60,219 nucleotides of DNA, taken from Nitrososphaerota archaeon (GTDB lineage: Archaea > Thermoproteota > Nitrososphaeria > Nitrososphaerales > Nitrosopumilaceae). The DNA is taken from contig JABGTD010000063.1 in assembly GCA_018647405.1 (NCBI GenBank), positions 1 through 60,219 of the forward strand, read 5' to 3'. A program made the position numbers and the translations under genes. The notes beneath the pieces were generated by a model, which was given only the letters and a program-made list of their open reading frames with translations, searched no databases and had not been told where the DNA came from. This document shows, one piece after another, positions 1 through 60,219 of the stretch (its first letter is position 1; each line of letters starts with the position of its first letter).

Positions 1-1
1 T

Positions 2-1501
2 GCTGATATTGCAATTTTAGTTGTTGACATTAATCGAGGATTTCAACCTCAAACAAATGAGAGCTTAAAAATTCTTGAAAGTCGTAAAGTGCCATTTGTA
101 GTTGCATTAAACAAGGTCGATATGATATCTGGCTGGCAAGCGACAGATGATGCATACATATCTCAAGCAATAAAGAAACAACCTTCTTCTATTCAGACAA
201 ACATTGATGAACAAATTTACAATGTTGTTGGTGCATTATCTATACTGGGTTATCAATCTGAAGCGTTTTACAGAGTGCAAGATTTCAAAAAAGAGATATC
301 AATTGTACCTGTAAGTGCCAGATCTGGTGTTGGAATACCTGAATTATTGGCAGTTTTAGTTGGTTTAACACAACAATTCTTAGGTAAAAAATTGGAACAA
401 GAAGAAAAACAAACACGTGGAATTATTTTAGAAGTAAATGATGAAGTTGGATTAGGTCCTACGGCAAATATGATACTAATTGATGGTCATTTAAAGAAGG
501 ACGATAATGTAATTGTTGCAAAAAGAGATTCTGTAATAATCACAAAACCAAAAGCTCTCTTACTACCAAAAGCTTTGGATGAAATGCGTGATCCACGAGA
601 TAAATTCAAACCTATAGATGAAGTACAAGCAGCTGCAGGAATAAAAATCGCATCACCTGATTTAGAAGGAGTTCTTCCTGGAACTACTGTTTATTCATCT
701 TCGAATCAAGAGACTGCAGAAGAATTCAAAAGAACACTTGAATCTGAAATGGAATCTGTTTTCATTGATACTGAAACAACTGGGGTGATTCTGAAATGTG
801 ATACAATTGGTTCATTGGAAGCAATTACTGAAATGCTTAGAAGACAACAAGTTCCTATAGCAAAAGCCGACATTGGTCCTGTTACACGTAGAGATGTAAT
901 GCAAGCAAAAGCCATCAAAGATAAAGATCGTCACCTTGGAGTTATCTTGGCATTTAATGTCAAAGTATTCGATGATGCAAAAATTGAATGCGATGAAAGT
1001 CACATAAGAGTTTTTGAAGATAAAGTAATCTACAGTTTAATTGATACATACTCACAATGGGTGGATGATGATAAATCTGATCTTGAAAATTCAATATTTA
1101 AAGAATTTACTCCGATATCAAAATTTACTTTTCTAAAAGGCTATACTTTTCGTAATAACAACCCTGCTGTATTTGGCATACGTGTAGATGTTGGTATACT
1201 TCGACAAAAAATTACATTTACAAATAAAACTGGTAAAAAAATTGGCAATATTCATTCTTTAGAAGCAGATGGTAAAACTGTAAAAGAGGTTAAAACTGGT
1301 GAAGAAGTTGCGTGTTCTGTGCAAAATGTTACAATTGGACGACAGGTGAATGAAGAAGATGTATTCTATACTTTACCATCTCCATCAGAAGCAAAACAAC
1401 TTTTGAAAAAATATGCCCATAAACTAACTTCTGAAGAATTACAAACACTTAATGAAATTGTTCGTATACAGAGACAAACTAATCCAGTTTACGGTTACTG
1501 A
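2..1501 (+). CDS. infB: Translation initiation factor aIF5B (IF-2 family), 5' end outside window
   Basis: This GTPase promotes initiator tRNA handling and ribosomal subunit joining in archaea and eukaryotes. The reading frame is already open at base 2, so the N-terminus and P-loop lie outside the window. What remains starts just after switch II and contains the guanine-specificity motif ALNKVD, followed by the long beta-barrel and helical domains of the eIF5B type, which are longer than in a generic translation GTPase. A GTG at base 89 is internal to the G domain and is not the real start. The stop overlaps the end of the convergent thioredoxin gene by 7 bases. The family call is strong; only the missing 5' part is unseen. 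Confidence 0.93.
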   Translation, partial: ADIAILVVDINRGFQPQTNESLKILESRKVPFVVALNKVDMISGWQATDDAYISQAIKKQPSSIQTNIDEQIYNVVGALSILGYQSEAFYRVQDFKKEISIVPVSARSGVGIPELLAVLVGLTQQFLGKKLEQEEKQTRGIILEVNDEVGLGPTANMILIDGHLKKDDNVIVAKRDSVIITKPKALLLPKALDEMRDPRDKFKPIDEVQAAAGIKIASPDLEGVLPGTTVYSSSNQETAEEFKRTLESEMESVFIDTETTGVILKCDTIGSLEAITEMLRRQQVPIAKADIGPVTRRDVMQAKAIKDKDRHLGVILAFNVKVFDDAKIECDESHIRVFEDKVIYSLIDTYSQWVDDDKSDLENSIFKEFTPISKFTFLKGYTFRNNNPAVFGIRVDVGILRQKITFTNKTGKKIGNIHSLEADGKTVKEVKTGEEVACSVQNVTIGRQVNEEDVFYTLPSPSEAKQLLKKYAHKLTSEELQTLNEIVRIQRQTNPVYGY

Positions 1502-1905
1502 TTATCCACAAATTTTTTGCAAATCATATGTATTCCTGGTTCTCCTACTGCACCTACCATTGTATTTGCAATTTCACCATTTTTGAACATGATAAATGTT
1601 GGAATTGATTGAACTCCATATTTCATTGCAATGTCTTGTGCATTATCCACGTTTACTCTTGCAAATCTAATACGCTTGTATTTTTTTGCCATTCTGGTGA
1701 ATATTGGATGCATTGATTTACAAGGTCCACACCATTCAGCCCAAAAATCTACCAAAAGTAAATCATTATTTGTCATTTCTTTGTTAAAATTTTCTGATGT
1801 TAACTCCATCACTGGAGTTTTATCTAAAATATTGTTAAGATTTTGCTGTTTTAGTAAATCTTCTAATTGTTTCTTTTGTATTTTTTCAAACTCGTTATCT
1901 TCCAT
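1495..1905 (-). CDS. trxA: Thioredoxin with N-terminal extension
   Basis: A 136-residue thioredoxin-fold protein that would reduce protein disulfides in the cytoplasm. The redox motif WCGPCK is at residues 58-63, and the cis-proline region SIPTF follows later, as in classical thioredoxins. About 30 charged residues precede the thioredoxin fold, making it longer than the usual 105-110 residues; I see no signal peptide there. It converges on aIF5B and is followed upstream by archease on the same strand. Both catalytic cysteines are present, so it should be redox active. The reductase partner is not obvious, though two FNR-like flavoproteins occur elsewhere in the window. Confidence 0.92.
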   Translation of the reverse strand: MEDNEFEKIQKKQLEDLLKQQNLNNILDKTPVMELTSENFNKEMTNNDLLLVDFWAEWCGPCKSMHPIFTRMAKKYKRIRFARVNVDNAQDIAMKYGVQSIPTFIMFKNGEIANTMVGAVGEPGIHMICKKFVDNQ

Positions 1906-1937
1906 AATGTTTTCTTTTAATTACAATATTTATTTTA

Positions 1938-2354
1938 TTACAAATCTAACAAGTATTTCATTCTAACTTTATTATTTTCTTCAATTTCCATTTCATGAAA
2001 TGTGGGTGATTTTATTTCAACTTTAAATTCATGTTTTTTCAAATCTATTGATTCGCCAAAAATTTCTGCATTAATTTGATATTCATCATTTTTTGTAATC
2101 TCTAATAGAATTTTCTTTCCAGCAAATCCATCTGTAATAGTTAAGATTATCATTTCTTCAAGCCAATTATACAACAGGTATTTCAGATCTTTTCCTTTTA
2201 CTGTTAACTTTTTACTACTATTTTCTTCAACTTTAGAACTGTCTAAAATTGTGTCTATAACTGAAATTCCTGCTATTTCAAATGCCTCTTTCAAATTATC
2301 TGCTGTTACTTCAATTATTGCATCTGTTGCATGTTCTAATGTTTTGTAACTCAT
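1938..2354 (-). CDS. Archease
   Basis: A 138-residue protein of the archease family, the small metal-binding activator of the RNA ligase RtcB in tRNA splicing and RNA repair. Family features seen are the N-terminal EHATDA segment (usually HTADI), a central LLYNWLEEMI helix, the GESIDLKKHE stretch with the K-A-V-T-Y-H-like strand read here as KSPTFHEMEI, and the conserved C-terminal LDL. Length matches the family. rtcB itself is not in this window. It lies between thioredoxin and hisS, divergent from hisS with an 82-bp gap. Confidence 0.85.
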   Translation of the reverse strand: MSYKTLEHATDAIIEVTADNLKEAFEIAGISVIDTILDSSKVEENSSKKLTVKGKDLKYLLYNWLEEMIILTITDGFAGKKILLEITKNDEYQINAEIFGESIDLKKHEFKVEIKSPTFHEMEIEENNKVRMKYLLDL

Positions 2355-2436
2355 TCCATATTCTTGATATTCTGTTATTAATTAGTTACAACTACAACAG
2401 TAAAGTCTAAATTCTTTGTTTCAATTTTTTTTGTAA

Positions 2437-3708
2437 ATGGATCTACCACGAGGAATGAAAGATTTCGAAAATATCGAAATGCAAAAAATTGAATATATTC
2501 GAGAAAAATTTCTTTCAACTTCTAAAATATTTGGATTTGAATTAATGGAACCTTCTCCAATCGAATTAATGTCTGTTATTGAAGCAAAGAGTGGACCTAC
2601 AATACGTGATGATGTTTATTTTTTTAATGATAAAGGTGACAGAGAAGTTTCATTAAGATTTGATTTTACAGTTGGTCTGACAAGATATGCATCTGGTCAA
2701 AAATCTATGAAACTTCCGGCAAAAATATCTGCATTTGGTGGTGTATGGAGATACGATGAACCACAAAAAGGAAGATACCGATTTTTTCATCAATGGGATA
2801 TTGAGATTTTTGGAAAGCAAAGTATTGAAACTGACGCAGAAATTATTGAATTTACATCAAAATTTTTCTCAAATCTTGGTCTTGAGAATATAATTCTCAG
2901 TATTTCTCATCGAAAAATTGTCCAGTCATACGTTTCATCTATTTTTGAATCTGATAAACCTGAACTTATTTCTGATATTTTTCGTGCAATCGATAAAATA
3001 CAAAAAAAATCAAAACAGGAAATTATCTCTGAATATGAGAAAAAAGGTTATGCTAAAGAAAAATTGGAAAAGATAATAGAATTTTCTAAATTAAAAGGAA
3101 CTCCAGAAGAAATATCTAAAATTTTAGATGTAACTCAATTTGAAAATTGGTCTGAATTAACAATGTTATTTGAATCTCTAAAAAATCGTAATGTAAATAA
3201 TATTCAGATTGATTTTGGAATTGTTAGAGGTCTTGATTATTATTCTGGAGTAGTGTTTGAAGCATTCGATAAAACTTTTGACATAGGTGCTTTGGTTGGT
3301 GGTGGGAGATATGATAATTTACCATCTGTCTTTGGAAGAAATGATCTTGGTGCAACAGGAGTTGCCGGAGGTGTTGAAAGAATTATGTTGGCATTGGAAA
3401 ATCAAAATTCTACATTCAAAATACAAGATGATAGAATATCTGTATTATACGTAAATGATGAGATGAAACCAAATGCTATCAAAATTGCATCTTTAATGAG
3501 AGAAAATTTTATACCGACAGATATTGATCTTTCTGGTAGAGCACTAAAAAAACAAATGGAACAATCTACAAATTCCAAATTTGTTATTATTGTAGGTCCT
3601 GATGAATTTTCAAAAAATATGGTTGTTGTTAGAAATATGTCTGATAGAAATGAAAATCAAATTCCAATATCTGAATTATTAGAACACATCAAAAATATTT
3701 TAATGTAA
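2437..3708 (+). CDS. hisS: Histidyl-tRNA synthetase
   Basis: This 423-residue class II synthetase charges tRNA-His. Motif 2 appears as WRYDEPQKGRYRFFHQWD, the histidine-binding signature as RGLDYYSGVVFEAF near residue 264, and motif 3 around GATGVAGGVERIML near residue 307. The C-terminal anticodon-binding domain follows (residues about 330-423). Length is normal for the enzyme. Its last 9 bases overlap the end of the convergent aIF6 gene. I see no missing catalytic segment, and the function is considered secure. Confidence 0.96.
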   Translation: MDLPRGMKDFENIEMQKIEYIREKFLSTSKIFGFELMEPSPIELMSVIEAKSGPTIRDDVYFFNDKGDREVSLRFDFTVGLTRYASGQKSMKLPAKISAFGGVWRYDEPQKGRYRFFHQWDIEIFGKQSIETDAEIIEFTSKFFSNLGLENIILSISHRKIVQSYVSSIFESDKPELISDIFRAIDKIQKKSKQEIISEYEKKGYAKEKLEKIIEFSKLKGTPEEISKILDVTQFENWSELTMLFESLKNRNVNNIQIDFGIVRGLDYYSGVVFEAFDKTFDIGALVGGGRYDNLPSVFGRNDLGATGVAGGVERIMLALENQNSTFKIQDDRISVLYVNDEMKPNAIKIASLMRENFIPTDIDLSGRALKKQMEQSTNSKFVIIVGPDEFSKNMVVVRNMSDRNENQIPISELLEHIKNILM

Positions 3709-4365
3709 AAATGCTCTGGTAAGCATCATTATTTCCGGTCCATTTGTTAATGATCCAACAACAACTGAATTCTTATTTGCTAATATTCCTGAAGATACAA
3801 ATGGTATTCCACCATTAATTGTTGCAGCTTCGATATTTCCTCCTAGTAAATTGTTAATAGTTTTCATATCTTCCTCATCTGTTTCTGGATGTACTATAGT
3901 TCCTTTTTCTGATGTTGCCATTACTGCACCTACTTGTTGAAATCCTGCAATTTTACTATGTATTACTTCTATGTCTAAGACATCTTGTATTTTCTGTAAA
4001 TCTTCTTTTGGTATTAACGGTGAAACTACTCCGCCTTTATTATTTACACTCATCATATTTCCAAGTGCATTATTTTTTACATCTAAAATTTCTACATTGA
4101 GATCTGTATTTTCCTTAATGTGATTAAATTCTCCTTCTGAACATGTACTTGGTATAATTATACCATGATTATTGACTACCATCAAAATTCCCAACACTCT
4201 GGCATTGGCAACTGATATCTCTAATGGTTTGACTTCTAGATATTCTGATAATTTTTCAGATTTTCCATCTGCAAACCCTCTTGGTAAAAACACAAATTCA
4301 TCATTTACTGTACTAAAAATCCCAATATTTGGACCACTATAGATGTCGTATTTGATAATGTCCAT
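3700..4365 (-). CDS. eif6: Translation initiation factor aIF6
   Basis: aIF6 binds the large ribosomal subunit and prevents premature association with the small subunit. The 221-residue product shows the internal pseudo-repeats of the pentein-like eIF6 fold: repeated stretches such as VNNHGIIIPSTCSEGE, VNNKGGVVSPLIPKED and SEKGTIVHPETDEED. I start it at ATG 4365 (MDIIKYDIY), because the upstream in-frame ATG at 4416 adds 17 hydrophobic residues absent from the family and the chosen start gives the normal length. It overlaps the hisS end by 9 bases. Confidence 0.93.
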   Translation of the reverse strand: MDIIKYDIYSGPNIGIFSTVNDEFVFLPRGFADGKSEKLSEYLEVKPLEISVANARVLGILMVVNNHGIIIPSTCSEGEFNHIKENTDLNVEILDVKNNALGNMMSVNNKGGVVSPLIPKEDLQKIQDVLDIEVIHSKIAGFQQVGAVMATSEKGTIVHPETDEEDMKTINNLLGGNIEAATINGGIPFVSSGILANKNSVVVGSLTNGPEIMMLTRAFLH

Positions 4366-4450
4366 GATGTAATTTAATATGAAAAGATATGAACGTAGAT
4401 ATTTCAAAATTTTCATAAATTATGTTTAGTCACTACTAATTTTGTCTAGC

Positions 4451-4983
<533 letters not shown>

Positions 4984-5113
4984 AATTTTATAAAAGTTGA
5001 ATTTGATTCTGAGCACCTACATACTCATGATTAAAAATAATCCTGAAATTCTTTATTTTCAATTCTTTTTTTGGATACTTACAAATTTTAAGCAGTATTT
5101 ACCACTAATTTTT

Positions 5114-5197
5114 GCCGAGGTCGCCTAGCCTGGTAGGGCGCGGGCCTTGAAAGCCTGTGTTCGCAAGAACGCGGGGGTTCAAATCCCTCTCTCGGCG
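5114..5197 (+). tRNA. tRNA-Ser (TGA)
   Basis: An 84-base tRNA with a 7-bp acceptor stem (5' GCCGAGG, last pair G-T) and anticodon loop CTTGAAA, giving anticodon TGA. A long variable arm closed around TTCGCAA is typical of class II serine tRNA. The discriminator is G, as expected for Ser, and CCA is not encoded. No intron is visible. Confidence 0.95.
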
Positions 5198-5251
5198 TTT
5201 CAATTTTTATATGTTTTTGAAATTTATATCGCTATTATTCTGTAATTATAC

Positions 5252-5542
5252 ATGGGTGATGGAATTGGAGGACCAGTTGTAAGATGTATTTCTGGAAATG
5301 CATTTGAATTGGATGTGACTCATTATAGAAAAGATAATCAAGAACAGTATGGCAAAATTGAGAAAATTATAATATCTAAAATTGATAATCCTGAAAACCC
5401 TGAATACAAGGAAACAACTCCAGAAGATTTAGAGCGTGCATTAAAGGGAAAATTTGTCTCTTGTAATGTTCAGTATAGAGATGAAAATACTGATGCATTA
5501 GTTTGCAATGTATTTGTACAAAAACCACCTGAGGGTTTTTAA
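5252..5542 (+). CDS. Conserved hypothetical protein, 96 aa
   Basis: I do not recognise a characterised family. The product is small, soluble and acidic, with two cysteines that do not form a metal motif. It begins MGDGIGGPVVRC and ends KPPEGF. A TATA-like TTATAT at 5224-5229 lies about 26 bp before the ATG, consistent with a leaderless transcript of its own. It sits between tRNA-Ser and the convergent rfcS gene and abuts the rfcS stop with no gap. No transmembrane segment or signal peptide is seen. Confidence 0.7.
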   Translation: MGDGIGGPVVRCISGNAFELDVTHYRKDNQEQYGKIEKIIISKIDNPENPEYKETTPEDLERALKGKFVSCNVQYRDENTDALVCNVFVQKPPEGF

Positions 5543-6499
5543 TTATTTAGAAAACTTTCCTAGCTCTGCAAGCATTGCTGATAATTGAATTTCTGGATTA
5601 GAACCAACTAAAATTCTATAATCATATTTTGCTATAATTTGTGATAATTCTTCTAAATTATCATATTTTGTAGAAAATAATGCTTGATTGATATATTTGA
5701 GAAAGTCTGATTCTGACATTCCATACACTTTAACTAATTCAATCATTTTATTTCTAGAATCTTGAATCTTTCCAGAAACTGCTAACTTCAAAACATCATC
5801 AACATCATTTGTTTTTGTTAATCCTGCGGCTGCTTTCACACTGTCTTGGGTAATATCTCCTGTACTTGCAGCAGTTTGTAGTAAGTTGATTGCATGTCTA
5901 AGATCACCGCTGGCATATTCGGCAATTTCCTTTAGGCCATTCTCATCGGCCTTTCCTTTTTCTTTTTTTAATACGGTTTTTAGATGTGTAGTGATCTCTT
6001 TTTCATCAATTTGCGAGAATTTGAAAATTGCACATCTACTTTGAATTGGATTAATAATTTTTGAAATGTTATTTGCAATCAAAATGAATCTACAAAATTT
6101 TGCTGTATCTTCTATTATTCGTCTCAATGCTGTTTGAGCATCTGAGGTCATCTCATCAGCCTCATCTAAAATTATTATCTTAAATGGAATTTCTGTATCA
6201 AGTCCTGCAAATCTTGAGAATTTTTTTACACGTTCTCTTACCATGTTTATTCCTCTCTCATCAGATGCATTGAGTTCTAATGTGTAATCTTTCCATCTAT
6301 CTCCCAAAATTTCTTTAGATATACATAATGCCATTGTAGTCTTTCCAACTCCGGCAGAACCTGAAAATAGTAAATGTGGCATCTCCTCTTGATTTTTGAG
6401 TAATGCTGATAGGCTGCCTTTGATATCTTTCTGATTAACTACTTCTGAGATTTTCTTTGGTCTATACTTCTCTACCCACATTATATCTGAAATTGTCAT
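5543..6499 (-). CDS. rfcS: Replication factor C small subunit (clamp loader)
   Basis: An AAA+ ATPase that with RFC large subunit loads PCNA onto primed DNA. The 318-residue product starts near MWVEKYRPKKISE, the RFC box, and has Walker A GSAGVGKTT near residue 47, Walker B with DEADEM, and the SRC arginine-finger motif in QSRCAIF. Its partner rfcL is at 39.6 kb. A TATA-like stretch at about 6518-6528 on this strand is about 23 bp from ATG 6499, supporting that start over the internal Met at 6481. It diverges from the gins23-mcm operon. Confidence 0.95.
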   Translation of the reverse strand: MTISDIMWVEKYRPKKISEVVNQKDIKGSLSALLKNQEEMPHLLFSGSAGVGKTTMALCISKEILGDRWKDYTLELNASDERGINMVRERVKKFSRFAGLDTEIPFKIIILDEADEMTSDAQTALRRIIEDTAKFCRFILIANNISKIINPIQSRCAIFKFSQIDEKEITTHLKTVLKKEKGKADENGLKEIAEYASGDLRHAINLLQTAASTGDITQDSVKAAAGLTKTNDVDDVLKLAVSGKIQDSRNKMIELVKVYGMSESDFLKYINQALFSTKYDNLEELSQIIAKYDYRILVGSNPEIQLSAMLAELGKFSK

Positions 6500-6616
6500 A
6501 GTTGCAAACTCATTTTGTTATTAATAAATGCCTAGAAGGATCAAATGATCAAAGCTAATTGTTGAGAAAATTGATCGATCGCTGTCCATAAATCCCTGAA
6601 AGGTGTGTGATCAATA

Positions 6617-7132
6617 TTGGAATTAGAAGATGTAATCAAAGTTCATTCGATAGGATATGGTCTTGAAGACGTTAAAGTTGAATTCAAGCATGACATAAAG
6701 ATGGATGTATCTGGTGTACAGATAGAAGGAAAAGAAAATGAAATGATGAACATCCCTAGATGGGTTGCTAATATTCTAGAATCTGAAAAACATGTAATTC
6801 TACATGACCAAGATATGATTAAAGAACTAAAACAAGCAAAGGTGAAAGAAGATATTGCAGATGAAGATGCACTTGCAACATTAGAAAAGCATTTTTACAT
6901 TAAACTTAACGCATATCTGAAAAAACTTGAGACTGTTGATTTTGATAAAGCAGAAAGTATGTTGAACCAATTGGTTAGAATCAGACAAGGTAAAATTGTT
7001 AGATTAGCAGACTCATCTAAACTCACTTCTGACCTTTCGTCAAAACTAAGTGTAGAAGAAGAAGTATATTATAATCAGATACATAATGCTAGTCTTGCAT
7101 TTAAAGAACAAATATTGGGTAAAAAGAAATGA
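6617..7132 (+). CDS. GINS subunit, Gins23-like
   Basis: GINS joins MCM and Cdc45/RecJ-like protein in the archaeal replicative helicase complex. This 171-residue product has an N-terminal beta-rich segment (residues 1-45) followed by a helical segment with IPRWVANILESE, which is the B-A domain order of Psf2/Psf3-type (Gins23) subunits. The strongest support is context: its ATGA overlaps the mcm start, as gins23 and mcm are paired in crenarchaea. It begins with TTG; a weak TATA (CATAAAT, 6587-6593) lies about 27 bp upstream and supports this start. Sequence similarity alone is modest, and assignment to Gins23 rather than Gins51 is inference. Confidence 0.75.
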   Translation: MELEDVIKVHSIGYGLEDVKVEFKHDIKMDVSGVQIEGKENEMMNIPRWVANILESEKHVILHDQDMIKELKQAKVKEDIADEDALATLEKHFYIKLNAYLKKLETVDFDKAESMLNQLVRIRQGKIVRLADSSKLTSDLSSKLSVEEEVYYNQIHNASLAFKEQILGKKK

Positions 7133-9210
7133 CACTTGAAACACAAACAGAATCTGCATTATCTGATTATGTCAAAAAATTTTTACTAGAGTTTAAAGAT
7201 GAAAAAGGAAATTTCCGATATGTTGATGATATTGACACCATGATGCCATCAAAATTGAAGTTCATCAATGTTGATTACAATGATCTTGTATTACATCCTG
7301 ACATTGAATCTGTATTCCATGAGAATCCTGATTCAATTCTGGAAGCTTTTTCAAGAGCAATCAAAGAAATCTTACAAGAACGTTTTCCAAAATATGCAAA
7401 AAAAATTGAACATGAAGTTAGAGCAAGAATTGCAAATTATCCTGTACAACGAAGTTTACGTCAAATCAATGCTGAGGTTATTGGAAAAATAACTAGTGTA
7501 TCTGGAATGGTGTTGAGAGCATCTGAAGTAAAACCTCTTGCAAAAGAATTGGTGTTTGTTTGTCCAGAGGGTCATAGAACTGATGTACTTCTTGGACATG
7601 GTTTAACTCTCACATCTCCTGTGCAATGTTCAAATCCTAAATGTAATCATAGAGAACTTGGTGTTGAACCTGAATCTAGTCGTTTCATTGATGTACAATT
7701 TGTACGTCTACAAGAATTACCTGAAGATCTTCCGCCTGGTCAGTTACCTCATTATCTAGATGTTACTGTAAAACAAGATTTAGTAGATAATGCAAGACCT
7801 GGTGATAGAGTGGTCCTTACAGGAGTAGTACGAATTGAACAAGAGAAAATGAGCGGCGTATCAAAAAATAGTAGTCCATTGTACAGATTACGATTAGATG
7901 GAAATAATGTAGAATTTTTGGGTGGTGGTAAAAAAGATAAAAAATCAAGAAAAATACAACGAGAAGAAATCTCAACTGAAGATGAAAAAATGATTAAATC
8001 CTTATCCAAAAGTCCTGATTTGTATCAACAATTGATTGACTCATACGCTCCGCACATTACTGGACATGAAGTTGTCAAAGAATCGATATTACTCTTGATG
8101 GCAGGCTCCACACAAAGAGAATTACAAGATGGAAGTAAAATCAGAGGTGATATCAACATATTCCTAGTTGGTGATCCTGGTACTGCAAAAAGTGAGATGT
8201 TAAAATTTTGTGTTAGAGTTGCTCCTCGTGGTTTGTACACTTCTGGAAGAGGCTCTACTGCTGCAGGTTTGACTGCTGCAGTTGTTAGGGATACAAATGG
8301 AATTTTCATGTTAGAAGCAGGTGCAACAGTACTTGGGGATCAAGGATTGGTATGTATTGACGAATTTGATAAAATGAAAACTGAAGACAGAAGTGCATTA
8401 CACGAGGTAATGGAACAACAAACTGCAAGTATATCTAAAGGAGGAATTGTTGCAACACTAAATGCACGTACATCTATCCTTGCAGCTGCAAACCCGATGT
8501 ACGGTAAATATGATCCTTTTAAAAATATCACAGAAAATGTAAATCTTCCAATTCCATTATTAACTCGTTTTGATTTAATTCATGTTATTCGTGATAAACC
8601 TTCAAAAGAAAAAGATACAAAAATTGCTCAACACATTATCAATCTTCATACTCCTAAAGGAATTGATCAAAAATCATTAATTGATTCTGAAACTCTAACA
8701 AAATATCTCAGTTATGTTAAACGAATTGATCCTAAACTAACTAAAGAAGCTGAAGAAAAAATTCTTGATTATTACATGAAAATGAGAACAGTTGAGGCTG
8801 AAGAAATGATTACTGTCACACCTAGACAACTAGAGGGTTTGATAAGAATGGCAACAGCAAGGGCACGTTTATTATTAAAAACTCAAGTTGAAGAAGAAGA
8901 TGCGGAACGTGCTATTTACCTTTTACAAAATATGTTTGAAAGTGCAGGAATTGATGTCAATACCGGTAAAGTAGATCTTGGTGTACTACAAGGAAGACCT
9001 AGAAGTGAAGTATCAAAAATACAATTATTCATGGATATAATGAAATCATTAGAAGGCGAACACAAAACTCCTGTTGATGAAAAACAACTTATAGAAGAAC
9101 TAGCAAAGACAGAAAAATTTACCGAAGAAGAAGCTAAAAACTTCACTCGAAAGATGGCAAGGGACTCATCTATTTATGAGTCAAAACCTGGTCATTATAA
9201 CAGAGTATGA
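7129..9210 (+). CDS. mcm: Replicative DNA helicase MCM
   Basis: The 693-residue product is the archaeal replicative 3'-5' helicase, a homohexameric AAA+ motor. The N-terminal domain holds a zinc-binding segment with CPEGH and CSNPKC. Walker A GDPGTAKSEM is near residue 348, Walker B LVCIDEFDKM near 406, and the arginine finger LLTRFDL near 478. A C-terminal winged-helix-like segment follows residue 620. Start and stop overlap gins23 and the hel308-like gene by four bases each, so the three are almost certainly co-transcribed and translationally coupled. Confidence 0.97.
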   Translation: MTLETQTESALSDYVKKFLLEFKDEKGNFRYVDDIDTMMPSKLKFINVDYNDLVLHPDIESVFHENPDSILEAFSRAIKEILQERFPKYAKKIEHEVRARIANYPVQRSLRQINAEVIGKITSVSGMVLRASEVKPLAKELVFVCPEGHRTDVLLGHGLTLTSPVQCSNPKCNHRELGVEPESSRFIDVQFVRLQELPEDLPPGQLPHYLDVTVKQDLVDNARPGDRVVLTGVVRIEQEKMSGVSKNSSPLYRLRLDGNNVEFLGGGKKDKKSRKIQREEISTEDEKMIKSLSKSPDLYQQLIDSYAPHITGHEVVKESILLLMAGSTQRELQDGSKIRGDINIFLVGDPGTAKSEMLKFCVRVAPRGLYTSGRGSTAAGLTAAVVRDTNGIFMLEAGATVLGDQGLVCIDEFDKMKTEDRSALHEVMEQQTASISKGGIVATLNARTSILAAANPMYGKYDPFKNITENVNLPIPLLTRFDLIHVIRDKPSKEKDTKIAQHIINLHTPKGIDQKSLIDSETLTKYLSYVKRIDPKLTKEAEEKILDYYMKMRTVEAEEMITVTPRQLEGLIRMATARARLLLKTQVEEEDAERAIYLLQNMFESAGIDVNTGKVDLGVLQGRPRSEVSKIQLFMDIMKSLEGEHKTPVDEKQLIEELAKTEKFTEEEAKNFTRKMARDSSIYESKPGHYNRV

Positions 9211-11423
9211 AAATAAGTAAATTAGATTTAGAGCCTAAAGTAATTGATTTTCTAACATCTGAAGGATACGAAGAACTTTTTGAACCACAAGAACAATCTG
9301 TAAAGGCAGGATTATTTGATGATAAAAAAAATTTTTTGATTACAATACCTACTGCAAGTGGAAAAACACTCATTGCAATGCTAGCAATTCTTTCACACCT
9401 TTCAAAACATAAAACTAAGGTTATCTATCTAACTCCATTACGTGCATTAACTAGCGAAAAATTTGAAGAATTCAAAAAACTGGAAAAATTAAATCTTGGC
9501 AGAAAACTAAAGATCGCATTATCTACCGGAGATTCAAAAGAAAAAAAAGACAAATTAGAAGATGCAGATGTAATATTTCTCACAAACGAAAGTATGGATG
9601 CAAATATGGCATTTCAGCAAGATTGGATTTATGATATAGGTCTGGTAGTTTCTGATGAAATTCATCTAATTGGTGATGATACTAGAGGTCCAACACTAGA
9701 AATTGTTCTAACTCGACTTAGGTCTGGCTTTATTGGAAAAAATCCACCTAGAATTATTGGACTCAGTGCAACAATATCAAATAGTGATGAACTTGCTGAT
9801 TGGTTAGATTGTGAATTAGTTGAGAGTACATTTAGACGCGTTCCATTATCTGAAGCCGTTTACAGTCGGCACATCATAACAAATCAAGATCGAGAGGAAA
9901 CTGAAGGTAATCTTACAAATGACCGTCAAGAATCCAGGCATCAAAAAGATTGGATTGGTTTAGGATTGGATACTGTCGATAATGGAGATCAATGTTTGAT
10001 ATTTGCAATGACAAGAAAAAATGCCGTAGCATGGGCAAAAGAGGCTGGCCGTGATGTTGTAAAAATGCTTAATGAAAATCAAAGAAAAGAATTAGAGAAA
10101 ATTTCAAAGAAAATTCTTCCAAAAGATAGTTATGATAATACAAAATTAACTACTGAATTGGCACAAGCGGTAAAAAACGGTGCCGCGTTTCATCATGCAG
10201 GTCTTGATCAAAGATGTCGTACAATAATTGAAACTGAATATAAAAATAGACATATAAAATTCTTAACTGCAACTCCTACTTTAGCTGCTGGTGTAAATTT
10301 GCCTGCACGTAGAGTTGTAATTCCAAGTGTTATGAGATATACAAATAATGGTTTGGAAAAAATTAGTATTTTAGAATATAAACAAATGTGTGGTAGAGCT
10401 GGCAGACCACAATATGATGATATGGGTGAATCAATAATTATTTCAAAAGGATATCCTGATGAAATATTAGAGCATTATGTTGATGGTGAACCTGAACCAT
10501 TAGAATCAAAAACTTTGGATGAAGATAGTTCTTTACGAATAAACCTGCTTGGATTTATTTATACTGCATCTAAATTTAATCCAACATCATATGAAAAAAT
10601 AATAAAATTCTTTTCACAAACTTTTGCTGCGTATCAACTTTCAAATAATTCAATATTAGAAAAAAAGGTGACAAAACAACTTGAAAAATTAAAAGAATAT
10701 GGAATGATCACTGATGAAAATGGGTTTGAACCTACAAAATTTGGTATTAAAGTTTTTTATTTAAGAATTGATCCAAAAACTGCCTTTGATATGACTGGTT
10801 ACGTTGAAGATTATGTAAGAGGAACAAAACATACATTTGGAATATTACATATGATTACAAATCTTTCTGAATTTTATTCACAGTATCCTGTACCTGATAA
10901 ATATCAAGAATCTATGGATGATCTCATTAATAAAAATGAAAAATTATACAAACAACAAAATTTCTCAAGTGATGATTGTTTCAAAAGTCTCTTAATTTTG
11001 TACAAGTGGATTGATGCTATGACTTATCAAGACATGTCTGAACATTTTGATGCTGAGCCTGGTGATATATTTTATATTAAAGAAAATGCTAAAAATTTGG
11101 CTTATACCTTTACAGAGATTGTTAAATTTTGGAGAGATTACGCCAAAGAAAATGATCAAAAAAAGATTGTATCTGAATATCAGAATCTTATTGACGAATT
11201 AGATTTACTTAGACTTCAAATAATACACGGTGTTCCAGAGAAATATCTCGAATTAGTAAAAATTAAACAAATTGGACGAGTTCGTGCCCAAATTTTGTAC
11301 AAAAATGGCTTCAAAAATAAAACTGCACTCAAAAAAGTACCTCTTGAGAAATTAGCAGCAATAGATAAAATTGGCACAATTCTTGCAAAAAGTATCAAGT
11401 CTCAAGTAGAAAAGGTCAGATAA
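9207..11423 (+). CDS. hel308: Hel308/Ski2-like superfamily 2 DNA helicase
   Basis: A 738-residue SF2 helicase likely to act at stalled replication forks. Motif I is PTASGKT at residues 48-54, motif II is DEIH near 149-152, motif III is GLSATIS and motif VI is QMCGRAGRPQYD. A ratchet-like helical region follows, and the C-terminus carries helix-hairpin-helix segments (about 690-735, KIKQIGRVRAQILY), as in Hel308/PolQ-helicase proteins. It overlaps mcm by four bases, which supports a fork-associated role. DEIH instead of DEAH/DECH is a small variation. A broader Ski2-like label would be the cautious alternative. Confidence 0.88.
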   Translation: MKISKLDLEPKVIDFLTSEGYEELFEPQEQSVKAGLFDDKKNFLITIPTASGKTLIAMLAILSHLSKHKTKVIYLTPLRALTSEKFEEFKKLEKLNLGRKLKIALSTGDSKEKKDKLEDADVIFLTNESMDANMAFQQDWIYDIGLVVSDEIHLIGDDTRGPTLEIVLTRLRSGFIGKNPPRIIGLSATISNSDELADWLDCELVESTFRRVPLSEAVYSRHIITNQDREETEGNLTNDRQESRHQKDWIGLGLDTVDNGDQCLIFAMTRKNAVAWAKEAGRDVVKMLNENQRKELEKISKKILPKDSYDNTKLTTELAQAVKNGAAFHHAGLDQRCRTIIETEYKNRHIKFLTATPTLAAGVNLPARRVVIPSVMRYTNNGLEKISILEYKQMCGRAGRPQYDDMGESIIISKGYPDEILEHYVDGEPEPLESKTLDEDSSLRINLLGFIYTASKFNPTSYEKIIKFFSQTFAAYQLSNNSILEKKVTKQLEKLKEYGMITDENGFEPTKFGIKVFYLRIDPKTAFDMTGYVEDYVRGTKHTFGILHMITNLSEFYSQYPVPDKYQESMDDLINKNEKLYKQQNFSSDDCFKSLLILYKWIDAMTYQDMSEHFDAEPGDIFYIKENAKNLAYTFTEIVKFWRDYAKENDQKKIVSEYQNLIDELDLLRLQIIHGVPEKYLELVKIKQIGRVRAQILYKNGFKNKTALKKVPLEKLAAIDKIGTILAKSIKSQVEKVR

Positions 11424-12413
11424 TTGGAACAACTAATAATCCCAGCAATAATTGCAATTACCATTGCATTTTTTTCTGTATATGGGTTAACTCCTTTTGT
11501 AATACGTGTTTTAGAAAAACGTAACATCACTGTTGTTGATGTAAATAAAAAAGAAAAAACAATGGTTGCAAGACCTGGTGGATTATCAATTATTGTTGGA
11601 ATTGAATCTTCATTAATTATTTTGTATATATTTTTCCCAATCTCTGAAATACTTGCTGTACTCTTAACAACATTTTTCGCTTTTATTGTAGGACTTATTG
11701 ACGATAAAAAAACTATGGGTGGATGGTTCAAACCAGTAGCTCTTGCATTTTGTGCTGCACCCATTATACTGCTCGGTGCATATGATTCAAATCTTGCTTT
11801 CCCATTATTTGGTACAGTTCAAATTCCATTACTCTACATGGCATTAGTTGTATTCATGATACCAATTATGGGTAACACAATTAATTCAATTGATGTTTTA
11901 AATGGAGTTGCAAGTGGATTTATCACAATCGCAAGTTTTGCATTATCGATATGTTTGTTCATACTTCAAAATTATGAAGTAGGAATTATTTCATTATGTT
12001 TGGCATTTTCTTCATTGGCATTTTACAAATACCATAAATTTCCAAGCAAAGTTTTTCCTGGTGATTCTGGTGCAATAACTTTTGGTGCTGCATATGGTGG
12101 AATTGCGATAATTGGTGGTGTGGAAGTTATAGCTGCTATAGCGATACTTCCTGCAATCATTAATTCTTTCTTGTTTCTTTCTAGTGTAAAAAAAATTGTT
12201 GAACATCGTGAAATAAAAAATCCTACATCTCATACTGATGATTGGAAATTACAAACTACGTCTGAAAACCATGCTCCAATTACTTTAGTAAGATTACTTA
12301 TTGCAAAAAAACCTCTTAGTGAAAAGCAAATTGGATATGAAATTTTTAAATTAGCAATATTTTCTGGAATTCTTGCTATAATTACTGCATTTATGATGGG
12401 AGTTACTATCTAA
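11424..12413 (+). CDS. MraY/WecA/DPAGT1-family phospho-GlcNAc transferase
   Basis: A 329-residue polytopic membrane enzyme of glycosyltransferase family 4. This family moves a HexNAc-1-phosphate from UDP-sugar to a polyprenyl phosphate, the first step of N-glycan or surface glycan assembly. Characteristic segments are RPGGLSIIVG after the first membrane span, GLIDDKKTMGGW with the paired aspartates, NSIDVLNGVASG and FPGDSGAITFGA. About ten hydrophobic segments are visible. It uses TTG directly after the hel308 stop with no gap, so it belongs to the same transcript. It likely feeds S-layer glycosylation, by analogy with archaeal AglH; the exact sugar is not determined. Confidence 0.85.
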   Translation: MEQLIIPAIIAITIAFFSVYGLTPFVIRVLEKRNITVVDVNKKEKTMVARPGGLSIIVGIESSLIILYIFFPISEILAVLLTTFFAFIVGLIDDKKTMGGWFKPVALAFCAAPIILLGAYDSNLAFPLFGTVQIPLLYMALVVFMIPIMGNTINSIDVLNGVASGFITIASFALSICLFILQNYEVGIISLCLAFSSLAFYKYHKFPSKVFPGDSGAITFGAAYGGIAIIGGVEVIAAIAILPAIINSFLFLSSVKKIVEHREIKNPTSHTDDWKLQTTSENHAPITLVRLLIAKKPLSEKQIGYEIFKLAIFSGILAIITAFMMGVTI

Positions 12414-12643
12414 TGTCTATACCAATTTTTTCATTTATTTTTGCAATGTGGATTTTAATTATAATTGGCGGTGGGTTGATGGTGATTTTCATTGGACCTT
12501 TATCATTTTCTGGAGATGGACAATTAGATCCGCTCATTAATTCTGGCATAAAAGTTTCAATTGCTATGGTTCTAATCTTTATCTGGGTAATTGCATTACT
12601 TAAAATTAAAAACTGGATATTTAGAAAAATCACAAATCAATAG
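12413..12643 (+). CDS. Small two-span membrane protein
   Basis: The 76-residue product has two hydrophobic helices, roughly residues 5-28 and 46-66, separated by a short polar loop, and ends in a basic tail. I recognise no family. Its ATG overlaps the stop of the GT4-family enzyme by one base, so it is the last gene of the gins23-mcm-hel308 run. The position suggests an accessory role beside the lipid-linked glycosylation enzyme, but nothing in the sequence proves this. Confidence 0.65.
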   Translation: MSIPIFSFIFAMWILIIIGGGLMVIFIGPLSFSGDGQLDPLINSGIKVSIAMVLIFIWVIALLKIKNWIFRKITNQ

Positions 12644-12646
12644 AAT

Positions 12647-14128
12647 TTATTTTTGATTCATGAGATAATCTACGACTAATCTTACGCCAAATCCTGTCGC
12701 ACCATGAGAATTGTATGATTTACTTTTAGTGGATGGTTGTATCCATGCAGTTCCTGCAATATCAAAATGTACCCAAGGTACATTTCCTACTGAATTTGCT
12801 AAAAATGCTGCAGCAGTTATTGTACCTGCAGCTCTTCCCATTCCAAGATTTTTGATGTCTGCAACCTTTGATTTCACCATGTCCATATAATCATCATTAA
12901 TTGGTAATTCCCAAACTTCTTCTGAAGTTTTTGTTGATGCAGCTTTAATTTTTGATGCAAATTTTGTATTATTACTTATTATTGCTGCAACATTAGTTCC
13001 TAATGCAACAATACATGCTCCAGTCAAAGTTGCAAAATCCATCACAGATGATGGTTGATAATGTTTTATTCCATATGCAAGTCCATCTGCTAAAATTAAT
13101 CTTCCTTCTGCATCTGTGTTTAAAATTTCTGCAGTTTTACCATTAAATAATTTAATAATATCTCCTGGTCTAAATGCGTCTCCACTTGGCATATTTTCAA
13201 CTGATGGAATTATTGCAACTACATTAATTGGAAGTTTTAATTCTGAAATTGCTTTCATTACTCCTAATACTGTACAACCACCACATTTGTCAAACTTCAT
13301 TTCATCCATTTTTTCTCCAGGTTTTAAGGAAATTCCACCTGTGTCAAATGTTACTGCTTTACCAACAAGTAGAATTGGTTTTTGTTCATTTTTCCCATTT
13401 CTATATTCTAAAATTATGAATTTAGGTTCATTCTTACTTCCTTGTCCAACTGCTGTGACTCCTCCTAACCCTTTAGACTTAATCTCATTTTTTGAAAATA
13501 CTGTACATTTCATTTTATTTTCATTTGCTATCTTCTTTGCTATTTCACCTAATTTCATTGGAGGACATTCATTTGGTGGAAGATTTGCAACATCTCTTGT
13601 AAATTTAACTGCATCAGATATTATAATTGAATCTTTGATTATCTTTTGTGCATTTTTGTCTGGTGTTAATAATGTTAAATCTGGTTCTTTATTGTTAGAT
13701 TTTTCTTTTTTGAACAAATCAAACTCATACAATGAAAGATTTGCACCTTCTACTATTGATGATATGATTTGATTATTATCGATTGAAGTTTTATCAGGAA
13801 TTATAATTGAAAATTCTTTTATTTTTAATTCGTGAATTTTTTTTGTAATGACGCCTGTAACATCTCTAATTACATCTGAAGTCAGTTTATTTTTTTTACC
13901 TAATCCTGTAATCAAAACTCTCTCTGATGGACTTTCTTTGTGCGAATGAATAATTGAAATTTTACCTTTTTTTCCGTTGATCTCTTTAATAGACTGTGAA
14001 ATCGTCTGGTCTATTTTTTTATTTAATTTGCCCAAACCTATTGCTACATTTGTATCCTCAAAACAAAATGCACATAAAACTGAGGTTCTTTTCTTTGCTG
14101 GAGAAATCGCTTCTGCTCTAATTCGCAT
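12647..14128 (-). CDS. pepA: Leucyl aminopeptidase, M17 family
   Basis: A two-metal cytosolic aminopeptidase of 493 residues. The C-terminal catalytic domain holds the hallmark NTDAEGRLILADGLAYG and the metal/substrate lysine segment VGKAVTFDTGGISLKP. The usual DMGGAA segment reads DKCGGC here. The N-terminal ADP-ribose-binding-like domain (residues about 1-160) is present. It would release N-terminal amino acids in peptide turnover. It converges on the small membrane protein with a 3-bp gap. All expected catalytic motifs are intact. Confidence 0.93.
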   Translation of the reverse strand: MRIRAEAISPAKKRTSVLCAFCFEDTNVAIGLGKLNKKIDQTISQSIKEINGKKGKISIIHSHKESPSERVLITGLGKKNKLTSDVIRDVTGVITKKIHELKIKEFSIIIPDKTSIDNNQIISSIVEGANLSLYEFDLFKKEKSNNKEPDLTLLTPDKNAQKIIKDSIIISDAVKFTRDVANLPPNECPPMKLGEIAKKIANENKMKCTVFSKNEIKSKGLGGVTAVGQGSKNEPKFIILEYRNGKNEQKPILLVGKAVTFDTGGISLKPGEKMDEMKFDKCGGCTVLGVMKAISELKLPINVVAIIPSVENMPSGDAFRPGDIIKLFNGKTAEILNTDAEGRLILADGLAYGIKHYQPSSVMDFATLTGACIVALGTNVAAIISNNTKFASKIKAASTKTSEEVWELPINDDYMDMVKSKVADIKNLGMGRAAGTITAAAFLANSVGNVPWVHFDIAGTAWIQPSTKSKSYNSHGATGFGVRLVVDYLMNQK

Positions 14129-14152
14129 ATATTTTTCTAAAAAATACTTTTT

Positions 14153-14539
14153 TTATAGATTGCTTATGTCGATTTTTCGACTGTGAGTAATCAAACTAGC
14201 AGAACGGAAAAATACTGCAAGTGTATCCTTACATCCTATGTCACATGATTCTTGAATGCTCATTTTATTGAATTTTCGTCCATGAACACTCAGAATTGCT
14301 GATAATAGGGGAATTATTGCTGCTCTTCCCCCGTATGCTGTATCCTTATCGATGAACCAGAACATTTCCAATGCGTCATCTTCTAGAATTTCTTCTCTGA
14401 TTTTTCCACCAAATTCTGTATAATGACCGATCATTCGTAATTTCCCTTTAGATATGAAATTCATTAATTTGGCAAATTTTATACAGACATAGCATTTGTC
14501 GTCATAAATCATGAGTGGCAAAGTATCCTGAAAATCCAT
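14153..14539 (-). CDS. DCC-family (DUF393) thiol-disulfide oxidoreductase-like protein
   Basis: A 128-residue protein whose N-terminus carries the DCC-type signature YDDKCYVCIKFAK, equivalent to the YDGxCxxC motif of DUF393. The family is predicted to have a thioredoxin-like fold; no well-defined substrate is known to me. Two further cysteines (SCDIGCKD) lie near the C-terminus, which could form a second redox or metal pair. It lies upstream of pepA on the same strand, 24 bp away, possibly in one transcript. Confidence 0.75.
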   Translation of the reverse strand: MDFQDTLPLMIYDDKCYVCIKFAKLMNFISKGKLRMIGHYTEFGGKIREEILEDDALEMFWFIDKDTAYGGRAAIIPLLSAILSVHGRKFNKMSIQESCDIGCKDTLAVFFRSASLITHSRKIDISNL

Positions 14540-14664
14540 ATTTGTTGTACGATCTTTACAGATTAAAATTTTCGGAAATAGCTATTTATGTAATTCTTGG
14601 TATTTTTTCTAATGAGGATGATCATGTGTAAAATTAAAAGTATCAAATTGGTCAATAAACTACC

Positions 14665-16332
14665 ATGGGCCTGAATTACTATCAAATTAAAAAAAATGTT
14701 CTTCAAGCTAGAAAATTGGTTATTCGTGGAACTTCGATTGCAGGTTCTGGCCATCCTGGAGGTTCATTTTCCATGGCAGAAATTATGGGTTGTATTTTTT
14801 ATAATCACTTAAAGTATGATCCAAAAAATCCTGAATGGGAAGATCGTGACAAGCTAATTTTATCGAAAGGTCATGCATCTCCCGGTCTGTTTTCAAACAT
14901 GGCAGTAGCTGGATATTTTGAAGAATCTCAATTAGACACTTTACGACAATTTGGAAGTAAACTCCAAGGTCACCCTGATCTAAAATGTCCTGGTGTTGAA
15001 TTTTGTGGAGGTTCTTTAGGAATTGGATTATCTTATTCCATTGGAAATGCATTAGCTGCAAAACTTGATCAAAAAGATACACACATCTTCACTGTTATGG
15101 GTGATGGTGAAAGTGATGAAGGTCAAGTTTGGGAAGCTGCAATGACTGCTGCAAAATATAACGTTGATAATCTTACATTAATTCTAGATAGAAATTTCAT
15201 ACAGCAGGATTCTTACACTGAAAAAATCATGCCACTTGATGAATGTCTTGAAGATAATGAACTACCTGAAATGTGGAAAGATGCTAGTAGATGGAAAACT
15301 GGTGATAAATGGCGTTCCTTTGGATGGAATGTAATTGAAGTTGATGGTCATAGAATTGAACAAGTATCTGATGCAATTACTAGAGCAAAATCTGTTAAAG
15401 GTATGCCATCAATTATCATAGCTAGAACAATCAAAGGAAAAGCAGTTGAACACATGGAAGATAATCCACAATGGCATGGTAAGGCACCTACTCCTGCACT
15501 TGTTCCTGTAATTAATCAAGAATTAGATTCACAATTTATGATTGCACCTTCTATAATAGCAGGTGATATGACAAATCTGGAAAATGAAGTAAAACGTTGT
15601 GATGATGGACGAGCTGATTACATACATCTGGACGTTATGGATGGTCAATTTGTTCCAACTTCTACTTTTGATTATACAAAAATTAAGGAATTAAGACCTC
15701 TAACTGTAATTCCATTTGATACACATCTAATGATTAATGAGCCTGTAAAACAAATTCAAAATTATATTGATGCTGGAAGTGATATTGTAACTGTTCATGC
15801 AGAGGTATGTGATGAATCAAGTTTTGGTGAAATTCATGATTTATTAAAATCAAACAAAGTCAGTGTTGGTTTGGCAATAAATCCTGATACTTCTATGCCT
15901 GATTGGAGTAAAAAATTCATTTCCACACTTGACCAAATTATAGTAATGTCTGTCGTACCTGGAAAATCAGGCCAAAAATATATTGAAAACACACATGAAA
16001 AAACAAAAAATCTAATGATACATCTAAAAGAAAATGGGTTTACTGGTTATGTAGAATCTGATGGAGGGGTCACTCTAGATAATATCGGTGAATGTTTTAC
16101 AGATGGAGCGCGTGCATTTGTTGGGGGTAGTGCAATAATTGGTCAAACTGATGTTAGATTGGTAATACGTGAATTTCGAAATCGAGTATTAAGAACTAGA
16201 CGTAAATTATTGATTCAAAAAGCAAATGAACTTGGTGGGACTGAATTAGTGAATAAATGGATTGATTTGCATGTTATAGGTAAGAAAAAAGATGAATTAC
16301 AGCACATAGCAATGGAGCTTGGATATCAATGA
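14665..16332 (+). CDS. Transketolase N-terminal half fused to ribulose-phosphate 3-epimerase
   Basis: One 555-residue reading frame joins two enzymes of the non-oxidative pentose phosphate pathway. Residues 1 to about 280 are the thiamine-diphosphate-binding half of transketolase: SGHPGGSFSMAE at 28-39, SKGHASPGLF, and the GDGES motif from 147 with Asn177. Residues about 290-500 are a TIM-barrel ribulose-5-phosphate 3-epimerase with all metal and acid-base residues visible: His321 and Asp323 in HLDVMDG, His354 in DTHLMI, and Asp466 in ESDGGV. A basic helical tail of about 55 residues follows. The other transketolase half begins in the ATGA overlap at its end. The fusion is intact in frame and both parts look active. 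Confidence 0.93.
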   Translation: MGLNYYQIKKNVLQARKLVIRGTSIAGSGHPGGSFSMAEIMGCIFYNHLKYDPKNPEWEDRDKLILSKGHASPGLFSNMAVAGYFEESQLDTLRQFGSKLQGHPDLKCPGVEFCGGSLGIGLSYSIGNALAAKLDQKDTHIFTVMGDGESDEGQVWEAAMTAAKYNVDNLTLILDRNFIQQDSYTEKIMPLDECLEDNELPEMWKDASRWKTGDKWRSFGWNVIEVDGHRIEQVSDAITRAKSVKGMPSIIIARTIKGKAVEHMEDNPQWHGKAPTPALVPVINQELDSQFMIAPSIIAGDMTNLENEVKRCDDGRADYIHLDVMDGQFVPTSTFDYTKIKELRPLTVIPFDTHLMINEPVKQIQNYIDAGSDIVTVHAEVCDESSFGEIHDLLKSNKVSVGLAINPDTSMPDWSKKFISTLDQIIVMSVVPGKSGQKYIENTHEKTKNLMIHLKENGFTGYVESDGGVTLDNIGECFTDGARAFVGGSAIIGQTDVRLVIREFRNRVLRTRRKLLIQKANELGGTELVNKWIDLHVIGKKKDELQHIAMELGYQ

Positions 16333-17297
16333 GTACTGAATTTGGTGACATGAGAACTGCATATGGAAATGCATTGATTGAATTGGGTGAACAAGACAAA
16401 AACATTGTTGTCTTAGGTGCTGATACGACTGATTCACTAAAAACATCTGGCTTTGGAAAAATTTTTCCTGATAGATTCTTTAATGTTGGTATAGCTGAAG
16501 CGAATTTGGTATCTGTTGCTGCAGGATTAGCTTATGCTGGAAAAACATCATTTGCAAGTACATATGCAATATTTTTACCTGGAAGATGTGTTGACCAAAT
16601 ACGAAATTCAATTGCATACCCATCCAGAGAAGAAAAAAAAGGCTTGAATGTTAAACTTGTAACATCACATGGTGGACTATCTGTTGGACCTGATGGTGGT
16701 TCTCATCAAACAATTGAAGATATTGCAATCATGCGTGTTATGCCAAACATGAGAGTTTTAATTCCTGCTGATGCTATCGCTGTATCGAAATTAACAAAAA
16801 ATATTTCACAAATTTATGGTCCATTTTATATGAGAATGGCAAGATCCAAAGTTCCTACTGTCCATTCTGTTTCTCAAGAATTTGAAATTGGAAAAGGTAT
16901 TACATTAAGAGATGGAAATGACTGCACTATAGCTGCTACTGGAATAACAGTAAAAATGGCTCTTGATGCTGCAGATAAACTTCAGCAAGATGGAATTTCA
17001 TGTAGAGTAATTGATTGTTTTACAATAAAGCCAATCGACAAAGATATCTTAGAAAAAGCTGCACGTGAGACTGGTGGAATTGTTACTTGTGAAGAACATA
17101 ATATTATGGGTGGATTTGGTTCTGCCGTATCTGAGGTAATCTCTGAAGTATATCCTGTTCCTGTACGTAGAATTGGTGCACAAGATATGTTTGGTGAATC
17201 TGCTCGTGATGCTGAAATTCCACAATTATTAGAAAAACATGGCATCACATCAATTAATATAGAAAAAACTGTCAAGGATATCCGTAGTAAACAATGA
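16329..17297 (+). CDS. Transketolase C-terminal half
   Basis: A 322-residue subunit holding the pyrimidine-binding and C-terminal domains of transketolase. Together with the upstream half it transfers two-carbon units between sugar phosphates. Seen are FGDMRTAYGNALIELG, the catalytic Glu segment FNVGIAEANLVSVAAGLA, and HGGLSVGPDGGSHQTIEDI. Split transketolases are usual in archaea. It overlaps both neighbours by four bases (ATGA), so the subunits should be made in step with the epimerase and transaldolase. Confidence 0.95.
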   Translation: MSTEFGDMRTAYGNALIELGEQDKNIVVLGADTTDSLKTSGFGKIFPDRFFNVGIAEANLVSVAAGLAYAGKTSFASTYAIFLPGRCVDQIRNSIAYPSREEKKGLNVKLVTSHGGLSVGPDGGSHQTIEDIAIMRVMPNMRVLIPADAIAVSKLTKNISQIYGPFYMRMARSKVPTVHSVSQEFEIGKGITLRDGNDCTIAATGITVKMALDAADKLQQDGISCRVIDCFTIKPIDKDILEKAARETGGIVTCEEHNIMGGFGSAVSEVISEVYPVPVRRIGAQDMFGESARDAEIPQLLEKHGITSINIEKTVKDIRSKQ

Positions 17298-17956
17298 AAA
17301 TTTTCCTTGATACCGCAAACCTTGATGATATTCGAAAGTATAATGATATGGGTTTGTTAGATGGAATTACAACAAATCCATCATTACTTGCAAAAGAAGG
17401 TGGTGATCCACATGCAGCAATGGAGGAAATTACTAGAATAATCAAGGGTGATGTAAGTTTAGAAGTTGTAAGTACAGATTACGATGGAATGATGAACGAA
17501 GGAAAAAAACTTCGAGAGTATGGTGATCATGTTGTTGTTAAATGTCCAATGACCGGAGATGGCCTAAAAGCTTGTAAGAGTTTTTCAGAGCAAGGAATTC
17601 CTGTGAATGTTACACTTGTATTTTCTGCAAATCAAGCACTTCTTGCAGCAAAAGCAGGAGCAAAATATGTTAGTCCATTCATTGGAAGATTGGATGATAT
17701 TGGTCATACTGGTATGGATTTAATCAGAGAAATTAAACAAGTTTTCTCAAATTATGATTTCAAAACACAAATTCTAGTTGCTAGTGTAAGACATCCGCAA
17801 CATGTTGTAGATGCAGCAAAAATAGGTGCTGATGTTGTTACTTTACCTGCTGGAGTATTGGCAAAAATGCTTGGCCACTCTTTAACTGATAAAGGTCTCA
17901 AAGCATTTTTAGCTGACTGGGAGAAATTACAGTCTGAGCTATCAAATAAAGCATAA
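17294..17956 (+). CDS. tal: Transaldolase, small MipB/TalC type
   Basis: A 220-residue TIM-barrel transaldolase of the short fructose-6-phosphate aldolase-like group. The Schiff-base lysine is Lys83 in HVVVKCPMT, Asp6 is in FLDTANLDDI and Asn28 is in ITTNPSLLAKEG. It exchanges dihydroxyacetone units between sugar phosphates and completes the pentose interconversion set with the two transketolase halves and the fused epimerase. Its start overlaps the transketolase C-half by four bases. A fructose-6-phosphate aldolase activity cannot be excluded from sequence alone. Confidence 0.93.
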   Translation: MKIFLDTANLDDIRKYNDMGLLDGITTNPSLLAKEGGDPHAAMEEITRIIKGDVSLEVVSTDYDGMMNEGKKLREYGDHVVVKCPMTGDGLKACKSFSEQGIPVNVTLVFSANQALLAAKAGAKYVSPFIGRLDDIGHTGMDLIREIKQVFSNYDFKTQILVASVRHPQHVVDAAKIGADVVTLPAGVLAKMLGHSLTDKGLKAFLADWEKLQSELSNKA

Positions 17957-17971
17957 TATCTTTGATAACAC

Positions 17972-18364
17972 TTGACTGGTCTTTTTAATAATCCTCGACG
18001 TCATCTGAGAACTCTTATCAAACAAGCAAGAAAAGAAAAGGATCCTGTTGAAAGAGAAAAAAAATATGCTGAAGCATTAGAATATGGTCATGGAATTGAA
18101 AAAAAACTTGAACATGATCCTGATATTGCATTCATTATTGGAACTATTTATTACATCAAAGGTGATTCTGAAAAAACATTAGAATACATGAATAAAACTT
18201 TAGAAATTGGTATATTTGATCTTGATGCTTTAGCAATTAAAGCAAGTGTGTATCTCAATCTAAAAAATAAAGATAAAGTGATTGAATGTTGCAATAAAAT
18301 TAAAGAATTAGATCCAAAAAATAAATCTCTAATTGAAATTGAAGATGAATTAAAGAAAATTTAA
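17972..18364 (+). CDS. TPR-repeat protein
   Basis: The 130-residue product contains two to three tetratricopeptide-like helical hairpins between residues 35 and 120, with patterns such as AFIIGTIYYIKGDSEKTLEY and ALAIKASVYLNLKNKDKVIE. It begins with TTG 15 bp after transaldolase, so it is probably co-transcribed with the pentose phosphate operon. TPR proteins act as protein-protein adaptors. Whether it docks on the transketolase-epimerase assembly is only a guess from position. Confidence 0.75.
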   Translation: MTGLFNNPRRHLRTLIKQARKEKDPVEREKKYAEALEYGHGIEKKLEHDPDIAFIIGTIYYIKGDSEKTLEYMNKTLEIGIFDLDALAIKASVYLNLKNKDKVIECCNKIKELDPKNKSLIEIEDELKKI

Positions 18365-18388
18365 AAATAGTAAATAGAATTGGAAAAT

Positions 18389-18952
18389 CTACGCGTCGTA
18401 GATCATTAATTCTTTTTCTTCTAATGTAGAATGTAGGTTATGTACAGATCTATACACATCTGCCTCTTTTTTGGCTCCTGTGCATACAAGCTTGCCTGAT
18501 GCAAACAAAAGAATTACTGTTTTTGGATCAAGCATTCTGTGAATCAAACCTGGAAATTGTTCAGGTTCATACATACTTCTTGGTAATTTTCTTGCCGCTT
18601 GTTCTAAATGGATTTTACCACCTAGATTGATTGCTGCAACAATATTTTGTACTGTAATGACAGCATCTTTCTTAATTTTGATACCTCCTTTACGTAATTG
18701 TTTTACAACTGTCTGAACAGCTTTTACTGCCATCTCTTCAGATTTTGCGCCGGTACATACCATTTTACCTGTTCTAAAGATTAGTGTAGCAGTTCTTGGA
18801 CTTTCCAATCGGAATACTAATCCTGGAAATTGGTCTGGGTGGTACTCTGTATCAGGAAATTTTTTGGTAATATCATTAAGATCTACTTTCTGATCAACTG
18901 ATGCTGAAGCAACCACGTTTTCTACACTAACTATTGGTTTTGTCTGTGGCAT
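18389..18952 (-). CDS. tbp: TATA-box-binding protein
   Basis: The general transcription factor TBP, 187 residues, made of two direct repeats of about 90 residues. The repeats share segments FPGLVFRLESPRTATLIFRTGKM / FPGLIHRMLDPKTVILLFASGKL (shown in part) and the terminal VCTGAK. It binds the TATA box and recruits TFB and RNA polymerase. It has its own strong TATA element about 29 bp from the start. It faces the TPR gene convergently, 24 bp apart. Confidence 0.97.
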   Translation of the reverse strand: MPQTKPIVSVENVVASASVDQKVDLNDITKKFPDTEYHPDQFPGLVFRLESPRTATLIFRTGKMVCTGAKSEEMAVKAVQTVVKQLRKGGIKIKKDAVITVQNIVAAINLGGKIHLEQAARKLPRSMYEPEQFPGLIHRMLDPKTVILLFASGKLVCTGAKKEADVYRSVHNLHSTLEEKELMIYDA

Positions 18953-18974
18953 TTCTACTCTTTTAAATACTCCC

Positions 18975-18984
18975 TTTATATATA
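18975..18984 (-). promoter_or_regulatory. TATA box of the tbp gene
   Basis: On the minus strand this reads TATATATAAA, centred about 28 bp before the tbp ATG at 18952. It is one of the best TATA matches in the window and implies a nearly leaderless mRNA. A second T/A-rich box (TTTAAAAG) closer to the start is too near to serve as the TATA element. Confidence 0.6.
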
Positions 18985-19014
18985 CATGGGTTTGATTTTA
19001 ATGAAATATTACAA

Positions 19015-19467
19015 TTAATGACGGTTAATCCACATATACCGATGTTCTTCTTCAAAAATATCTAACTTAACATCATTATTTTTTATTTCATCTGGACTAA
19101 ACTCAAAAAAATTTAGTTTTCCCAAATATGGAATAGGCACTAGCAGTTTTTTTGGTTTTTCTAAAATAAACCCGTATTTGTTTTTTGTATTGTCTGATAT
19201 TGAATAATGTTTTTTCTTGTCAGTTTTGAGTTCTTTATCAGAGTCATATTTCTTTACATCAACTAAATTGGCTTTTCCTATTATCGCACCTGTTGTAATT
19301 GTCGATGGTGATATTTTCATTCGATTACACTCTTCTATGAGAATATTTTTTGCAGCATGAACTAAAAACTCACCTCGAAATTTTGTATTCCATTTTCTCA
19401 ATTCAATTGTTTTTTTACCTTGTACAATTAATTCAGCAAATGGCTGACAAACTGAAAGACACTTCAT
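19015..19467 (-). CDS. ASCH-domain protein
   Basis: A 150-residue protein matching the ASCH/PUA-like beta-barrel fold. The N-terminal SVCQPFAELIVQGKKTIELR and the following RGEFLVHAAK are the typical ASCH start, and TGAIIGKANLVDV is the next conserved strand. The family is linked to RNA binding, and some bacterial members are N4-acetylcytidine amidohydrolases or RNases. Substrate here is unknown. It lies alone between tbp and the PLP-rhodanese gene, all on the minus strand. Confidence 0.82.
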   Translation of the reverse strand: MKCLSVCQPFAELIVQGKKTIELRKWNTKFRGEFLVHAAKNILIEECNRMKISPSTITTGAIIGKANLVDVKKYDSDKELKTDKKKHYSISDNTKNKYGFILEKPKKLLVPIPYLGKLNFFEFSPDEIKNNDVKLDIFEEEHRYMWINRH

Positions 19468-19500
19468 AAACTTGTATTATTTAGAGACTGTTAATAAATA

Positions 19501-21042
19501 TCAAAATTGTGATGTTTGCTCAATTATTGTTGATAGATCTTTAGTTTGGCTTTCAGGTAGGCCGGTAATTCCTCCAGTTAGACTATCTGTTTGAATACCT
19601 TTCTCGGCCAAAACATTAGCTGCCATCAATGATGTTCTTCCTGCCATACATACCATCAATGATTTTCCATTTGATTCTTGTAATGCCTTACCAATTTCAT
19701 CTGGAATTTGTTGTCCAGATAGTAATTCTTGTGCAGTTCTAGCATTTGGTATTATGATTTTACTCTTGTCAATTCCAAGTGATTTTGCAAGTAATTCAAT
19801 TCCTTCTTCACGTGGAGTATATTGAGTATGAATCCAAATTACCTTGTCGTAATCATTTGCATTTGATACAACATCTTGTTGTGAAACTTGAGTTGGCGTT
19901 ATACTATTTCCAATTTTTTCAAAATTCTTTCTATATTTTTCAATTCCATCACAAACCATAACAACAAAATTTCCACCATTTTTGTATATCATTTGCAATG
20001 TCGCATAAAGTTCAAGTGCGCTACTTTCGCCCATATCATGTCCTTTATCTACAAAGAATTTCAGTAGCGGTTTTGCTTGTTCAAAATCTACTTGATGCTT
20101 ACCTGCATATTTTTCTGGGTCATAATATTTGAGACCATCTGCATTTCCTATTGTTCTTATTCCTGCAACATCTTGTTGATCTGGAGGAAATATGACATGA
20201 ACTCCTTTTTTGTTATATTTCTCATCAAAATATTTACTAAGACCTCCAGATGTTCCACCAGTTCCAAATGTACAAACAATGTTGTAGTTTTCTAATGATT
20301 CTCCATTCTCATGTAATTGTTGATCAATTTCAACACCTGTGACTGTTCTATGTGCGTCAACATTCAAATCATTATCATATTGTTCAGGACAGAATAAATT
20401 GTAAATTTTTGCAAGAAACTTTGCTAAATTAATTATATCTTTTTTAGCTAAAAGTGTTTCAATATCTGAAATATTATTATCAAAAGTTTCAGATTCAAAG
20501 CCAAGATCAATCATTTGTGAACGAATGTTTGCAGCAGTAGCTTTTGCAACCAATGCATCTTGTTTATCTTCCATTCCTGGTGCAGGACAAATATCCATAT
20601 CAAGATCCATGATTCGAATATTTCCGTTTCTTAATTCTTTGAAGACACCTTCTTGAAGTTTTCTTGAAACAAGTGCAATTGCAGTTACTCCAATTTTTGA
20701 CAATAATCCCAGGGCAATTCCAAAGTTTCCCGATGTAGCTTCAATCACCGTTGTTCCTGAATTAATTTTACCTGTAGTTATTGCATCATGAATTATGTTA
20801 ACAGCTGGTCTTACTTTGATTGAACCTGTAAGTAATGTACAATCAAATTTTCCATAAATTTTAAAATCTTTGTTACTAATGTCTACGTCATATACTGTCT
20901 TTGCACATTCTTTAAGATCATTTGTAAGATCTATCAAAGGTGTAGCATTAACAATTTGCACTTTGCCGTCTTTTTCTTCTCGATGTGGAACCTTGGACCA
21001 TACCTCTTCTTCAAATTTTTTCATTAAGGTATTATCAGACAT
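19501..21042 (-). CDS. PLP-dependent cysteine-synthase-like enzyme fused to a rhodanese-like domain
   Basis: The 513-residue product has two parts. Residues about 25-390 are a fold type II PLP enzyme of the cysteine synthase group, with the PLP lysine in LTGSIKVRPA (Lys76), the substrate loop ATSGNFGIALG, and the phosphate-binding glycine run TFGTGGTSGG. Residues about 395-513 look like a rhodanese domain, ending with the active loop CMAGRTS (Cys465). A persulfide-carrying domain joined to a PLP enzyme suggests coupled sulfur transfer, for example cysteine or persulfide handling; this is inference. It is preceded by a 112-bp gap shared with the divergent ferritin gene. Confidence 0.85.
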   Translation of the reverse strand: MSDNTLMKKFEEEVWSKVPHREEKDGKVQIVNATPLIDLTNDLKECAKTVYDVDISNKDFKIYGKFDCTLLTGSIKVRPAVNIIHDAITTGKINSGTTVIEATSGNFGIALGLLSKIGVTAIALVSRKLQEGVFKELRNGNIRIMDLDMDICPAPGMEDKQDALVAKATAANIRSQMIDLGFESETFDNNISDIETLLAKKDIINLAKFLAKIYNLFCPEQYDNDLNVDAHRTVTGVEIDQQLHENGESLENYNIVCTFGTGGTSGGLSKYFDEKYNKKGVHVIFPPDQQDVAGIRTIGNADGLKYYDPEKYAGKHQVDFEQAKPLLKFFVDKGHDMGESSALELYATLQMIYKNGGNFVVMVCDGIEKYRKNFEKIGNSITPTQVSQQDVVSNANDYDKVIWIHTQYTPREEGIELLAKSLGIDKSKIIIPNARTAQELLSGQQIPDEIGKALQESNGKSLMVCMAGRTSLMAANVLAEKGIQTDSLTGGITGLPESQTKDLSTIIEQTSQF

Positions 21043-21077
21043 ATGGTTGCATGATTTAGGTTCAATTTAGAACTTTT

Positions 21078-21127
21078 GTAATTAGCTTAGCGTAATTAGG
21101 TAAGCGTAATTAGGTAAGGGTAATTTT
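21078..21127 (+). repeat. Tandem 14-bp repeat upstream of ferritin (candidate operator)
   Basis: Three 14-bp units (GTAATTAGCTTAGC, GTAATTAGGTAAGC, GTAATTAGGTAAGG) are followed by a partial fourth (GTAATTTT). They lie just before the ferritin promoter and in the gap shared with the divergent PLP-rhodanese gene. The TTAGG/TTAGC half-sites resemble DtxR/IdeR-type iron boxes and the inverted repeat at 25854-25877. The repeat is directly visible; an operator role is inferred. Confidence 0.65.
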
Positions 21128-21154
21128 AGAGAAGTATTTTAACTCCAGAGAACA

Positions 21155-21679
21155 ATGTATACTATGAAAATATCTGCACCTTTAGTTAAAGCACTAAATA
21201 ATCAAATCTCGATGGAGGCAAATGCGGCTAATGCATATCTTTCCGCAGCATCATGGTGCGAAGTAACTGGTTACGATGGAGCCGCTAGTTTTTTCCATGA
21301 TCAAGCAGAAGAAGAACACCAACACATGCTAAAATTTGTAAACTTTGTTAATGGCCAATGTCTTGGAGCAATAATTCCTGGTACAAAACAACCACCAAAA
21401 ACTTACAAATCATTAGAATCAATATGCAAAACAGCATTATCAAATGAACAAGCTGTAACAAAAGCAATAAACCATATGGTTGATCTAGCACAAAAAGACA
21501 AAGATCATAACACATTCACATTCTTACAGTTCTTTGTTAATGAACAGATAGAAGAAGAGCAACAATTTGAAAACATACTACAGAAATTTAATCTGCTAGG
21601 TCGCGATAAACTCGCAATATATGAAATTGATAAACTACTTGGAAGTCTTGGAACTTCAGGTAGCGATTCTGAAAATTAA
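21155..21679 (+). CDS. ftn: Ferritin (non-haem, bacterial FtnA-like)
   Basis: A four-helix iron-storage ferritin, 174 residues from the first ATG. Iron ligands are visible as Glu in NNQISMEANAANAYL, the pair in HDQAEEEHQHM (E-x2-H), and the later NEQIEEEQQFENIL segment with Glu and Gln, so the ferroxidase centre looks intact. The ATG at 21164 (MKISAPL) is an alternative start, 26 bp from a TATA-like GTATTTTA at 21134-21141, and may be the true one. The tandem repeat upstream suggests metal-dependent control. The last four bases overlap the convergent acyltransferase gene. Confidence 0.92.
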   Translation: MYTMKISAPLVKALNNQISMEANAANAYLSAASWCEVTGYDGAASFFHDQAEEEHQHMLKFVNFVNGQCLGAIIPGTKQPPKTYKSLESICKTALSNEQAVTKAINHMVDLAQKDKDHNTFTFLQFFVNEQIEEEQQFENILQKFNLLGRDKLAIYEIDKLLGSLGTSGSDSEN

Positions 21680-22155
21680 TTAGAGTTTTTCCAATCTAAT
21701 TGTTTTTTATCATACTCTTCTTTTGAATATATTTTTTTTGCAGGAACACCTCCTACAACTGTATTTGGTGGTACATCTTTAGTTACGACTGCACCCATTG
21801 CAACTACACTATTTTCTCCAATAGTTACTCCTGCTTTGATTACCGCACGACTACCAATTATCGCATTATCCTTTATTGTGACTCCAATTAATTTTTCACT
21901 TGGAGGGAATGGATCATTTGTCAATGACACTGAAGGGCCTATGAAAACATTGTTTCCAATTCTTGACAATGGAGGTAAGTAAACTAGTCCTTCAATCATT
22001 GTATTATTTCCAATTTTCACATTATAATCAACATGAGCGAGTGAACCAATTTTCACATTATTTCCTATTTCTGTATTATCTCCAACATATGCAAAATGCC
22101 ATATCTTTACACTATTTCCAATTTTTGCTTTTTCGGAAATAAAATTTTCAACCAA
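21676..22155 (-). CDS. Left-handed beta-helix acyltransferase (WlbB/WbpD-like)
   Basis: The 159-residue product is built from hexapeptide repeats ([LIV]GxxxX), for example AKIGNSVKIW, TEIGNNVKIG, VKIGNNTMIEG and VTIGENSVVAMGAVV, ending in the VGGVPAKKI tail of sugar N-acetyltransferases. It resembles UDP-3-amino-sugar N-acetyltransferases of the WlbB/WbpD group. It lies in the same run as a Gfo/Idh/MocA dehydrogenase two genes upstream, as in diacetamido-uronic acid pathways. The exact substrate is not proven. Confidence 0.85.
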   Translation of the reverse strand: MVENFISEKAKIGNSVKIWHFAYVGDNTEIGNNVKIGSLAHVDYNVKIGNNTMIEGLVYLPPLSRIGNNVFIGPSVSLTNDPFPPSEKLIGVTIKDNAIIGSRAVIKAGVTIGENSVVAMGAVVTKDVPPNTVVGGVPAKKIYSKEEYDKKQLDWKNSN

Positions 22156-22160
22156 TTATA

Positions 22161-22430
22161 TCACAAATGCCAAGGTTTTCCTTGTTTAGTTATTTTTTCT
22201 GGAAGTAAATCTTTATTTTTTTTGAGAAATTCTTCTTCTTGTTTCTTGTCTCTTAATTCATCCGGAAGCATTATCGGAATCTCTTCAATTATGAGAAAAT
22301 ATCTTTCACATGATGTACAATAAATTGCTCCTTCTTCTACCTCGTCATTTTTAGATTTAATCGCTAGTAATTCCAAAGGGTGATTTTTGCACATTGGACA
22401 TGCCAAAATGTCTAACAGTTTATTTTTCAT
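22161..22430 (-). CDS. Trm112/UPF0434-like zinc-ribbon protein
   Basis: A small 89-residue protein with two CxxC pairs, ILACPMCKNHPLEL and YCTSCERYF, followed by IIEEIPIMLPDE. This is the Trm112p-like fold, which in eukaryotes and archaea activates several methyltransferases. No methyltransferase is adjacent. It starts in an ATGA overlap with the stop of the oxidoreductase upstream and ends just before the acyltransferase, so it is embedded in the sugar-modification-like operon. Confidence 0.8.
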   Translation of the reverse strand: MKNKLLDILACPMCKNHPLELLAIKSKNDEVEEGAIYCTSCERYFLIIEEIPIMLPDELRDKKQEEEFLKKNKDLLPEKITKQGKPWHL

Positions 22431-23362
22431 TTTATATCTAGATATATTGGAATCCCTTTTTGACTAGATAAAAGAGCTGCTTCTGCAATTCTTGTTACAT
22501 TTACTGCATGTTCTGGTTTCACTCTTAACTCATTTTTACTCTCAATTGCATCAAGAAAATTTCTAATCTCTAAAGATAATGGCTCTTCCTTCTGATTAGA
22601 TGGAGTTTCGGTTCCCTTGTCAGTTTCAATTCGTATTTCCTGTGTTATGAAATCTGAAAAAATTCGCCCATCTGTACATACTGCATTAAAATTTCTCACT
22701 CTGGTTGGAGTGATCCAATTTGAAGAGATTGTAGCTATTTTATTATCTTTGAAACCAAGCATTATTGTTGCAAAATCTTCATGTTCATGATTAATTTGAC
22801 CTGATTTTGCAAACACAACTTGTGGCGTTTCATCAAAAAGCCACATTGCCGTATCTATATCATGTACACTTGTATCATAAATTATTCCAACATCTTTGAT
22901 ATGTAGCGGCATTCGATGTTCTCTATAAAATTCTAATCTAATCAAATCTCCAAATTTCTTTGATTTCAAATAATCTTTGACATGAGCTACCGCAGGATTG
23001 AATCTCTCGATATATCCACATGTCAGAATTACTTTGTTCTTTCTAGCCTCTTCTACTAATTTTTCACCATCTTCTGAAAGATATGTCATTGGTTTTTCTA
23101 CAAAAACATGTTTCTTTTTTTCAATTAATTGTGATGCTAATTCTGAATGAGTTGATGTAGGTGTACAAATAAATGCTGCATCAAACTCTTCATTTTCAAA
23201 TAATTCATCTGTTGTTTTGTAATAATTAACGTTATATTTTTCTCCAAACTCTTTTGCTCTTTCATAATTCATATCACAAATAGCTGATAACACTCCAAAC
23301 TCTGATAAAACTCTACAATGATTTTTCCCCCATCCTCCTGTTCCAATTTGAATTACTTTCAT
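22427..23362 (-). CDS. Gfo/Idh/MocA-family dehydrogenase (WlbA-like)
   Basis: An NAD(P)-dependent sugar dehydrogenase family member of 311 residues. The Rossmann motif GTGGWGKNH is at the N-terminus, the EKPMTYLSEDGE segment carries the conserved EKP, and HDIDTAMWLF holds the catalytic-region H-D-x-x. I start at ATG 23362 (MKVIQIG), because the further upstream Met adds eight residues and overlaps the previous gene. It is likely to oxidise a nucleotide sugar such as UDP-GlcNAcA by analogy with WlbA. Confidence 0.85.
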   Translation of the reverse strand: MKVIQIGTGGWGKNHCRVLSEFGVLSAICDMNYERAKEFGEKYNVNYYKTTDELFENEEFDAAFICTPTSTHSELASQLIEKKKHVFVEKPMTYLSEDGEKLVEEARKNKVILTCGYIERFNPAVAHVKDYLKSKKFGDLIRLEFYREHRMPLHIKDVGIIYDTSVHDIDTAMWLFDETPQVVFAKSGQINHEHEDFATIMLGFKDNKIATISSNWITPTRVRNFNAVCTDGRIFSDFITQEIRIETDKGTETPSNQKEEPLSLEIRNFLDAIESKNELRVKPEHAVNVTRIAEAALLSSQKGIPIYLDIK

Positions 23363-23364
23363 TT

Positions 23365-24279
23365 TTAATACACGTTTGTTAACCATTTAGAAAATTTTTT
23401 GTTATTATTCATTACTATCTGGGTGTATGTATCCATAACTTGTTTTGTTATGTTACCAACTTTACCATCTCCAATTTTCTTAGATTCGATCTTTATTACA
23501 GGTGTTATTTCTGCGGCTGTTCCAGTCAAAAATACTTCTTCTGCTTTTTTTAGTTCATCTTTTGAAATTTCTTTAATTTTGGTTTTAATTTTCATATTTT
23601 TTGTAAACTCTAAAATTGATTTTCTTGTTATTCCGTCTAATGCTGATGATGAAAGTGGTGGTGTAATCAATGTATTATTTTTTACAATAAAGATATTTTC
23701 TCCAGGTGCTTCACTCACTTTGTTATTTTTATCTAACAAAATCGCTTCATCAAATTTTCTTTTTTTTGCATCTTGTGTTGCTAGAATTGAATTTAGATAA
23801 TTACCTCCCATTTTTGCTTGTGTGGGGGTTGAACTGTCATTGAATTTTCTCCATTTTGAAATACACGCTGTAATTCCATTTTTATTAAACAAATCGCCAA
23901 ATGGAAAACAAAAAACAACTGCATGTGTTGGTGCTTTTTTTGTTACGTACAGATTAATTCCATATTGTCCAACAAAATAAAATGGTCTGATATAACATGA
24001 AGTTTTAATTTTATTTTTTCTACACAGATTAATTATAGCATCTTTGATCTCTTTATTTGAAAATTTTAATGTAATGTCATAAAATTTCCCTGAATTTCTA
24101 AACCTCGTAACATGCTCATCTAATCTGAATATGTTTAATTTTTCTCCATTCCAATAGGCTCTAATCCCTTCAAAAATTGATGTGCCATAATGAATTGCAT
24201 GAGTTGTTACTGGAATCTTTGCATTACTATGTTTTACAAATTTTCCATCAAACCAAATTAATTCTGATATGGAACTCAC
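23365..24279 (-). CDS. ilvE: Branched-chain amino acid aminotransferase
   Basis: A 304-residue fold type IV PLP aminotransferase that makes Val, Leu and Ile from the 2-oxoacids. It starts ISELIWFDGKFVKH and shows HYGTSIFEGIRAYW, the PLP lysine segment AKMGGNYLNSILA, SEAPGENIFIV and the TGTAAEITPV loop. Its stop is 2 bp from the start chosen for the dehydrogenase downstream, so they are probably co-transcribed although the pathways differ. A D-amino acid or ADC lyase role is a less likely alternative. Confidence 0.92.
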   Translation of the reverse strand: MSSISELIWFDGKFVKHSNAKIPVTTHAIHYGTSIFEGIRAYWNGEKLNIFRLDEHVTRFRNSGKFYDITLKFSNKEIKDAIINLCRKNKIKTSCYIRPFYFVGQYGINLYVTKKAPTHAVVFCFPFGDLFNKNGITACISKWRKFNDSSTPTQAKMGGNYLNSILATQDAKKRKFDEAILLDKNNKVSEAPGENIFIVKNNTLITPPLSSSALDGITRKSILEFTKNMKIKTKIKEISKDELKKAEEVFLTGTAAEITPVIKIESKKIGDGKVGNITKQVMDTYTQIVMNNNKKFSKWLTNVY

Positions 24280-24314
24280 AAAAAATTCTAGAATTTTGTA
24301 TATTTATTTTATAA

Positions 24315-24911
24315 CTAGGTATAACCCTCTCTTGGGAATTTCATACCTAGAACTCTAGTTGTATTATCTTCTGATGAGGCAAATTTTTCAACAATATTCC
24401 AATTTTTATTAATAATTTCTACAACTGGCTCTGGAACTTGTTTTTCCCACTCTGTCTTTCCTCCTAAAACTGACTCGTACATTTCATTTTTTACAGATGT
24501 TGCAGAAAGTTCTTTTCTTTGACCCACTTTTGGTTTTAATCTGTATAATCTCAACATTATTCCCTCTGCTTTATCACCTGTGTATGTATAGTAGTCTCCT
24601 TCAATTTCATTGAGAATTTCTTTTCTTAATCTCCACGAACCTTTAGAAACAATTGGAGGAAAATATTTCTTAAATGGTGCATGAAATGTATAGTTCGATG
24701 AAACTGTTATTGAATCTCCAAAAACTGATTCTAACATTTGTTTTCTAAGTTCAAAGCTAAATGGAAAGCTTTTACTGTTAATTTCTTTTTCCTTATTTAG
24801 AAATCTAACTGGCATGACTACTACCTTATCGGTTTTTGATAAATCTCTGATAATTTCTGCATGCGCATTTGTAACTGGATTCAAATGTGCCAAGTAAATT
24901 GCAATTGTCAT
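24315..24911 (-). CDS. Nucleotidyltransferase-fold protein (NMNAT/cytidylyltransferase-like)
   Basis: The 198-residue product begins IAIYLAHLNPVTNAHAEII, a variant of the HxGH signature where the second part reads NAH. A later LSATSVKNEM is the counterpart of the ISxTxxR motif. These place it in the alpha/beta phosphodiesterase-like nucleotidyltransferase superfamily with NMN adenylyltransferases. The altered HxGH leaves activity uncertain. It stands alone, between ilvE and an FNR-like gene. Confidence 0.7.
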   Translation of the reverse strand: MTIAIYLAHLNPVTNAHAEIIRDLSKTDKVVVMPVRFLNKEKEINSKSFPFSFELRKQMLESVFGDSITVSSNYTFHAPFKKYFPPIVSKGSWRLRKEILNEIEGDYYTYTGDKAEGIMLRLYRLKPKVGQRKELSATSVKNEMYESVLGGKTEWEKQVPEPVVEIINKNWNIVEKFASSEDNTTRVLGMKFPREGYT

Positions 24912-24968
24912 AATAATTTACTGTTTATCCTGTATTTTAATAACTGAGTTGTTCTGCCGATCTTTTCT

Positions 24969-25811
24969 TTATCCGTAAGATTCGAATTTGACTTCATAAC
25001 TACCATCTTCACGTTTATGTCTCTCTGTTACAAATTCTTTATTTCCAAGATAGTCTAATGTTCCATCAATTGTTCCTTGCCATCCACAGATGTAAAACAT
25101 AGTATTGTCTTTTGTAATTTTCTCACCAACTAATTCTTCTAATGGTGATTTTTCTCCAGATTTTGTTCTTAGGAATTGTTCTACTCTTCCTGTTTGGCCG
25201 GTCCATGCACGATTAAACCATTCTTGTGGTCTACTAATTGCTGCTCTATATTTGAAATTCCACTTATCTGCACCTCTATCCAAACTTTCATTTTCTAAAT
25301 CTGTTAGCAACTGTTTGTAACTTAATTCATCCACATAACTGGCTCCATGTAAAACAACAAGTTCACGTTTATCTCCAACGTCATGAAGATGTTGAGCAAA
25401 ACTAACAAATGGTGCTAAGCCTGTTCCACCTCCGATACATACAATTCTTCTAGTATCTGGATCACCATTTGGCAATTCATCATTAATTGTTAGATGACCT
25501 AATGGTTTAATCCAACTTACATCTGAACCTTCTTTAGCATTAAATAATTCAGTTGTTAATCTTCCTGGAAATGGTTTTCTTACCCATCTAATTACAAACT
25601 CAAAAAATTTTTTATTTTCTGGATGTGATGCGATTGAATATGCACGTCTTACAATTTTATTATTTTCTCCTGGTACTGGCATTCCAAGTGTTAAAAATTG
25701 ACCCGCTTTGTAATCTGGAATAATCCCATCTTCTGGCACAAGACGGAATATCCCAAGATCTTCTTTTAATAATTGTGTATAAGTTAATTTTGCTTTATTA
25801 TCTTGAACCAT
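24969..25811 (-). CDS. Ferredoxin-NADP reductase-like flavoprotein, paralog 1
   Basis: A 280-residue FAD/NAD(P)-binding oxidoreductase of the bacterial Fpr type. The FAD-binding RAYSIASHPENK (RxYS motif) is near residue 62, the NAD(P)-binding GGGTGLAPFVSF near residue 125, and YICGWQGTIDGTLDY is the C-terminal nicotinamide-side segment. It ends in ESYG; a terminal aromatic residue often stacks on FAD. It could pass electrons between NAD(P)H and ferredoxin. A close paralog lies at 35854-36690. An inverted repeat at 25854-25877 sits upstream of its TATA-like sequence. Confidence 0.88.
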   Translation of the reverse strand: MVQDNKAKLTYTQLLKEDLGIFRLVPEDGIIPDYKAGQFLTLGMPVPGENNKIVRRAYSIASHPENKKFFEFVIRWVRKPFPGRLTTELFNAKEGSDVSWIKPLGHLTINDELPNGDPDTRRIVCIGGGTGLAPFVSFAQHLHDVGDKRELVVLHGASYVDELSYKQLLTDLENESLDRGADKWNFKYRAAISRPQEWFNRAWTGQTGRVEQFLRTKSGEKSPLEELVGEKITKDNTMFYICGWQGTIDGTLDYLGNKEFVTERHKREDGSYEVKFESYG

Positions 25812-25853
25812 TTCTTAAAAATACAAATTTATGTTTAAATATCTTCTGTTAGA

Positions 25854-25877
25854 TTAGCCTAACTCAAATTAGGTTAA
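25854..25877. promoter_or_regulatory. Inverted repeat, candidate metalloregulator operator
   Basis: TTAGCCTAA, a 6-bp spacer CTCAAA, then TTAGGTTAA form an imperfect inverted repeat with 8 of 9 positions complementary. It lies about 43 bp upstream of the FNR-like paralog 1 start, just before a TATTTAAA-like TATA element. It resembles DtxR/IdeR boxes and shares half-sites with the ferritin upstream repeat. The binding protein is not known. Confidence 0.55.
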
Positions 25878-25918
25878 ATGTTGGTGATTTTTTAAGAAAA
25901 CGAATCATTTAGGTTCAT

Positions 25919-25992
25919 GGGCCGATAGTTCAGCCTGGTAGAATACGCGCATGGCATGCGTGGGGTCAAGGGTTCAAATCCCTTTCGGTCCA
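25919..25992 (+). tRNA. tRNA-Ala (GGC)
   Basis: The acceptor stem starts GGGCCGA and contains the G3-U70 pair that marks alanine tRNA. The anticodon loop ATGGCAT gives anticodon GGC. The discriminator is A at 25992, and the next three bases are CCA, so the 3' end appears encoded; the other tRNAs here lack this. No intron is visible. Confidence 0.95.
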
Positions 25993-25996
25993 CCAT

Positions 25997-26530
25997 TTAA
26001 TTAAAAAATTTTAAAATCTTTTCAAATTCTGATTCGCCTAGTTTATGCAACTCTTCTATTTCTTTATCTGAAATCTTCTCATCAATTCTTGCTAATGCAT
26101 ATGCTGCACTCTTTACGACCTCTAAATTTGAATCAAAAATACCTTGATGCAGTTCCTTAGCTGATTCTTTTACTTCTAAATGTCCTAATGCCCCATATGC
26201 ACAGGTTCTAACTAAACCACTTGGGTCATTAGTTAATTCTCTAATATCTTTAATTGCATTTTTTTCATCTCTGTTTGCTAAAACTAAACTTACGTATGCT
26301 CGTACATTTTTACTTTCATGTTTTAATCCTAAAACCAAATACTTCAAAATATCATTTTGATTAAGAAGTAAAGTACTGAATACTTCTCCTCTAATCTCAA
26401 TATCATCCTCATCAAATAATTTTATTATTTCTTGAATAATATTTGAATCGTTATTTTGAGTTAAACTCGATACGACACTTTCCCTTGAATTATCATTTTT
26501 GAGTGATCTTAAAATTTCCTCTCTATTCAT
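25997..26530 (-). CDS. HEAT-repeat protein
   Basis: A helical-repeat protein of about 177 residues with PBS-lyase/HEAT-like units, for example DIEIRGEVFSTLLLNQ, SKNVRAYVSLVLANRD, GLVRTCAYGALGHLEV and LEVVKSAAYALARID. These form adaptor surfaces for protein binding. In-frame starts exist at 26602, 26572 and 26530. I prefer 26530 because a TATA-like TAAAATATTA on this strand (26556-26565) is about 29 bp upstream and because longer forms run into alba. Its function is unknown. Confidence 0.75.
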   Translation of the reverse strand: MNREEILRSLKNDNSRESVVSSLTQNNDSNIIQEIIKLFDEDDIEIRGEVFSTLLLNQNDILKYLVLGLKHESKNVRAYVSLVLANRDEKNAIKDIRELTNDPSGLVRTCAYGALGHLEVKESAKELHQGIFDSNLEVVKSAAYALARIDEKISDKEIEELHKLGESEFEKILKFFN

Positions 26531-26540
26531 CCTGTCTTGA

Positions 26541-26550
26541 TTTAAATTAT
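26541..26550 (+). promoter_or_regulatory. TATA box of alba
   Basis: TTTAAATTAT is centred about 26 bp before the alba ATG at 26571, indicating a leaderless transcript. It lies back to back with the TATA-like element proposed for the divergent HEAT gene, within a 40-bp gap. Confidence 0.6.
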
Positions 26551-26570
26551 CCTCGTAATATTTTACACGC

Positions 26571-26858
26571 ATGTCAACCGAACAACGAGACACTGTATTC
26601 ATAGGTAAGAAACCAATTATGGCTTACGTCACTTCTACGTTAATCCAATTGGCCAACTTGCCTTCTGTCAGCATCAAAGCTCGAGGAATGAGTATCGGTA
26701 GAGCCGTAGATGTTGCACAAATAATTTCAAGAAAGACCGAGAACTCCGGATATAGTATTGGAAATATATCCATAGGCTCTGAAAGTTTAGAGTCACAAGA
26801 CGGTAAGACAAGAAATGTTTCCACAATAGAAATTGAAGTAAAGAGAACTACTCAATAA
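26571..26858 (+). CDS. albA: Chromatin protein Alba
   Basis: A 95-residue nucleic-acid-binding chromatin protein. The family core VFIGKKPIMAYVTSTLIQL is at residues 9-27, followed by IKARGMSIGRAVDVAQII and the C-terminal strand VSTIEIEVKRT. The lysine normally acetylated/bound to DNA lies in the GKKPI loop. It coats DNA and RNA in archaea. It diverges from the HEAT gene. Confidence 0.95.
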   Translation: MSTEQRDTVFIGKKPIMAYVTSTLIQLANLPSVSIKARGMSIGRAVDVAQIISRKTENSGYSIGNISIGSESLESQDGKTRNVSTIEIEVKRTTQ

Positions 26859-26881
26859 TCTCTTTACTAGTTTTTTCTTTT

Positions 26882-27739
26882 TTATTTTGAATATTTATTC
26901 TCTAATTTTCTAAACTTTGATAATTCAACAATATCGTTAAACTGATCAAAATTAACCAAATCTTTTTTGAGCCTTGTAGTGGTACCTTTATCTTTTAATT
27001 CCTTTAGTATTTTCATTGTTGCAAATGTATTTGCATACAATATGGATAATGGATATAGTATTAGTTGATATCCCATCTTATGCAATGTCGTTGTTGAACT
27101 AATTGGAGTTGCTCCTCCTTCAATCATATTTGCAACTAATGGAGCGTTTATTGATTTACCAATTTTTTCCATTTCTTCTATTGATTTTGGGGCTTCAACA
27201 AAAATCAAATCTGCTCCAATTTTTTTGTAATATTTTCCTCTCTCGATTGCATCGTCTAATCCTTCTGTGGCTCTGGCATCTGTTCTAGCTACTATGATGA
27301 AATCTTTATCCTCTTTTGCATCTACTGCGGCTGCTAATTTTTCCCCATATTCTTCTTTTTGAACTACCTCCTTTCCTTTCATATGTCCACATCTTTTTGG
27401 CCATTTTTGATCCTCAAGAAATATGCCTGATACTCCTGCAACTTGTAAATCCTGAAGTAATTTTTTTACAGTTAATGCGTTACCATACCCTGTATCCACG
27501 TCTACAATTAACGGCACTGATATTGCATTTGCTATACGTCTTGCATTATCTGTTGTTTCAGATAATCCAATAAATCCATAATCTGGCATTCCTAACAATG
27601 TGGCAGATGTACCATAACCCGTTTGAAACATTGCTTCAAATCCTACTTTTTGAGCAATCTTTGCTCCTATTGCATCATAAACTCCTGGAACTACCAATGG
27701 TTTTGATTTATCATTAATTAGTTTACGAAGTTTTTTCAT
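26882..27739 (-). CDS. Isocitrate lyase/PEP mutase family enzyme (methylisocitrate-lyase-like)
   Basis: A 285-residue TIM-barrel enzyme. The metal-binding DVDTGYGNA is near residue 80, FLEDQKWPKRCGHMKGKEV carries the KRCGH catalytic-loop cysteine typical of lyases, and IVARTDARA follows. The Cys in KRCGH favours a C-C lyase (2-methylisocitrate, dimethylmalate or related) over a phosphonate mutase. The exact substrate cannot be read from sequence. It converges on alba and is a single gene with no operon partner. Confidence 0.85.
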   Translation of the reverse strand: MKKLRKLINDKSKPLVVPGVYDAIGAKIAQKVGFEAMFQTGYGTSATLLGMPDYGFIGLSETTDNARRIANAISVPLIVDVDTGYGNALTVKKLLQDLQVAGVSGIFLEDQKWPKRCGHMKGKEVVQKEEYGEKLAAAVDAKEDKDFIIVARTDARATEGLDDAIERGKYYKKIGADLIFVEAPKSIEEMEKIGKSINAPLVANMIEGGATPISSTTTLHKMGYQLILYPLSILYANTFATMKILKELKDKGTTTRLKKDLVNFDQFNDIVELSKFRKLENKYSK

Positions 27740-27784
27740 AAAATCTATCTAATCCTGTTTTATTTATGATTAGTCTACAGGTGT

Positions 27785-28270
27785 CTATTTTTTAGAATCC
27801 ATTTCTTTGATTTTTTCTAACTCATCTTGGAGAAATTTCTTATATTTTTCAATTTCATGATTTGTCATATTACTGGCATTTGAACTCAATAAATTACCTA
27901 GTATAGTTATCCTCTCTAACATATCCATTCCCATGAATTTTCCCATATCCATCAGTCTCATCATTGTGCTCATCTGTTGCTGCATATTCATTTTCCAATT
28001 CTCCAGATCCATTAGTATCGTTTTTCCATTATCTGTAATCTGATACTTTCCATTTTTGCTTTCTTCAATCAGACCTTCATCTAGTAATCTGCCAAGCAGT
28101 GGGTAAATTAGTCCTGGTGATGGTTTCCAGTTTCCAGCACTAGCTTCAACTGCAGAATCAATAATCTCTTTTCCTGTATGTGGATTTTCCATCAATTGTT
28201 GCAAAATGTAATATCTAGAGAATCCTCTTGGAACCATGCTTCCAACTCGCTGTGTCCATTCCTTAAACAT
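27785..28270 (-). CDS. PadR-family transcriptional regulator
   Basis: A winged-helix regulator of 161 residues. The DNA-binding domain shows ILQQLMENPHTGKEI, PSPGLIYPLLGRLLDEGLIEE and YQITDNGKTIL, the canonical PadR pattern, and a helical dimerisation tail follows. I start at ATG 28270 (MFKEWTQR), because the upstream ATG at 28285 lies in a duplicated operator-like sequence and 28270 is 26 bp from the TATA element. It diverges from sdhA and could regulate itself or sdh. Confidence 0.88.
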   Translation of the reverse strand: MFKEWTQRVGSMVPRGFSRYYILQQLMENPHTGKEIIDSAVEASAGNWKPSPGLIYPLLGRLLDEGLIEESKNGKYQITDNGKTILMDLENWKMNMQQQMSTMMRLMDMGKFMGMDMLERITILGNLLSSNASNMTNHEIEKYKKFLQDELEKIKEMDSKK

Positions 28271-28294
28271 CACTAGCGATATCACTAGCGATAT
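28271..28294. promoter_or_regulatory. Duplicated 12-bp operator-like repeat before padR
   Basis: The sequence CACTAGCGATAT occurs twice in direct tandem between the padR start and its TATA-like TAATATATAT (28291-28300, minus strand). A protein bound there would block transcription initiation, which fits PadR autoregulation. The repeat is seen; the regulatory role is inferred. Confidence 0.6.
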
Positions 28295-28362
28295 ATATTA
28301 ATGATTCGATCCATCATATTTTGTTATAATACATAAGTAACCTCTTCTGATTTTATTCATTA

Positions 28363-30075
28363 ATGACGGATTCAATTGAATTTGATCTAATAATTGCAGG
28401 TTCTGGTTTGGCAGGATTACGTGCTGCCATTGAGGCCGCAAAGAAGAATCAAAAAATCAAGATTGGTGTTATTGCAAAAACACAGGTAATGCGTTCCCAC
28501 TCAGTATCTGCAGAAGGCGGAACTGCTGCTGTAATACAAGAAGAAAAAGGTGATACAATAGAATCTCACATTTATGATACTGTAAAAGGTAGTGATTTTT
28601 TAGCAGACCAAGATACCGCTGAGAAATTATGTCATATGATGCCAAATGAAATTTTTCAACTGGAACATTGGGGGATGCCTTGGTCCAGACAAGAAAATGG
28701 AAAAATTGATCAACGTAATTTCGGTGGATATAGTTTCCCACGTGCTACTTATGCTATTGACAAAGTTGGATTTTTTGAAATGCAAACTCTATATGATACT
28801 TGTCAAAAATTTGATAACATTGAATTTCTAAATGAATGGTACATCACATCAATAGTTCATGATGGAAAACAATTTTGTGGAATAACTGCAATAGAAACAT
28901 CATCTGGATCATTTTACACAATTAAAGGAAAAGCACTCATAATTGCAACTGGTGGTGCTGGAAGAATTTTTAGTTATTCTACATATGCATTATCTTCAAC
29001 ACCTGATGGTTTGGATATGGCTTATCGTGCAGGAATGGGATTGAAAGATATGGAGTTTGTACAATTCCATCCTACTGGAATCTTACCCTCTGGAATTTTA
29101 ATTACTGAAGGTGCACGAGGTGAAGGTGGTTACTTGCTAAACAAAAATGGAGATAGATTTATGAAAAATTATGCAGCTGGAAAAATGGAATTGGCTCCAC
29201 GTGATATTGTTTCACGTTCTATTATGACTGAGATTAATGAAGGTCGTGGATTCAAACATGAAACTGGAGAAGATTGTATGAAATTAGATTTACGACATTT
29301 AGGTGATGAAAAAATTAAGGCTAAACTAGGTGGTATTAGAGAAATTTCAATTAAATTCTCAGGAATTGATCCTGCCGATGAACCAATTGACATCAGACCT
29401 GTTTGCCATTACATGATGGGTGGAATTCATACAAATATTGATGGTGCAGCTGAACTTCAAGGAGTTTGGGCTGCAGGAGAAGCTGCATGTAACAGCGTTC
29501 ATGGTGCAAATCGTCTTGGTGCAAACTCTACTTCTGAATGTATTGTTTGGGGAAAAATCACAGGTTCATTAGCTGTTGATTATATTGAAAAAGAACATAC
29601 ATCTGCACAATTCCCTACTCATCTAGTAGCTGCTGAAGAAACTCGAATTTTTGATGGAATATTCCGTGGACGTGGGGATGTAAATCCATATGAAGTAAAA
29701 CAAGAAGTTGCAGAAATTCTCAATGCAAAAGCATACGTCTATAGAAATCATAATGATTTGGCCGAAGGTCTCAAAAGGGTGCGCGAACTTAAACAAAAAA
29801 CCTGGAAACATGTTGATGATTCTGCTAAAGAGTATAACACTAATTTCCAAAATGTAATGGAGTTAGATTCTATGTTCCGTGTTGCTGAAGTAGTGCTAGT
29901 AGGTGCTATAAACAGAAAAGAATCTCGTGGAGCTCATGCTAGAACTGATTTTCCAACACGTGATGATGCAAATTTCCTTCATCACACACTGGCTTATTAT
30001 GATCCAAGTGAACCAGTTATGAAAAAGCACCCAGTTACTATAACTAAATACAAACCTGTGGAGAGAAAATACTGA
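28363..30075 (+). CDS. sdhA: Succinate dehydrogenase flavoprotein subunit
   Basis: The 570-residue catalytic subunit oxidises succinate to fumarate. FAD-binding GSGLAGLRAAIEAA is at residues 11-24, the covalent-FAD His segment HSVSAEGGTAA follows, and the catalytic region has HPTGILPSGILITEGARGEGG and the C-side HGANRLGANSTSE. Length is typical. It leads an operon sdhA-C-D-B whose genes overlap by 1 to 4 bases. Confidence 0.96.
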   Translation: MTDSIEFDLIIAGSGLAGLRAAIEAAKKNQKIKIGVIAKTQVMRSHSVSAEGGTAAVIQEEKGDTIESHIYDTVKGSDFLADQDTAEKLCHMMPNEIFQLEHWGMPWSRQENGKIDQRNFGGYSFPRATYAIDKVGFFEMQTLYDTCQKFDNIEFLNEWYITSIVHDGKQFCGITAIETSSGSFYTIKGKALIIATGGAGRIFSYSTYALSSTPDGLDMAYRAGMGLKDMEFVQFHPTGILPSGILITEGARGEGGYLLNKNGDRFMKNYAAGKMELAPRDIVSRSIMTEINEGRGFKHETGEDCMKLDLRHLGDEKIKAKLGGIREISIKFSGIDPADEPIDIRPVCHYMMGGIHTNIDGAAELQGVWAAGEAACNSVHGANRLGANSTSECIVWGKITGSLAVDYIEKEHTSAQFPTHLVAAEETRIFDGIFRGRGDVNPYEVKQEVAEILNAKAYVYRNHNDLAEGLKRVRELKQKTWKHVDDSAKEYNTNFQNVMELDSMFRVAEVVLVGAINRKESRGAHARTDFPTRDDANFLHHTLAYYDPSEPVMKKHPVTITKYKPVERKY

Positions 30076-30515
30076 TGGAACGAGAAACTGGTGCAAGAGA
30101 AGGATTGAAGGGATGGCTGCATCCTGGTAAAATTGGAAAATTTGGTATCGAGCGATTAGCATGGCTTTTGATGCGATTAACAGGTCTTGGTCTCTTGGCA
30201 TATTTCATTGGTCATATTTACGAAACAAGTCACATCTTAGATGGAAAAGCAGTATGGGACAAGTCATTAGAAATGACTCAGACAACTGAAGGTCACTTAT
30301 TCTTAGCGTTAGTAATTGGAATGTGTGTTTTTCACACTGGAAATGGAATTAGATTAATGATTGCACAAATGGGGTATGGTATTGGAAAAGCAGAAAGACC
30401 TGATTATCCATACAAACCTCAATCAATCAACATGAAAGGTAAAGCATGTATTTATGCGACATTGGGTATGGCAGCTCTTGCAATGTGGTATGGAATGGCG
30501 GTGATGTTCGCATGA
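30075..30515 (+). CDS. sdhC: Succinate dehydrogenase membrane subunit C (cytochrome b-like)
   Basis: The 146-residue product has three hydrophobic helices. Histidines in YFIGHIYETSHIL and VCVFHTGNGIRLM are candidate haem ligands of the cytochrome b subunit. RLAWLLMRLTGLGLL matches the quinone-site helix of SdhC. It overlaps sdhA by one base and sdhD by four. Confidence 0.88.
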   Translation: MERETGAREGLKGWLHPGKIGKFGIERLAWLLMRLTGLGLLAYFIGHIYETSHILDGKAVWDKSLEMTQTTEGHLFLALVIGMCVFHTGNGIRLMIAQMGYGIGKAERPDYPYKPQSINMKGKACIYATLGMAALAMWYGMAVMFA

Positions 30516-30865
30516 TGGTATTAAGAGAAAGCATCATAATGAAAATACACTATGGCACTGCCATAGGTGCACTGTTCTTAACAGTCATACACATAATGAT
30601 GAGACTAACTCAAGACTTTCACGAATCATTAGCATATGAAAATGTAATTGCAAATTATGAAAGTGTTGGTTATGCGCTATTACTTGAATTATTATTAATT
30701 TTGATATCTGTTCATGGATTTAACGGCTTGAGAGTAATTCTATTTGAAATGAATCAAGGTCCAACATATGAAAAAGTTGTAACAGTTGGATGTCTTGCAG
30801 GAATGGCGGCACTAATTGGATATGGTTCACGAACTATAATTATGACAAGTATGGGGATGACATAA
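30512..30865 (+). CDS. sdhD: Succinate dehydrogenase membrane subunit D
   Basis: A 117-residue second membrane anchor with three hydrophobic spans. It starts at ATG 30512 (MMVLRES), in an ATGA overlap with sdhC; the longer frame from 30446 would run deep into sdhC. HYGTAIGALFLTVIH and LISVHGFNGLRVIL provide possible haem and quinone residues. Its stop overlaps sdhB by one base. Confidence 0.85.
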   Translation: MMVLRESIIMKIHYGTAIGALFLTVIHIMMRLTQDFHESLAYENVIANYESVGYALLLELLLILISVHGFNGLRVILFEMNQGPTYEKVVTVGCLAGMAALIGYGSRTIIMTSMGMT

Positions 30866-31641
30866 TGGCAACAATTCATCCTAAACTATCCGATGAACTA
30901 TCTCAAACAGTAGTCTCTTCTACAAAGTCTGTAAAAATAAAAATTAAACGAAGTAATCCGAATGTAAATTCTGAACAAAAATTTGATGACTTTGTTGTAC
31001 CAATTGAAAAATGGACAACTGTTCTAGATGTATTACTAGATGTCAAATCACATCTTGATCATTCTGTTGGAGTTCGTTATTCGTGTAGACAAGCATCATG
31101 TGGTTCTTGTGGAATGAAAATTAATGGCAAACCTGGTTTGGCATGTTTCACAAAAATATCTGAATTAGATTCTGATACTGTAACTGTAGAACCAATGGAT
31201 AATTATCCTGTAGTTCGAGATTTGGCCGTCAACATGGATCGAATGATAAACAATCACAAAAAAGTAATGCCATATGTCATTAGAGAAGATTCTGAAATTG
31301 ATGCTGAAAGCGGTATAAGAGAATTCTTACAAAGTCCTGAAAATGTTGATAAATATATTCAATTTTCAAGTTGTATCAAATGTGGTTTATGCAATTCTGC
31401 ATGTCCAACTATGGCTATGGATAAATCATTTGTAGGTCCTCAAGCATTAGCACAGGCTTACAGATACATTGCTGATGACCGAGACAAAGGCAAAAACAAA
31501 CGACTCAAAATTATAGATGAATCTCATGGAATTTGGAGATGTCATTTTGCTGGCTCATGTAGTCAGGTTTGTCCAAAAGGAGTTGATCCTGCAATGGGAA
31601 TTCAGCTTTTGAGAGGATATCTTTTAGGAATTAGAGATTAA
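30865..31641 (+). CDS. sdhB: Succinate dehydrogenase iron-sulfur subunit
   Basis: The 258-residue subunit carries three centres: a [2Fe-2S] motif SCRQASCGSCGMKINGKPGL with a downstream Cys, a [4Fe-4S] motif CIKCGLCNSACP, and the third cluster in CHFAGSCSQVCPKGVDP. It carries electrons from FAD to the membrane quinone site. The start at 30865 overlaps sdhD by one base; an ORF from 30790 would overlap it by 76. The tail ends 4 bases into the convergent MIP18-family gene. Confidence 0.95.
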   Translation: MATIHPKLSDELSQTVVSSTKSVKIKIKRSNPNVNSEQKFDDFVVPIEKWTTVLDVLLDVKSHLDHSVGVRYSCRQASCGSCGMKINGKPGLACFTKISELDSDTVTVEPMDNYPVVRDLAVNMDRMINNHKKVMPYVIREDSEIDAESGIREFLQSPENVDKYIQFSSCIKCGLCNSACPTMAMDKSFVGPQALAQAYRYIADDRDKGKNKRLKIIDESHGIWRCHFAGSCSQVCPKGVDPAMGIQLLRGYLLGIRD

Positions 31642-31976
31642 TCTTTCTTTTCTTCTGGCTTTTTGTGAGGATTTGGACTGTTATTTACTTGATTGTTAAT
31701 CTGTTCAGCCATAAAGTGGTTTGAGACATTTACCTTTACATCATCAATTCCGTGTATGCTCAATAAATTATCATGAATATCTTGACAAATTTTAAATCCA
31801 AAAACTGCTGGACAAAATGGACTTGTTAGATGTAAATCAACTTTGACATTCGCATCACTGATGTCTACTTCATCAATTAATTCTAATTCTGTAATTGTTG
31901 TGTTTATTTCAGGATCTACAATTTGTGATAATTCATCAAAAATTTTCACTCGTAGCTGTTTCACATCTTGTGTCAT
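31638..31976 (-). CDS. MIP18/DUF59-family Fe-S assembly protein
   Basis: A 112-residue protein with the DUF59 core: LSQIVDPEINTTITELELID followed by VDLHLTSPFCPAVFGFK, where the cysteine of TSPFCP is conserved, and VKVNVSNHFM. Members (SufT, PaaD, CIAO2) help mature iron-sulfur proteins. It sits next to sdhB, which fits a role in Fe-S protein assembly. The tail after residue 95 is charged and likely flexible. Confidence 0.85.
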   Translation of the reverse strand: MTQDVKQLRVKIFDELSQIVDPEINTTITELELIDEVDISDANVKVDLHLTSPFCPAVFGFKICQDIHDNLLSIHGIDDVKVNVSNHFMAEQINNQVNNSPNPHKKPEEKKD

Positions 31977-31995
31977 TGAATTGAATCCGTAGTTG

Positions 31996-32005
31996 CTATA
32001 TATAG
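31996..32005 (+). promoter_or_regulatory. TATA box of argH
   Basis: CTATATATAG is centred about 25 bp before the second in-frame ATG of argH (32025) but only 19 bp before the first (32019). This spacing favours 32025 as the start of a leaderless mRNA. Confidence 0.55.
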
Positions 32006-32024
32006 CGATTTTGAATCCATGTTG

Positions 32025-33485
32025 ATGTATCGTTCTCGATTAGGAAAAGATCTTGATGATATTACACTAAGCTATGTCTCATCTATAAAAGACGATTCTG
32101 ATATTGCATTTTATGACATTATTGGAAGTGAAGCACATGTCATCATGTTATATGAAAATAAACTCTTGTCAAAAATTGAAGTAAAAAAAATCTTAACTGC
32201 ATTAGAAGAACTAAAGGGTGGAAACATCTCTCAGCCTGATTTTGAACCTGAAGATATTCATGAATTGATAGAATCATTAGTCATCAAAAAAACCGGAATC
32301 GAAAATGGTGGAAAAATGCACACTGCTCGCTCACGAAATGATCAGGTGGCACTTGACATTCGACTAAAAATCCGTGATGACATTAACATACTATTACAAT
32401 GCTTGATTGAAACAATCTCCACTTTACTAAAAACAGCACAAGAAAATACCAAAACAATAATGCCACTTTATACACATCTTCAACAAGCTCAAGTTGGAGT
32501 TTTCTCACATTACTTGTTGTCATACGCCGATTCACTATTCCGTGATTTAGATAGATTCATGTCATTGTATCTACGAGTTAATCAAAGTCCGTTAGGTGCA
32601 GGTCCTGTAGGGGGAACTAGTCTTCCTATTGATAGAGACAGTACTGCAAAAATGCTTGGATTTGCATCTCTTGTAGAAAATTCAATTGATGCAACAAGTA
32701 CGCGTGACTTTGTAGCAGAATATGTTGCAAACTCTGCAATCATGATGACAAATCTAAGTAGATTATCTGAAGACTTTATCATTTGGTCTTCAGCTGAATT
32801 TTCATTCATAGAACTTTCTGATGATTTTACATCCCCATCAAGTGTAATGCCACAAAAGAAAAATCCTGATATCTTAGAACTTACACGAGGAAAAACATCT
32901 CAGGTTATAGGATATTTGACATCTATCTTAACCACCACTAAAGGTTTACCTTCTGGTTATAGTAGAGATTTACAACAAATAAAATCTTCAATCTGGTCAA
33001 CATCAAAAACATCAATCACTGCATTAATTATTATAAAATCAATGTTGTCTGATCTTACAGTTAATCAAGAAAAAATGAAAAAGGCAACAGAAGAAGGATT
33101 TCTAGTTGCTTTAGATTTGGCAGAAAATTTAGTTATTGAAAAAATACCTTTTCGTTCTGCACACAACATTGTCGGCAATCTTGTTCAATTATCACATAAT
33201 TCAAAAAAATTACTCTCTGATCTGGAATTAGATGAAATTGAATCTCTTCAAATTAAGGAGATTAAAACAAGAAAACTTTTTGAGTTAATTCAAAAAACCA
33301 CCGTCTCATCATCTCTTAAGCAACGAACATCAAAAGGATCTTCTGGAACCTCAGAACAAACACGAATGATTGGACAAAGAAACAGAAAACTTGTAACTCT
33401 AAAAAATTCTATTAAGACTCAAAATGATAATGTGAAAAAATCATTAACATTATTAGAAAAACGAGTTAAAACACTTACAAAATAG
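32025..33485 (+). CDS. argH: Argininosuccinate lyase
   Basis: A 486-residue enzyme for the last step of arginine synthesis, releasing fumarate. The fumarase/aspartase-superfamily signature SSVMPQKKNPDILEL is present near residue 275, with TARSRNDQVALDIRL and the catalytic-serine loop. Start 32025 is chosen from TATA spacing; 32019 adds two residues. It is followed 3 bp later by the oppositely oriented tRNA-Lys. Length and motifs are normal. Confidence 0.95.
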   Translation: MYRSRLGKDLDDITLSYVSSIKDDSDIAFYDIIGSEAHVIMLYENKLLSKIEVKKILTALEELKGGNISQPDFEPEDIHELIESLVIKKTGIENGGKMHTARSRNDQVALDIRLKIRDDINILLQCLIETISTLLKTAQENTKTIMPLYTHLQQAQVGVFSHYLLSYADSLFRDLDRFMSLYLRVNQSPLGAGPVGGTSLPIDRDSTAKMLGFASLVENSIDATSTRDFVAEYVANSAIMMTNLSRLSEDFIIWSSAEFSFIELSDDFTSPSSVMPQKKNPDILELTRGKTSQVIGYLTSILTTTKGLPSGYSRDLQQIKSSIWSTSKTSITALIIIKSMLSDLTVNQEKMKKATEEGFLVALDLAENLVIEKIPFRSAHNIVGNLVQLSHNSKKLLSDLELDEIESLQIKEIKTRKLFELIQKTTVSSSLKQRTSKGSSGTSEQTRMIGQRNRKLVTLKNSIKTQNDNVKKSLTLLEKRVKTLTK

Positions 33486-33488
33486 ATG

Positions 33489-33562
33489 CGGGTCTAGTGG
33501 GATTCGAACCCACGACAGCCGCCTTAAAAGGGCGGTGCGCTACCTGGCTGCGCTATAGACCC
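33489..33562 (-). tRNA. tRNA-Lys (TTT)
   Basis: On the minus strand the gene begins GGGTCTA, pairs with TAGACCC, and has anticodon loop CTTTTAA in a perfect CCGCC/GGCGG stem, giving anticodon TTT. The discriminator is G. It lies 3 bp from the argH stop, tail to tail. No intron is seen. Confidence 0.95.
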
Positions 33563-33659
33563 ATGCGAGTTTTTCCATTATTGTACAATTTAGTCTTTTA
33601 CCAGTATGAAATTAAAAATGGAAACTTTAAAACCAGCAGTTCTTTTTCTTGTAAATATT

Positions 33660-33734
33660 GCCCTTGTAGTATAGCCCGGTCTAGAATTCGGCCCTGTCAC
33701 GGCTGAGACGCGGGTTCAAATCCCGCCGAGGGCG
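33660..33734 (+). tRNA. tRNA-Asp (GTC)
   Basis: The acceptor stem GCCCTTG pairs with CGAGGGC, and the anticodon loop CTGTCAC gives anticodon GTC. The discriminator is G, as expected for aspartate tRNA. CCA is not encoded and no intron is visible. The 97 bp between it and tRNA-Lys hold only promoter-like A/T-rich sequence. Confidence 0.95.
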
Positions 33735-33829
33735 CTTTTATTTTTTAAATTAAAATTATCTGATCGCATGGAATTCTACCTCGCTTGTCACAATAATCTT
33801 AAAATCCGGGCAATTTCAGTGAAAAATTG

Positions 33830-34492
33830 ATGTCTGACGACAAAAAAGATTCTGAAGTAAAGGATGCTCCAAAAGCCGATGCAGAATCAAAAAAACAAGA
33901 TGGCCAAAAATCCATCAAAGCATCTAAAGATGCACAAAAAGCAATCAAGGCAGCAGAAGAAGCACAAGCTGCGGCAGAAGCTGCAATTGCAAAAGCAAAA
34001 GAATTGAAAGAAGCTGCATCAAAGGCATCAGAAGATGAGTTCAAAGCAATTGCTGAAGAAATTAAAGCAGATGCTCCAAAAGCACCTGATGTAACTAACA
34101 AAAGAAAAAATGAAATTATATTTAGAAGAGAGATGGGTGAACCTGAATTTTTCTTAGATAAGGTAGATAGATTTCCAAAACCTATTTTATCTGAAGATGA
34201 AAAAGACGACATTACACGTAAAGCTCTCAATTATGAAGATACTACACCTGAATACAATCCTCAAAATATTTTAGACGAACGTTTTGGAGGAACTTCCAAT
34301 TATGAAACTGGAATAACTGTTCTTGGTGATGAATTACAAGCAAAACTAGATCGTCTTAGAAATGATCCTGAAGCACTGCCTGATGATATTGCACAAGTTG
34401 AACAAAATCTTGCATATTTGGATTCACTGCATGAAAATTATTATCTTGGAATGAATGTTTTTAGAACTGCAAAAGGTGGAAGAAAAAATTAA
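33830..34492 (+). CDS. Hypothetical protein with Ala/Lys-rich coiled-coil N-terminus
   Basis: I do not recognise a family. The 220-residue product has an N-terminal 85 residues very rich in Ala, Lys and Glu with a clear helical coiled-coil pattern (KAAEEAQAAAEAAIAKAKEL), then a non-repetitive acidic domain with EIIFRREMGEPEFFLDKVDRFP and a C-terminal KAKGG-like basic end. ATG 33830 is preferred over an upstream TTG at 33827. It lies 20 bp before hemA, so co-transcription is likely. It could be a nucleoid or scaffold protein, but that is a guess. Confidence 0.7.
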   Translation: MSDDKKDSEVKDAPKADAESKKQDGQKSIKASKDAQKAIKAAEEAQAAAEAAIAKAKELKEAASKASEDEFKAIAEEIKADAPKAPDVTNKRKNEIIFRREMGEPEFFLDKVDRFPKPILSEDEKDDITRKALNYEDTTPEYNPQNILDERFGGTSNYETGITVLGDELQAKLDRLRNDPEALPDDIAQVEQNLAYLDSLHENYYLGMNVFRTAKGGRKN

Positions 34493-34512
34493 ATTAATTT
34501 TGGTGATATGGT

Positions 34513-35583
34513 ATGAGTGAATTAAAATTTGATGTTTTAAATGCAAGAGTAACTTTCAAAAATGTTCCTCTTCATTCTCTTGCTAGATTTGCATTCAAAG
34601 ATGTAAATGCTGCAACAGAGGCTTTCAAAAAAATTCCGGGTGTTGAAGAATGTATTATAATTCAAACTTCTAGTAGAGTAGAAATTTTTACTGTTAGTAA
34701 TCTTGAAACAGATGATTCTACTGATGCAAGAAGACCTGAAGGAAAAGGTTTGGTAATTAATCAAATGAAAGAAACTTGGGAAAAAAATTCTAGCATAGAA
34801 CAAATTGATATTGATCATGTTGATCAAACCTTGGAAGTCTTCAAAGATGATGATGTTTACCTTCATCTTTTACGATTAGCTTGTGGATTAGATTCTGTAG
34901 TTGTTGGAAAACAAGAAGTTTATGATGAAATTACAAAGTCACTAGAACTTGCAAAAAAATCTGGTGCCTCTGGAAAAATTCTTAATAAATTATTTGATAG
35001 TGTAATACGACTTGCTAACTCTATCCGAGATTCAACTGAAATTAGTAAAGAAGTTCTATCATTAGGAGATGTTGCATTAAACTTGGTAGAAGAAAAAGTA
35101 GGTTTAGATGCCAAAAAGAAGGTATTGCTAATTGGAACAGGTGAGTCTGCGGCCATGGTTGCAAAAACACTAGGACAAAAAGAAATTGCATTTACAGTTA
35201 CTAGTAAAGACATGGAACGTGCTACTAATTTCTCACAACTATTGTGTGGCACCCCGATGGAATTTGCTGATGTGCTTACCGGATTTGATAAATTTGATAT
35301 AATCATAGTTGCAACTACTGCTGATTACTTCTTGATTGATCTTGAAAGAATCAAACTTGTTATGAAAGAAAAGAAAAAAGGAACTCTAATTTTAGACATA
35401 TCTGAGCCAAGAGCTGTAGAAGAAACTATCATGGAGTTGCCTCGAATAAAATTATTATTCCGAGATCAAGTTGCAGAAATTTATGAAGAAAATGCAAAAT
35501 TAAGAGCTGGAATAGTACCTGCTGTTGAGAAAATCATTGATAAAGAATTACCTGTCTTATCTGCTTCAATGAAAAGAGTTTAA
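34513..35583 (+). CDS. hemA: Glutamyl-tRNA reductase-like protein lacking the usual catalytic Cys
   Basis: A 356-residue protein with the GluTR domain order: N-terminal catalytic domain, linker GLDSVVVGKQEVYDEI near residue 124, NADPH-binding LLIGTGESAAMVAKTL near residue 205, and a shortened C-terminus. The enzyme reduces Glu-tRNA to glutamate-1-semialdehyde for tetrapyrroles. The active-site motif normally TCNR reads TSSR here (Ser53, Ser54), so the thioester cysteine is replaced by serine. The dimerisation domain also looks short. The family assignment is good; whether the reaction is unchanged is open. Confidence 0.85.
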   Translation: MSELKFDVLNARVTFKNVPLHSLARFAFKDVNAATEAFKKIPGVEECIIIQTSSRVEIFTVSNLETDDSTDARRPEGKGLVINQMKETWEKNSSIEQIDIDHVDQTLEVFKDDDVYLHLLRLACGLDSVVVGKQEVYDEITKSLELAKKSGASGKILNKLFDSVIRLANSIRDSTEISKEVLSLGDVALNLVEEKVGLDAKKKVLLIGTGESAAMVAKTLGQKEIAFTVTSKDMERATNFSQLLCGTPMEFADVLTGFDKFDIIIVATTADYFLIDLERIKLVMKEKKKGTLILDISEPRAVEETIMELPRIKLLFRDQVAEIYEENAKLRAGIVPAVEKIIDKELPVLSASMKRV

Positions 35584-35593
35584 TTTTTTACGA

Positions 35594-35758
35594 TTAAGAT
35601 TGTTGTCTTAAAATTACTTGTGTTAGTGTTTCTACGGAATATTCAATTCCATGCTCTTCATCACTATGTTTTCTATATTCGTCGATCACACTTTCTACAT
35701 CGCCCTCTACTTCATATTTACATTCAAATCCGTAGTCTCTGCATGTTATTTTTGTCAT
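35594..35758 (-). CDS. DUF1059 small protein
   Basis: A 54-residue protein in the gap between hemA and the second FNR-like gene. It begins MTKITCRDYGFECKYEVEGD, the DUF1059 pattern with two cysteines separated by six residues, followed by a helical segment EDVESVIDEYRKHSDEEHG-like in which His and acidic residues cluster. Function of the family is unknown. A TTATATTT-like TATA element lies about 30 bp upstream on this strand. It is oriented tail to tail with hemA. Confidence 0.8.
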   Translation of the reverse strand: MTKITCRDYGFECKYEVEGDVESVIDEYRKHSDEEHGIEYSVETLTQVILRQQS

Positions 35759-35853
35759 CTTTCCAATTTTGGCTGAATAATTTTCTAAATATAAGTAATA
35801 CTGTCAACTTTTGAAGAGAAATACATTTATCCAAATCAAGAAACTTTCCTCAC

Positions 35854-36690
35854 ATGGCAGATACAAAAGCAAAGATCATCTATACTGAATTATTAAAAGA
35901 AGATCTAGTTGTTATTCGTCTAGTACCGGTAACCGGTATGCCAAAGTACAAAACTGGACAATTTCTAACCATTGGTTTACCAGTACGTGCAGAAAATAAA
36001 ATTGTTAAACGTGCATACTCAATTGCGTCACATGCTGAAAATAGAGATTATTTTGAATTTGTAATTAGATGGGTAAGAAAACCATTACCTGGTCGTGTAA
36101 CTACTGAATTATTCTATCTCAGTGTTGGTGATGAAGTATTACTTGGTGATCCAACCGGTGATGACTTGATAATTGAAGATAAATATCGAAATGGAGAACC
36201 AGATAACAGAAGAGTTGTTTGTGTGGGTGGTGGAACTGGTCTTGCACCGTTCATTGCATTTGCAAATCATTTTCGTGACACAAATGATAAAAGACAACTT
36301 GTAGTTTTACATGGTGCAAGTTATGTTGATGAATTAAGTTACAAACGTCTTCTCACTGACTTTGAAAATGAAAGTAAAGAGAGAGGCACTGACAAATGGA
36401 ACTTTCTTTACAGAGCTGCAATTAGTAGGCCAAAAGAACAATACAATAGATCATGGAATGGTCAAGTAGGAAGAGTTGAATCATTTTTCAAAGCAAACGC
36501 ACAAGGTGTTTCTCCGTTAGATGAATTAGTTGGAGAAAAAGTTACTCCTGAGAATACTAGAATTTACATTTGTGGTTATCAAGGAACCATTGATGGAGTA
36601 ATGGATTATGTTGCTGATAGAGGATTTGTCAATAGAGATAATCCACATGAAGATGGAACTTTTGAAGTCAAATACGAATCATACGGATAA
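35854..36690 (+). CDS. Ferredoxin-NADP reductase-like flavoprotein, paralog 2
   Basis: A 278-residue close relative of the 24969-25811 product, with RAYSIASHAENR, GGGTGLAPFIAF and the C-terminal YICGYQGTIDGVMDY, and the same ESYG end. The two differ most in the loop before the NAD(P) domain (SWIKPLGHLT there, LLGDPTGDDL here), which may change cofactor or partner choice. No TTAGG-type motif is visible upstream of this copy, so the two are probably regulated differently. It converges on the IMPase gene with a 3-bp gap. Confidence 0.88.
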   Translation: MADTKAKIIYTELLKEDLVVIRLVPVTGMPKYKTGQFLTIGLPVRAENKIVKRAYSIASHAENRDYFEFVIRWVRKPLPGRVTTELFYLSVGDEVLLGDPTGDDLIIEDKYRNGEPDNRRVVCVGGGTGLAPFIAFANHFRDTNDKRQLVVLHGASYVDELSYKRLLTDFENESKERGTDKWNFLYRAAISRPKEQYNRSWNGQVGRVESFFKANAQGVSPLDELVGEKVTPENTRIYICGYQGTIDGVMDYVADRGFVNRDNPHEDGTFEVKYESYG

Positions 36691-36693
36691 AAT

Positions 36694-37491
36694 TTATTTT
36701 TCTCTTGGAAGTATCTCGTCTAAAATTCCCTGATTTGCCGCTGCAATAAAAGAAACTCTTGTATCATAACTCAAATCTGCATCAAGAGGATTTAATTCTG
36801 AATCTAAAAGCAAACCTCCTGCTTCTTTCACAATTATGTATCCTGCCGCAATATCTTGAATTCTAATTTTATCTCTTAAATCAATAAAAACATCCATCAA
36901 ACCTTGTGAAAACATTGCCATTTCTAATGCATTCGCACCAAAATGTCTGGTATGGCTATGATGTTCAAAAACAGGTTGCAATTTTTTCATTATTTCTTGT
37001 GATGCACCTGACGTATTGACTCCAACTATTTTGTACAATGGTGTACCTTTGTAAACTGAAATTTGTTTGTCATCTAGAAATGCACCTTTTCCTTGTGATG
37101 CAGAATACATTTCACCTGTTGAAAGATTTGTAATCACTCCATCTGTTATAGAACTGAGTCTATTTTCTGTTGCAAATGCTAATGATGAACAGAAAAATGG
37201 AACCCCTCTAACCGCATTCGCAGAACCATCAATTGCATCCATGATGACAAATCCTTTTGGATTTTCTGATAGTTCTACTCGACCACATTCTTCTCCTAAC
37301 ACTATACACTCAAAATTAATCTCTTTTAGATAATCCAAAACAGTGGTTTCTGCAGTAATATCGATATTTCTAGAAATATCTCCTCCTGCACCTCTTCCAA
37401 AATCACCAGCGGCTTTTTCTGTTCCTGCCATGTCTTTTACCGCCTCATAAATTCTTCTTGATGCTTCTTTGAGAACTAGATTGGATTCCAT
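36694..37491 (-). CDS. Inositol monophosphatase/fructose-1,6-bisphosphatase family phosphatase
   Basis: A 265-residue Mg-dependent sugar phosphatase. Metal ligands are visible in VLGEECGRVE, in DAIDGSANAVRGVPFF (DxxDG motif near residue 85) and in IRIQDIAAGYIIVKEAGG. Archaeal members often act on both inositol monophosphate and fructose bisphosphate. Which activity dominates cannot be told from sequence. It is a single gene, convergent with the FNR-like gene. Confidence 0.9.
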   Translation of the reverse strand: MESNLVLKEASRRIYEAVKDMAGTEKAAGDFGRGAGGDISRNIDITAETTVLDYLKEINFECIVLGEECGRVELSENPKGFVIMDAIDGSANAVRGVPFFCSSLAFATENRLSSITDGVITNLSTGEMYSASQGKGAFLDDKQISVYKGTPLYKIVGVNTSGASQEIMKKLQPVFEHHSHTRHFGANALEMAMFSQGLMDVFIDLRDKIRIQDIAAGYIIVKEAGGLLLDSELNPLDADLSYDTRVSFIAAANQGILDEILPREK

Positions 37492-37579
37492 ATGATTTTC
37501 AAATTTGTGGATAATTTAATTGAATAATTTTTTCATTTAATTTGAAAACCTCTTTATTCATGATTGAAGTTAATCAATT

Positions 37580-37900
37580 ATGACGGCAACAGAATTACAA
37601 GGTTCAGGTGGATGGGTTAATGCTGAACTTACTGATGAAGAAGTCCAAAAATCAAAACTTGTACCAAACATAGACAAACACTTCCTAGCATCACTTGAAA
37701 AGTTAGATCCTTCAAAAATGCTGAAACATTTCTGTAAAGCATGTAATTCTGAATTCGATGGACCAACTGCTTTTCAAATAGAAGAAAAACCAAACGAAGA
37801 GGTTGCTAATGGATTAATCTTAATTGAGAGAGGTCAGTACACTTGTCACAAATGTAGTTCTACCATCGGCGAATATCGTGTTTTTTCACAGCCACAATAG
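37580..37900 (+). CDS. Hypothetical zinc-ribbon protein
   Basis: A 106-residue soluble protein. Two CxxC pairs, HFCKACNSEF and YTCHKCSSTIG, are 40-plus residues apart and should form a zinc ribbon around an insert. The N-terminal half is acidic. I recognise no named family. It is the first of four same-strand genes leading to rfcL, although 40-50 bp gaps allow separate promoters. Confidence 0.68.
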   Translation: MTATELQGSGGWVNAELTDEEVQKSKLVPNIDKHFLASLEKLDPSKMLKHFCKACNSEFDGPTAFQIEEKPNEEVANGLILIERGQYTCHKCSSTIGEYRVFSQPQ

Positions 37901-37945
37901 AAACCCAACATATACATTATTAATTTCGAATTATAATCATATAAC

Positions 37946-38401
37946 ATGGAAGAAAATTACTCTTGGATCTATTTGCTCATATTCATGATCATACCACTTG
38001 CTAGAATACTTCCAAGATTATTGAAACGCGCTGGTCTTAAACAAGACATATCAGCTCGTCCTGAAACACCACGTGGAAATTTTTTCCAAGAATCACCACC
38101 TGCGGATAATTTTAGAGAATCATCATCACCTGATAATTTTCAAGAATCTCCACGTCGAGAAGAAGTTTCAACAAAAAACTGGCCTAAAGAAAAAATTGTA
38201 CTTGGTTTATTGATGACTAACATATCAAAATTTGAAGAACTTCAGAAAAAAGGAAACATATCGACAAACAATCTAGATGCCATTCTTCAAGATCTTGAGA
38301 AAAAAGGCCTAATGAGACCTGTAGAAAAAAGTGGTCCATTTGGAAAATCAATACAACTAAGAATTACAGAAAAAGGTGCTGCAGAGTTTAGACGAATGTA
38401 A
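37946..38401 (+). CDS. Membrane-anchored winged-helix protein
   Basis: The 151-residue product has one N-terminal membrane helix (about residues 6-24), a linker with three copies of an NF-x-ES motif (residues about 46-72), and a C-terminal winged helix-turn-helix domain (about 80-150) with NNLDAILQDLEKKGLMRPV and an LRITEKGAAEF wing. This is the layout of a membrane-tethered transcription factor or DNA anchor. No sensor domain is seen. The target is unknown. Confidence 0.7.
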   Translation: MEENYSWIYLLIFMIIPLARILPRLLKRAGLKQDISARPETPRGNFFQESPPADNFRESSSPDNFQESPRREEVSTKNWPKEKIVLGLLMTNISKFEELQKKGNISTNNLDAILQDLEKKGLMRPVEKSGPFGKSIQLRITEKGAAEFRRM

Positions 38402-38445
38402 TTAGATCTTTGAAGGCATAAATAGCAATTTGTTAACAATCTTTT

Positions 38446-39567
38446 GTGAGTGGAAAAGACGAATCAATTTTCAGTAAAAGTGCATTAATGGGAACTAAAC
38501 CTGGAAAACAAATCATAAAACAAGGTTTATTCAAATCAAAAGGATTCAAACAATTTAATCACTATAAAGAAGAAGCAGAAAATACATTTCCAGAATTTGC
38601 TAAAAGATTTGCAAAAAATTTATTTGACCAAATAAACTCTGATGAATCTCCTAACACCACACAACAAAAATTTGCAGAAGAAGTCGGTTCAACGGAAATT
38701 ATTCTTAATGCTTCTGAAATAGATCCTATCAAATCAAAACTATCTGATTTTGATACTCTACATGACCGAGTTCTTAGAATTCTAAACTCAAATTTTGTAA
38801 AAATGACATTTCCTGTATTCAATGGTCTTTTTGATGCGTCAACTGATTACTTTAAGGATGATCCAAGTACTAACATGCGCGAGGATATTGTAGATGGTCA
38901 CATAATTGCAATAGATCTTAGTGAACCAATGGATAGAATTGTAGACAAAGATGAGGATTTAGAATATCTTGATGATTACAAACTAATGAATCCATATATT
39001 CTAAAACTCGCAAGAGAAAAAATTTCAAAAGGTGGTGAAGATGTTCTAAAAGAATTTGAAGAAGGATTCAAGCAGGCAAGAATTGGACAATATCTTGATA
39101 CGAAATTAAAAGATAAACCTACATCAATTACAGAAGAAGAATTAGTTGAGAGTTACAAGAAATATCGTTCTGTTATGGGTACGGCTGGTAGAAACATGGC
39201 ATTAAATCGTGCACCATTAGCTGATATCTTTTACACTGGAATGGCAAAAGCAGCAGAATCTGTTGGATGTGGAAATGAAATTGAAGACAGTATTAGAGAT
39301 AAAGCAGCAAAAATACCATCATGGCCACTTTTCTATTCTCTAAAAATGAATGATGTAAAGAGTGGATTTGAAAAGACCATGAATCACAGTGAATCATATC
39401 TTAATGATGCTAGAGCTGCTCTTGAAAAACTCCCAGATAGTTTCTCACATCGAAAATTCTTAGAATTTTTGTTCCTAACTGTTGAACACTATAATCTATT
39501 TTGGTATAAAAAACTCCAAGAAGCAAATATCTGGTCAGATTTGACTCAAAACCTTCCTACTAAGTGA
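38446..39567 (+). CDS. Hypothetical protein, 373 aa, co-transcribed with rfcL
   Basis: I do not recognise this family. The product is soluble, largely helical by composition, with no clear nucleotide-binding or metal motif. It starts with GTG. Distinct segments include MGTKPGKQIIKQGLF near the start and MGTAGRNMALNRAPLADIFYTGM in the middle. Its last codon overlaps the start of RFC large subunit by four bases, a strong sign of translational coupling. A role with the clamp loader or in replication is a reasonable but untested inference. Confidence 0.7.
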   Translation: MSGKDESIFSKSALMGTKPGKQIIKQGLFKSKGFKQFNHYKEEAENTFPEFAKRFAKNLFDQINSDESPNTTQQKFAEEVGSTEIILNASEIDPIKSKLSDFDTLHDRVLRILNSNFVKMTFPVFNGLFDASTDYFKDDPSTNMREDIVDGHIIAIDLSEPMDRIVDKDEDLEYLDDYKLMNPYILKLAREKISKGGEDVLKEFEEGFKQARIGQYLDTKLKDKPTSITEEELVESYKKYRSVMGTAGRNMALNRAPLADIFYTGMAKAAESVGCGNEIEDSIRDKAAKIPSWPLFYSLKMNDVKSGFEKTMNHSESYLNDARAALEKLPDSFSHRKFLEFLFLTVEHYNLFWYKKLQEANIWSDLTQNLPTK

Positions 39568-40733
39568 TACAAATGATGTGGTCAGAAAAATACCGACCTC
39601 AAAATATTTTTGATATGGTTGGAAATGAAGATGCTAGAAAACAATTTGTTGAATGGTTTGGAAAATGGAAAAAAGGAACAAAACCACTATTATTGATTGG
39701 TCCTCCTGGAATTGGAAAAACGACAATGTGTTTTCTTGCAGGAAAACAATTTGGTTATGACATGATTAGTCTTAATGCAAGTGACGTTCGAAATAAAAAA
39801 AATATTCAAGAAATACTAACTCCTGTACTTGGTAATCAAACTGTTCTTGGTGAACCCATGATTTTCATTGATGAAGTAGATGGAATACATGGGCGTTCTG
39901 ATTATGGAGGAGTTGAAGCTCTCATTAACATCTTAAAAGAACCCACCGTTCCAATTGTACTTGCTGGTAATTATGGTTCTTCTGATAAAATGAAGAAAAT
40001 AAAGAAAGTTGCAAAAACTTTACAGATTAACCCATTGTCGCCTAGATTTCTTAAATTATATCTTGACATGATATTAGAAAAAGAAAAAGCAAAAATTAAT
40101 CCTGGAAGATTGATAAAATTAATTACTGATTCAAAAGGTGACATCCGTTCTATGATAAACTCTGCACAAGCATTAGTTACTGGATTTGAACCTAATACTG
40201 AAAAATCATTTGAATCTCTAAATATCGAAGATGGATTAAATGCATTCTTCAAATCACAGTCACTTGAGGAAGCGAGAGTTGTTTTATTCTCTTTAAGAAT
40301 TGATCCTAGAGAAAAAATTAATGCATTTTATTCAAGTATTATTACTAGTAATCTATCTTCAGACAAAATGTCTAAAGCACTAGAAATTATTTCAGAAGCT
40401 GATTTGCTTTATGGAAAAATAATGAAAACACAAAATTGGAGATTACTACGTTACCTTGATTCAATTTTATTATCACTTTATGAAAAAGATTCTTCTGCTA
40501 GATACACTCAGTATAATCTCTCTTGGCCATTGCTTAATAGATTACGATGGGATGGTGCAAAAATCAAAGCTATTGGTTCAACATTATCTAAAAAACTTCA
40601 TGTATCAAATAGTACCTTTGCAACATTTTTCTTTCCACTCATTTTATCATTGAAGAAAAATGATTCTATTGAACTTGAATTTGAAGAAACGTATGAAGAA
40701 TTAATTGAAAAGGAGATTGAACTTTTACAATGA
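39564..40733 (+). CDS. rfcL: Replication factor C large subunit
   Basis: The 389-residue large subunit of the PCNA clamp loader. It begins MWSEKYRPQNIFDMVGN after a few residues, with Walker A IGPPGIGKTTMCFL near residue 45 and Walker B IFIDEVDGIHG near 98. The C-terminal collar region is helical and ends in an acidic tail. The GTG at 39564 overlaps the previous stop; ATG at 39573 is an alternative start. Its end overlaps the Cys-rich gene by four bases. Confidence 0.94.
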   Translation: MIQMMWSEKYRPQNIFDMVGNEDARKQFVEWFGKWKKGTKPLLLIGPPGIGKTTMCFLAGKQFGYDMISLNASDVRNKKNIQEILTPVLGNQTVLGEPMIFIDEVDGIHGRSDYGGVEALINILKEPTVPIVLAGNYGSSDKMKKIKKVAKTLQINPLSPRFLKLYLDMILEKEKAKINPGRLIKLITDSKGDIRSMINSAQALVTGFEPNTEKSFESLNIEDGLNAFFKSQSLEEARVVLFSLRIDPREKINAFYSSIITSNLSSDKMSKALEIISEADLLYGKIMKTQNWRLLRYLDSILLSLYEKDSSARYTQYNLSWPLLNRLRWDGAKIKAIGSTLSKKLHVSNSTFATFFFPLILSLKKNDSIELEFEETYEELIEKEIELLQ

Positions 40734-41047
40734 GCTGGCGAAAAATTACAATGAAATTTGATGGTACATGCATAATATGTAATGAAAAAATCAATGTAAA
40801 TGAAATTGGTCTATGGTCAAAAGGTCTAGGAGTAAAACATGAAAAATGTGTTGAAACTGAAGATCTCAAATGTATGATATGTGATGGCTCTGCTGGGTGC
40901 TCCCAGTGTGAATTTCAAGATGATTGTGATCGTTCAGTTGTTTCTCAACTATGCATATGTAAAAAATGTGAAGGATTAGGAAATTCTTATGAAACCTATA
41001 GAAATTCTCTTAAAAAGAAATTTTCGTTATTAAATCTCAAAAATTAG
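40730..41047 (+). CDS. Cys-rich zinc-finger or Fe-S-like protein
   Basis: A 105-residue protein with 11 cysteines. An N-terminal zinc finger-like unit reads GTCIICNEKINVNEIG, continuing to HEKC. The middle has CMICDGSAGCSQCEF and ends with LCICKKCEGLG, eight more cysteines that could hold zinc or an iron-sulfur cluster. I recognise no family. It overlaps rfcL by four bases (ATGA), so it is made with the clamp loader. An ATG 21 bases in (40751) may be the functional start. Confidence 0.7.
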   Translation: MSWRKITMKFDGTCIICNEKINVNEIGLWSKGLGVKHEKCVETEDLKCMICDGSAGCSQCEFQDDCDRSVVSQLCICKKCEGLGNSYETYRNSLKKKFSLLNLKN

Positions 41048-41070
41048 CAATTTTTGTTTTGTTTAACTTA

Positions 41071-41080
41071 AATTAATATA
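41071..41080 (+). promoter_or_regulatory. TATA box of the acyl-CoA carboxylase operon
   Basis: ATTAATATAT is centred about 32 bp before the ATG at 41108, so the mRNA would start with a short leader of about 6 bases. It is the only good promoter candidate before the three carboxylase genes. Confidence 0.5.
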
Positions 41081-41107
41081 TGATATCTGGGGCAAGAAAT
41101 CGCGGAC

Positions 41108-42655
41108 ATGCATTCTGATAAACTAAATGAATATCTGAATAACAAAAAAACCTCACTTCAAGGTGGTGGTCAGGATAGAATTAAAGCTCAACATGAAAAG
41201 GGTAAACTGACTGCTAGAGAACGTATTGATCTACTCTGTGACGATGGAACTTTCGTAGAACTTGATGCAATGACCACACATCACTATTTTGATTACGATA
41301 TGCAGAAAAAGAAATTTTTTACTGATGGTGTAGTTGGTGGTTATGGAAAAATCAATGGTCGTCAAGTCTATGTTTTCGCATATGATTTCACTGTTTTAGG
41401 TGGAACCTTAAGTCAGATGGGAGCTAAAAAAATTACTAAATTAATGGATCATGCAACTAGAAATGGTTGTCCAATAGTTGGAATTGCTGATTCTGGCGGT
41501 GCAAGAATTCAAGAGGGAATCTTAAGCCTTGATGGTTTTGCAGATATTTTCTATCATAACCAATTAGCATCGGGTGTAGTTCCACAAATTACTGCAAGTA
41601 TTGGTCCTTCTGCTGGTGGTGCTGTTTACTCTCCTGCAATGACTGATTTTGTTATAATGGTTGAAAAAGCTGGAACTATGTTTGTAACTGGTCCTGATGT
41701 TGTAAAAACAGTTCTTGGAGAAGAAATATCCTTTGATGAATTAGGTGGTGCAATGACTCATGGAACAAAGAGTGGTGTTGCTCACTTTGTAGCTAAAAAT
41801 GAATACGAATGTATGGATTATATCAAAACATTACTTTCCTACATTCCACAAAATAATGCTGAAGCTCCTCCTTCTGTTACAACATCTGATGATCCTAATA
41901 GACTAGATAATAATTTAATAAATATTCTACCCGATAATGCTTTACAACCTTATGATATGAAAGAAATTATTCTTTCAATCTTAGATGATAACAAATTCTT
42001 TGAAATCCATGAACTATTTGCACAAAATATTATTGTTGGTTTTGGTAGAATGAATGGTAAAACTGTTGGAATTGTAGCAAATCAACCAATGTTTTTGGCA
42101 GGTGCATTAGATATTGACTCATCAAACAAAGCATCACGTTTCATTCGTTTCTGTGATTGTTATGGTATTCCACTAATTACTTTAGTTGACACTCCAGGTT
42201 ACATGCCAGGTTCAAATCAAGAACATAATGGAATAATTCGTCATGGAAGTAAATTACTATACTCTTACTGTGAAGCCACTGTTCCAAAAATTACAGTTGT
42301 CATTGGAAAAGCATATGGTGGCGCATACATTGCAATGTCAAGTAAAAATCTAGGAACTGATGTGAATTACGCATGGCCAACTGCACAAATTGCTGTACTT
42401 GGATCTGAGGGTGCTGTAAAAATTATGAATAGAAAAGAATTAGCAAGTTCAGATAATCCTGATGAATTAAAAAAGAAATTAGTTGATGAATTTACCGAAA
42501 AATTTGCAAATCCTTACGTTGCAGCATCAAATGGAACCGTAGATACCGTTATTGATCCGGCAGAGACTAGACCAATGCTTATCAAAGCACTTGAAATGCT
42601 CAGCAATAAACGTGAAAAACAACTTCCTAGAAAACATGGAAATATCAACCTGTGA
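41108..42655 (+). CDS. pccB: Acetyl/propionyl-CoA carboxylase, carboxyltransferase subunit
   Basis: The 515-residue carboxyltransferase moves CO2 from biotin to acyl-CoA. Conserved segments are ADSGGARIQEG, IGPSAGGAVYSPA, LVDTPGYMPGSNQEHNGIIRHG and KAYGGAYIAMSS. In thaumarchaea this enzyme acts on both acetyl-CoA and propionyl-CoA and feeds the 3-hydroxypropionate/4-hydroxybutyrate CO2-fixation cycle. It heads a three-gene operon with the biotin carboxylase and biotin carrier genes. Motifs and length are complete. Confidence 0.95.
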   Translation: MHSDKLNEYLNNKKTSLQGGGQDRIKAQHEKGKLTARERIDLLCDDGTFVELDAMTTHHYFDYDMQKKKFFTDGVVGGYGKINGRQVYVFAYDFTVLGGTLSQMGAKKITKLMDHATRNGCPIVGIADSGGARIQEGILSLDGFADIFYHNQLASGVVPQITASIGPSAGGAVYSPAMTDFVIMVEKAGTMFVTGPDVVKTVLGEEISFDELGGAMTHGTKSGVAHFVAKNEYECMDYIKTLLSYIPQNNAEAPPSVTTSDDPNRLDNNLINILPDNALQPYDMKEIILSILDDNKFFEIHELFAQNIIVGFGRMNGKTVGIVANQPMFLAGALDIDSSNKASRFIRFCDCYGIPLITLVDTPGYMPGSNQEHNGIIRHGSKLLYSYCEATVPKITVVIGKAYGGAYIAMSSKNLGTDVNYAWPTAQIAVLGSEGAVKIMNRKELASSDNPDELKKKLVDEFTEKFANPYVAASNGTVDTVIDPAETRPMLIKALEMLSNKREKQLPRKHGNINL

Positions 42656-42661
42656 TTAGAT

Positions 42662-44155
42662 ATGATTGAAAAAGTATTGATAGCCAACAGAGGAGAAATT
42701 GCCCTTCGTGTAATGAAAACTTGTAAGGCTTTAGGAATAAAGACTGTAGCAGTCTATTCTGATGAAGATGTAAACTCCCTTCATGTAAAAACTGCTGACG
42801 AGTCATATTACATTGGTGAAGCTGCTCCTGCAAAGAGCTATCTTAATCAAGAAAAAATTCTTGATGTCATGCTATCGTCTGGTACTGATGCTGTACATCC
42901 TGGCTATGGTTTTCTTTCAGAAAATGATGATTTTGCACGATTATGTGAAAAAAATAAAATTAACTTTATCGGTCCTTCTGCTGATTCAATGAATCTTTGT
43001 GGAGATAAGATGCGTTGTAAAGCAGCAATGCTTGATGCTAATGTCCCAACTGTACCTGGAAGTCCAGGTTTAGTAAAAGATGCAGATGAAGCAGAAAAAA
43101 TTGCTAATGACATTGGTTATCCTGTACTTTTGAAATCTGTTTATGGTGGTGGAGGTCGTGGAATTAGATTAGTTTCTAATGATAAGGAATTACAGGAAGG
43201 TTTTGAGACTGTTACATCTGAATCCATAGCTGCTGTTGGAAAATCTGCAATTATTGTTGAAAAATTCCTAGAGAAAACACGACACATTGAATATCAAATG
43301 TGTAGAGACAAACATGGTAATACCGTACATCTCTTTGAGAGAGAATGTTCTATTCAAAGACGAAATCAAAAATTAATTGAACAAACTCCATCTCCTGTAG
43401 TCGATGATGCAAAAAGAGAAGAAATTGGTGAATTAGTTGTTAAAGCAGCACAAGCCGTTGATTATACTAATCTGGGCACTGCAGAATTTCTCAGAGCAGA
43501 TTCTGGAGAATTTTATTTCATTGAAATCAATGCAAGATTACAAGTAGAACACCCAATCTCTGAAATGGTATCTGGATTAGACTTTGTTAAACTTCAACTA
43601 GATATTGCAAATGGAGAAACACTGCCATTCAAACAATCTGATTTGAAAATGAATGGTTATGCAATTGAATGTAGAATAAATGCTGAGGATACTTTCTTAG
43701 ACTTTGCACCATCAACCGGTCCTGTCCCTTACGTTACAATTCCTTCAGGTCCGAGTGTTAGATGTGATACCTATCTTTACCCTGGATGTACTGTATCTCC
43801 ATTTTATGATTCTTTGATGGCAAAACTCTGTACTTGGGGAAAAACATTCGATGAATCTAGATTAAGAATGCTAAGTGCATTAGATGACTTTGATATTCAG
43901 GGTGTAGAAACTTCAATTCCTTTATACAAAACCATTCTAAATTCTGATGAATACAAGACTGGAAACTTATCAACTGACTTTTTGAAACGATTTGAAATGA
44001 TTGAAAAATTAGAAAAAGATCTAATTGAAGATAGAAAGGACAAACAAATTCCTGCTATTGCTTCTGCAATAATGCATTCTGAATTTTATAAAAGTAAAGT
44101 ACAATCACAAAATTCTAGAAATCAAAACTGGAAAAATAAGATGGATAGTGTATAA
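42662..44155 (+). CDS. accC: Acyl-CoA carboxylase, biotin carboxylase subunit
   Basis: A 497-residue ATP-grasp enzyme that carboxylates biotin. Seen are KVLIANRGEIALRVMKTCK at the start, VHPGYGFLSENDDFA, the glycine loop YGGGGRGIR, the catalytic EINARLQVEHPISEMVSG, and the biotin carboxylase C-terminal domain. The start is 6 bp after the carboxyltransferase stop. The C-terminal 60 residues are charged and probably bind the partner subunit. Confidence 0.95.
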   Translation: MIEKVLIANRGEIALRVMKTCKALGIKTVAVYSDEDVNSLHVKTADESYYIGEAAPAKSYLNQEKILDVMLSSGTDAVHPGYGFLSENDDFARLCEKNKINFIGPSADSMNLCGDKMRCKAAMLDANVPTVPGSPGLVKDADEAEKIANDIGYPVLLKSVYGGGGRGIRLVSNDKELQEGFETVTSESIAAVGKSAIIVEKFLEKTRHIEYQMCRDKHGNTVHLFERECSIQRRNQKLIEQTPSPVVDDAKREEIGELVVKAAQAVDYTNLGTAEFLRADSGEFYFIEINARLQVEHPISEMVSGLDFVKLQLDIANGETLPFKQSDLKMNGYAIECRINAEDTFLDFAPSTGPVPYVTIPSGPSVRCDTYLYPGCTVSPFYDSLMAKLCTWGKTFDESRLRMLSALDDFDIQGVETSIPLYKTILNSDEYKTGNLSTDFLKRFEMIEKLEKDLIEDRKDKQIPAIASAIMHSEFYKSKVQSQNSRNQNWKNKMDSV

Positions 44156-44157
44156 AA

Positions 44158-44670
44158 ATGAAATACAAAGTTCAAGATACTGATGAAATTGTAGATGGTG
44201 AAATCTTAGAGAAATTATCACAAAATGAATACAAAATTAAGATAAAAGACAATGAATATGTTGTAAAAATTCTTAACATGGATTCAAATGTTATGGAATT
44301 TGTTTTGAACAATGAATTTCATTCAGTTAGATATGTTGATAGTCAAACTTCTGAGATGAATTTCATTGTTGACGGTTCATCAATGTCTGTAAACATGAAT
44401 TCGCATCTTGATGATATTGTTTACAAAAACTCCGGCGGATCTGATTCTGGTGCTGGTCAATCTACTTTGCGTAGTCAAATTCCTGGTAAAGTTGTATCGA
44501 TAAATGCAGGTGAAGGTTCTGAAGTTAAGAAAGGTGACACAGTTTGTACCTTAGAATCCATGAAGATGCAAGTTGCTGTCAAAGCACAAAAAGATGGTAC
44601 AGTCAAAGGTATCAAAATTAAAGAAGGTAATTCTGTAAACAAAAATGATATTATTGCCGAAATTGAATAA
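44158..44670 (+). CDS. accB: Biotin carboxyl carrier protein of acyl-CoA carboxylase
   Basis: The 170-residue carrier holds a biotinyl domain in residues about 100-170. Biotin attaches to Lys136 in LESMKMQVAV; the usual Ala is Ser here (ESMKM), a common variant. The N-terminal 90 residues form a beta-rich domain that probably docks on the other subunits. It starts 2 bp after accC and completes the carboxylase set. Confidence 0.94.
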   Translation: MKYKVQDTDEIVDGEILEKLSQNEYKIKIKDNEYVVKILNMDSNVMEFVLNNEFHSVRYVDSQTSEMNFIVDGSSMSVNMNSHLDDIVYKNSGGSDSGAGQSTLRSQIPGKVVSINAGEGSEVKKGDTVCTLESMKMQVAVKAQKDGTVKGIKIKEGNSVNKNDIIAEIE

Positions 44671-44676
44671 CTAGTT

Positions 44677-45141
44677 TTATTTTAGAACGTTCATAATTTC
44701 ACTGTAATCTGGTTCTTTCAATGGATCTTCTGAAACCCATTTCCAAATCACTTTGTGCTCTTCATCTAAAATGAAAACTGAACGCTTTGCTGCATTGTAA
44801 TCTTTAACGTGTAACAAATCTTTTAATAAAATATCATAGTCTTTGATTGTTTGACTTGTATAATCTCCTAGTACTGGAAAATTATAATTATTCTTTTCTG
44901 CAAATGCCTTATTTGCAAATGGTCCGTCATTACTAATTGCAATTACTTGTGCCCCTAGCGCTGAAATATCATTTAATGAATCTCTGAATTTACAAAGTTC
45001 AACTTCACATACTGGAGAACTAGCTGCAACGAAAAATGAGATAACAACTTTTTTCCCTTTAAACTCATCTAGGGATCTAAATTTGAGATCTACATCAACT
45101 AGTTCAAATTTTGGTGCTTGATCTCCAACATTGACTGCCAT
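44677..45141 (-). CDS. Peroxiredoxin (AhpC/TSA, BCP-like 2-Cys)
   Basis: A 154-residue thiol peroxidase that reduces peroxides. The active motif is AASSPVCEVELCKF, with the peroxidatic Cys45 and probable resolving Cys50 five residues away, as in atypical two-Cys BCP/PrxQ proteins. I start at ATG 45141 (MAVNVGDQ) because GAGG lies a few bases upstream and the four extra residues of the 45153 start are not part of the fold. It is convergent with the carboxylase operon. Thioredoxin at 1495-1905 is a likely reductant. Confidence 0.9.
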   Translation of the reverse strand: MAVNVGDQAPKFELVDVDLKFRSLDEFKGKKVVISFFVAASSPVCEVELCKFRDSLNDISALGAQVIAISNDGPFANKAFAEKNNYNFPVLGDYTSQTIKDYDILLKDLLHVKDYNAAKRSVFILDEEHKVIWKWVSEDPLKEPDYSEIMNVLK

Positions 45142-45220
45142 AGAAATCCTCATTTATTGTCGTATATCAATTTAGAGGACTTTGTAAAAACCAAATTTTG
45201 ATCGAAAAAATTCTCTATAG

Positions 45221-45230
45221 CTTTATATTT
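45221..45230 (+). promoter_or_regulatory. TATA box of the nuo operon
   Basis: CTTTATATTT lies directly before nuoA and overlaps an in-frame TTG at 45230, which therefore cannot be the start. The TTG at 45254, about 28 bp from the centre of the box, fits the usual distance to a leaderless start. Confidence 0.55.
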
Positions 45231-45253
45231 TGACCGAAGGGAGTCGGTTTAAC

Positions 45254-45634
45254 TTGGTTGGCGAGAGTGTAGCATCATACAGTAATGTATTACTCATGTT
45301 TGGCTTTGCATGTGCCGCAATGGCACCTGCGCTTTTGGTATCTAGAATGATATCTCCAGAAAACAAGAAACAACCAAATCCTGTAAAGACACTTCCTATG
45401 GAATGTGGCCAAGTCCCATCTGGTGCTGGTCGAACTCATTTCATGATGCAATATTATGCATATGTTCTAATGTTCGTTATTTTTGATGTCATGGCAATTT
45501 TCTTGTATGCTTGGGGTAGCTCTCTTTTAGACCTTCCACGAACTGCAACTTTACCAATTATTGCCTTCTTAGGAATTATGTTTGCCGCAATGGCATACGC
45601 GTTATACCAATCAAAGAGGAAAGACATATGGTAA
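45254..45634 (+). CDS. nuoA: NADH-quinone oxidoreductase subunit A
   Basis: A 126-residue membrane subunit of complex I with three hydrophobic spans and the conserved MECGQVPSGAGRTHFMMQYY loop near the middle. It forms part of the junction between the membrane and peripheral arms. I place the start at TTG 45254 (VGESVASYS) because the earlier in-frame TTG at 45230 lies in the TATA box. It leads the 11-gene nuo operon. Confidence 0.92.
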   Translation: MVGESVASYSNVLLMFGFACAAMAPALLVSRMISPENKKQPNPVKTLPMECGQVPSGAGRTHFMMQYYAYVLMFVIFDVMAIFLYAWGSSLLDLPRTATLPIIAFLGIMFAAMAYALYQSKRKDIW

Positions 45635-45674
45635 TTCTATATACTAGTTACAACTATCAAGGTGAGGGACTAAG

Positions 45675-46190
45675 TTGCTAAAAGAACTCGTTACTCCACA
45701 AAACGCAAATGTGTTTGTTGGAAAACTTGGCGACATTTTGTACAAAGCAGTTGATCAACCATTAGGTATGGCAATCAACTGGGGAAGAATGTGGTCTTTA
45801 TGGCCAGTACACATTGAAACAGCATGTTGTAGTGTTGAGTTTGGAGCTGCATCAAGTCCAAGATACGACGTAGAAAGATTCGGTATCATCGAAGCTTTTG
45901 GATCATTACGACAGTGTGATCTTGTCGTAGTACAAGGAACAATCACAAGAAAAATGGCACCAAGACTTAGATTAGTCTATGATCAAATGCCAGAACCAAA
46001 ATATGTAATTGCCATGGGTGCATGTGCAATTACTGGAGGTCTGTACTTTGATTCTTACAATGTGTTGCCTGGCATCGACGGAATTCTTCCAGTTGATGTT
46101 TATGTTCCTGGTTGCCCTCCTAGACCTGAAACCTTGATTCAAGGATGCATGTTGTTGCAAGAGAAAATCAAAAGGATGAAGGCTAGATAG
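45675..46190 (+). CDS. nuoB: NADH-quinone oxidoreductase subunit B
   Basis: The 171-residue subunit holds the terminal [4Fe-4S] centre N2 that reduces quinone. Ligand cysteines are visible in ETACCSVEFG, in MGACAITGG and in VPGCPPRPE. The start is TTG at 45675; no closer ATG gives a full domain. It is followed 10 bp later by nuoC. Confidence 0.95.
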   Translation: MLKELVTPQNANVFVGKLGDILYKAVDQPLGMAINWGRMWSLWPVHIETACCSVEFGAASSPRYDVERFGIIEAFGSLRQCDLVVVQGTITRKMAPRLRLVYDQMPEPKYVIAMGACAITGGLYFDSYNVLPGIDGILPVDVYVPGCPPRPETLIQGCMLLQEKIKRMKAR

Positions 46191-46200
46191 GTAAAAAATT

Positions 46201-46989
46201 ATGAGTAAGTCTGAAAAAAAAGTAACTTCAAAAGATGAAGATAAGAAAAAATCTGACGCAAAAGCCACTGGTGATGCAATTATTGCAGCAGCAAATGCAA
46301 GACGAGAAGAACTTACAAAAGAAGCTTTAGCAACACGTTCTAACAAAACTTTACCAAAAGAGGTTAAAGAAAAACCTAAAGAAGAAAAACCAAAGGAATC
46401 AAAACCTAAAGAAGAAAAACCAAAGGAATCAAAACCTAAAGAAGAAAAACCAAAAGCGGCACCTCCTTCAAAAACAGATACTGAAGAAGTATCTCTACCT
46501 GAATTTGAAAAATCTTTTGTTGATAAGATTTCAAGTCAATTTACTGGCGATGTAGAAGTTGGTTATATCAAAGAAAATAGAACTAGAGTAAATGTAAAAA
46601 AAGAGAAAATTCTTGAAGTTGCACAATTTATCAAAGATAACTTACCTTTCGATCATGCAGAATCTGTTACTGGGGTTGATTTTCCTGAAGATAAGGAAAT
46701 TGGCGTTGTATACCACTTGGGTTCCTACACAGATCCTACCTATTCAAAACAAGTCTTAGCACTTGCAACCAGAGTTCCACGTGAGGAAAATCCTAATCCT
46801 GGAAATGATTCTACAAAATTACCAAGTCTAAGAGATATGTTTTACAGTGTTGAGTTTCATGAACGTGAAATATTTGAAATGCTTGGCGTTTACTTTGAAA
46901 GCCATCCTGATAATCGACGTTTACTATTGCCTGAAGATTGGGCAGATCTACCTCCACTAAGAAAGGACTTTAGGAATAAAGGAAGATAA
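46201..46989 (+). CDS. nuoC: NADH-quinone oxidoreductase subunit C with charged repeat extension
   Basis: A 262-residue subunit whose C-terminal 160 residues are the NuoC domain, with VYHLGSYTD, ATRVPREENP and the conserved FHEREIFEMLGVYFESHPD. The first 95 residues are Lys/Glu/Pro-rich, including a perfect KPKEEKPKES repeat that NuoC normally lacks. This tail is probably disordered and could bind the surface or partner proteins. It is in step with nuoB and nuoD. Confidence 0.93.
   Translation: MSKSEKKVTSKDEDKKKSDAKATGDAIIAAANARREELTKEALATRSNKTLPKEVKEKPKEEKPKESKPKEEKPKESKPKEEKPKAAPPSKTDTEEVSLPEFEKSFVDKISSQFTGDVEVGYIKENRTRVNVKKEKILEVAQFIKDNLPFDHAESVTGVDFPEDKEIGVVYHLGSYTDPTYSKQVLALATRVPREENPNPGNDSTKLPSLRDMFYSVEFHEREIFEMLGVYFESHPDNRRLLLPEDWADLPPLRKDFRNKGR
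46371..46457 (+). repeat. 30-bp tandem repeat in nuoC
   Basis: Two identical 30-bp units at 46371-46400 and 46401-46430, plus a partial third to 46457, encode KPKEEKPKES in the N-terminal extension of NuoC. The identity at DNA level suggests recent expansion by slippage. The frame is kept. Confidence 0.85.
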
Positions 46990-46990
46990 A

Positions 46991-48142
46991 ATGGCTGAAC
47001 AAGTAATTCCAACTAAAAAAATGCCTCCGGGTCTACAGGTAGAAAATGTAGACGATAGGATTATGACACTAAATGTCGGTCCACAACATCCTGGTTCTGG
47101 ACACATGAGAATTATTGTAAAGATTGACGGTGATTACATTGTCGATGCAGATCCTGATCCTGGTTACGTTCATCGTGGTGAAGAAAAAATGGCTGAATCT
47201 AGAAACTACATTACAAATATTCCTCATCTAGAGCGACCTGTGATTCACGATTCTTGTAATATTTTGTATCCTTACGTTTTAGGAGTTGAAGATTTAGTAG
47301 GAATTGAAGTTCCAGAACGTGCAAAATATGTTCGTGTAATTGCAGCAGAACTAAACAGATGTATCTATATTCAATACTGGCTTGCAATCTATGGAATATT
47401 TCTTGGACATTCTACAATGTTTATGTGGCCTGCAGGAGATAGGGAACTTTTAATTGATTTAATGGAAAAAATTACTGGCGCTAGAGTAACACATGCATAC
47501 TTTATCCCAGGTGGTGTTAGAAATGATGTTCCTGCAAACTTTGAAGATGTGTGTTTACGTCAAGTAAATTACTTTGAAAAACGTATCAAAGAATATGCTG
47601 ATATCTTTTATGATAATCCAATTCTAAAAGCACGAACCGAAGACACCGGAGTATTATCTAGAGAAGATGCAATTCGTTTAGGAACTACAGGTTCAGTTCT
47701 TCGCGCAAGTGGTGTTGATTATGATCTAAGAATCAAAGAACCCTATGATGTTTATGATGAACTTGATGTACATACCAATGTACTAAAAGCAGGTGATTCA
47801 TACGCACGTTCTAAAATCCCTTGGCTCGATATGTTAGAGAGTTGTAATATTATTAGACAAGCATTAGAGAAAATGCCAAAATCAGGCTCTATTAGAACAA
47901 AACTCAAACCAAATCCAAAAGGTAGAGAAGATGAAGTTTATCGTAGAGTTGAAAGTGGAAGAGGTTCAGCAGGATGTCACATCATTTCAAGAGGAAAACC
48001 TGAACCATATCGTCTTAAACTTAGTGTAAGTTCTTTCAGAAATTTAATTGCATTACCATACTTACTAAAAGGAGAAAAACTTGGAAACATGCCAGCAGTT
48101 TATTGGAGTCTAAACTATTGGCCAGTGGAGGCTGACCGATAA
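46991..48142 (+). CDS. nuoD: NADH-quinone oxidoreductase subunit D
   Basis: The 383-residue subunit, related to the large subunit of NiFe hydrogenases, lines the quinone pocket with NuoB. Seen are NVGPQHPGSGHMRI near the start, GYVHRGEEKMAESR, and a C-terminal YWPVEADR end. The hydrogenase cysteines are absent, as expected for NuoD. It begins 1 bp after nuoC. Confidence 0.95.
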   Translation: MAEQVIPTKKMPPGLQVENVDDRIMTLNVGPQHPGSGHMRIIVKIDGDYIVDADPDPGYVHRGEEKMAESRNYITNIPHLERPVIHDSCNILYPYVLGVEDLVGIEVPERAKYVRVIAAELNRCIYIQYWLAIYGIFLGHSTMFMWPAGDRELLIDLMEKITGARVTHAYFIPGGVRNDVPANFEDVCLRQVNYFEKRIKEYADIFYDNPILKARTEDTGVLSREDAIRLGTTGSVLRASGVDYDLRIKEPYDVYDELDVHTNVLKAGDSYARSKIPWLDMLESCNIIRQALEKMPKSGSIRTKLKPNPKGREDEVYRRVESGRGSAGCHIISRGKPEPYRLKLSVSSFRNLIALPYLLKGEKLGNMPAVYWSLNYWPVEADR

Positions 48143-49519
48143 ATGTCTGTTATTGCACCAAAATTCCGTCTTGGATATTTCCTAAAAGGAATTTTTGATA
48201 ATGCATTTTGGATTCTAACAATTGTAACACTTGCAGGAATTCCAGCAATTCAAATTGCATTATTTTTTGCACCGTTACCTGTAATTGATGGTCAACTTTT
48301 AACCGCATTCTTGGCATTTACTTGGCTGTTTAATCCCACGATGCAGGTTCCATTAATCAAGGCACTTATCTATTCTGATTTATTTAGGATTGCCGCTTTC
48401 CCTGGATTTGGTTTTGCTGTACTAATAGCTGCAGCAACAATTTTTGTTGAAAGAAAAATGTTGGCAAAACTACAACTTCGTGTTGGTCCGTTTTACTGTG
48501 GTAAAATTGAAGGTATTTTACAACTAGCAGGTGATGGATTGAAATTAATCTCAAAAGAAATTATTATTCCTGCAAAGGCTGACAAACCATTGTTCTGGGC
48601 GGCACCAGTATTGTTTGTTGGTACCGCTGCAGCATTTGTCGCATTAATTCCTGTTGCACCTGGTGGATGGGTTGTAGCAGACTTGGATGTTGGTTTACTT
48701 GCAGTATTTGCAGTAATTGGATTTTTCCCAATCATTACAATTTTATCTGCATGGTCTGCTAACAGTAAATTTCCATTCATTGGTGGAATTAGAGCACTTC
48801 ATCAAATGGTATCGTTTGAAATTCCATTAATTCTGTCTCTATTGGGAGTTGTAATCTTAACTGGAACACTTAATCTTAGCGAGATTGTTGAATCACAAAG
48901 TAGCTTCCCTTGGATTATTTTCATGCCAATTGGAGCAATTGTTTTCTTTACTACTATGTTAGCTGAATTAGAAAGAATTCCATTTGATCTTCCAGAAGCA
49001 GAAAGTGAAATTGTTGCAGGATGGTTAACTGAATTTTCTGGAATGATGTATGGATTAGTACAATTAGGCTCATATCTCAAACTTTACGCATTTGCAGCAT
49101 TATTTGTAATAATTTTCTTAGGTGGATGGACCGGTCCTGTATTCTGGCCTCCATTAGAGACTGAATTAATCACTGAAGGTATTCCAATTCCAAACTATGC
49201 TGGTGACCCAATTCTCACAGTTAACACACCTGGTTTGCCATTACTTGACAAAGATCCAAATGAATGGGTCCTGCAGCAGCAGGGCGAACTACAGTATACG
49301 AGCGGGCAGCTTTTAGTTAGCGGTGTTATTTGGTTTGTACTAAAAACAGTTGGAGTAATTTTCTTTATACTATTACCTAGAGGTGTATTCCCAAGAATCA
49401 GACTTGATATGTTGTTGCATATCGGTTGGTACAAACTAATTGGTTTGTCCTTCGTTAACATCTTTATTGCACTCGGATTGGTGTATGCTGGAGTAATCGG
49501 ACCTGGAGGAATTTTGTAA
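48143..49519 (+). CDS. nuoH: NADH-quinone oxidoreductase subunit H, enlarged
   Basis: The 458-residue membrane subunit anchors the arm and shapes the quinone entrance. Core motifs are FVERKMLAKLQLRVGP and ELERIPFDLPEAESEIVAGW. It is about 120 residues longer than typical NuoH: an N-terminal stretch of about 90 residues with extra hydrophobic helices, and a loop insert (about residues 330-390). The insert includes a short patch of unusual GC-rich codons at about 49267-49311. It begins directly after nuoD and overlaps nuoI by one base. Confidence 0.93.
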   Translation: MSVIAPKFRLGYFLKGIFDNAFWILTIVTLAGIPAIQIALFFAPLPVIDGQLLTAFLAFTWLFNPTMQVPLIKALIYSDLFRIAAFPGFGFAVLIAAATIFVERKMLAKLQLRVGPFYCGKIEGILQLAGDGLKLISKEIIIPAKADKPLFWAAPVLFVGTAAAFVALIPVAPGGWVVADLDVGLLAVFAVIGFFPIITILSAWSANSKFPFIGGIRALHQMVSFEIPLILSLLGVVILTGTLNLSEIVESQSSFPWIIFMPIGAIVFFTTMLAELERIPFDLPEAESEIVAGWLTEFSGMMYGLVQLGSYLKLYAFAALFVIIFLGGWTGPVFWPPLETELITEGIPIPNYAGDPILTVNTPGLPLLDKDPNEWVLQQQGELQYTSGQLLVSGVIWFVLKTVGVIFFILLPRGVFPRIRLDMLLHIGWYKLIGLSFVNIFIALGLVYAGVIGPGGIL

Positions 49520-50016
49520 TGGGAACTGCAACTGGAATTATCAAAGCATTAAACTCTGGAATTAAACATCTGGCAGTAAAACGTTTCACTTTGAGATATC
49601 CTGAACAAAAATTGAAATTTGTTGGAGACGGTTACCAATTTGATCCGGCATCTGGTGTTGCTATTGCAGGTCTAAAGGGTAGACACATGTTATTCCATGA
49701 TCATTGTACTGGATGCCAATTATGTTCAATTGCATGTGAAGGTGTAGCAGAAGCAATTGCAATGGTAAAAGTTCCTGACAAGTGGGGACAAAACGCAAAA
49801 TCAATCATGCCACAAATTGACTATGGAAAATGTGTCTTTTGTGGATTATGTGTTGACGCATGTCCGTTCTATGCATTATACATGTCAAATGACTATGAAT
49901 TATCATCATTTACCAAAGAGGGCTTAATTTACACACCTGCACAACTGCAGGTTAAACCACAAGTTCAACAAGATTCAGAATTAATTATTGATAAACGGGG
50001 CGCCAGACATGGCTGA
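49519..50016 (+). CDS. nuoI: NADH-quinone oxidoreductase subunit I
   Basis: A 165-residue subunit with two [4Fe-4S] motifs, CTGCQLCSIACEG and CVFCGLCVDACPF. The first lacks the usual proline after the fourth cysteine (Glu instead). It passes electrons from the input site to NuoB. The start overlaps nuoH by one base, and its end overlaps nuoJ. Confidence 0.95.
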   Translation: MGTATGIIKALNSGIKHLAVKRFTLRYPEQKLKFVGDGYQFDPASGVAIAGLKGRHMLFHDHCTGCQLCSIACEGVAEAIAMVKVPDKWGQNAKSIMPQIDYGKCVFCGLCVDACPFYALYMSNDYELSSFTKEGLIYTPAQLQVKPQVQQDSELIIDKRGARHG

Positions 50017-50515
50017 TGCTCTGTTCTTAGCTATCTCTGTATTAACAATCGGTTCTGCTATTGCGGCACTTGAAATGCGTTCACTTGTTTATGGTTCAAT
50101 TGCATTAATGGGAACACTTGGTGGTGTTGCAGGCTTTTACGTAATGTTAGACTCTCCATTTGTTGCAATGTTCCAATTAGCGGTCTATGTTGGCTCTATT
50201 GCAGTTCTTATTTTATTCACTGTTATGCTTGTAAAACGAGAACTCATATTCAAAAAAATTGAGGATCCGAAAAGAAAATTCGCTGGAATTGGTTTAATGT
50301 TGATTGTAATTCTTGCATTAGGTGCAATCATTATGGATTCTGGAATTAAAACAATTAGTACTGACTCTGATCCTGTTGACTTTAGAGAAATTGGTGGTGA
50401 TTTCCTCGTATATTATTGGCCTGCATTAATTTTGATGGCCTTAATTTTAGCAGGTTCTGTTATGGGTGCATTAGTTTTAGCAAGAAGGGAGGACACAATA
50501 GAAAATGAGCAATGA
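50009..50515 (+). CDS. nuoJ: NADH-quinone oxidoreductase subunit J
   Basis: A 168-residue membrane subunit with five hydrophobic spans and the AVYVGSIAVLILFTVMLV helix that carries the pi-bulge of NuoJ/ND6. I use ATG 50009 (MADALFLA), which overlaps nuoI by 8 bases; the 49988 start would add polar residues before the first helix. It overlaps nuoK by 11 bases. Confidence 0.9.
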   Translation: MADALFLAISVLTIGSAIAALEMRSLVYGSIALMGTLGGVAGFYVMLDSPFVAMFQLAVYVGSIAVLILFTVMLVKRELIFKKIEDPKRKFAGIGLMLIVILALGAIIMDSGIKTISTDSDPVDFREIGGDFLVYYWPALILMALILAGSVMGALVLARREDTIENEQ

Positions 50516-50810
50516 GCTAATTGAATTCGTATTAGTATCCATTGCTTTGTTAGGTATTGGAATTTATGGTTTATCAGTAAAACGTAATGCAATTCGAATG
50601 TTATTTGCAGTTGAAATTATTGTCAACGCTGCAAACCTCAATCTAGTTGCATTTGCTAGATTTATGCCACACAGCGGTGGACAAACACTTGCATTGTTCT
50701 CAATTGCAATTGCTGCAGCAGAAGTTGCAGTCGGACTTGCATTAATTATTGTAGCATATCGTATGTACAAAAATATCGATATTGCAGACTTCAGGAGCTT
50801 GAAAGGCTAA
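50505..50810 (+). CDS. nuoK: NADH-quinone oxidoreductase subunit K
   Basis: A 101-residue subunit with three membrane helices. Two conserved glutamates lie in VEIIVNAANLNLVAF and in AAAEVAVGLALIIVAYR, the proton-path residues of NuoK/ND4L. It overlaps nuoJ by 11 bases and nuoM by one base. Confidence 0.94.
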   Translation: MSNELIEFVLVSIALLGIGIYGLSVKRNAIRMLFAVEIIVNAANLNLVAFARFMPHSGGQTLALFSIAIAAAEVAVGLALIIVAYRMYKNIDIADFRSLKG

Positions 50811-52366
50811 TGGAGTTTGTACTTTTACAGGCGGTATTTTTACCACTGTTACTGTCTCCGGTTGCATATCTAATCGGAAGAAATTATGGTGCTACATATG
50901 CAACATGGTTTACCTTTGGTTTACTTCTATACTGTTCTGTTATTCTGATTAATGCAGCATTAGGCGGAACATACGAAGAACATTATCCATGGACTACCAT
51001 GTTCGGTGAATTTGGTTTCATGCTTGATGGACTTGCTACTCCATTTGCAATCATCATTTACATATTGTGCACAGTTCTTGCATTATATTCAAAACCATAC
51101 ATGGTTCACAAATTTGAAGAATTATTCAAAGAACACTATCATCAAAATGCAACCACTGATGGTCAAACAACTGCAGTAGTTGAATCTGTTGCACTACAGA
51201 CCTATGTCAACCGTCAATCTGGTCTCTACTTTGCAATGTTCCTAGTCTTTGCAATGGGAATGCTTGGAACCGTTTTATCTACAAATCTCATTGAATTTTA
51301 CATATTTTTCGAAGTTATGCTCATACCATCATTTTTCCTAGTTGCTTTCTATGGCGATGGAAATAGACGTAGAATCGCTTTACAATTCTTATTCTGGACT
51401 CATGTTGGTGCAGTCGTTTTATTACTTGGTTTCCTAGCAATCGGTCTAAGTGTTGGAAGCTTTGATTTTGTAGATATCACTGAAGCCGCAATTGATCCTG
51501 ATATCCTGGTGGTATCTGCTGTTGCTATAATCTTAGGATTGGGTGTAAAACTTGCAGCCTTTGTATTCCATGTTTGGCTGCCTTATGCTCACGGTGCAGC
51601 TCCGACACCAATCAGCGCTCTACTTTCTCCAGCTATGATTGGAATTGGTGCATATGGATTATTCAGATTAATCGTAGAGTTCATGCCACAAACGTACGGC
51701 GACATTTCAATAATGTTAAACATTTGGGGTGTTGTAACAATGTTCTATGGTGGCGCTATGGCGCTAATGCAAGATGATTTCAAACGAATGCTTGCATATT
51801 CGAGTATAAGCCAGATGGGTTATCTGCTATTTGCAATTGGTTCATTTTCTACTTATGGTCTAGCCGGTGCAGAAATGATGTATGTTTCACACGGCTTAGG
51901 TAAAGGATTACTCTTCATGACCGCTGGTGTAATCATAGTTCAAGTTGGAACAAGAAGTTTCTCTAAACTTGGTGGTCTTGCAAGTAAAATGCCAATTACC
52001 GCAGTATGTGCTGTAATTGGTGCATTAACAATAATGGGCATTCCTCCAACAAGCGGATTCATGGGAGAATGGATGGTCTTCTATGGTGCATTAGAAACTG
52101 CAATAGAAGAAGGAAATGATTTACGAAGTCTCATGTTTGCATTAGGTTTGATTGCTACTGCACTTACAATGTCTTACATTCTTTGGATGCTAAAACGAGT
52201 TTTCTTTGGAAAATTACCTGAGAACTTACAAAATGTAAAAGACGGAAGCTGGTATATGCTTGCGCCAATGATGGTTTTAGCAGGATTTACTATCGTCGTT
52301 GGAATTTATCCTGACATATTCCTAGGACACATCATGCCATACATGCAAGGAGTGATGGGGGGATAG
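50810..52366 (+). CDS. nuoM: NADH-quinone oxidoreductase subunit M
   Basis: A 518-residue antiporter-like proton-pumping subunit with about 14 spans. Key features are EFYIFFEVMLIPSFFLVAF with the glutamate, HVWLPYAHGAAPTPISALLS, and KRMLAYSSISQMGY with the broken-helix lysine. A polar loop of about 40 residues (LFKEHYHQNATTDGQTTAVV) follows an early span. Order here is K-M-L-N rather than the bacterial K-L-M-N. Confidence 0.94.
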   Translation: MEFVLLQAVFLPLLLSPVAYLIGRNYGATYATWFTFGLLLYCSVILINAALGGTYEEHYPWTTMFGEFGFMLDGLATPFAIIIYILCTVLALYSKPYMVHKFEELFKEHYHQNATTDGQTTAVVESVALQTYVNRQSGLYFAMFLVFAMGMLGTVLSTNLIEFYIFFEVMLIPSFFLVAFYGDGNRRRIALQFLFWTHVGAVVLLLGFLAIGLSVGSFDFVDITEAAIDPDILVVSAVAIILGLGVKLAAFVFHVWLPYAHGAAPTPISALLSPAMIGIGAYGLFRLIVEFMPQTYGDISIMLNIWGVVTMFYGGAMALMQDDFKRMLAYSSISQMGYLLFAIGSFSTYGLAGAEMMYVSHGLGKGLLFMTAGVIIVQVGTRSFSKLGGLASKMPITAVCAVIGALTIMGIPPTSGFMGEWMVFYGALETAIEEGNDLRSLMFALGLIATALTMSYILWMLKRVFFGKLPENLQNVKDGSWYMLAPMMVLAGFTIVVGIYPDIFLGHIMPYMQGVMGG

Positions 52367-52369
52367 TAA

Positions 52370-54427
52370 ATGGCAGACTTCTTTGGAATCCCTGTAAGTG
52401 AAATAAACGTCTGGTTAATCTGGATACTTCCATTTGCGGCTGCTCTAATAATTCCTGCAGTTGGTAAATTCTCAAAATTATCTACTGGTAGGGTTGCAGT
52501 TGCATTTGCTTTAATGAGTGCAATTTCTGCTGCAACATTGTTCCCAATGGCATTGGAAGCACATGAGATTCATCACCAAGTTATGTGGATTGATGCAATC
52601 GGTCTCAAAGCCGGTGTTCTCGCTGATCCTCTATCAATCATAATGGCAAATGTAGTCGGATGGATTTCTTTCCTAATTATGGTTTACAGTACAGGTTACA
52701 TGAAAGGCGACAAAGACATCACTCGATTCTGGTTCTGGATGATGTTCTTTATTGGTTCCATGCAACTGATCATACTTTCTGATAATCTATTACAAGTCTT
52801 CTTTGGTTGGGAAGGCGTGGGTCTCGCGTCATATGCTTTGATCAGCTTCTGGTATCATGATAAGAAAAAAGATCACGTTGGACAAGAAGGTCGTTCTGTA
52901 CTTGGTGTTATGGAATATTTCTCTCCAACACATGCTGGAATGAAGGCCTTCATCATGACCAAAGTTGGTGATGTAATGATGCTTTCAGGAATGTTACTTC
53001 TTTTCTTGTTTGCTGGAACCTTTGGATTTAGAGAATTAGTTTCTGATACTGCTTGGGCGGTAGAAATGTCTGCCCAGGGATTGTTAGTTCCTGCATTTGT
53101 TTTACTATTTGGTGGTGCAATGGGCAAATCTGCACAATTCCCACTTAACGAATGGCTCTTAAAAGCAATGACTGGTCCTACCGCCGTATCTGCATTAATC
53201 CATGCAGCAACAATGGTCAAGGCTGGTGTATTTTTAGTTGCAAGAATTGGACCAATTGTATTTGCATTAGCAGCTGCAGGAATTCTTGCAGACCAATTCT
53301 TTGAAATCATTGCATGGGTTGGTGCAATCACTGCATTATTACTTGCAACTCAAGGAATGGTTAATCCTGAAATTAAGAAAGTCCTGGCATATTCTACTGG
53401 TTCACAAATTGGTTACATGATGATGGCACTTGGTGTTGCAGGTTTATCACAACACTATGTTGATGGTTATACGGCAGGATTCTTCCACTTGATATCTCAC
53501 GCAATGTTCAAAGCATCATTATTCATGGCAGCAGGTTCGCTTCTACATGTAGTTGGTTCTCGATTCATGACAGATATGGGTGGACTGAAAAAACAAATGA
53601 AAAAGACGTATGCGTTCATGTGGGCTGCAGGTCTTGGACTAATGGGTGCTCCATTTATCACAACAGGATTCTGGAGTAAGGATGCAATATTTGCAGCAGT
53701 TTATGAAGCTGACAGTTCTTGGGCATTACCGTTATTCCTTATCGCAGTTTTGACTGCAGTTATTACGGCATTTTACACCACAAGAATGATTGGAATGGTA
53801 TTCTTTGGAAAGAACAGTAAACACATCGAAAAGATGGAAAGCGAAGGCAATCATATACACGAAGCACCACGATCAATGTGGATTCCATATGGAATTCTTG
53901 CAGTACTAACAATAGGAATTGGATTAATTGGATTATCTGCTGAAGAAGGAATTCATCATCTATTTGGTGAATATCTAGAACATTCCTTTGGAATTTATGT
54001 ATCACATGAAGCCGCAAGTACCGAATTCTTAGGTGGACTCAACCCTGTAGCACTTGGCGCATCATTAGTTGCATTTGCAACAGGCTTTGGATTAGGATAT
54101 ATCTTCTACATTGGACGATGGGTGGATCCGGCCAAATTTGTAAACTCTAACATTTTCTTTTACTCAATGCATAAACTATTCTTGAACAGATGGTATCTCA
54201 ATGCCTTTGTTTATTGGGGCTTTGTTGTTGCACCATTGTGGATGGCACGTGGAATCTGGAGATACTTTGAACGTACAGCAATTGATACTGGAATGAACAT
54301 TGGATTTGAGAAAGCTGTTGGTTGGAGTGCTAGAGTTGTTCAAGGAACACAGACCGGCGTATCGCAATCTTATCTTTACATATTTGGAGCTGGACTACTT
54401 TTCGTAGTTCTGATATTGTTACTATAG
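52370..54427 (+). CDS. nuoL: NADH-quinone oxidoreductase subunit L
   Basis: The largest antiporter-like subunit, 685 residues. Core signatures are QVFFGWEGVGLASYALISFW, NEWLLKAMTGPTAVSALIHA and KVLAYSTGSQIGYMM. A long C-terminal extension includes the lateral helix and a last span near the end. It follows nuoM by 3 bp and is immediately followed by nuoN. Confidence 0.95.
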   Translation: MADFFGIPVSEINVWLIWILPFAAALIIPAVGKFSKLSTGRVAVAFALMSAISAATLFPMALEAHEIHHQVMWIDAIGLKAGVLADPLSIIMANVVGWISFLIMVYSTGYMKGDKDITRFWFWMMFFIGSMQLIILSDNLLQVFFGWEGVGLASYALISFWYHDKKKDHVGQEGRSVLGVMEYFSPTHAGMKAFIMTKVGDVMMLSGMLLLFLFAGTFGFRELVSDTAWAVEMSAQGLLVPAFVLLFGGAMGKSAQFPLNEWLLKAMTGPTAVSALIHAATMVKAGVFLVARIGPIVFALAAAGILADQFFEIIAWVGAITALLLATQGMVNPEIKKVLAYSTGSQIGYMMMALGVAGLSQHYVDGYTAGFFHLISHAMFKASLFMAAGSLLHVVGSRFMTDMGGLKKQMKKTYAFMWAAGLGLMGAPFITTGFWSKDAIFAAVYEADSSWALPLFLIAVLTAVITAFYTTRMIGMVFFGKNSKHIEKMESEGNHIHEAPRSMWIPYGILAVLTIGIGLIGLSAEEGIHHLFGEYLEHSFGIYVSHEAASTEFLGGLNPVALGASLVAFATGFGLGYIFYIGRWVDPAKFVNSNIFFYSMHKLFLNRWYLNAFVYWGFVVAPLWMARGIWRYFERTAIDTGMNIGFEKAVGWSARVVQGTQTGVSQSYLYIFGAGLLFVVLILLL

Positions 54428-55918
54428 GTGTTTATGATGATCGAACTAACTTCTACTCCAATAATCATAATGGTAATTCTTGGTATCGCAGGAATGATAA
54501 TTCCTGTAATCAATGTTGTAAGAAAAGAACAGGGTAGTTCAACATTTTATGGATTAATTGCATTTGGTGCATTACTCTTATCTCTTGGTTATGTAATTTA
54601 TCGATTCTATACAGACTCTGTTGCAGATGCCGCTATCTTCTCCAGTGATGTTTTAGTTGATGATGGATTTGGTTCCTTCTTTGCAATTGCAATGCTCATT
54701 GTATCAATAATGGCAGTTGCCGGTTCTTTCAATTACATGAGAAATAAATCAAATCCTGCAATTTACTTCTCATTAATTTTACTTTCAAGTATTGGTATGG
54801 TCTTGATTGCATTTTCAACAGACCTGGTTATGTTATTTGTAGCATGGGAGTTGATGAGTATTCCAACATACATTCTTGCAGGGTATAACAAGAAAGACCC
54901 GTCATCAAACGAAGCTGCCATCAAGTACTTTTTGTTTGGAGCATTATCTTCTGGAATAATCATATATGGTATCTCACTTGCATACGGAATTACCGGTTCT
55001 ACAAACATCGGTGATGTCATTTACGGATTCTCAAATCTATCTCCAGACATGCTTCCGATTGGCTTACTTGCAGTTGGTATGTTCATTGCTGGATTTGGAT
55101 TCAAAATGGGACTTGTTCCATTCCACATGTGGCTACCAGACACATACGAAGGCGCACCAACACCAATCACAGCATTACTCGCTGCAGGAACCAAAAAAGC
55201 AGGATTTGCTGCTGCATTAAGAGTTGTAATTATGGGTGCTGCGGCGCTAAACCTTGACTGGACATTAGCGCTAGGAGTAATTGCCATAATGACGATGACT
55301 ATTGGTAATATTGCAGCAATCATGCAAAAGAATCTCACAAGAATGCTTGCATATTCTAGTATTGGCCATGCAGGTTACATCTTAATTGGTATCTCACTTG
55401 CGCCGTTCAGTGGATTAGGATTACAGGCATCATTATTCCATATTCTAAATCATGCTGTAATGAAAGGTGCAGCATTTATCGCAATAGCAGGAATTGTTAC
55501 AACACTTGGAATTGTACATTTAGATAAAATCAAGGGACTTGGTAGAAAAATGCCAATTACCGCATTTGGTCTTGTTATCTCATTACTTGCATTAGCTGGT
55601 GTACCACCACTTAATGGATTCTGGAGTAAACTTATGCTATTTGGTTCTGCCATTGATGCAACAAGCGTTGTTTGGTGGGCTCCATGGCTTGCAATAGCTG
55701 GAGTATTGAACAGTGCATTGTCTCTAGCATACTATGGTTGGATTATACGAAAGATGTACTTTGAAGGTGAAACAGAAAAACGTATCAAAGAACCTGCATC
55801 AATTGTAGGTGTAATGATATTCTCTGTAATCTTTATGGTAACAATTGGTGTATACCCAGAACCAATAATACAATTTGTAGAAATGATTACGCCTTCAATG
55901 ACTGCAGTTATGCCTTAA
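54428..55918 (+). CDS. nuoN: NADH-quinone oxidoreductase subunit N
   Basis: A 496-residue antiporter-like subunit with WELMSIPTYILAGYNKKDP, HMWLPDTYEGAPTPITALLA and RMLAYSSIGHAGYILIG. The GTG at 54428 directly follows the nuoL stop; ATG at 54434 is an alternative start that loses two residues. It is the last nuo gene. Its 3' end overlaps the convergent prenyl synthase gene by 11 bases. Confidence 0.95.
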   Translation: MFMMIELTSTPIIIMVILGIAGMIIPVINVVRKEQGSSTFYGLIAFGALLLSLGYVIYRFYTDSVADAAIFSSDVLVDDGFGSFFAIAMLIVSIMAVAGSFNYMRNKSNPAIYFSLILLSSIGMVLIAFSTDLVMLFVAWELMSIPTYILAGYNKKDPSSNEAAIKYFLFGALSSGIIIYGISLAYGITGSTNIGDVIYGFSNLSPDMLPIGLLAVGMFIAGFGFKMGLVPFHMWLPDTYEGAPTPITALLAAGTKKAGFAAALRVVIMGAAALNLDWTLALGVIAIMTMTIGNIAAIMQKNLTRMLAYSSIGHAGYILIGISLAPFSGLGLQASLFHILNHAVMKGAAFIAIAGIVTTLGIVHLDKIKGLGRKMPITAFGLVISLLALAGVPPLNGFWSKLMLFGSAIDATSVVWWAPWLAIAGVLNSALSLAYYGWIIRKMYFEGETEKRIKEPASIVGVMIFSVIFMVTIGVYPEPIIQFVEMITPSMTAVMP

Positions 55919-56759
55919 ACTCTGTGAAACTTACTAATTCTTCCAAGTTGTGTTTTGAATCAGAATCTTTTACTTTTCTTAGACTCTCAAGAGCTTTTTG
56001 TGAATAAGATTTCAATAACTCTTCCATCTTGTTGAATACAACTCTAGGATCTGAACTCTTCTTAACTAGCAAATTAAATAATTTATCTTCATTTTTCCAA
56101 TCCATCAAGTCATCTTTAATTTGATATGCAATTCCAATATTTTTTCCATACTCTGCTAATCCTGAGATTTCTTCCTCACTTCCGCCTCCAATCACTGCTC
56201 CTAGTTTGGCTGCCATCTCAAAGGCAGTTGCGGTCTTGTAATCCATTACCTTGATGTAATCTTCAAATGTCACATCTTCACTTTCTTCTAATTTTCCTTC
56301 TAACACTTCTCCTTCACTCATCAGCATTGCAGCTGTTGCCAAATCTTTTGTAACACGTGCTTTATCCAATCTAGAAGAAATGTTTAGAATTAATCCTAGA
56401 ACAAAGTCTCCTGTTAGAACACTTGTGTTATACCCATATTTGATATGGAATGGATCTTTATGTCTTCTCTGAGTTTCATTATCAATAATATCATCATGTA
56501 TGACTGATTCTGTATGGAGCAGTTCAATTGCACATGCTCCTGCATACACATTTTCATCAATCTCTCCAACACATTCGGCTGCCAAAAGTGAGATTATTGG
56601 TCTGATTCGTTTTCCACCGTCTAATGCATATTTTAGAGGTTCACAAAATTCTGATTCTGAGTATAGTTCTAACTCATTTTGTAAAGCGGAATCAATCTTC
56701 TCGATGTACTTGCTGTACACTTCCAAAAGCGGATTAATTTCTATATTTTTTCTGTCCAA
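55908..56759 (-). CDS. Polyprenyl diphosphate synthase (GGPP-synthase-like)
   Basis: A 283-residue trans-prenyltransferase. The first Asp-rich motif is HDDIIDNETQRR, followed by the RRHKD segment, and the second is QIKDDLMDW; GGKRIRPIISLLAAE is near the N-terminus. It makes prenyl chains for archaeal ether lipids or quinones. Chain length cannot be set from sequence alone. The gene is tail to tail with nuoN and 52 bp from tRNA-Glu. Confidence 0.92.
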   Translation of the reverse strand: MDRKNIEINPLLEVYSKYIEKIDSALQNELELYSESEFCEPLKYALDGGKRIRPIISLLAAECVGEIDENVYAGACAIELLHTESVIHDDIIDNETQRRHKDPFHIKYGYNTSVLTGDFVLGLILNISSRLDKARVTKDLATAAMLMSEGEVLEGKLEESEDVTFEDYIKVMDYKTATAFEMAAKLGAVIGGGSEEEISGLAEYGKNIGIAYQIKDDLMDWKNEDKLFNLLVKKSSDPRVVFNKMEELLKSYSQKALESLRKVKDSDSKHNLEELVSFTEFKA

Positions 56760-56811
56760 AAATTATCTAATCAAAATTTTGTGAAATAACATATTAAACT
56801 TTAGAATTGAA

Positions 56812-56886
56812 TGCTCCCGTCGGGATTCGAACCCGAGTCTCAGGCGTGAAAGGCCTAAATGCTTGACCGGACTACACTACAGGAGC
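56812..56886 (-). tRNA. tRNA-Glu (TTC)
   Basis: On the minus strand the gene starts GCTCCTG and pairs with CGGGAGC. The anticodon loop CTTTCAC gives anticodon TTC. The T-loop is a normal TTCGAAT. Discriminator is A and CCA is not encoded. No intron is visible. Confidence 0.95.
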
Positions 56887-56964
56887 TTAAAATTCCGGCT
56901 CTTCTAATCCATAAAACTTTTTGTAATCACAAGCTTTTTTATCCTAATTCCAAGAATATCATTC

Positions 56965-57600
56965 ATGGGTTCTCTAATCAAACGAATCGATCAAATTATT
57001 GAAGACAAAAGTTTACTCAAACATCCATTCTACGAAATGTGGTCTGATGGAAAACTGGAACTAGACTCACTCAAAGGGTACTCTAAAGAGTACTACCAAC
57101 TGGTGAAACAGGTCCCACAATTCATGCAACCAATGGTAAATGATGCATCTTCTGATATGAAAGATGAGTTAATTCAGAACATGAAAGAAGAATCAGAGCA
57201 CATTCCTCTATGGGAGAAATTTGCAGGTTCTATGGGAATTTCTGAATCCGAACTACAAGGCTATGAAGGTCTTGAAAAAACCAAAAGAGCAGTATCCAAT
57301 TTAGGCTCACTTATGGACTCCTTTGATAATGGTGCATGTGCAATGTATGCATTTGAAAAAGAAATTCCTAAAGTAAGTCAAACCAAATTAGAAGGATTGA
57401 AAGAATTCTACGGCATTGATACAAAAGATGCAATTGAATACTTTGAAGAACACATGACTGCTGACATTAGACACGCAGCATCCTGGCAAAAAATCATTGA
57501 TAATACCTCAATTGATGACTCAGTGATGTTATCGACAGCCGAAAAATCTGTTGCAGCACAGAATCTCTTGTTAGACAGTTGCTACGAATCTTACTGCTAA
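56965..57600 (+). CDS. CADD/PqqC/TenA-like haem-oxygenase-fold protein
   Basis: A 211-residue all-helical protein. Glu131, His163, Asp167 and His170 (HMTADIRH) match the spacing of dimetal ligands in CADD-type enzymes, and His79 with nearby Glu residues may supply the rest. CADD homologs in Chlamydia and Nitrosomonas make p-aminobenzoate from a tyrosine of the protein itself; Tyr43 and Tyr44 lie in the early helix. TenA or other metallo-oxidase activity remains possible. It stands alone between two tRNAs. Confidence 0.78.
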   Translation: MGSLIKRIDQIIEDKSLLKHPFYEMWSDGKLELDSLKGYSKEYYQLVKQVPQFMQPMVNDASSDMKDELIQNMKEESEHIPLWEKFAGSMGISESELQGYEGLEKTKRAVSNLGSLMDSFDNGACAMYAFEKEIPKVSQTKLEGLKEFYGIDTKDAIEYFEEHMTADIRHAASWQKIIDNTSIDDSVMLSTAEKSVAAQNLLLDSCYESYC

Positions 57601-57638
57601 TCTAACACTTTTTACTTAGTTGAAATTATTTTTTTCTA

Positions 57639-57712
57639 GGGCCCGTAACTCAGCCTAGTAGAGTACTCGGCTCATAACCGAGGAGCCATGGGATCGAAGC
57701 CCATCGGGCCCA
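57639..57712 (+). tRNA. tRNA-Met (CAT), elongator-like
   Basis: Acceptor stem GGGCCCG pairs with CGGGCCC and the anticodon loop CTCATAA gives anticodon CAT. It lacks the GGG/CCC anticodon stem and A1-U72 pair typical of archaeal initiator tRNA, so it is elongator Met or possibly Ile2. The T-loop is ATCGAAG with A at position 54 instead of T, which is unusual. Gene and stem pairing are clear. Confidence 0.92.
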
Positions 57713-57814
57713 CTAAAATTTTAATTCCAGCTAATTGTTATGGTATTGGCTGCAATGAAGAATCAGAGTTATACCTGATTAATGATGTAAAGGCATTTGA
57801 CTGAGCTGCCCCTT

Positions 57815-58417
57815 TTACTTTATTCTGTCTTGAACCTGCTTTAGTACGTCTTCTGAGATTAATTTTTGCTCAAATAGATTTTCAGCAATATCCTTGATGG
57901 TCAAAAGACTGTGAAGTTTGACTCCTTCATTTTGTAGTGCTTCAGTTGCACCCTCCATTCTATCAACTACTGCATACGCATCAGTCACTACCATCTTTTC
58001 TTCTTTGATTGATTTTACTGCATTAATTACAGAGCCACCACTTGTTACAACATCTTCAATCATTAACAGTTTCATGTCTTGACATGTGACACCTTCAACT
58101 GCTTTTCCTGTTCCATGTTCTTTTGGTTTATCTCTAACATAGATGAGTGGTTTTAGAATTTCAGTTGCAAGTGATGCTGCAACTACCAATCCTCCTGTTG
58201 GAACAGAAACTAGCGAGTGAAAGTTTTCAAATCCTATATCTTCTGCAATCAAGTTTTGTAATCCCTTGATCATTTTTCTATAATATATGGGAAAGCTTGG
58301 AACTAGTCTAAGATCGATATAGTAAGGGCTTTTTTTCCCGCTTGCTAAAGTAAAATCTCCAAATCTGATGATCTTTTTTTCATAAAGAAATGCTGAAAAT
58401 TCTTTAGCAAATTCCAT
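57815..58417 (-). CDS. pyrE: Orotate phosphoribosyltransferase
   Basis: A 200-residue phosphoribosyltransferase of pyrimidine synthesis. The PRPP motif is LLMIEDVVTSGGSVINAV near residue 117, FTLASGKKSPYYIDLR is the N-terminal hood, and RDKPKEHGTGKAVEG is the catalytic flexible loop. Length is normal. No other pyr genes are next to it. A 102-bp gap separates its stop from tRNA-Met. Confidence 0.94.
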   Translation of the reverse strand: MEFAKEFSAFLYEKKIIRFGDFTLASGKKSPYYIDLRLVPSFPIYYRKMIKGLQNLIAEDIGFENFHSLVSVPTGGLVVAASLATEILKPLIYVRDKPKEHGTGKAVEGVTCQDMKLLMIEDVVTSGGSVINAVKSIKEEKMVVTDAYAVVDRMEGATEALQNEGVKLHSLLTIKDIAENLFEQKLISEDVLKQVQDRIK

Positions 58418-58470
58418 ACTGAATGTTGTACAATTGTATTCAATATATGTTAGGGACAGGCTAAAACTGA

Positions 58471-58968
58471 CTATCTTCTTCTGTCATTTTTGATGACATT
58501 TGTCTTTGTTCCATCAGTGACATGTTCCATCTGGTTTGAAACATTGTCTGTACCTACAATTTTATCCCATGCCTCAGGGTGGAGCGCTTGTGACTCTGCT
58601 ATGTATTCTAAAAGTTTCTCATATTGGTCTGATTGTTTTACTTTGAGATGATATCTTGCATCTCTTTCTTCTTGTGTCTCAATTTTTGGTTCTTCTTTAT
58701 TCAGCTCCTCAATTGGAATCGCATCACCATTTACTGCTGCAAAAATTGTATCTTCGGTTCCATTTACTGCTAATACAAAATGAATGTCTTCATCATGTTT
58801 TGGTATGGTATCTACCTTTTCTATTTTGCCTGGAAATTCTGGCATTTCAGAAATTGGTCTGTCTACTACCTTTAATGCGTCTTTAAAGTAAACCAACTCA
58901 TAATTTGTAATATGATCAACTACCTGTATTGCAACATGTGATATCTCCAGCAGCGGCAAGTGCATCAT
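58471..58968 (-). CDS. Truncated surface-protein-like gene, probably frameshifted from its signal peptide
   Basis: The 165-residue frame begins LEISHVAIQVVDHITNYELVYFKD-like, which aligns with a segment in the middle of the large secreted protein at 59052 (EASHIGIQTIDHIPNYDLVYF). The rest is a charged Glu/Lys-rich region. Upstream in a different frame (58916-59026) is a signal peptide with a good Shine-Dalgarno, so the original gene probably started there. As annotated the protein would lack a signal and be cytosolic. I suspect a one-base insertion between 58934 and 58976, either real or a sequencing error. Confidence 0.55.
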   Translation of the reverse strand: MMHLPLLEISHVAIQVVDHITNYELVYFKDALKVVDRPISEMPEFPGKIEKVDTIPKHDEDIHFVLAVNGTEDTIFAAVNGDAIPIEELNKEEPKIETQEERDARYHLKVKQSDQYEKLLEYIAESQALHPEAWDKIVGTDNVSNQMEHVTDGTKTNVIKNDRRR

Positions 58969-59026
58969 CAGCTAATGCTGGAATGATAAATGGCAGCAAA
59001 AAAAGAAGAAAAAATACGGCTCTCAT
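58916..59026 (-). other. Signal-peptide reading frame, out of frame with the downstream ORF
   Basis: This frame reads MRAVFFLLFLLPFIIPALAD and then DALAAAGDI before running to an early stop. It has a basic start, a hydrophobic core and an A-L-A cleavage site. AGGAG lies 6 bases before its ATG at 59026, much better than the context of ATG 58968. The next gene upstream ends 25 bp away, so it follows in an operon. The match to the next ORF shows where the reading frame was broken. Confidence 0.65.
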
Positions 59027-59051
59027 TGTAAACTCCTAACATTGACGCTTC

Positions 59052-60218
59052 TTAATTAAACAGATCAAATAGCCAGTCAAAAAATCCCTTTTTCTCCTCT
59101 TTTACAGGCTCAATTTCTTGTGGCTCAGGCTCGTATGTTTCTTCTACTAGAGGGAATGATTTTTCATCATCAGGAACTAACACGAATCCTGTTTGTACCA
59201 TCTTTGGTTTAGGTTCTGATTGAATCTCTAATACTATTTGTTCAAATCTCTCCTGTGTAATTCCAATTCCTTCCCAGAACTGATACTCTGAATAGTTTAC
59301 ATCAAACCATTCCTTGTATTCAGTTTCAGTGATGTATCTTTTCACGTAATGTTTTGCTGGCATTTCATCATCAATAAAACTTAGAATGGTTTTCTCACTT
59401 GTTGCTGTAAGCATTACTTCAGGTTCTGGTTCTTTTACTGGTGGTTCAGGTTCTGGTATTTCTTCAGGTATTGCTTTTGGTATTGATTCTGGAACTTTTT
59501 CTGGTACTTCTTCAATTTGTACAATCTCTTTTGGTAAAATTTCTAAAGCATTTTCAAAGTATACCAAATCATAGTTTGGTATATGGTCAATGGTCTGAAT
59601 TCCAATATGAGATGCCTCCATTGGCTTTGCAAAAATTATGGTAAATGTAATGTCTAGCAATTCTAAGGCTGGATTGTCTCCGTATGGGTCTTCAATTCTT
59701 TCAGTTACAGCTCCTACAGCTGAAAAAATCTTATCCTTGTCATACACTTTGAACTCATCTTGTTGAATTGAAAATTCTATGTTTGCAGTAGAATCTCTCC
59801 AGTCAGGCTTGTCTTCATGCATTGCAAGATATGCGATTGCCAAAGTAATCTTGTCAGTTCCCATGTTTTCCCATGCTCTGACCTTGATTGTTACCGGTTC
59901 TCCAACTGTTCCTTGTATGGTTGGATTTTTGTTGAAACGTTCTTGATTTTCTTCAAAAACATTATTGTTTATTGAAAATCCATCAGGAGTTTCTGATTCA
60001 CCATGGTTTGTAATTCTTGGGGGTGTACAATCTCTGTCAAAACCACATGCACCGCTACGTTGTTTTTCTACTTCTACATCTTCTGGAATTGTAAATGTCA
60101 TTATCCAACCGTCTTTTTGACCTGATGTATACGCCAAAGCATAGGTGTCAGAATCTACCTGCACTAGAGAGTTGTAGTTTCCTACATCCGTATCATGCTC
60201 CAAATTTTCCACTTTAAC
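59052..60218 (-). CDS. Large secreted/surface repeat protein, C-terminal part
   Basis: The reading frame is open to the window edge, so the N-terminus is missing. The visible part starts with a repeat-like segment SLVQVDSDTYALAYTSGQKD, as found in thaumarchaeal surface proteins with multiple such repeats, then CGFDRDCTPPRITNHGE, a beta-rich domain with VTIKVRAWENMGTDKITLAI, the ASHIGIQTIDHIPNYDLVYF segment shared with the next gene, a Pro/Glu-rich linker, and a C-terminal helix EKKGFFDWLFDLF. It is probably exported and surface attached; the anchor is not identified. Confidence 0.7.
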   Translation of the reverse strand, partial: VKVENLEHDTDVGNYNSLVQVDSDTYALAYTSGQKDGWIMTFTIPEDVEVEKQRSGACGFDRDCTPPRITNHGESETPDGFSINNNVFEENQERFNKNPTIQGTVGEPVTIKVRAWENMGTDKITLAIAYLAMHEDKPDWRDSTANIEFSIQQDEFKVYDKDKIFSAVGAVTERIEDPYGDNPALELLDITFTIIFAKPMEASHIGIQTIDHIPNYDLVYFENALEILPKEIVQIEEVPEKVPESIPKAIPEEIPEPEPPVKEPEPEVMLTATSEKTILSFIDDEMPAKHYVKRYITETEYKEWFDVNYSEYQFWEGIGITQERFEQIVLEIQSEPKPKMVQTGFVLVPDDEKSFPLVEETYEPEPQEIEPVKEEKKGFFDWLFDLFN

Positions 60219-60219
60219 A

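What the first reader, a model, noticed from the sequence alone, without database searches (positions are those of the whole stretch)
14665..16332. Transketolase N-half fused to ribulose-phosphate epimerase
Two pathway-adjacent enzymes share one intact polypeptide with all expected catalytic residues, followed by the transketolase C-half and transaldolase in ATGA-coupled genes. The epimerase product feeds transketolase directly, so the fusion could channel xylulose 5-phosphate. Normal archaeal split transketolases lack this C-terminal domain. The basic helical tail after the epimerase is also unexplained.
Basis: partly seen in the sequence, partly recalled or inferred. Interest (0 to 1): 0.75.

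Follow-up and report, generated by a model that had tools for sequence, protein, structure and literature searches.

The report
Two-enzyme sugar-phosphate fusion protein
In ammonia-oxidizing archaea half of the enzyme transketolase is joined to a second enzyme of the same sugar pathway, ribulose-phosphate epimerase; the fusion is real but was already reported in 2024, so what is added here is its likely origin and a conserved, unexplained tail.

Summary
Window 14665-16332 holds one intact 555-codon gene: transketolase N-half (PF00456, residues 12-274), ribulose-phosphate 3-epimerase (PF00834, 293-492) and a helical tail, followed by ATGA-coupled transketolase C-half and transaldolase genes. 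It is not an assembly artefact: 188 of 200 genomes of its family match and 66 of 70 of a second family. It is already in print: Padalko et al. 2024 (PMC11237513, passages read) report it in 73 of 98 Thaumarchaeota assemblies. Added here: a third family of the order keeps two genes, overlapping by NTGA in 5 of 5 loci read; both domain trees put the 34 fused rows in one clade; the fusion is the only strong epimerase in 16 of 16 genomes tested; a conserved tail is present in the fused proteins aligned and absent from the 10 unfused epimerases read. Likely role: bifunctional subunit of a split transketolase in the non-oxidative pentose phosphate pathway. Channelling is untested.

The parts
14665..16332 (+). 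Gene for the transketolase N-half / ribulose-phosphate 3-epimerase fusion, 555 aa, stop included
   Evidence: full-length relatives
14698..15486 (+). Transketolase N (ThDP-binding) domain, residues 12-274
   Evidence: PF00456 E=3.3e-44; best solved relative 6yak, N-component of a split-chain transketolase, E=1.2e-71
15487..15540 (+). Junction, residues 275-292; Met292 is where a free epimerase would start but is not conserved (Met in 35 of 51)
15541..16140 (+). Ribulose-phosphate 3-epimerase barrel, residues 293-492
   Evidence: PF00834 E=3.6e-50; solved epimerases such as 7b1w, 1rpx, 2fli
16153..16329 (+). Helical tail, residues 497-555 (helices 497-534 and 540-551); the first helix includes the end of the barrel
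   Evidence: Model; Leu516 and Trp532 invariant in 30 of 30; no Pfam hit for the window's tail, best PDB profile hit E=0.48
16329..17297 (+). Transketolase C-half (pyrimidine-binding and C-terminal domains), 322 aa; overlaps the fusion gene by ATGA at 16329-16332
   Evidence: PF02779 and PF02780
17294..17956 (+). TalC/FSA-type transaldolase, 220 aa; ATGA overlap at 17294-17297
   Evidence: PF00923 E=1.3e-61; TIGR00875 303.5 bits over its cut-off 245.95

Best explanation
The gene encodes a bifunctional subunit. Its N-terminal domain is the ThDP-binding half of a split transketolase and needs the next gene's product to form active sites, as in the solved alpha2beta2 split enzyme. Its C-terminal domain is the cell's only recognisable ribulose-phosphate 3-epimerase. 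With the downstream transaldolase and RpiA encoded elsewhere it completes the non-oxidative pentose phosphate pathway, which here probably runs from fructose 6-phosphate and glyceraldehyde 3-phosphate towards ribose 5-phosphate: transketolase releases xylulose 5-phosphate and the attached epimerase turns it into ribulose 5-phosphate. The fusion most likely arose once, from two neighbouring, slightly overlapping genes, before the families Nitrosopumilaceae and Nitrososphaeraceae parted. Shown from sequence: the fusion, its conservation, its place as the only strong epimerase in the genomes tested, one clade in both domain trees. Inferred: both activities, the heterotetramer, the direction of flow, and fixed 1:1 dosage as the benefit.
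For: Domains and intact frame. Match to 6yak, titled an active alpha2beta2 split-gene transketolase. Catalytic columns invariant in 51 of 51 and identical in the solved epimerases shown. dN/dS 0.02-0.06 (N-half), 0.02-0.12 (epimerase), 0.05-0.17 (tail), each in the 6 of 8 pairs where it could be computed. In 16 of 16 genomes the one strong epimerase hit lies in a frame of 554-605 codons, i.e. the fusion. RpiA in 10 of 10; G6PD_C and 6PGD in 0 of 10; HxlB over its cut-off in 0 of 10. C-half follows in 25 of 25 named fused loci, transaldolase in 24 of 25, the other ending at the locus edge. Fused rows one clade: 100/97 in the epimerase tree, 96/97 in the N-half tree. Unfused genes overlap by NTGA in 5 of 5 loci read.
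Against: No activity, protein or complex was tested. A structure of fusion plus C-half was not modelled. G123 (95% complete) and G020 (90%) of the same family show neither the fusion nor a strong epimerase, unexplained. In 6 of 16 genomes a second, partial hit of 18-24 bits to the epimerase model exists, 4 of them just over the cut-off of 21.1; I take these for other barrels, tested only by eye for the window's genome. The two trees disagree on which unfused group is nearest.
Confidence: 0.85

Rival explanations
1. The same fusion, but kept because xylulose 5-phosphate passes directly between the two active sites (channelling), with the tail holding the domains in register.
For: High confidence of the relative domain placement in the monomer model (pTM 0.89); conserved tail present in fused proteins and absent from the 10 unfused epimerases read.
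Against: No distance between active sites was measured; the C-half, which completes the transketolase site, is not in the model; fixed dosage explains a fusion without transfer.
Confidence: 0.15
2. The cell also or only makes the two parts as separate proteins, by an internal start near Met292 or by cleavage.
For: Met292 stands exactly where a free epimerase would begin.
Against: That position is Met in only 35 of 51 fused proteins; I saw no obvious ribosome-binding sequence before it (by eye); junction lengths are uniform in the alignment.
Confidence: 0.06
3. The epimerase domain has lost catalysis and serves as a structural or regulatory part.
For: A loop motif near the phosphate site differs in the window's family (VPGKSGQ here; residue 434 is Lys in 29, Phe in 14 and other in 8 of 51).
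Against: All seven catalytic columns invariant in 51 of 51, low dN/dS, no other strong epimerase in 16 of 16 genomes while RpiA is kept in 10 of 10.
Confidence: 0.04

Closest known systems
Tkt(N)-Rpe fusion of Thaumarchaeota, cluster 341.1 of Padalko, Nair and Sousa, mSystems 2024 (PMC11237513)
   Same: Same two parts in the same order in the same group of archaea (passage read).
   Different: Nothing in the passages read conflicts; they do not mention the tail, the unfused sister genes or a single origin. The whole paper and its supplements were not read, and cluster sequences were not compared.
Split-chain transketolase, alpha2beta2, PDB 6yak
   Same: N-half alone as a protein, C-half from the next gene; best sequence and structure match (E=1.2e-71; TM-score by target 0.87).
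   Different: 6yak chain is 309 residues and has no epimerase domain or tail.
Free-standing ribulose-phosphate 3-epimerases (2fli, 1rpx, 7b1w, 3ovp)
   Same: Same barrel (TM-score by target 0.86-0.92 in the epimerases listed) and same catalytic columns in the four alignments shown.
   Different: They are separate proteins of about 220-250 residues; here the barrel is fused and carries an added tail.

Membership tests
Published Tkt(N)-Rpe fusion, cluster 341.1 | N-terminus of transketolase fused to epimerase in Thaumarchaeota | tested here: met
   Composition; nearest named locus Candidatus Nitrosopelagicus sp., 97% over 555 residues; text. Sequences of the cluster were not compared.
Ribulose-phosphate 3-epimerase (PF00834) | Family score over the curated cut-off | tested here: met
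   170.6 bits against 21.1; but TIGR01163 (rpe equivalog) 180.3 bits lies under its cut-off 212.6, while NF004076 passes with 183.7 against 165
Ribulose-phosphate 3-epimerase (PF00834) | Metal-binding His/Asp/His/Asp and the three Met residues (roles recalled) | tested here: met
   H321, D323, H354, D466, M325, M356, M428 invariant in 51 of 51, aligned with solved epimerases
Ribulose-phosphate 3-epimerase (PF00834) | Epimerase activity | not testable with these tools
   Needs an enzyme assay
Split transketolase | N-half and C-half encoded by separate neighbouring genes | tested here: met
   C-half follows in 25 of 25 named fused loci
Split transketolase | ThDP and substrate residues of the N-half (roles recalled) | tested here: met
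   H30, H70, H103, D147, N177, H271 invariant in 51 of 51, same letters in 6yak
Split transketolase | Active alpha2beta2 heterotetramer | not testable with these tools
   No complex was modelled or measured

The most novel reading that the evidence does not exclude
The tail is a docking element that came with the fusion and locks the epimerase barrel onto the transketolase core, giving a rigid complex that hands xylulose 5-phosphate from one active site to the other; the separate, overlapping genes of the sister family are the surviving precursor, so the step from coupled genes to channelling enzyme can be tested directly.
Probability: 0.13. Interest if true: 0.6.

Novelty: already known. Interest (0 to 1): 0.3.

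Why it matters
It points to a complete non-oxidative pentose phosphate pathway in ammonia-oxidizing archaea, and annotation that sees only transketolase could score the epimerase as missing. The unfused sister genes make it a clean natural case of gene coupling turning into gene fusion. It would matter much more if transfer between the active sites were shown.

Tried and rejected
Assembly artefact: rejected. A second epimerase in the window's genome: the only other hit (G000 C37, 20.5 bits, under the cut-off) reads like tryptophan synthase alpha by eye (translation; name recalled, not tested). Internal start at Met292: weakened, Met in 35 of 51. Tail as a known domain: no Pfam hit for the window's tail, weak scattered hits for a few other members (4 families, best E 0.045), best PDB profile hit E 0.48. 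RuMP route as another source of ribose phosphate: the HxlB model matches in 10 of 10 genomes but over its cut-off in none, the best hit of each genome lying in frames of 478-626 codons. Paper searches that led nowhere: proteomes, split transketolase, channelling, all judged from listings only.

f1 and f3 are linked to Nitrosopumilaceae and Nitrososphaeraceae by the names of close loci, not by the codes. Several dS values could not be computed.

Full report
OBSERVATION. The ORF at 14665-16332 is open from ATG to stop, 555 codons. Pfam finds Transketolase_N at residues 12-274 and Ribul_P_3_epim at 293-492. The next two genes, transketolase C-half and a TalC/FSA-type transaldolase, each overlap the gene before by ATGA. 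The best solved relative is 6yak, the N-component of a split-chain transketolase; the second part matches epimerases such as 7b1w, 1rpx and 2fli. NCBIfam agrees on both parts, but the epimerase equivalog TIGR01163 stays under its cut-off (180.3 against 212.6 bits) while the subfamily model NF004076 passes (183.7 against 165). The AlphaFold model, made from 30 aligned fused proteins, has mean pLDDT 87.0 and pTM 0.89, with weak stretches at 94-106, 182-188 and 299-301. Foldseek lists 6yak first (TM-score by target 0.87) and epimerases at 0.86-0.92.

PRIOR ART. Padalko, Nair and Sousa 2024 (PMC11237513; [quoted passage not shown] Judged from listings, it was the only relevant paper; one search found none. 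The fusion is therefore known. The passages read do not mention the tail, the unfused sister genes or a single origin.

DISTRIBUTION. In the window's family 188 of 200 genomes match, 117 of 119 of those at least 90% complete; every printed row covers residues 1-7 to 550-555 in one open frame, but the list was cut off. In a second family of the order (f3) 66 of 70 match, 37 of 37 of the good ones; of its 66 printed rows 62 span both domains to residue 505 or beyond (one, G481, with a TGA inside the matched stretch), one reaches residue 469 and three are shorter. In a third family (f2) 7 of 7 match: in 6 the two parts are separate neighbouring genes, in the seventh (G525) only the N-half is seen, at a contig end. 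Of 300 genomes drawn from the phylum 164 match; no printed row from outside the order spans both domains, and that list too was cut off. A scan of named genomes confirmed 570 loci and kept 80: 25 are fused, 5 have a separate epimerase gene nearby, 50 show none within the fetched flank, 3 of these being truncated copies (L118, L122, L123). The fused records are labelled Nitrosopelagicus, Nitrosopumilus, Nitrosotalea, Nitrosomaritimum, Nitrososphaera, Nitrosopolaris, or as unnamed members of Nitrososphaeraceae, Nitrosopumilaceae, Nitrosopumilales, marine group I or Thaumarchaeota; L119 is labelled only 'archaeon'. The nearest, 97% over 555 residues, is Candidatus Nitrosopelagicus, so the window is very likely from that genus.

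MISSES. The 16 genomes without a match were searched with the epimerase family: none has a strong hit; six have partial hits of 21.1-22.4 bits, at or just over the cut-off of 21.1. Most of the 16 are incomplete; G123 (95%) and G020 (90%) remain unexplained.

ORIGIN. Five f2 loci were read: the N-half stops in NTGA (ATGA in four, TTGA in one), the epimerase frame has a start codon in that overlap, and the frame offset is the same in all five. The order N-half, epimerase, C-half, and transaldolase where the locus reaches it, is that of the fused operon. Three other archaeal bins (L120, L121, L124) show this order unfused, while L125, L129, L091 and L092 have N-half, C-half, epimerase. In an epimerase tree of 55 hand-chosen rows the 34 fused rows form one clade (100/97) whose nearest rows are the f2 ones (95/86), though f2 itself is not held together. 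In an N-half tree of 55 rows the 34 fused rows are again one clade (96/97), but f2 groups with L120, L121 and L124 (99/96). One fusion event is the simplest reading; which unfused group is nearest is not settled. Because the frames differ, the fusion needed a small indel as well as loss of the stop (inference).

FUNCTION. Seven epimerase and six transketolase positions are invariant in 51 of 51 fused proteins, the window included (roles recalled). dN/dS (NG86) is 0.02-0.06 for the N-half, 0.02-0.12 for the epimerase and 0.05-0.17 for the tail, each from the 6 of 8 pairs where dS could be computed. In 16 of 16 genomes the only strong epimerase lies in a frame of 554-605 codons, the fusion; 6 of the 16 have a second, partial hit of 18.4-23.7 bits in frames of 268-272 codons, 4 of these just over the cut-off. 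RpiA is present in 10 of 10 genomes; 6PGD in 0 of 10 and G6PD_C in 0 of 10, with both models ringing in 9 of 14 control genomes; HxlB over its cut-off in 0 of 10. Ribose 5-phosphate is therefore probably made by the non-oxidative pathway run from fructose 6-phosphate and glyceraldehyde 3-phosphate, with the epimerase acting on the xylulose 5-phosphate that transketolase makes. This last step is inference from pathway knowledge.

TAIL. After the barrel, helices 497-534 and 540-551 are predicted, with block pLDDT 82-97. Leu516 and Trp532 are invariant in 30 of 30 aligned fused proteins and in 21 of 21 tails aligned alone, although the f3 tail is shorter in the middle. In the 10 unfused epimerases read (five f2, L120, L121, L124, L091, L092) the protein ends soon after the barrel in variable residues. 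So the tail came with the fusion or was lost in the others. No known family matches it. A docking or assembly role is a guess.

VERDICT. Observation confirmed, interpretation partly supported, fusion already in print. The unfused precursor genes and the tail are the parts worth following.

Noticed in passing
15235-15303 (residues about 191-213 of the fusion): The window's family has an insertion of up to about 18 residues in the transketolase N-half, just after the ThDP/Mg-binding stretch, that the second fused family lacks; the model is poor here (block pLDDT 45-56).
   Followed up: partly
15955-15975 (residues 431-437): The loop of the epimerase that reads NPGFGGQ in solved relatives reads VPGKSGQ here; residue 434 is Lys in 29, Phe in 14 and other in 8 of 51 fused proteins.
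   Followed up: partly
19501-21042, - strand: A 513-aa protein with a PLP-dependent enzyme domain (PF00291, residues 60-285) and an unassigned C-terminal part that looks rhodanese-like by eye (the second name is recalled, not tested).
   Followed up: no
14153-14539, - strand: A 128-aa ORF beside the fusion gene with no Pfam match at E 0.001.
   Followed up: no
L089, - strand, start of the epimerase gene: The unfused epimerase of G420 begins with a serine-rich run encoded by a short DNA repeat, absent from its close relatives read.
   Followed up: no
L125, L129, L091, L092: A different operon order, N-half, C-half, epimerase, in bins labelled Bathyarchaeota and Hadesarchaea and in one unnamed genus of the phylum.
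   Followed up: partly
L097: A bin labelled Nitrososphaeraceae carries a fusion 78% identical to the window with the tail type of the window's family; the label may be wrong.
   Followed up: no
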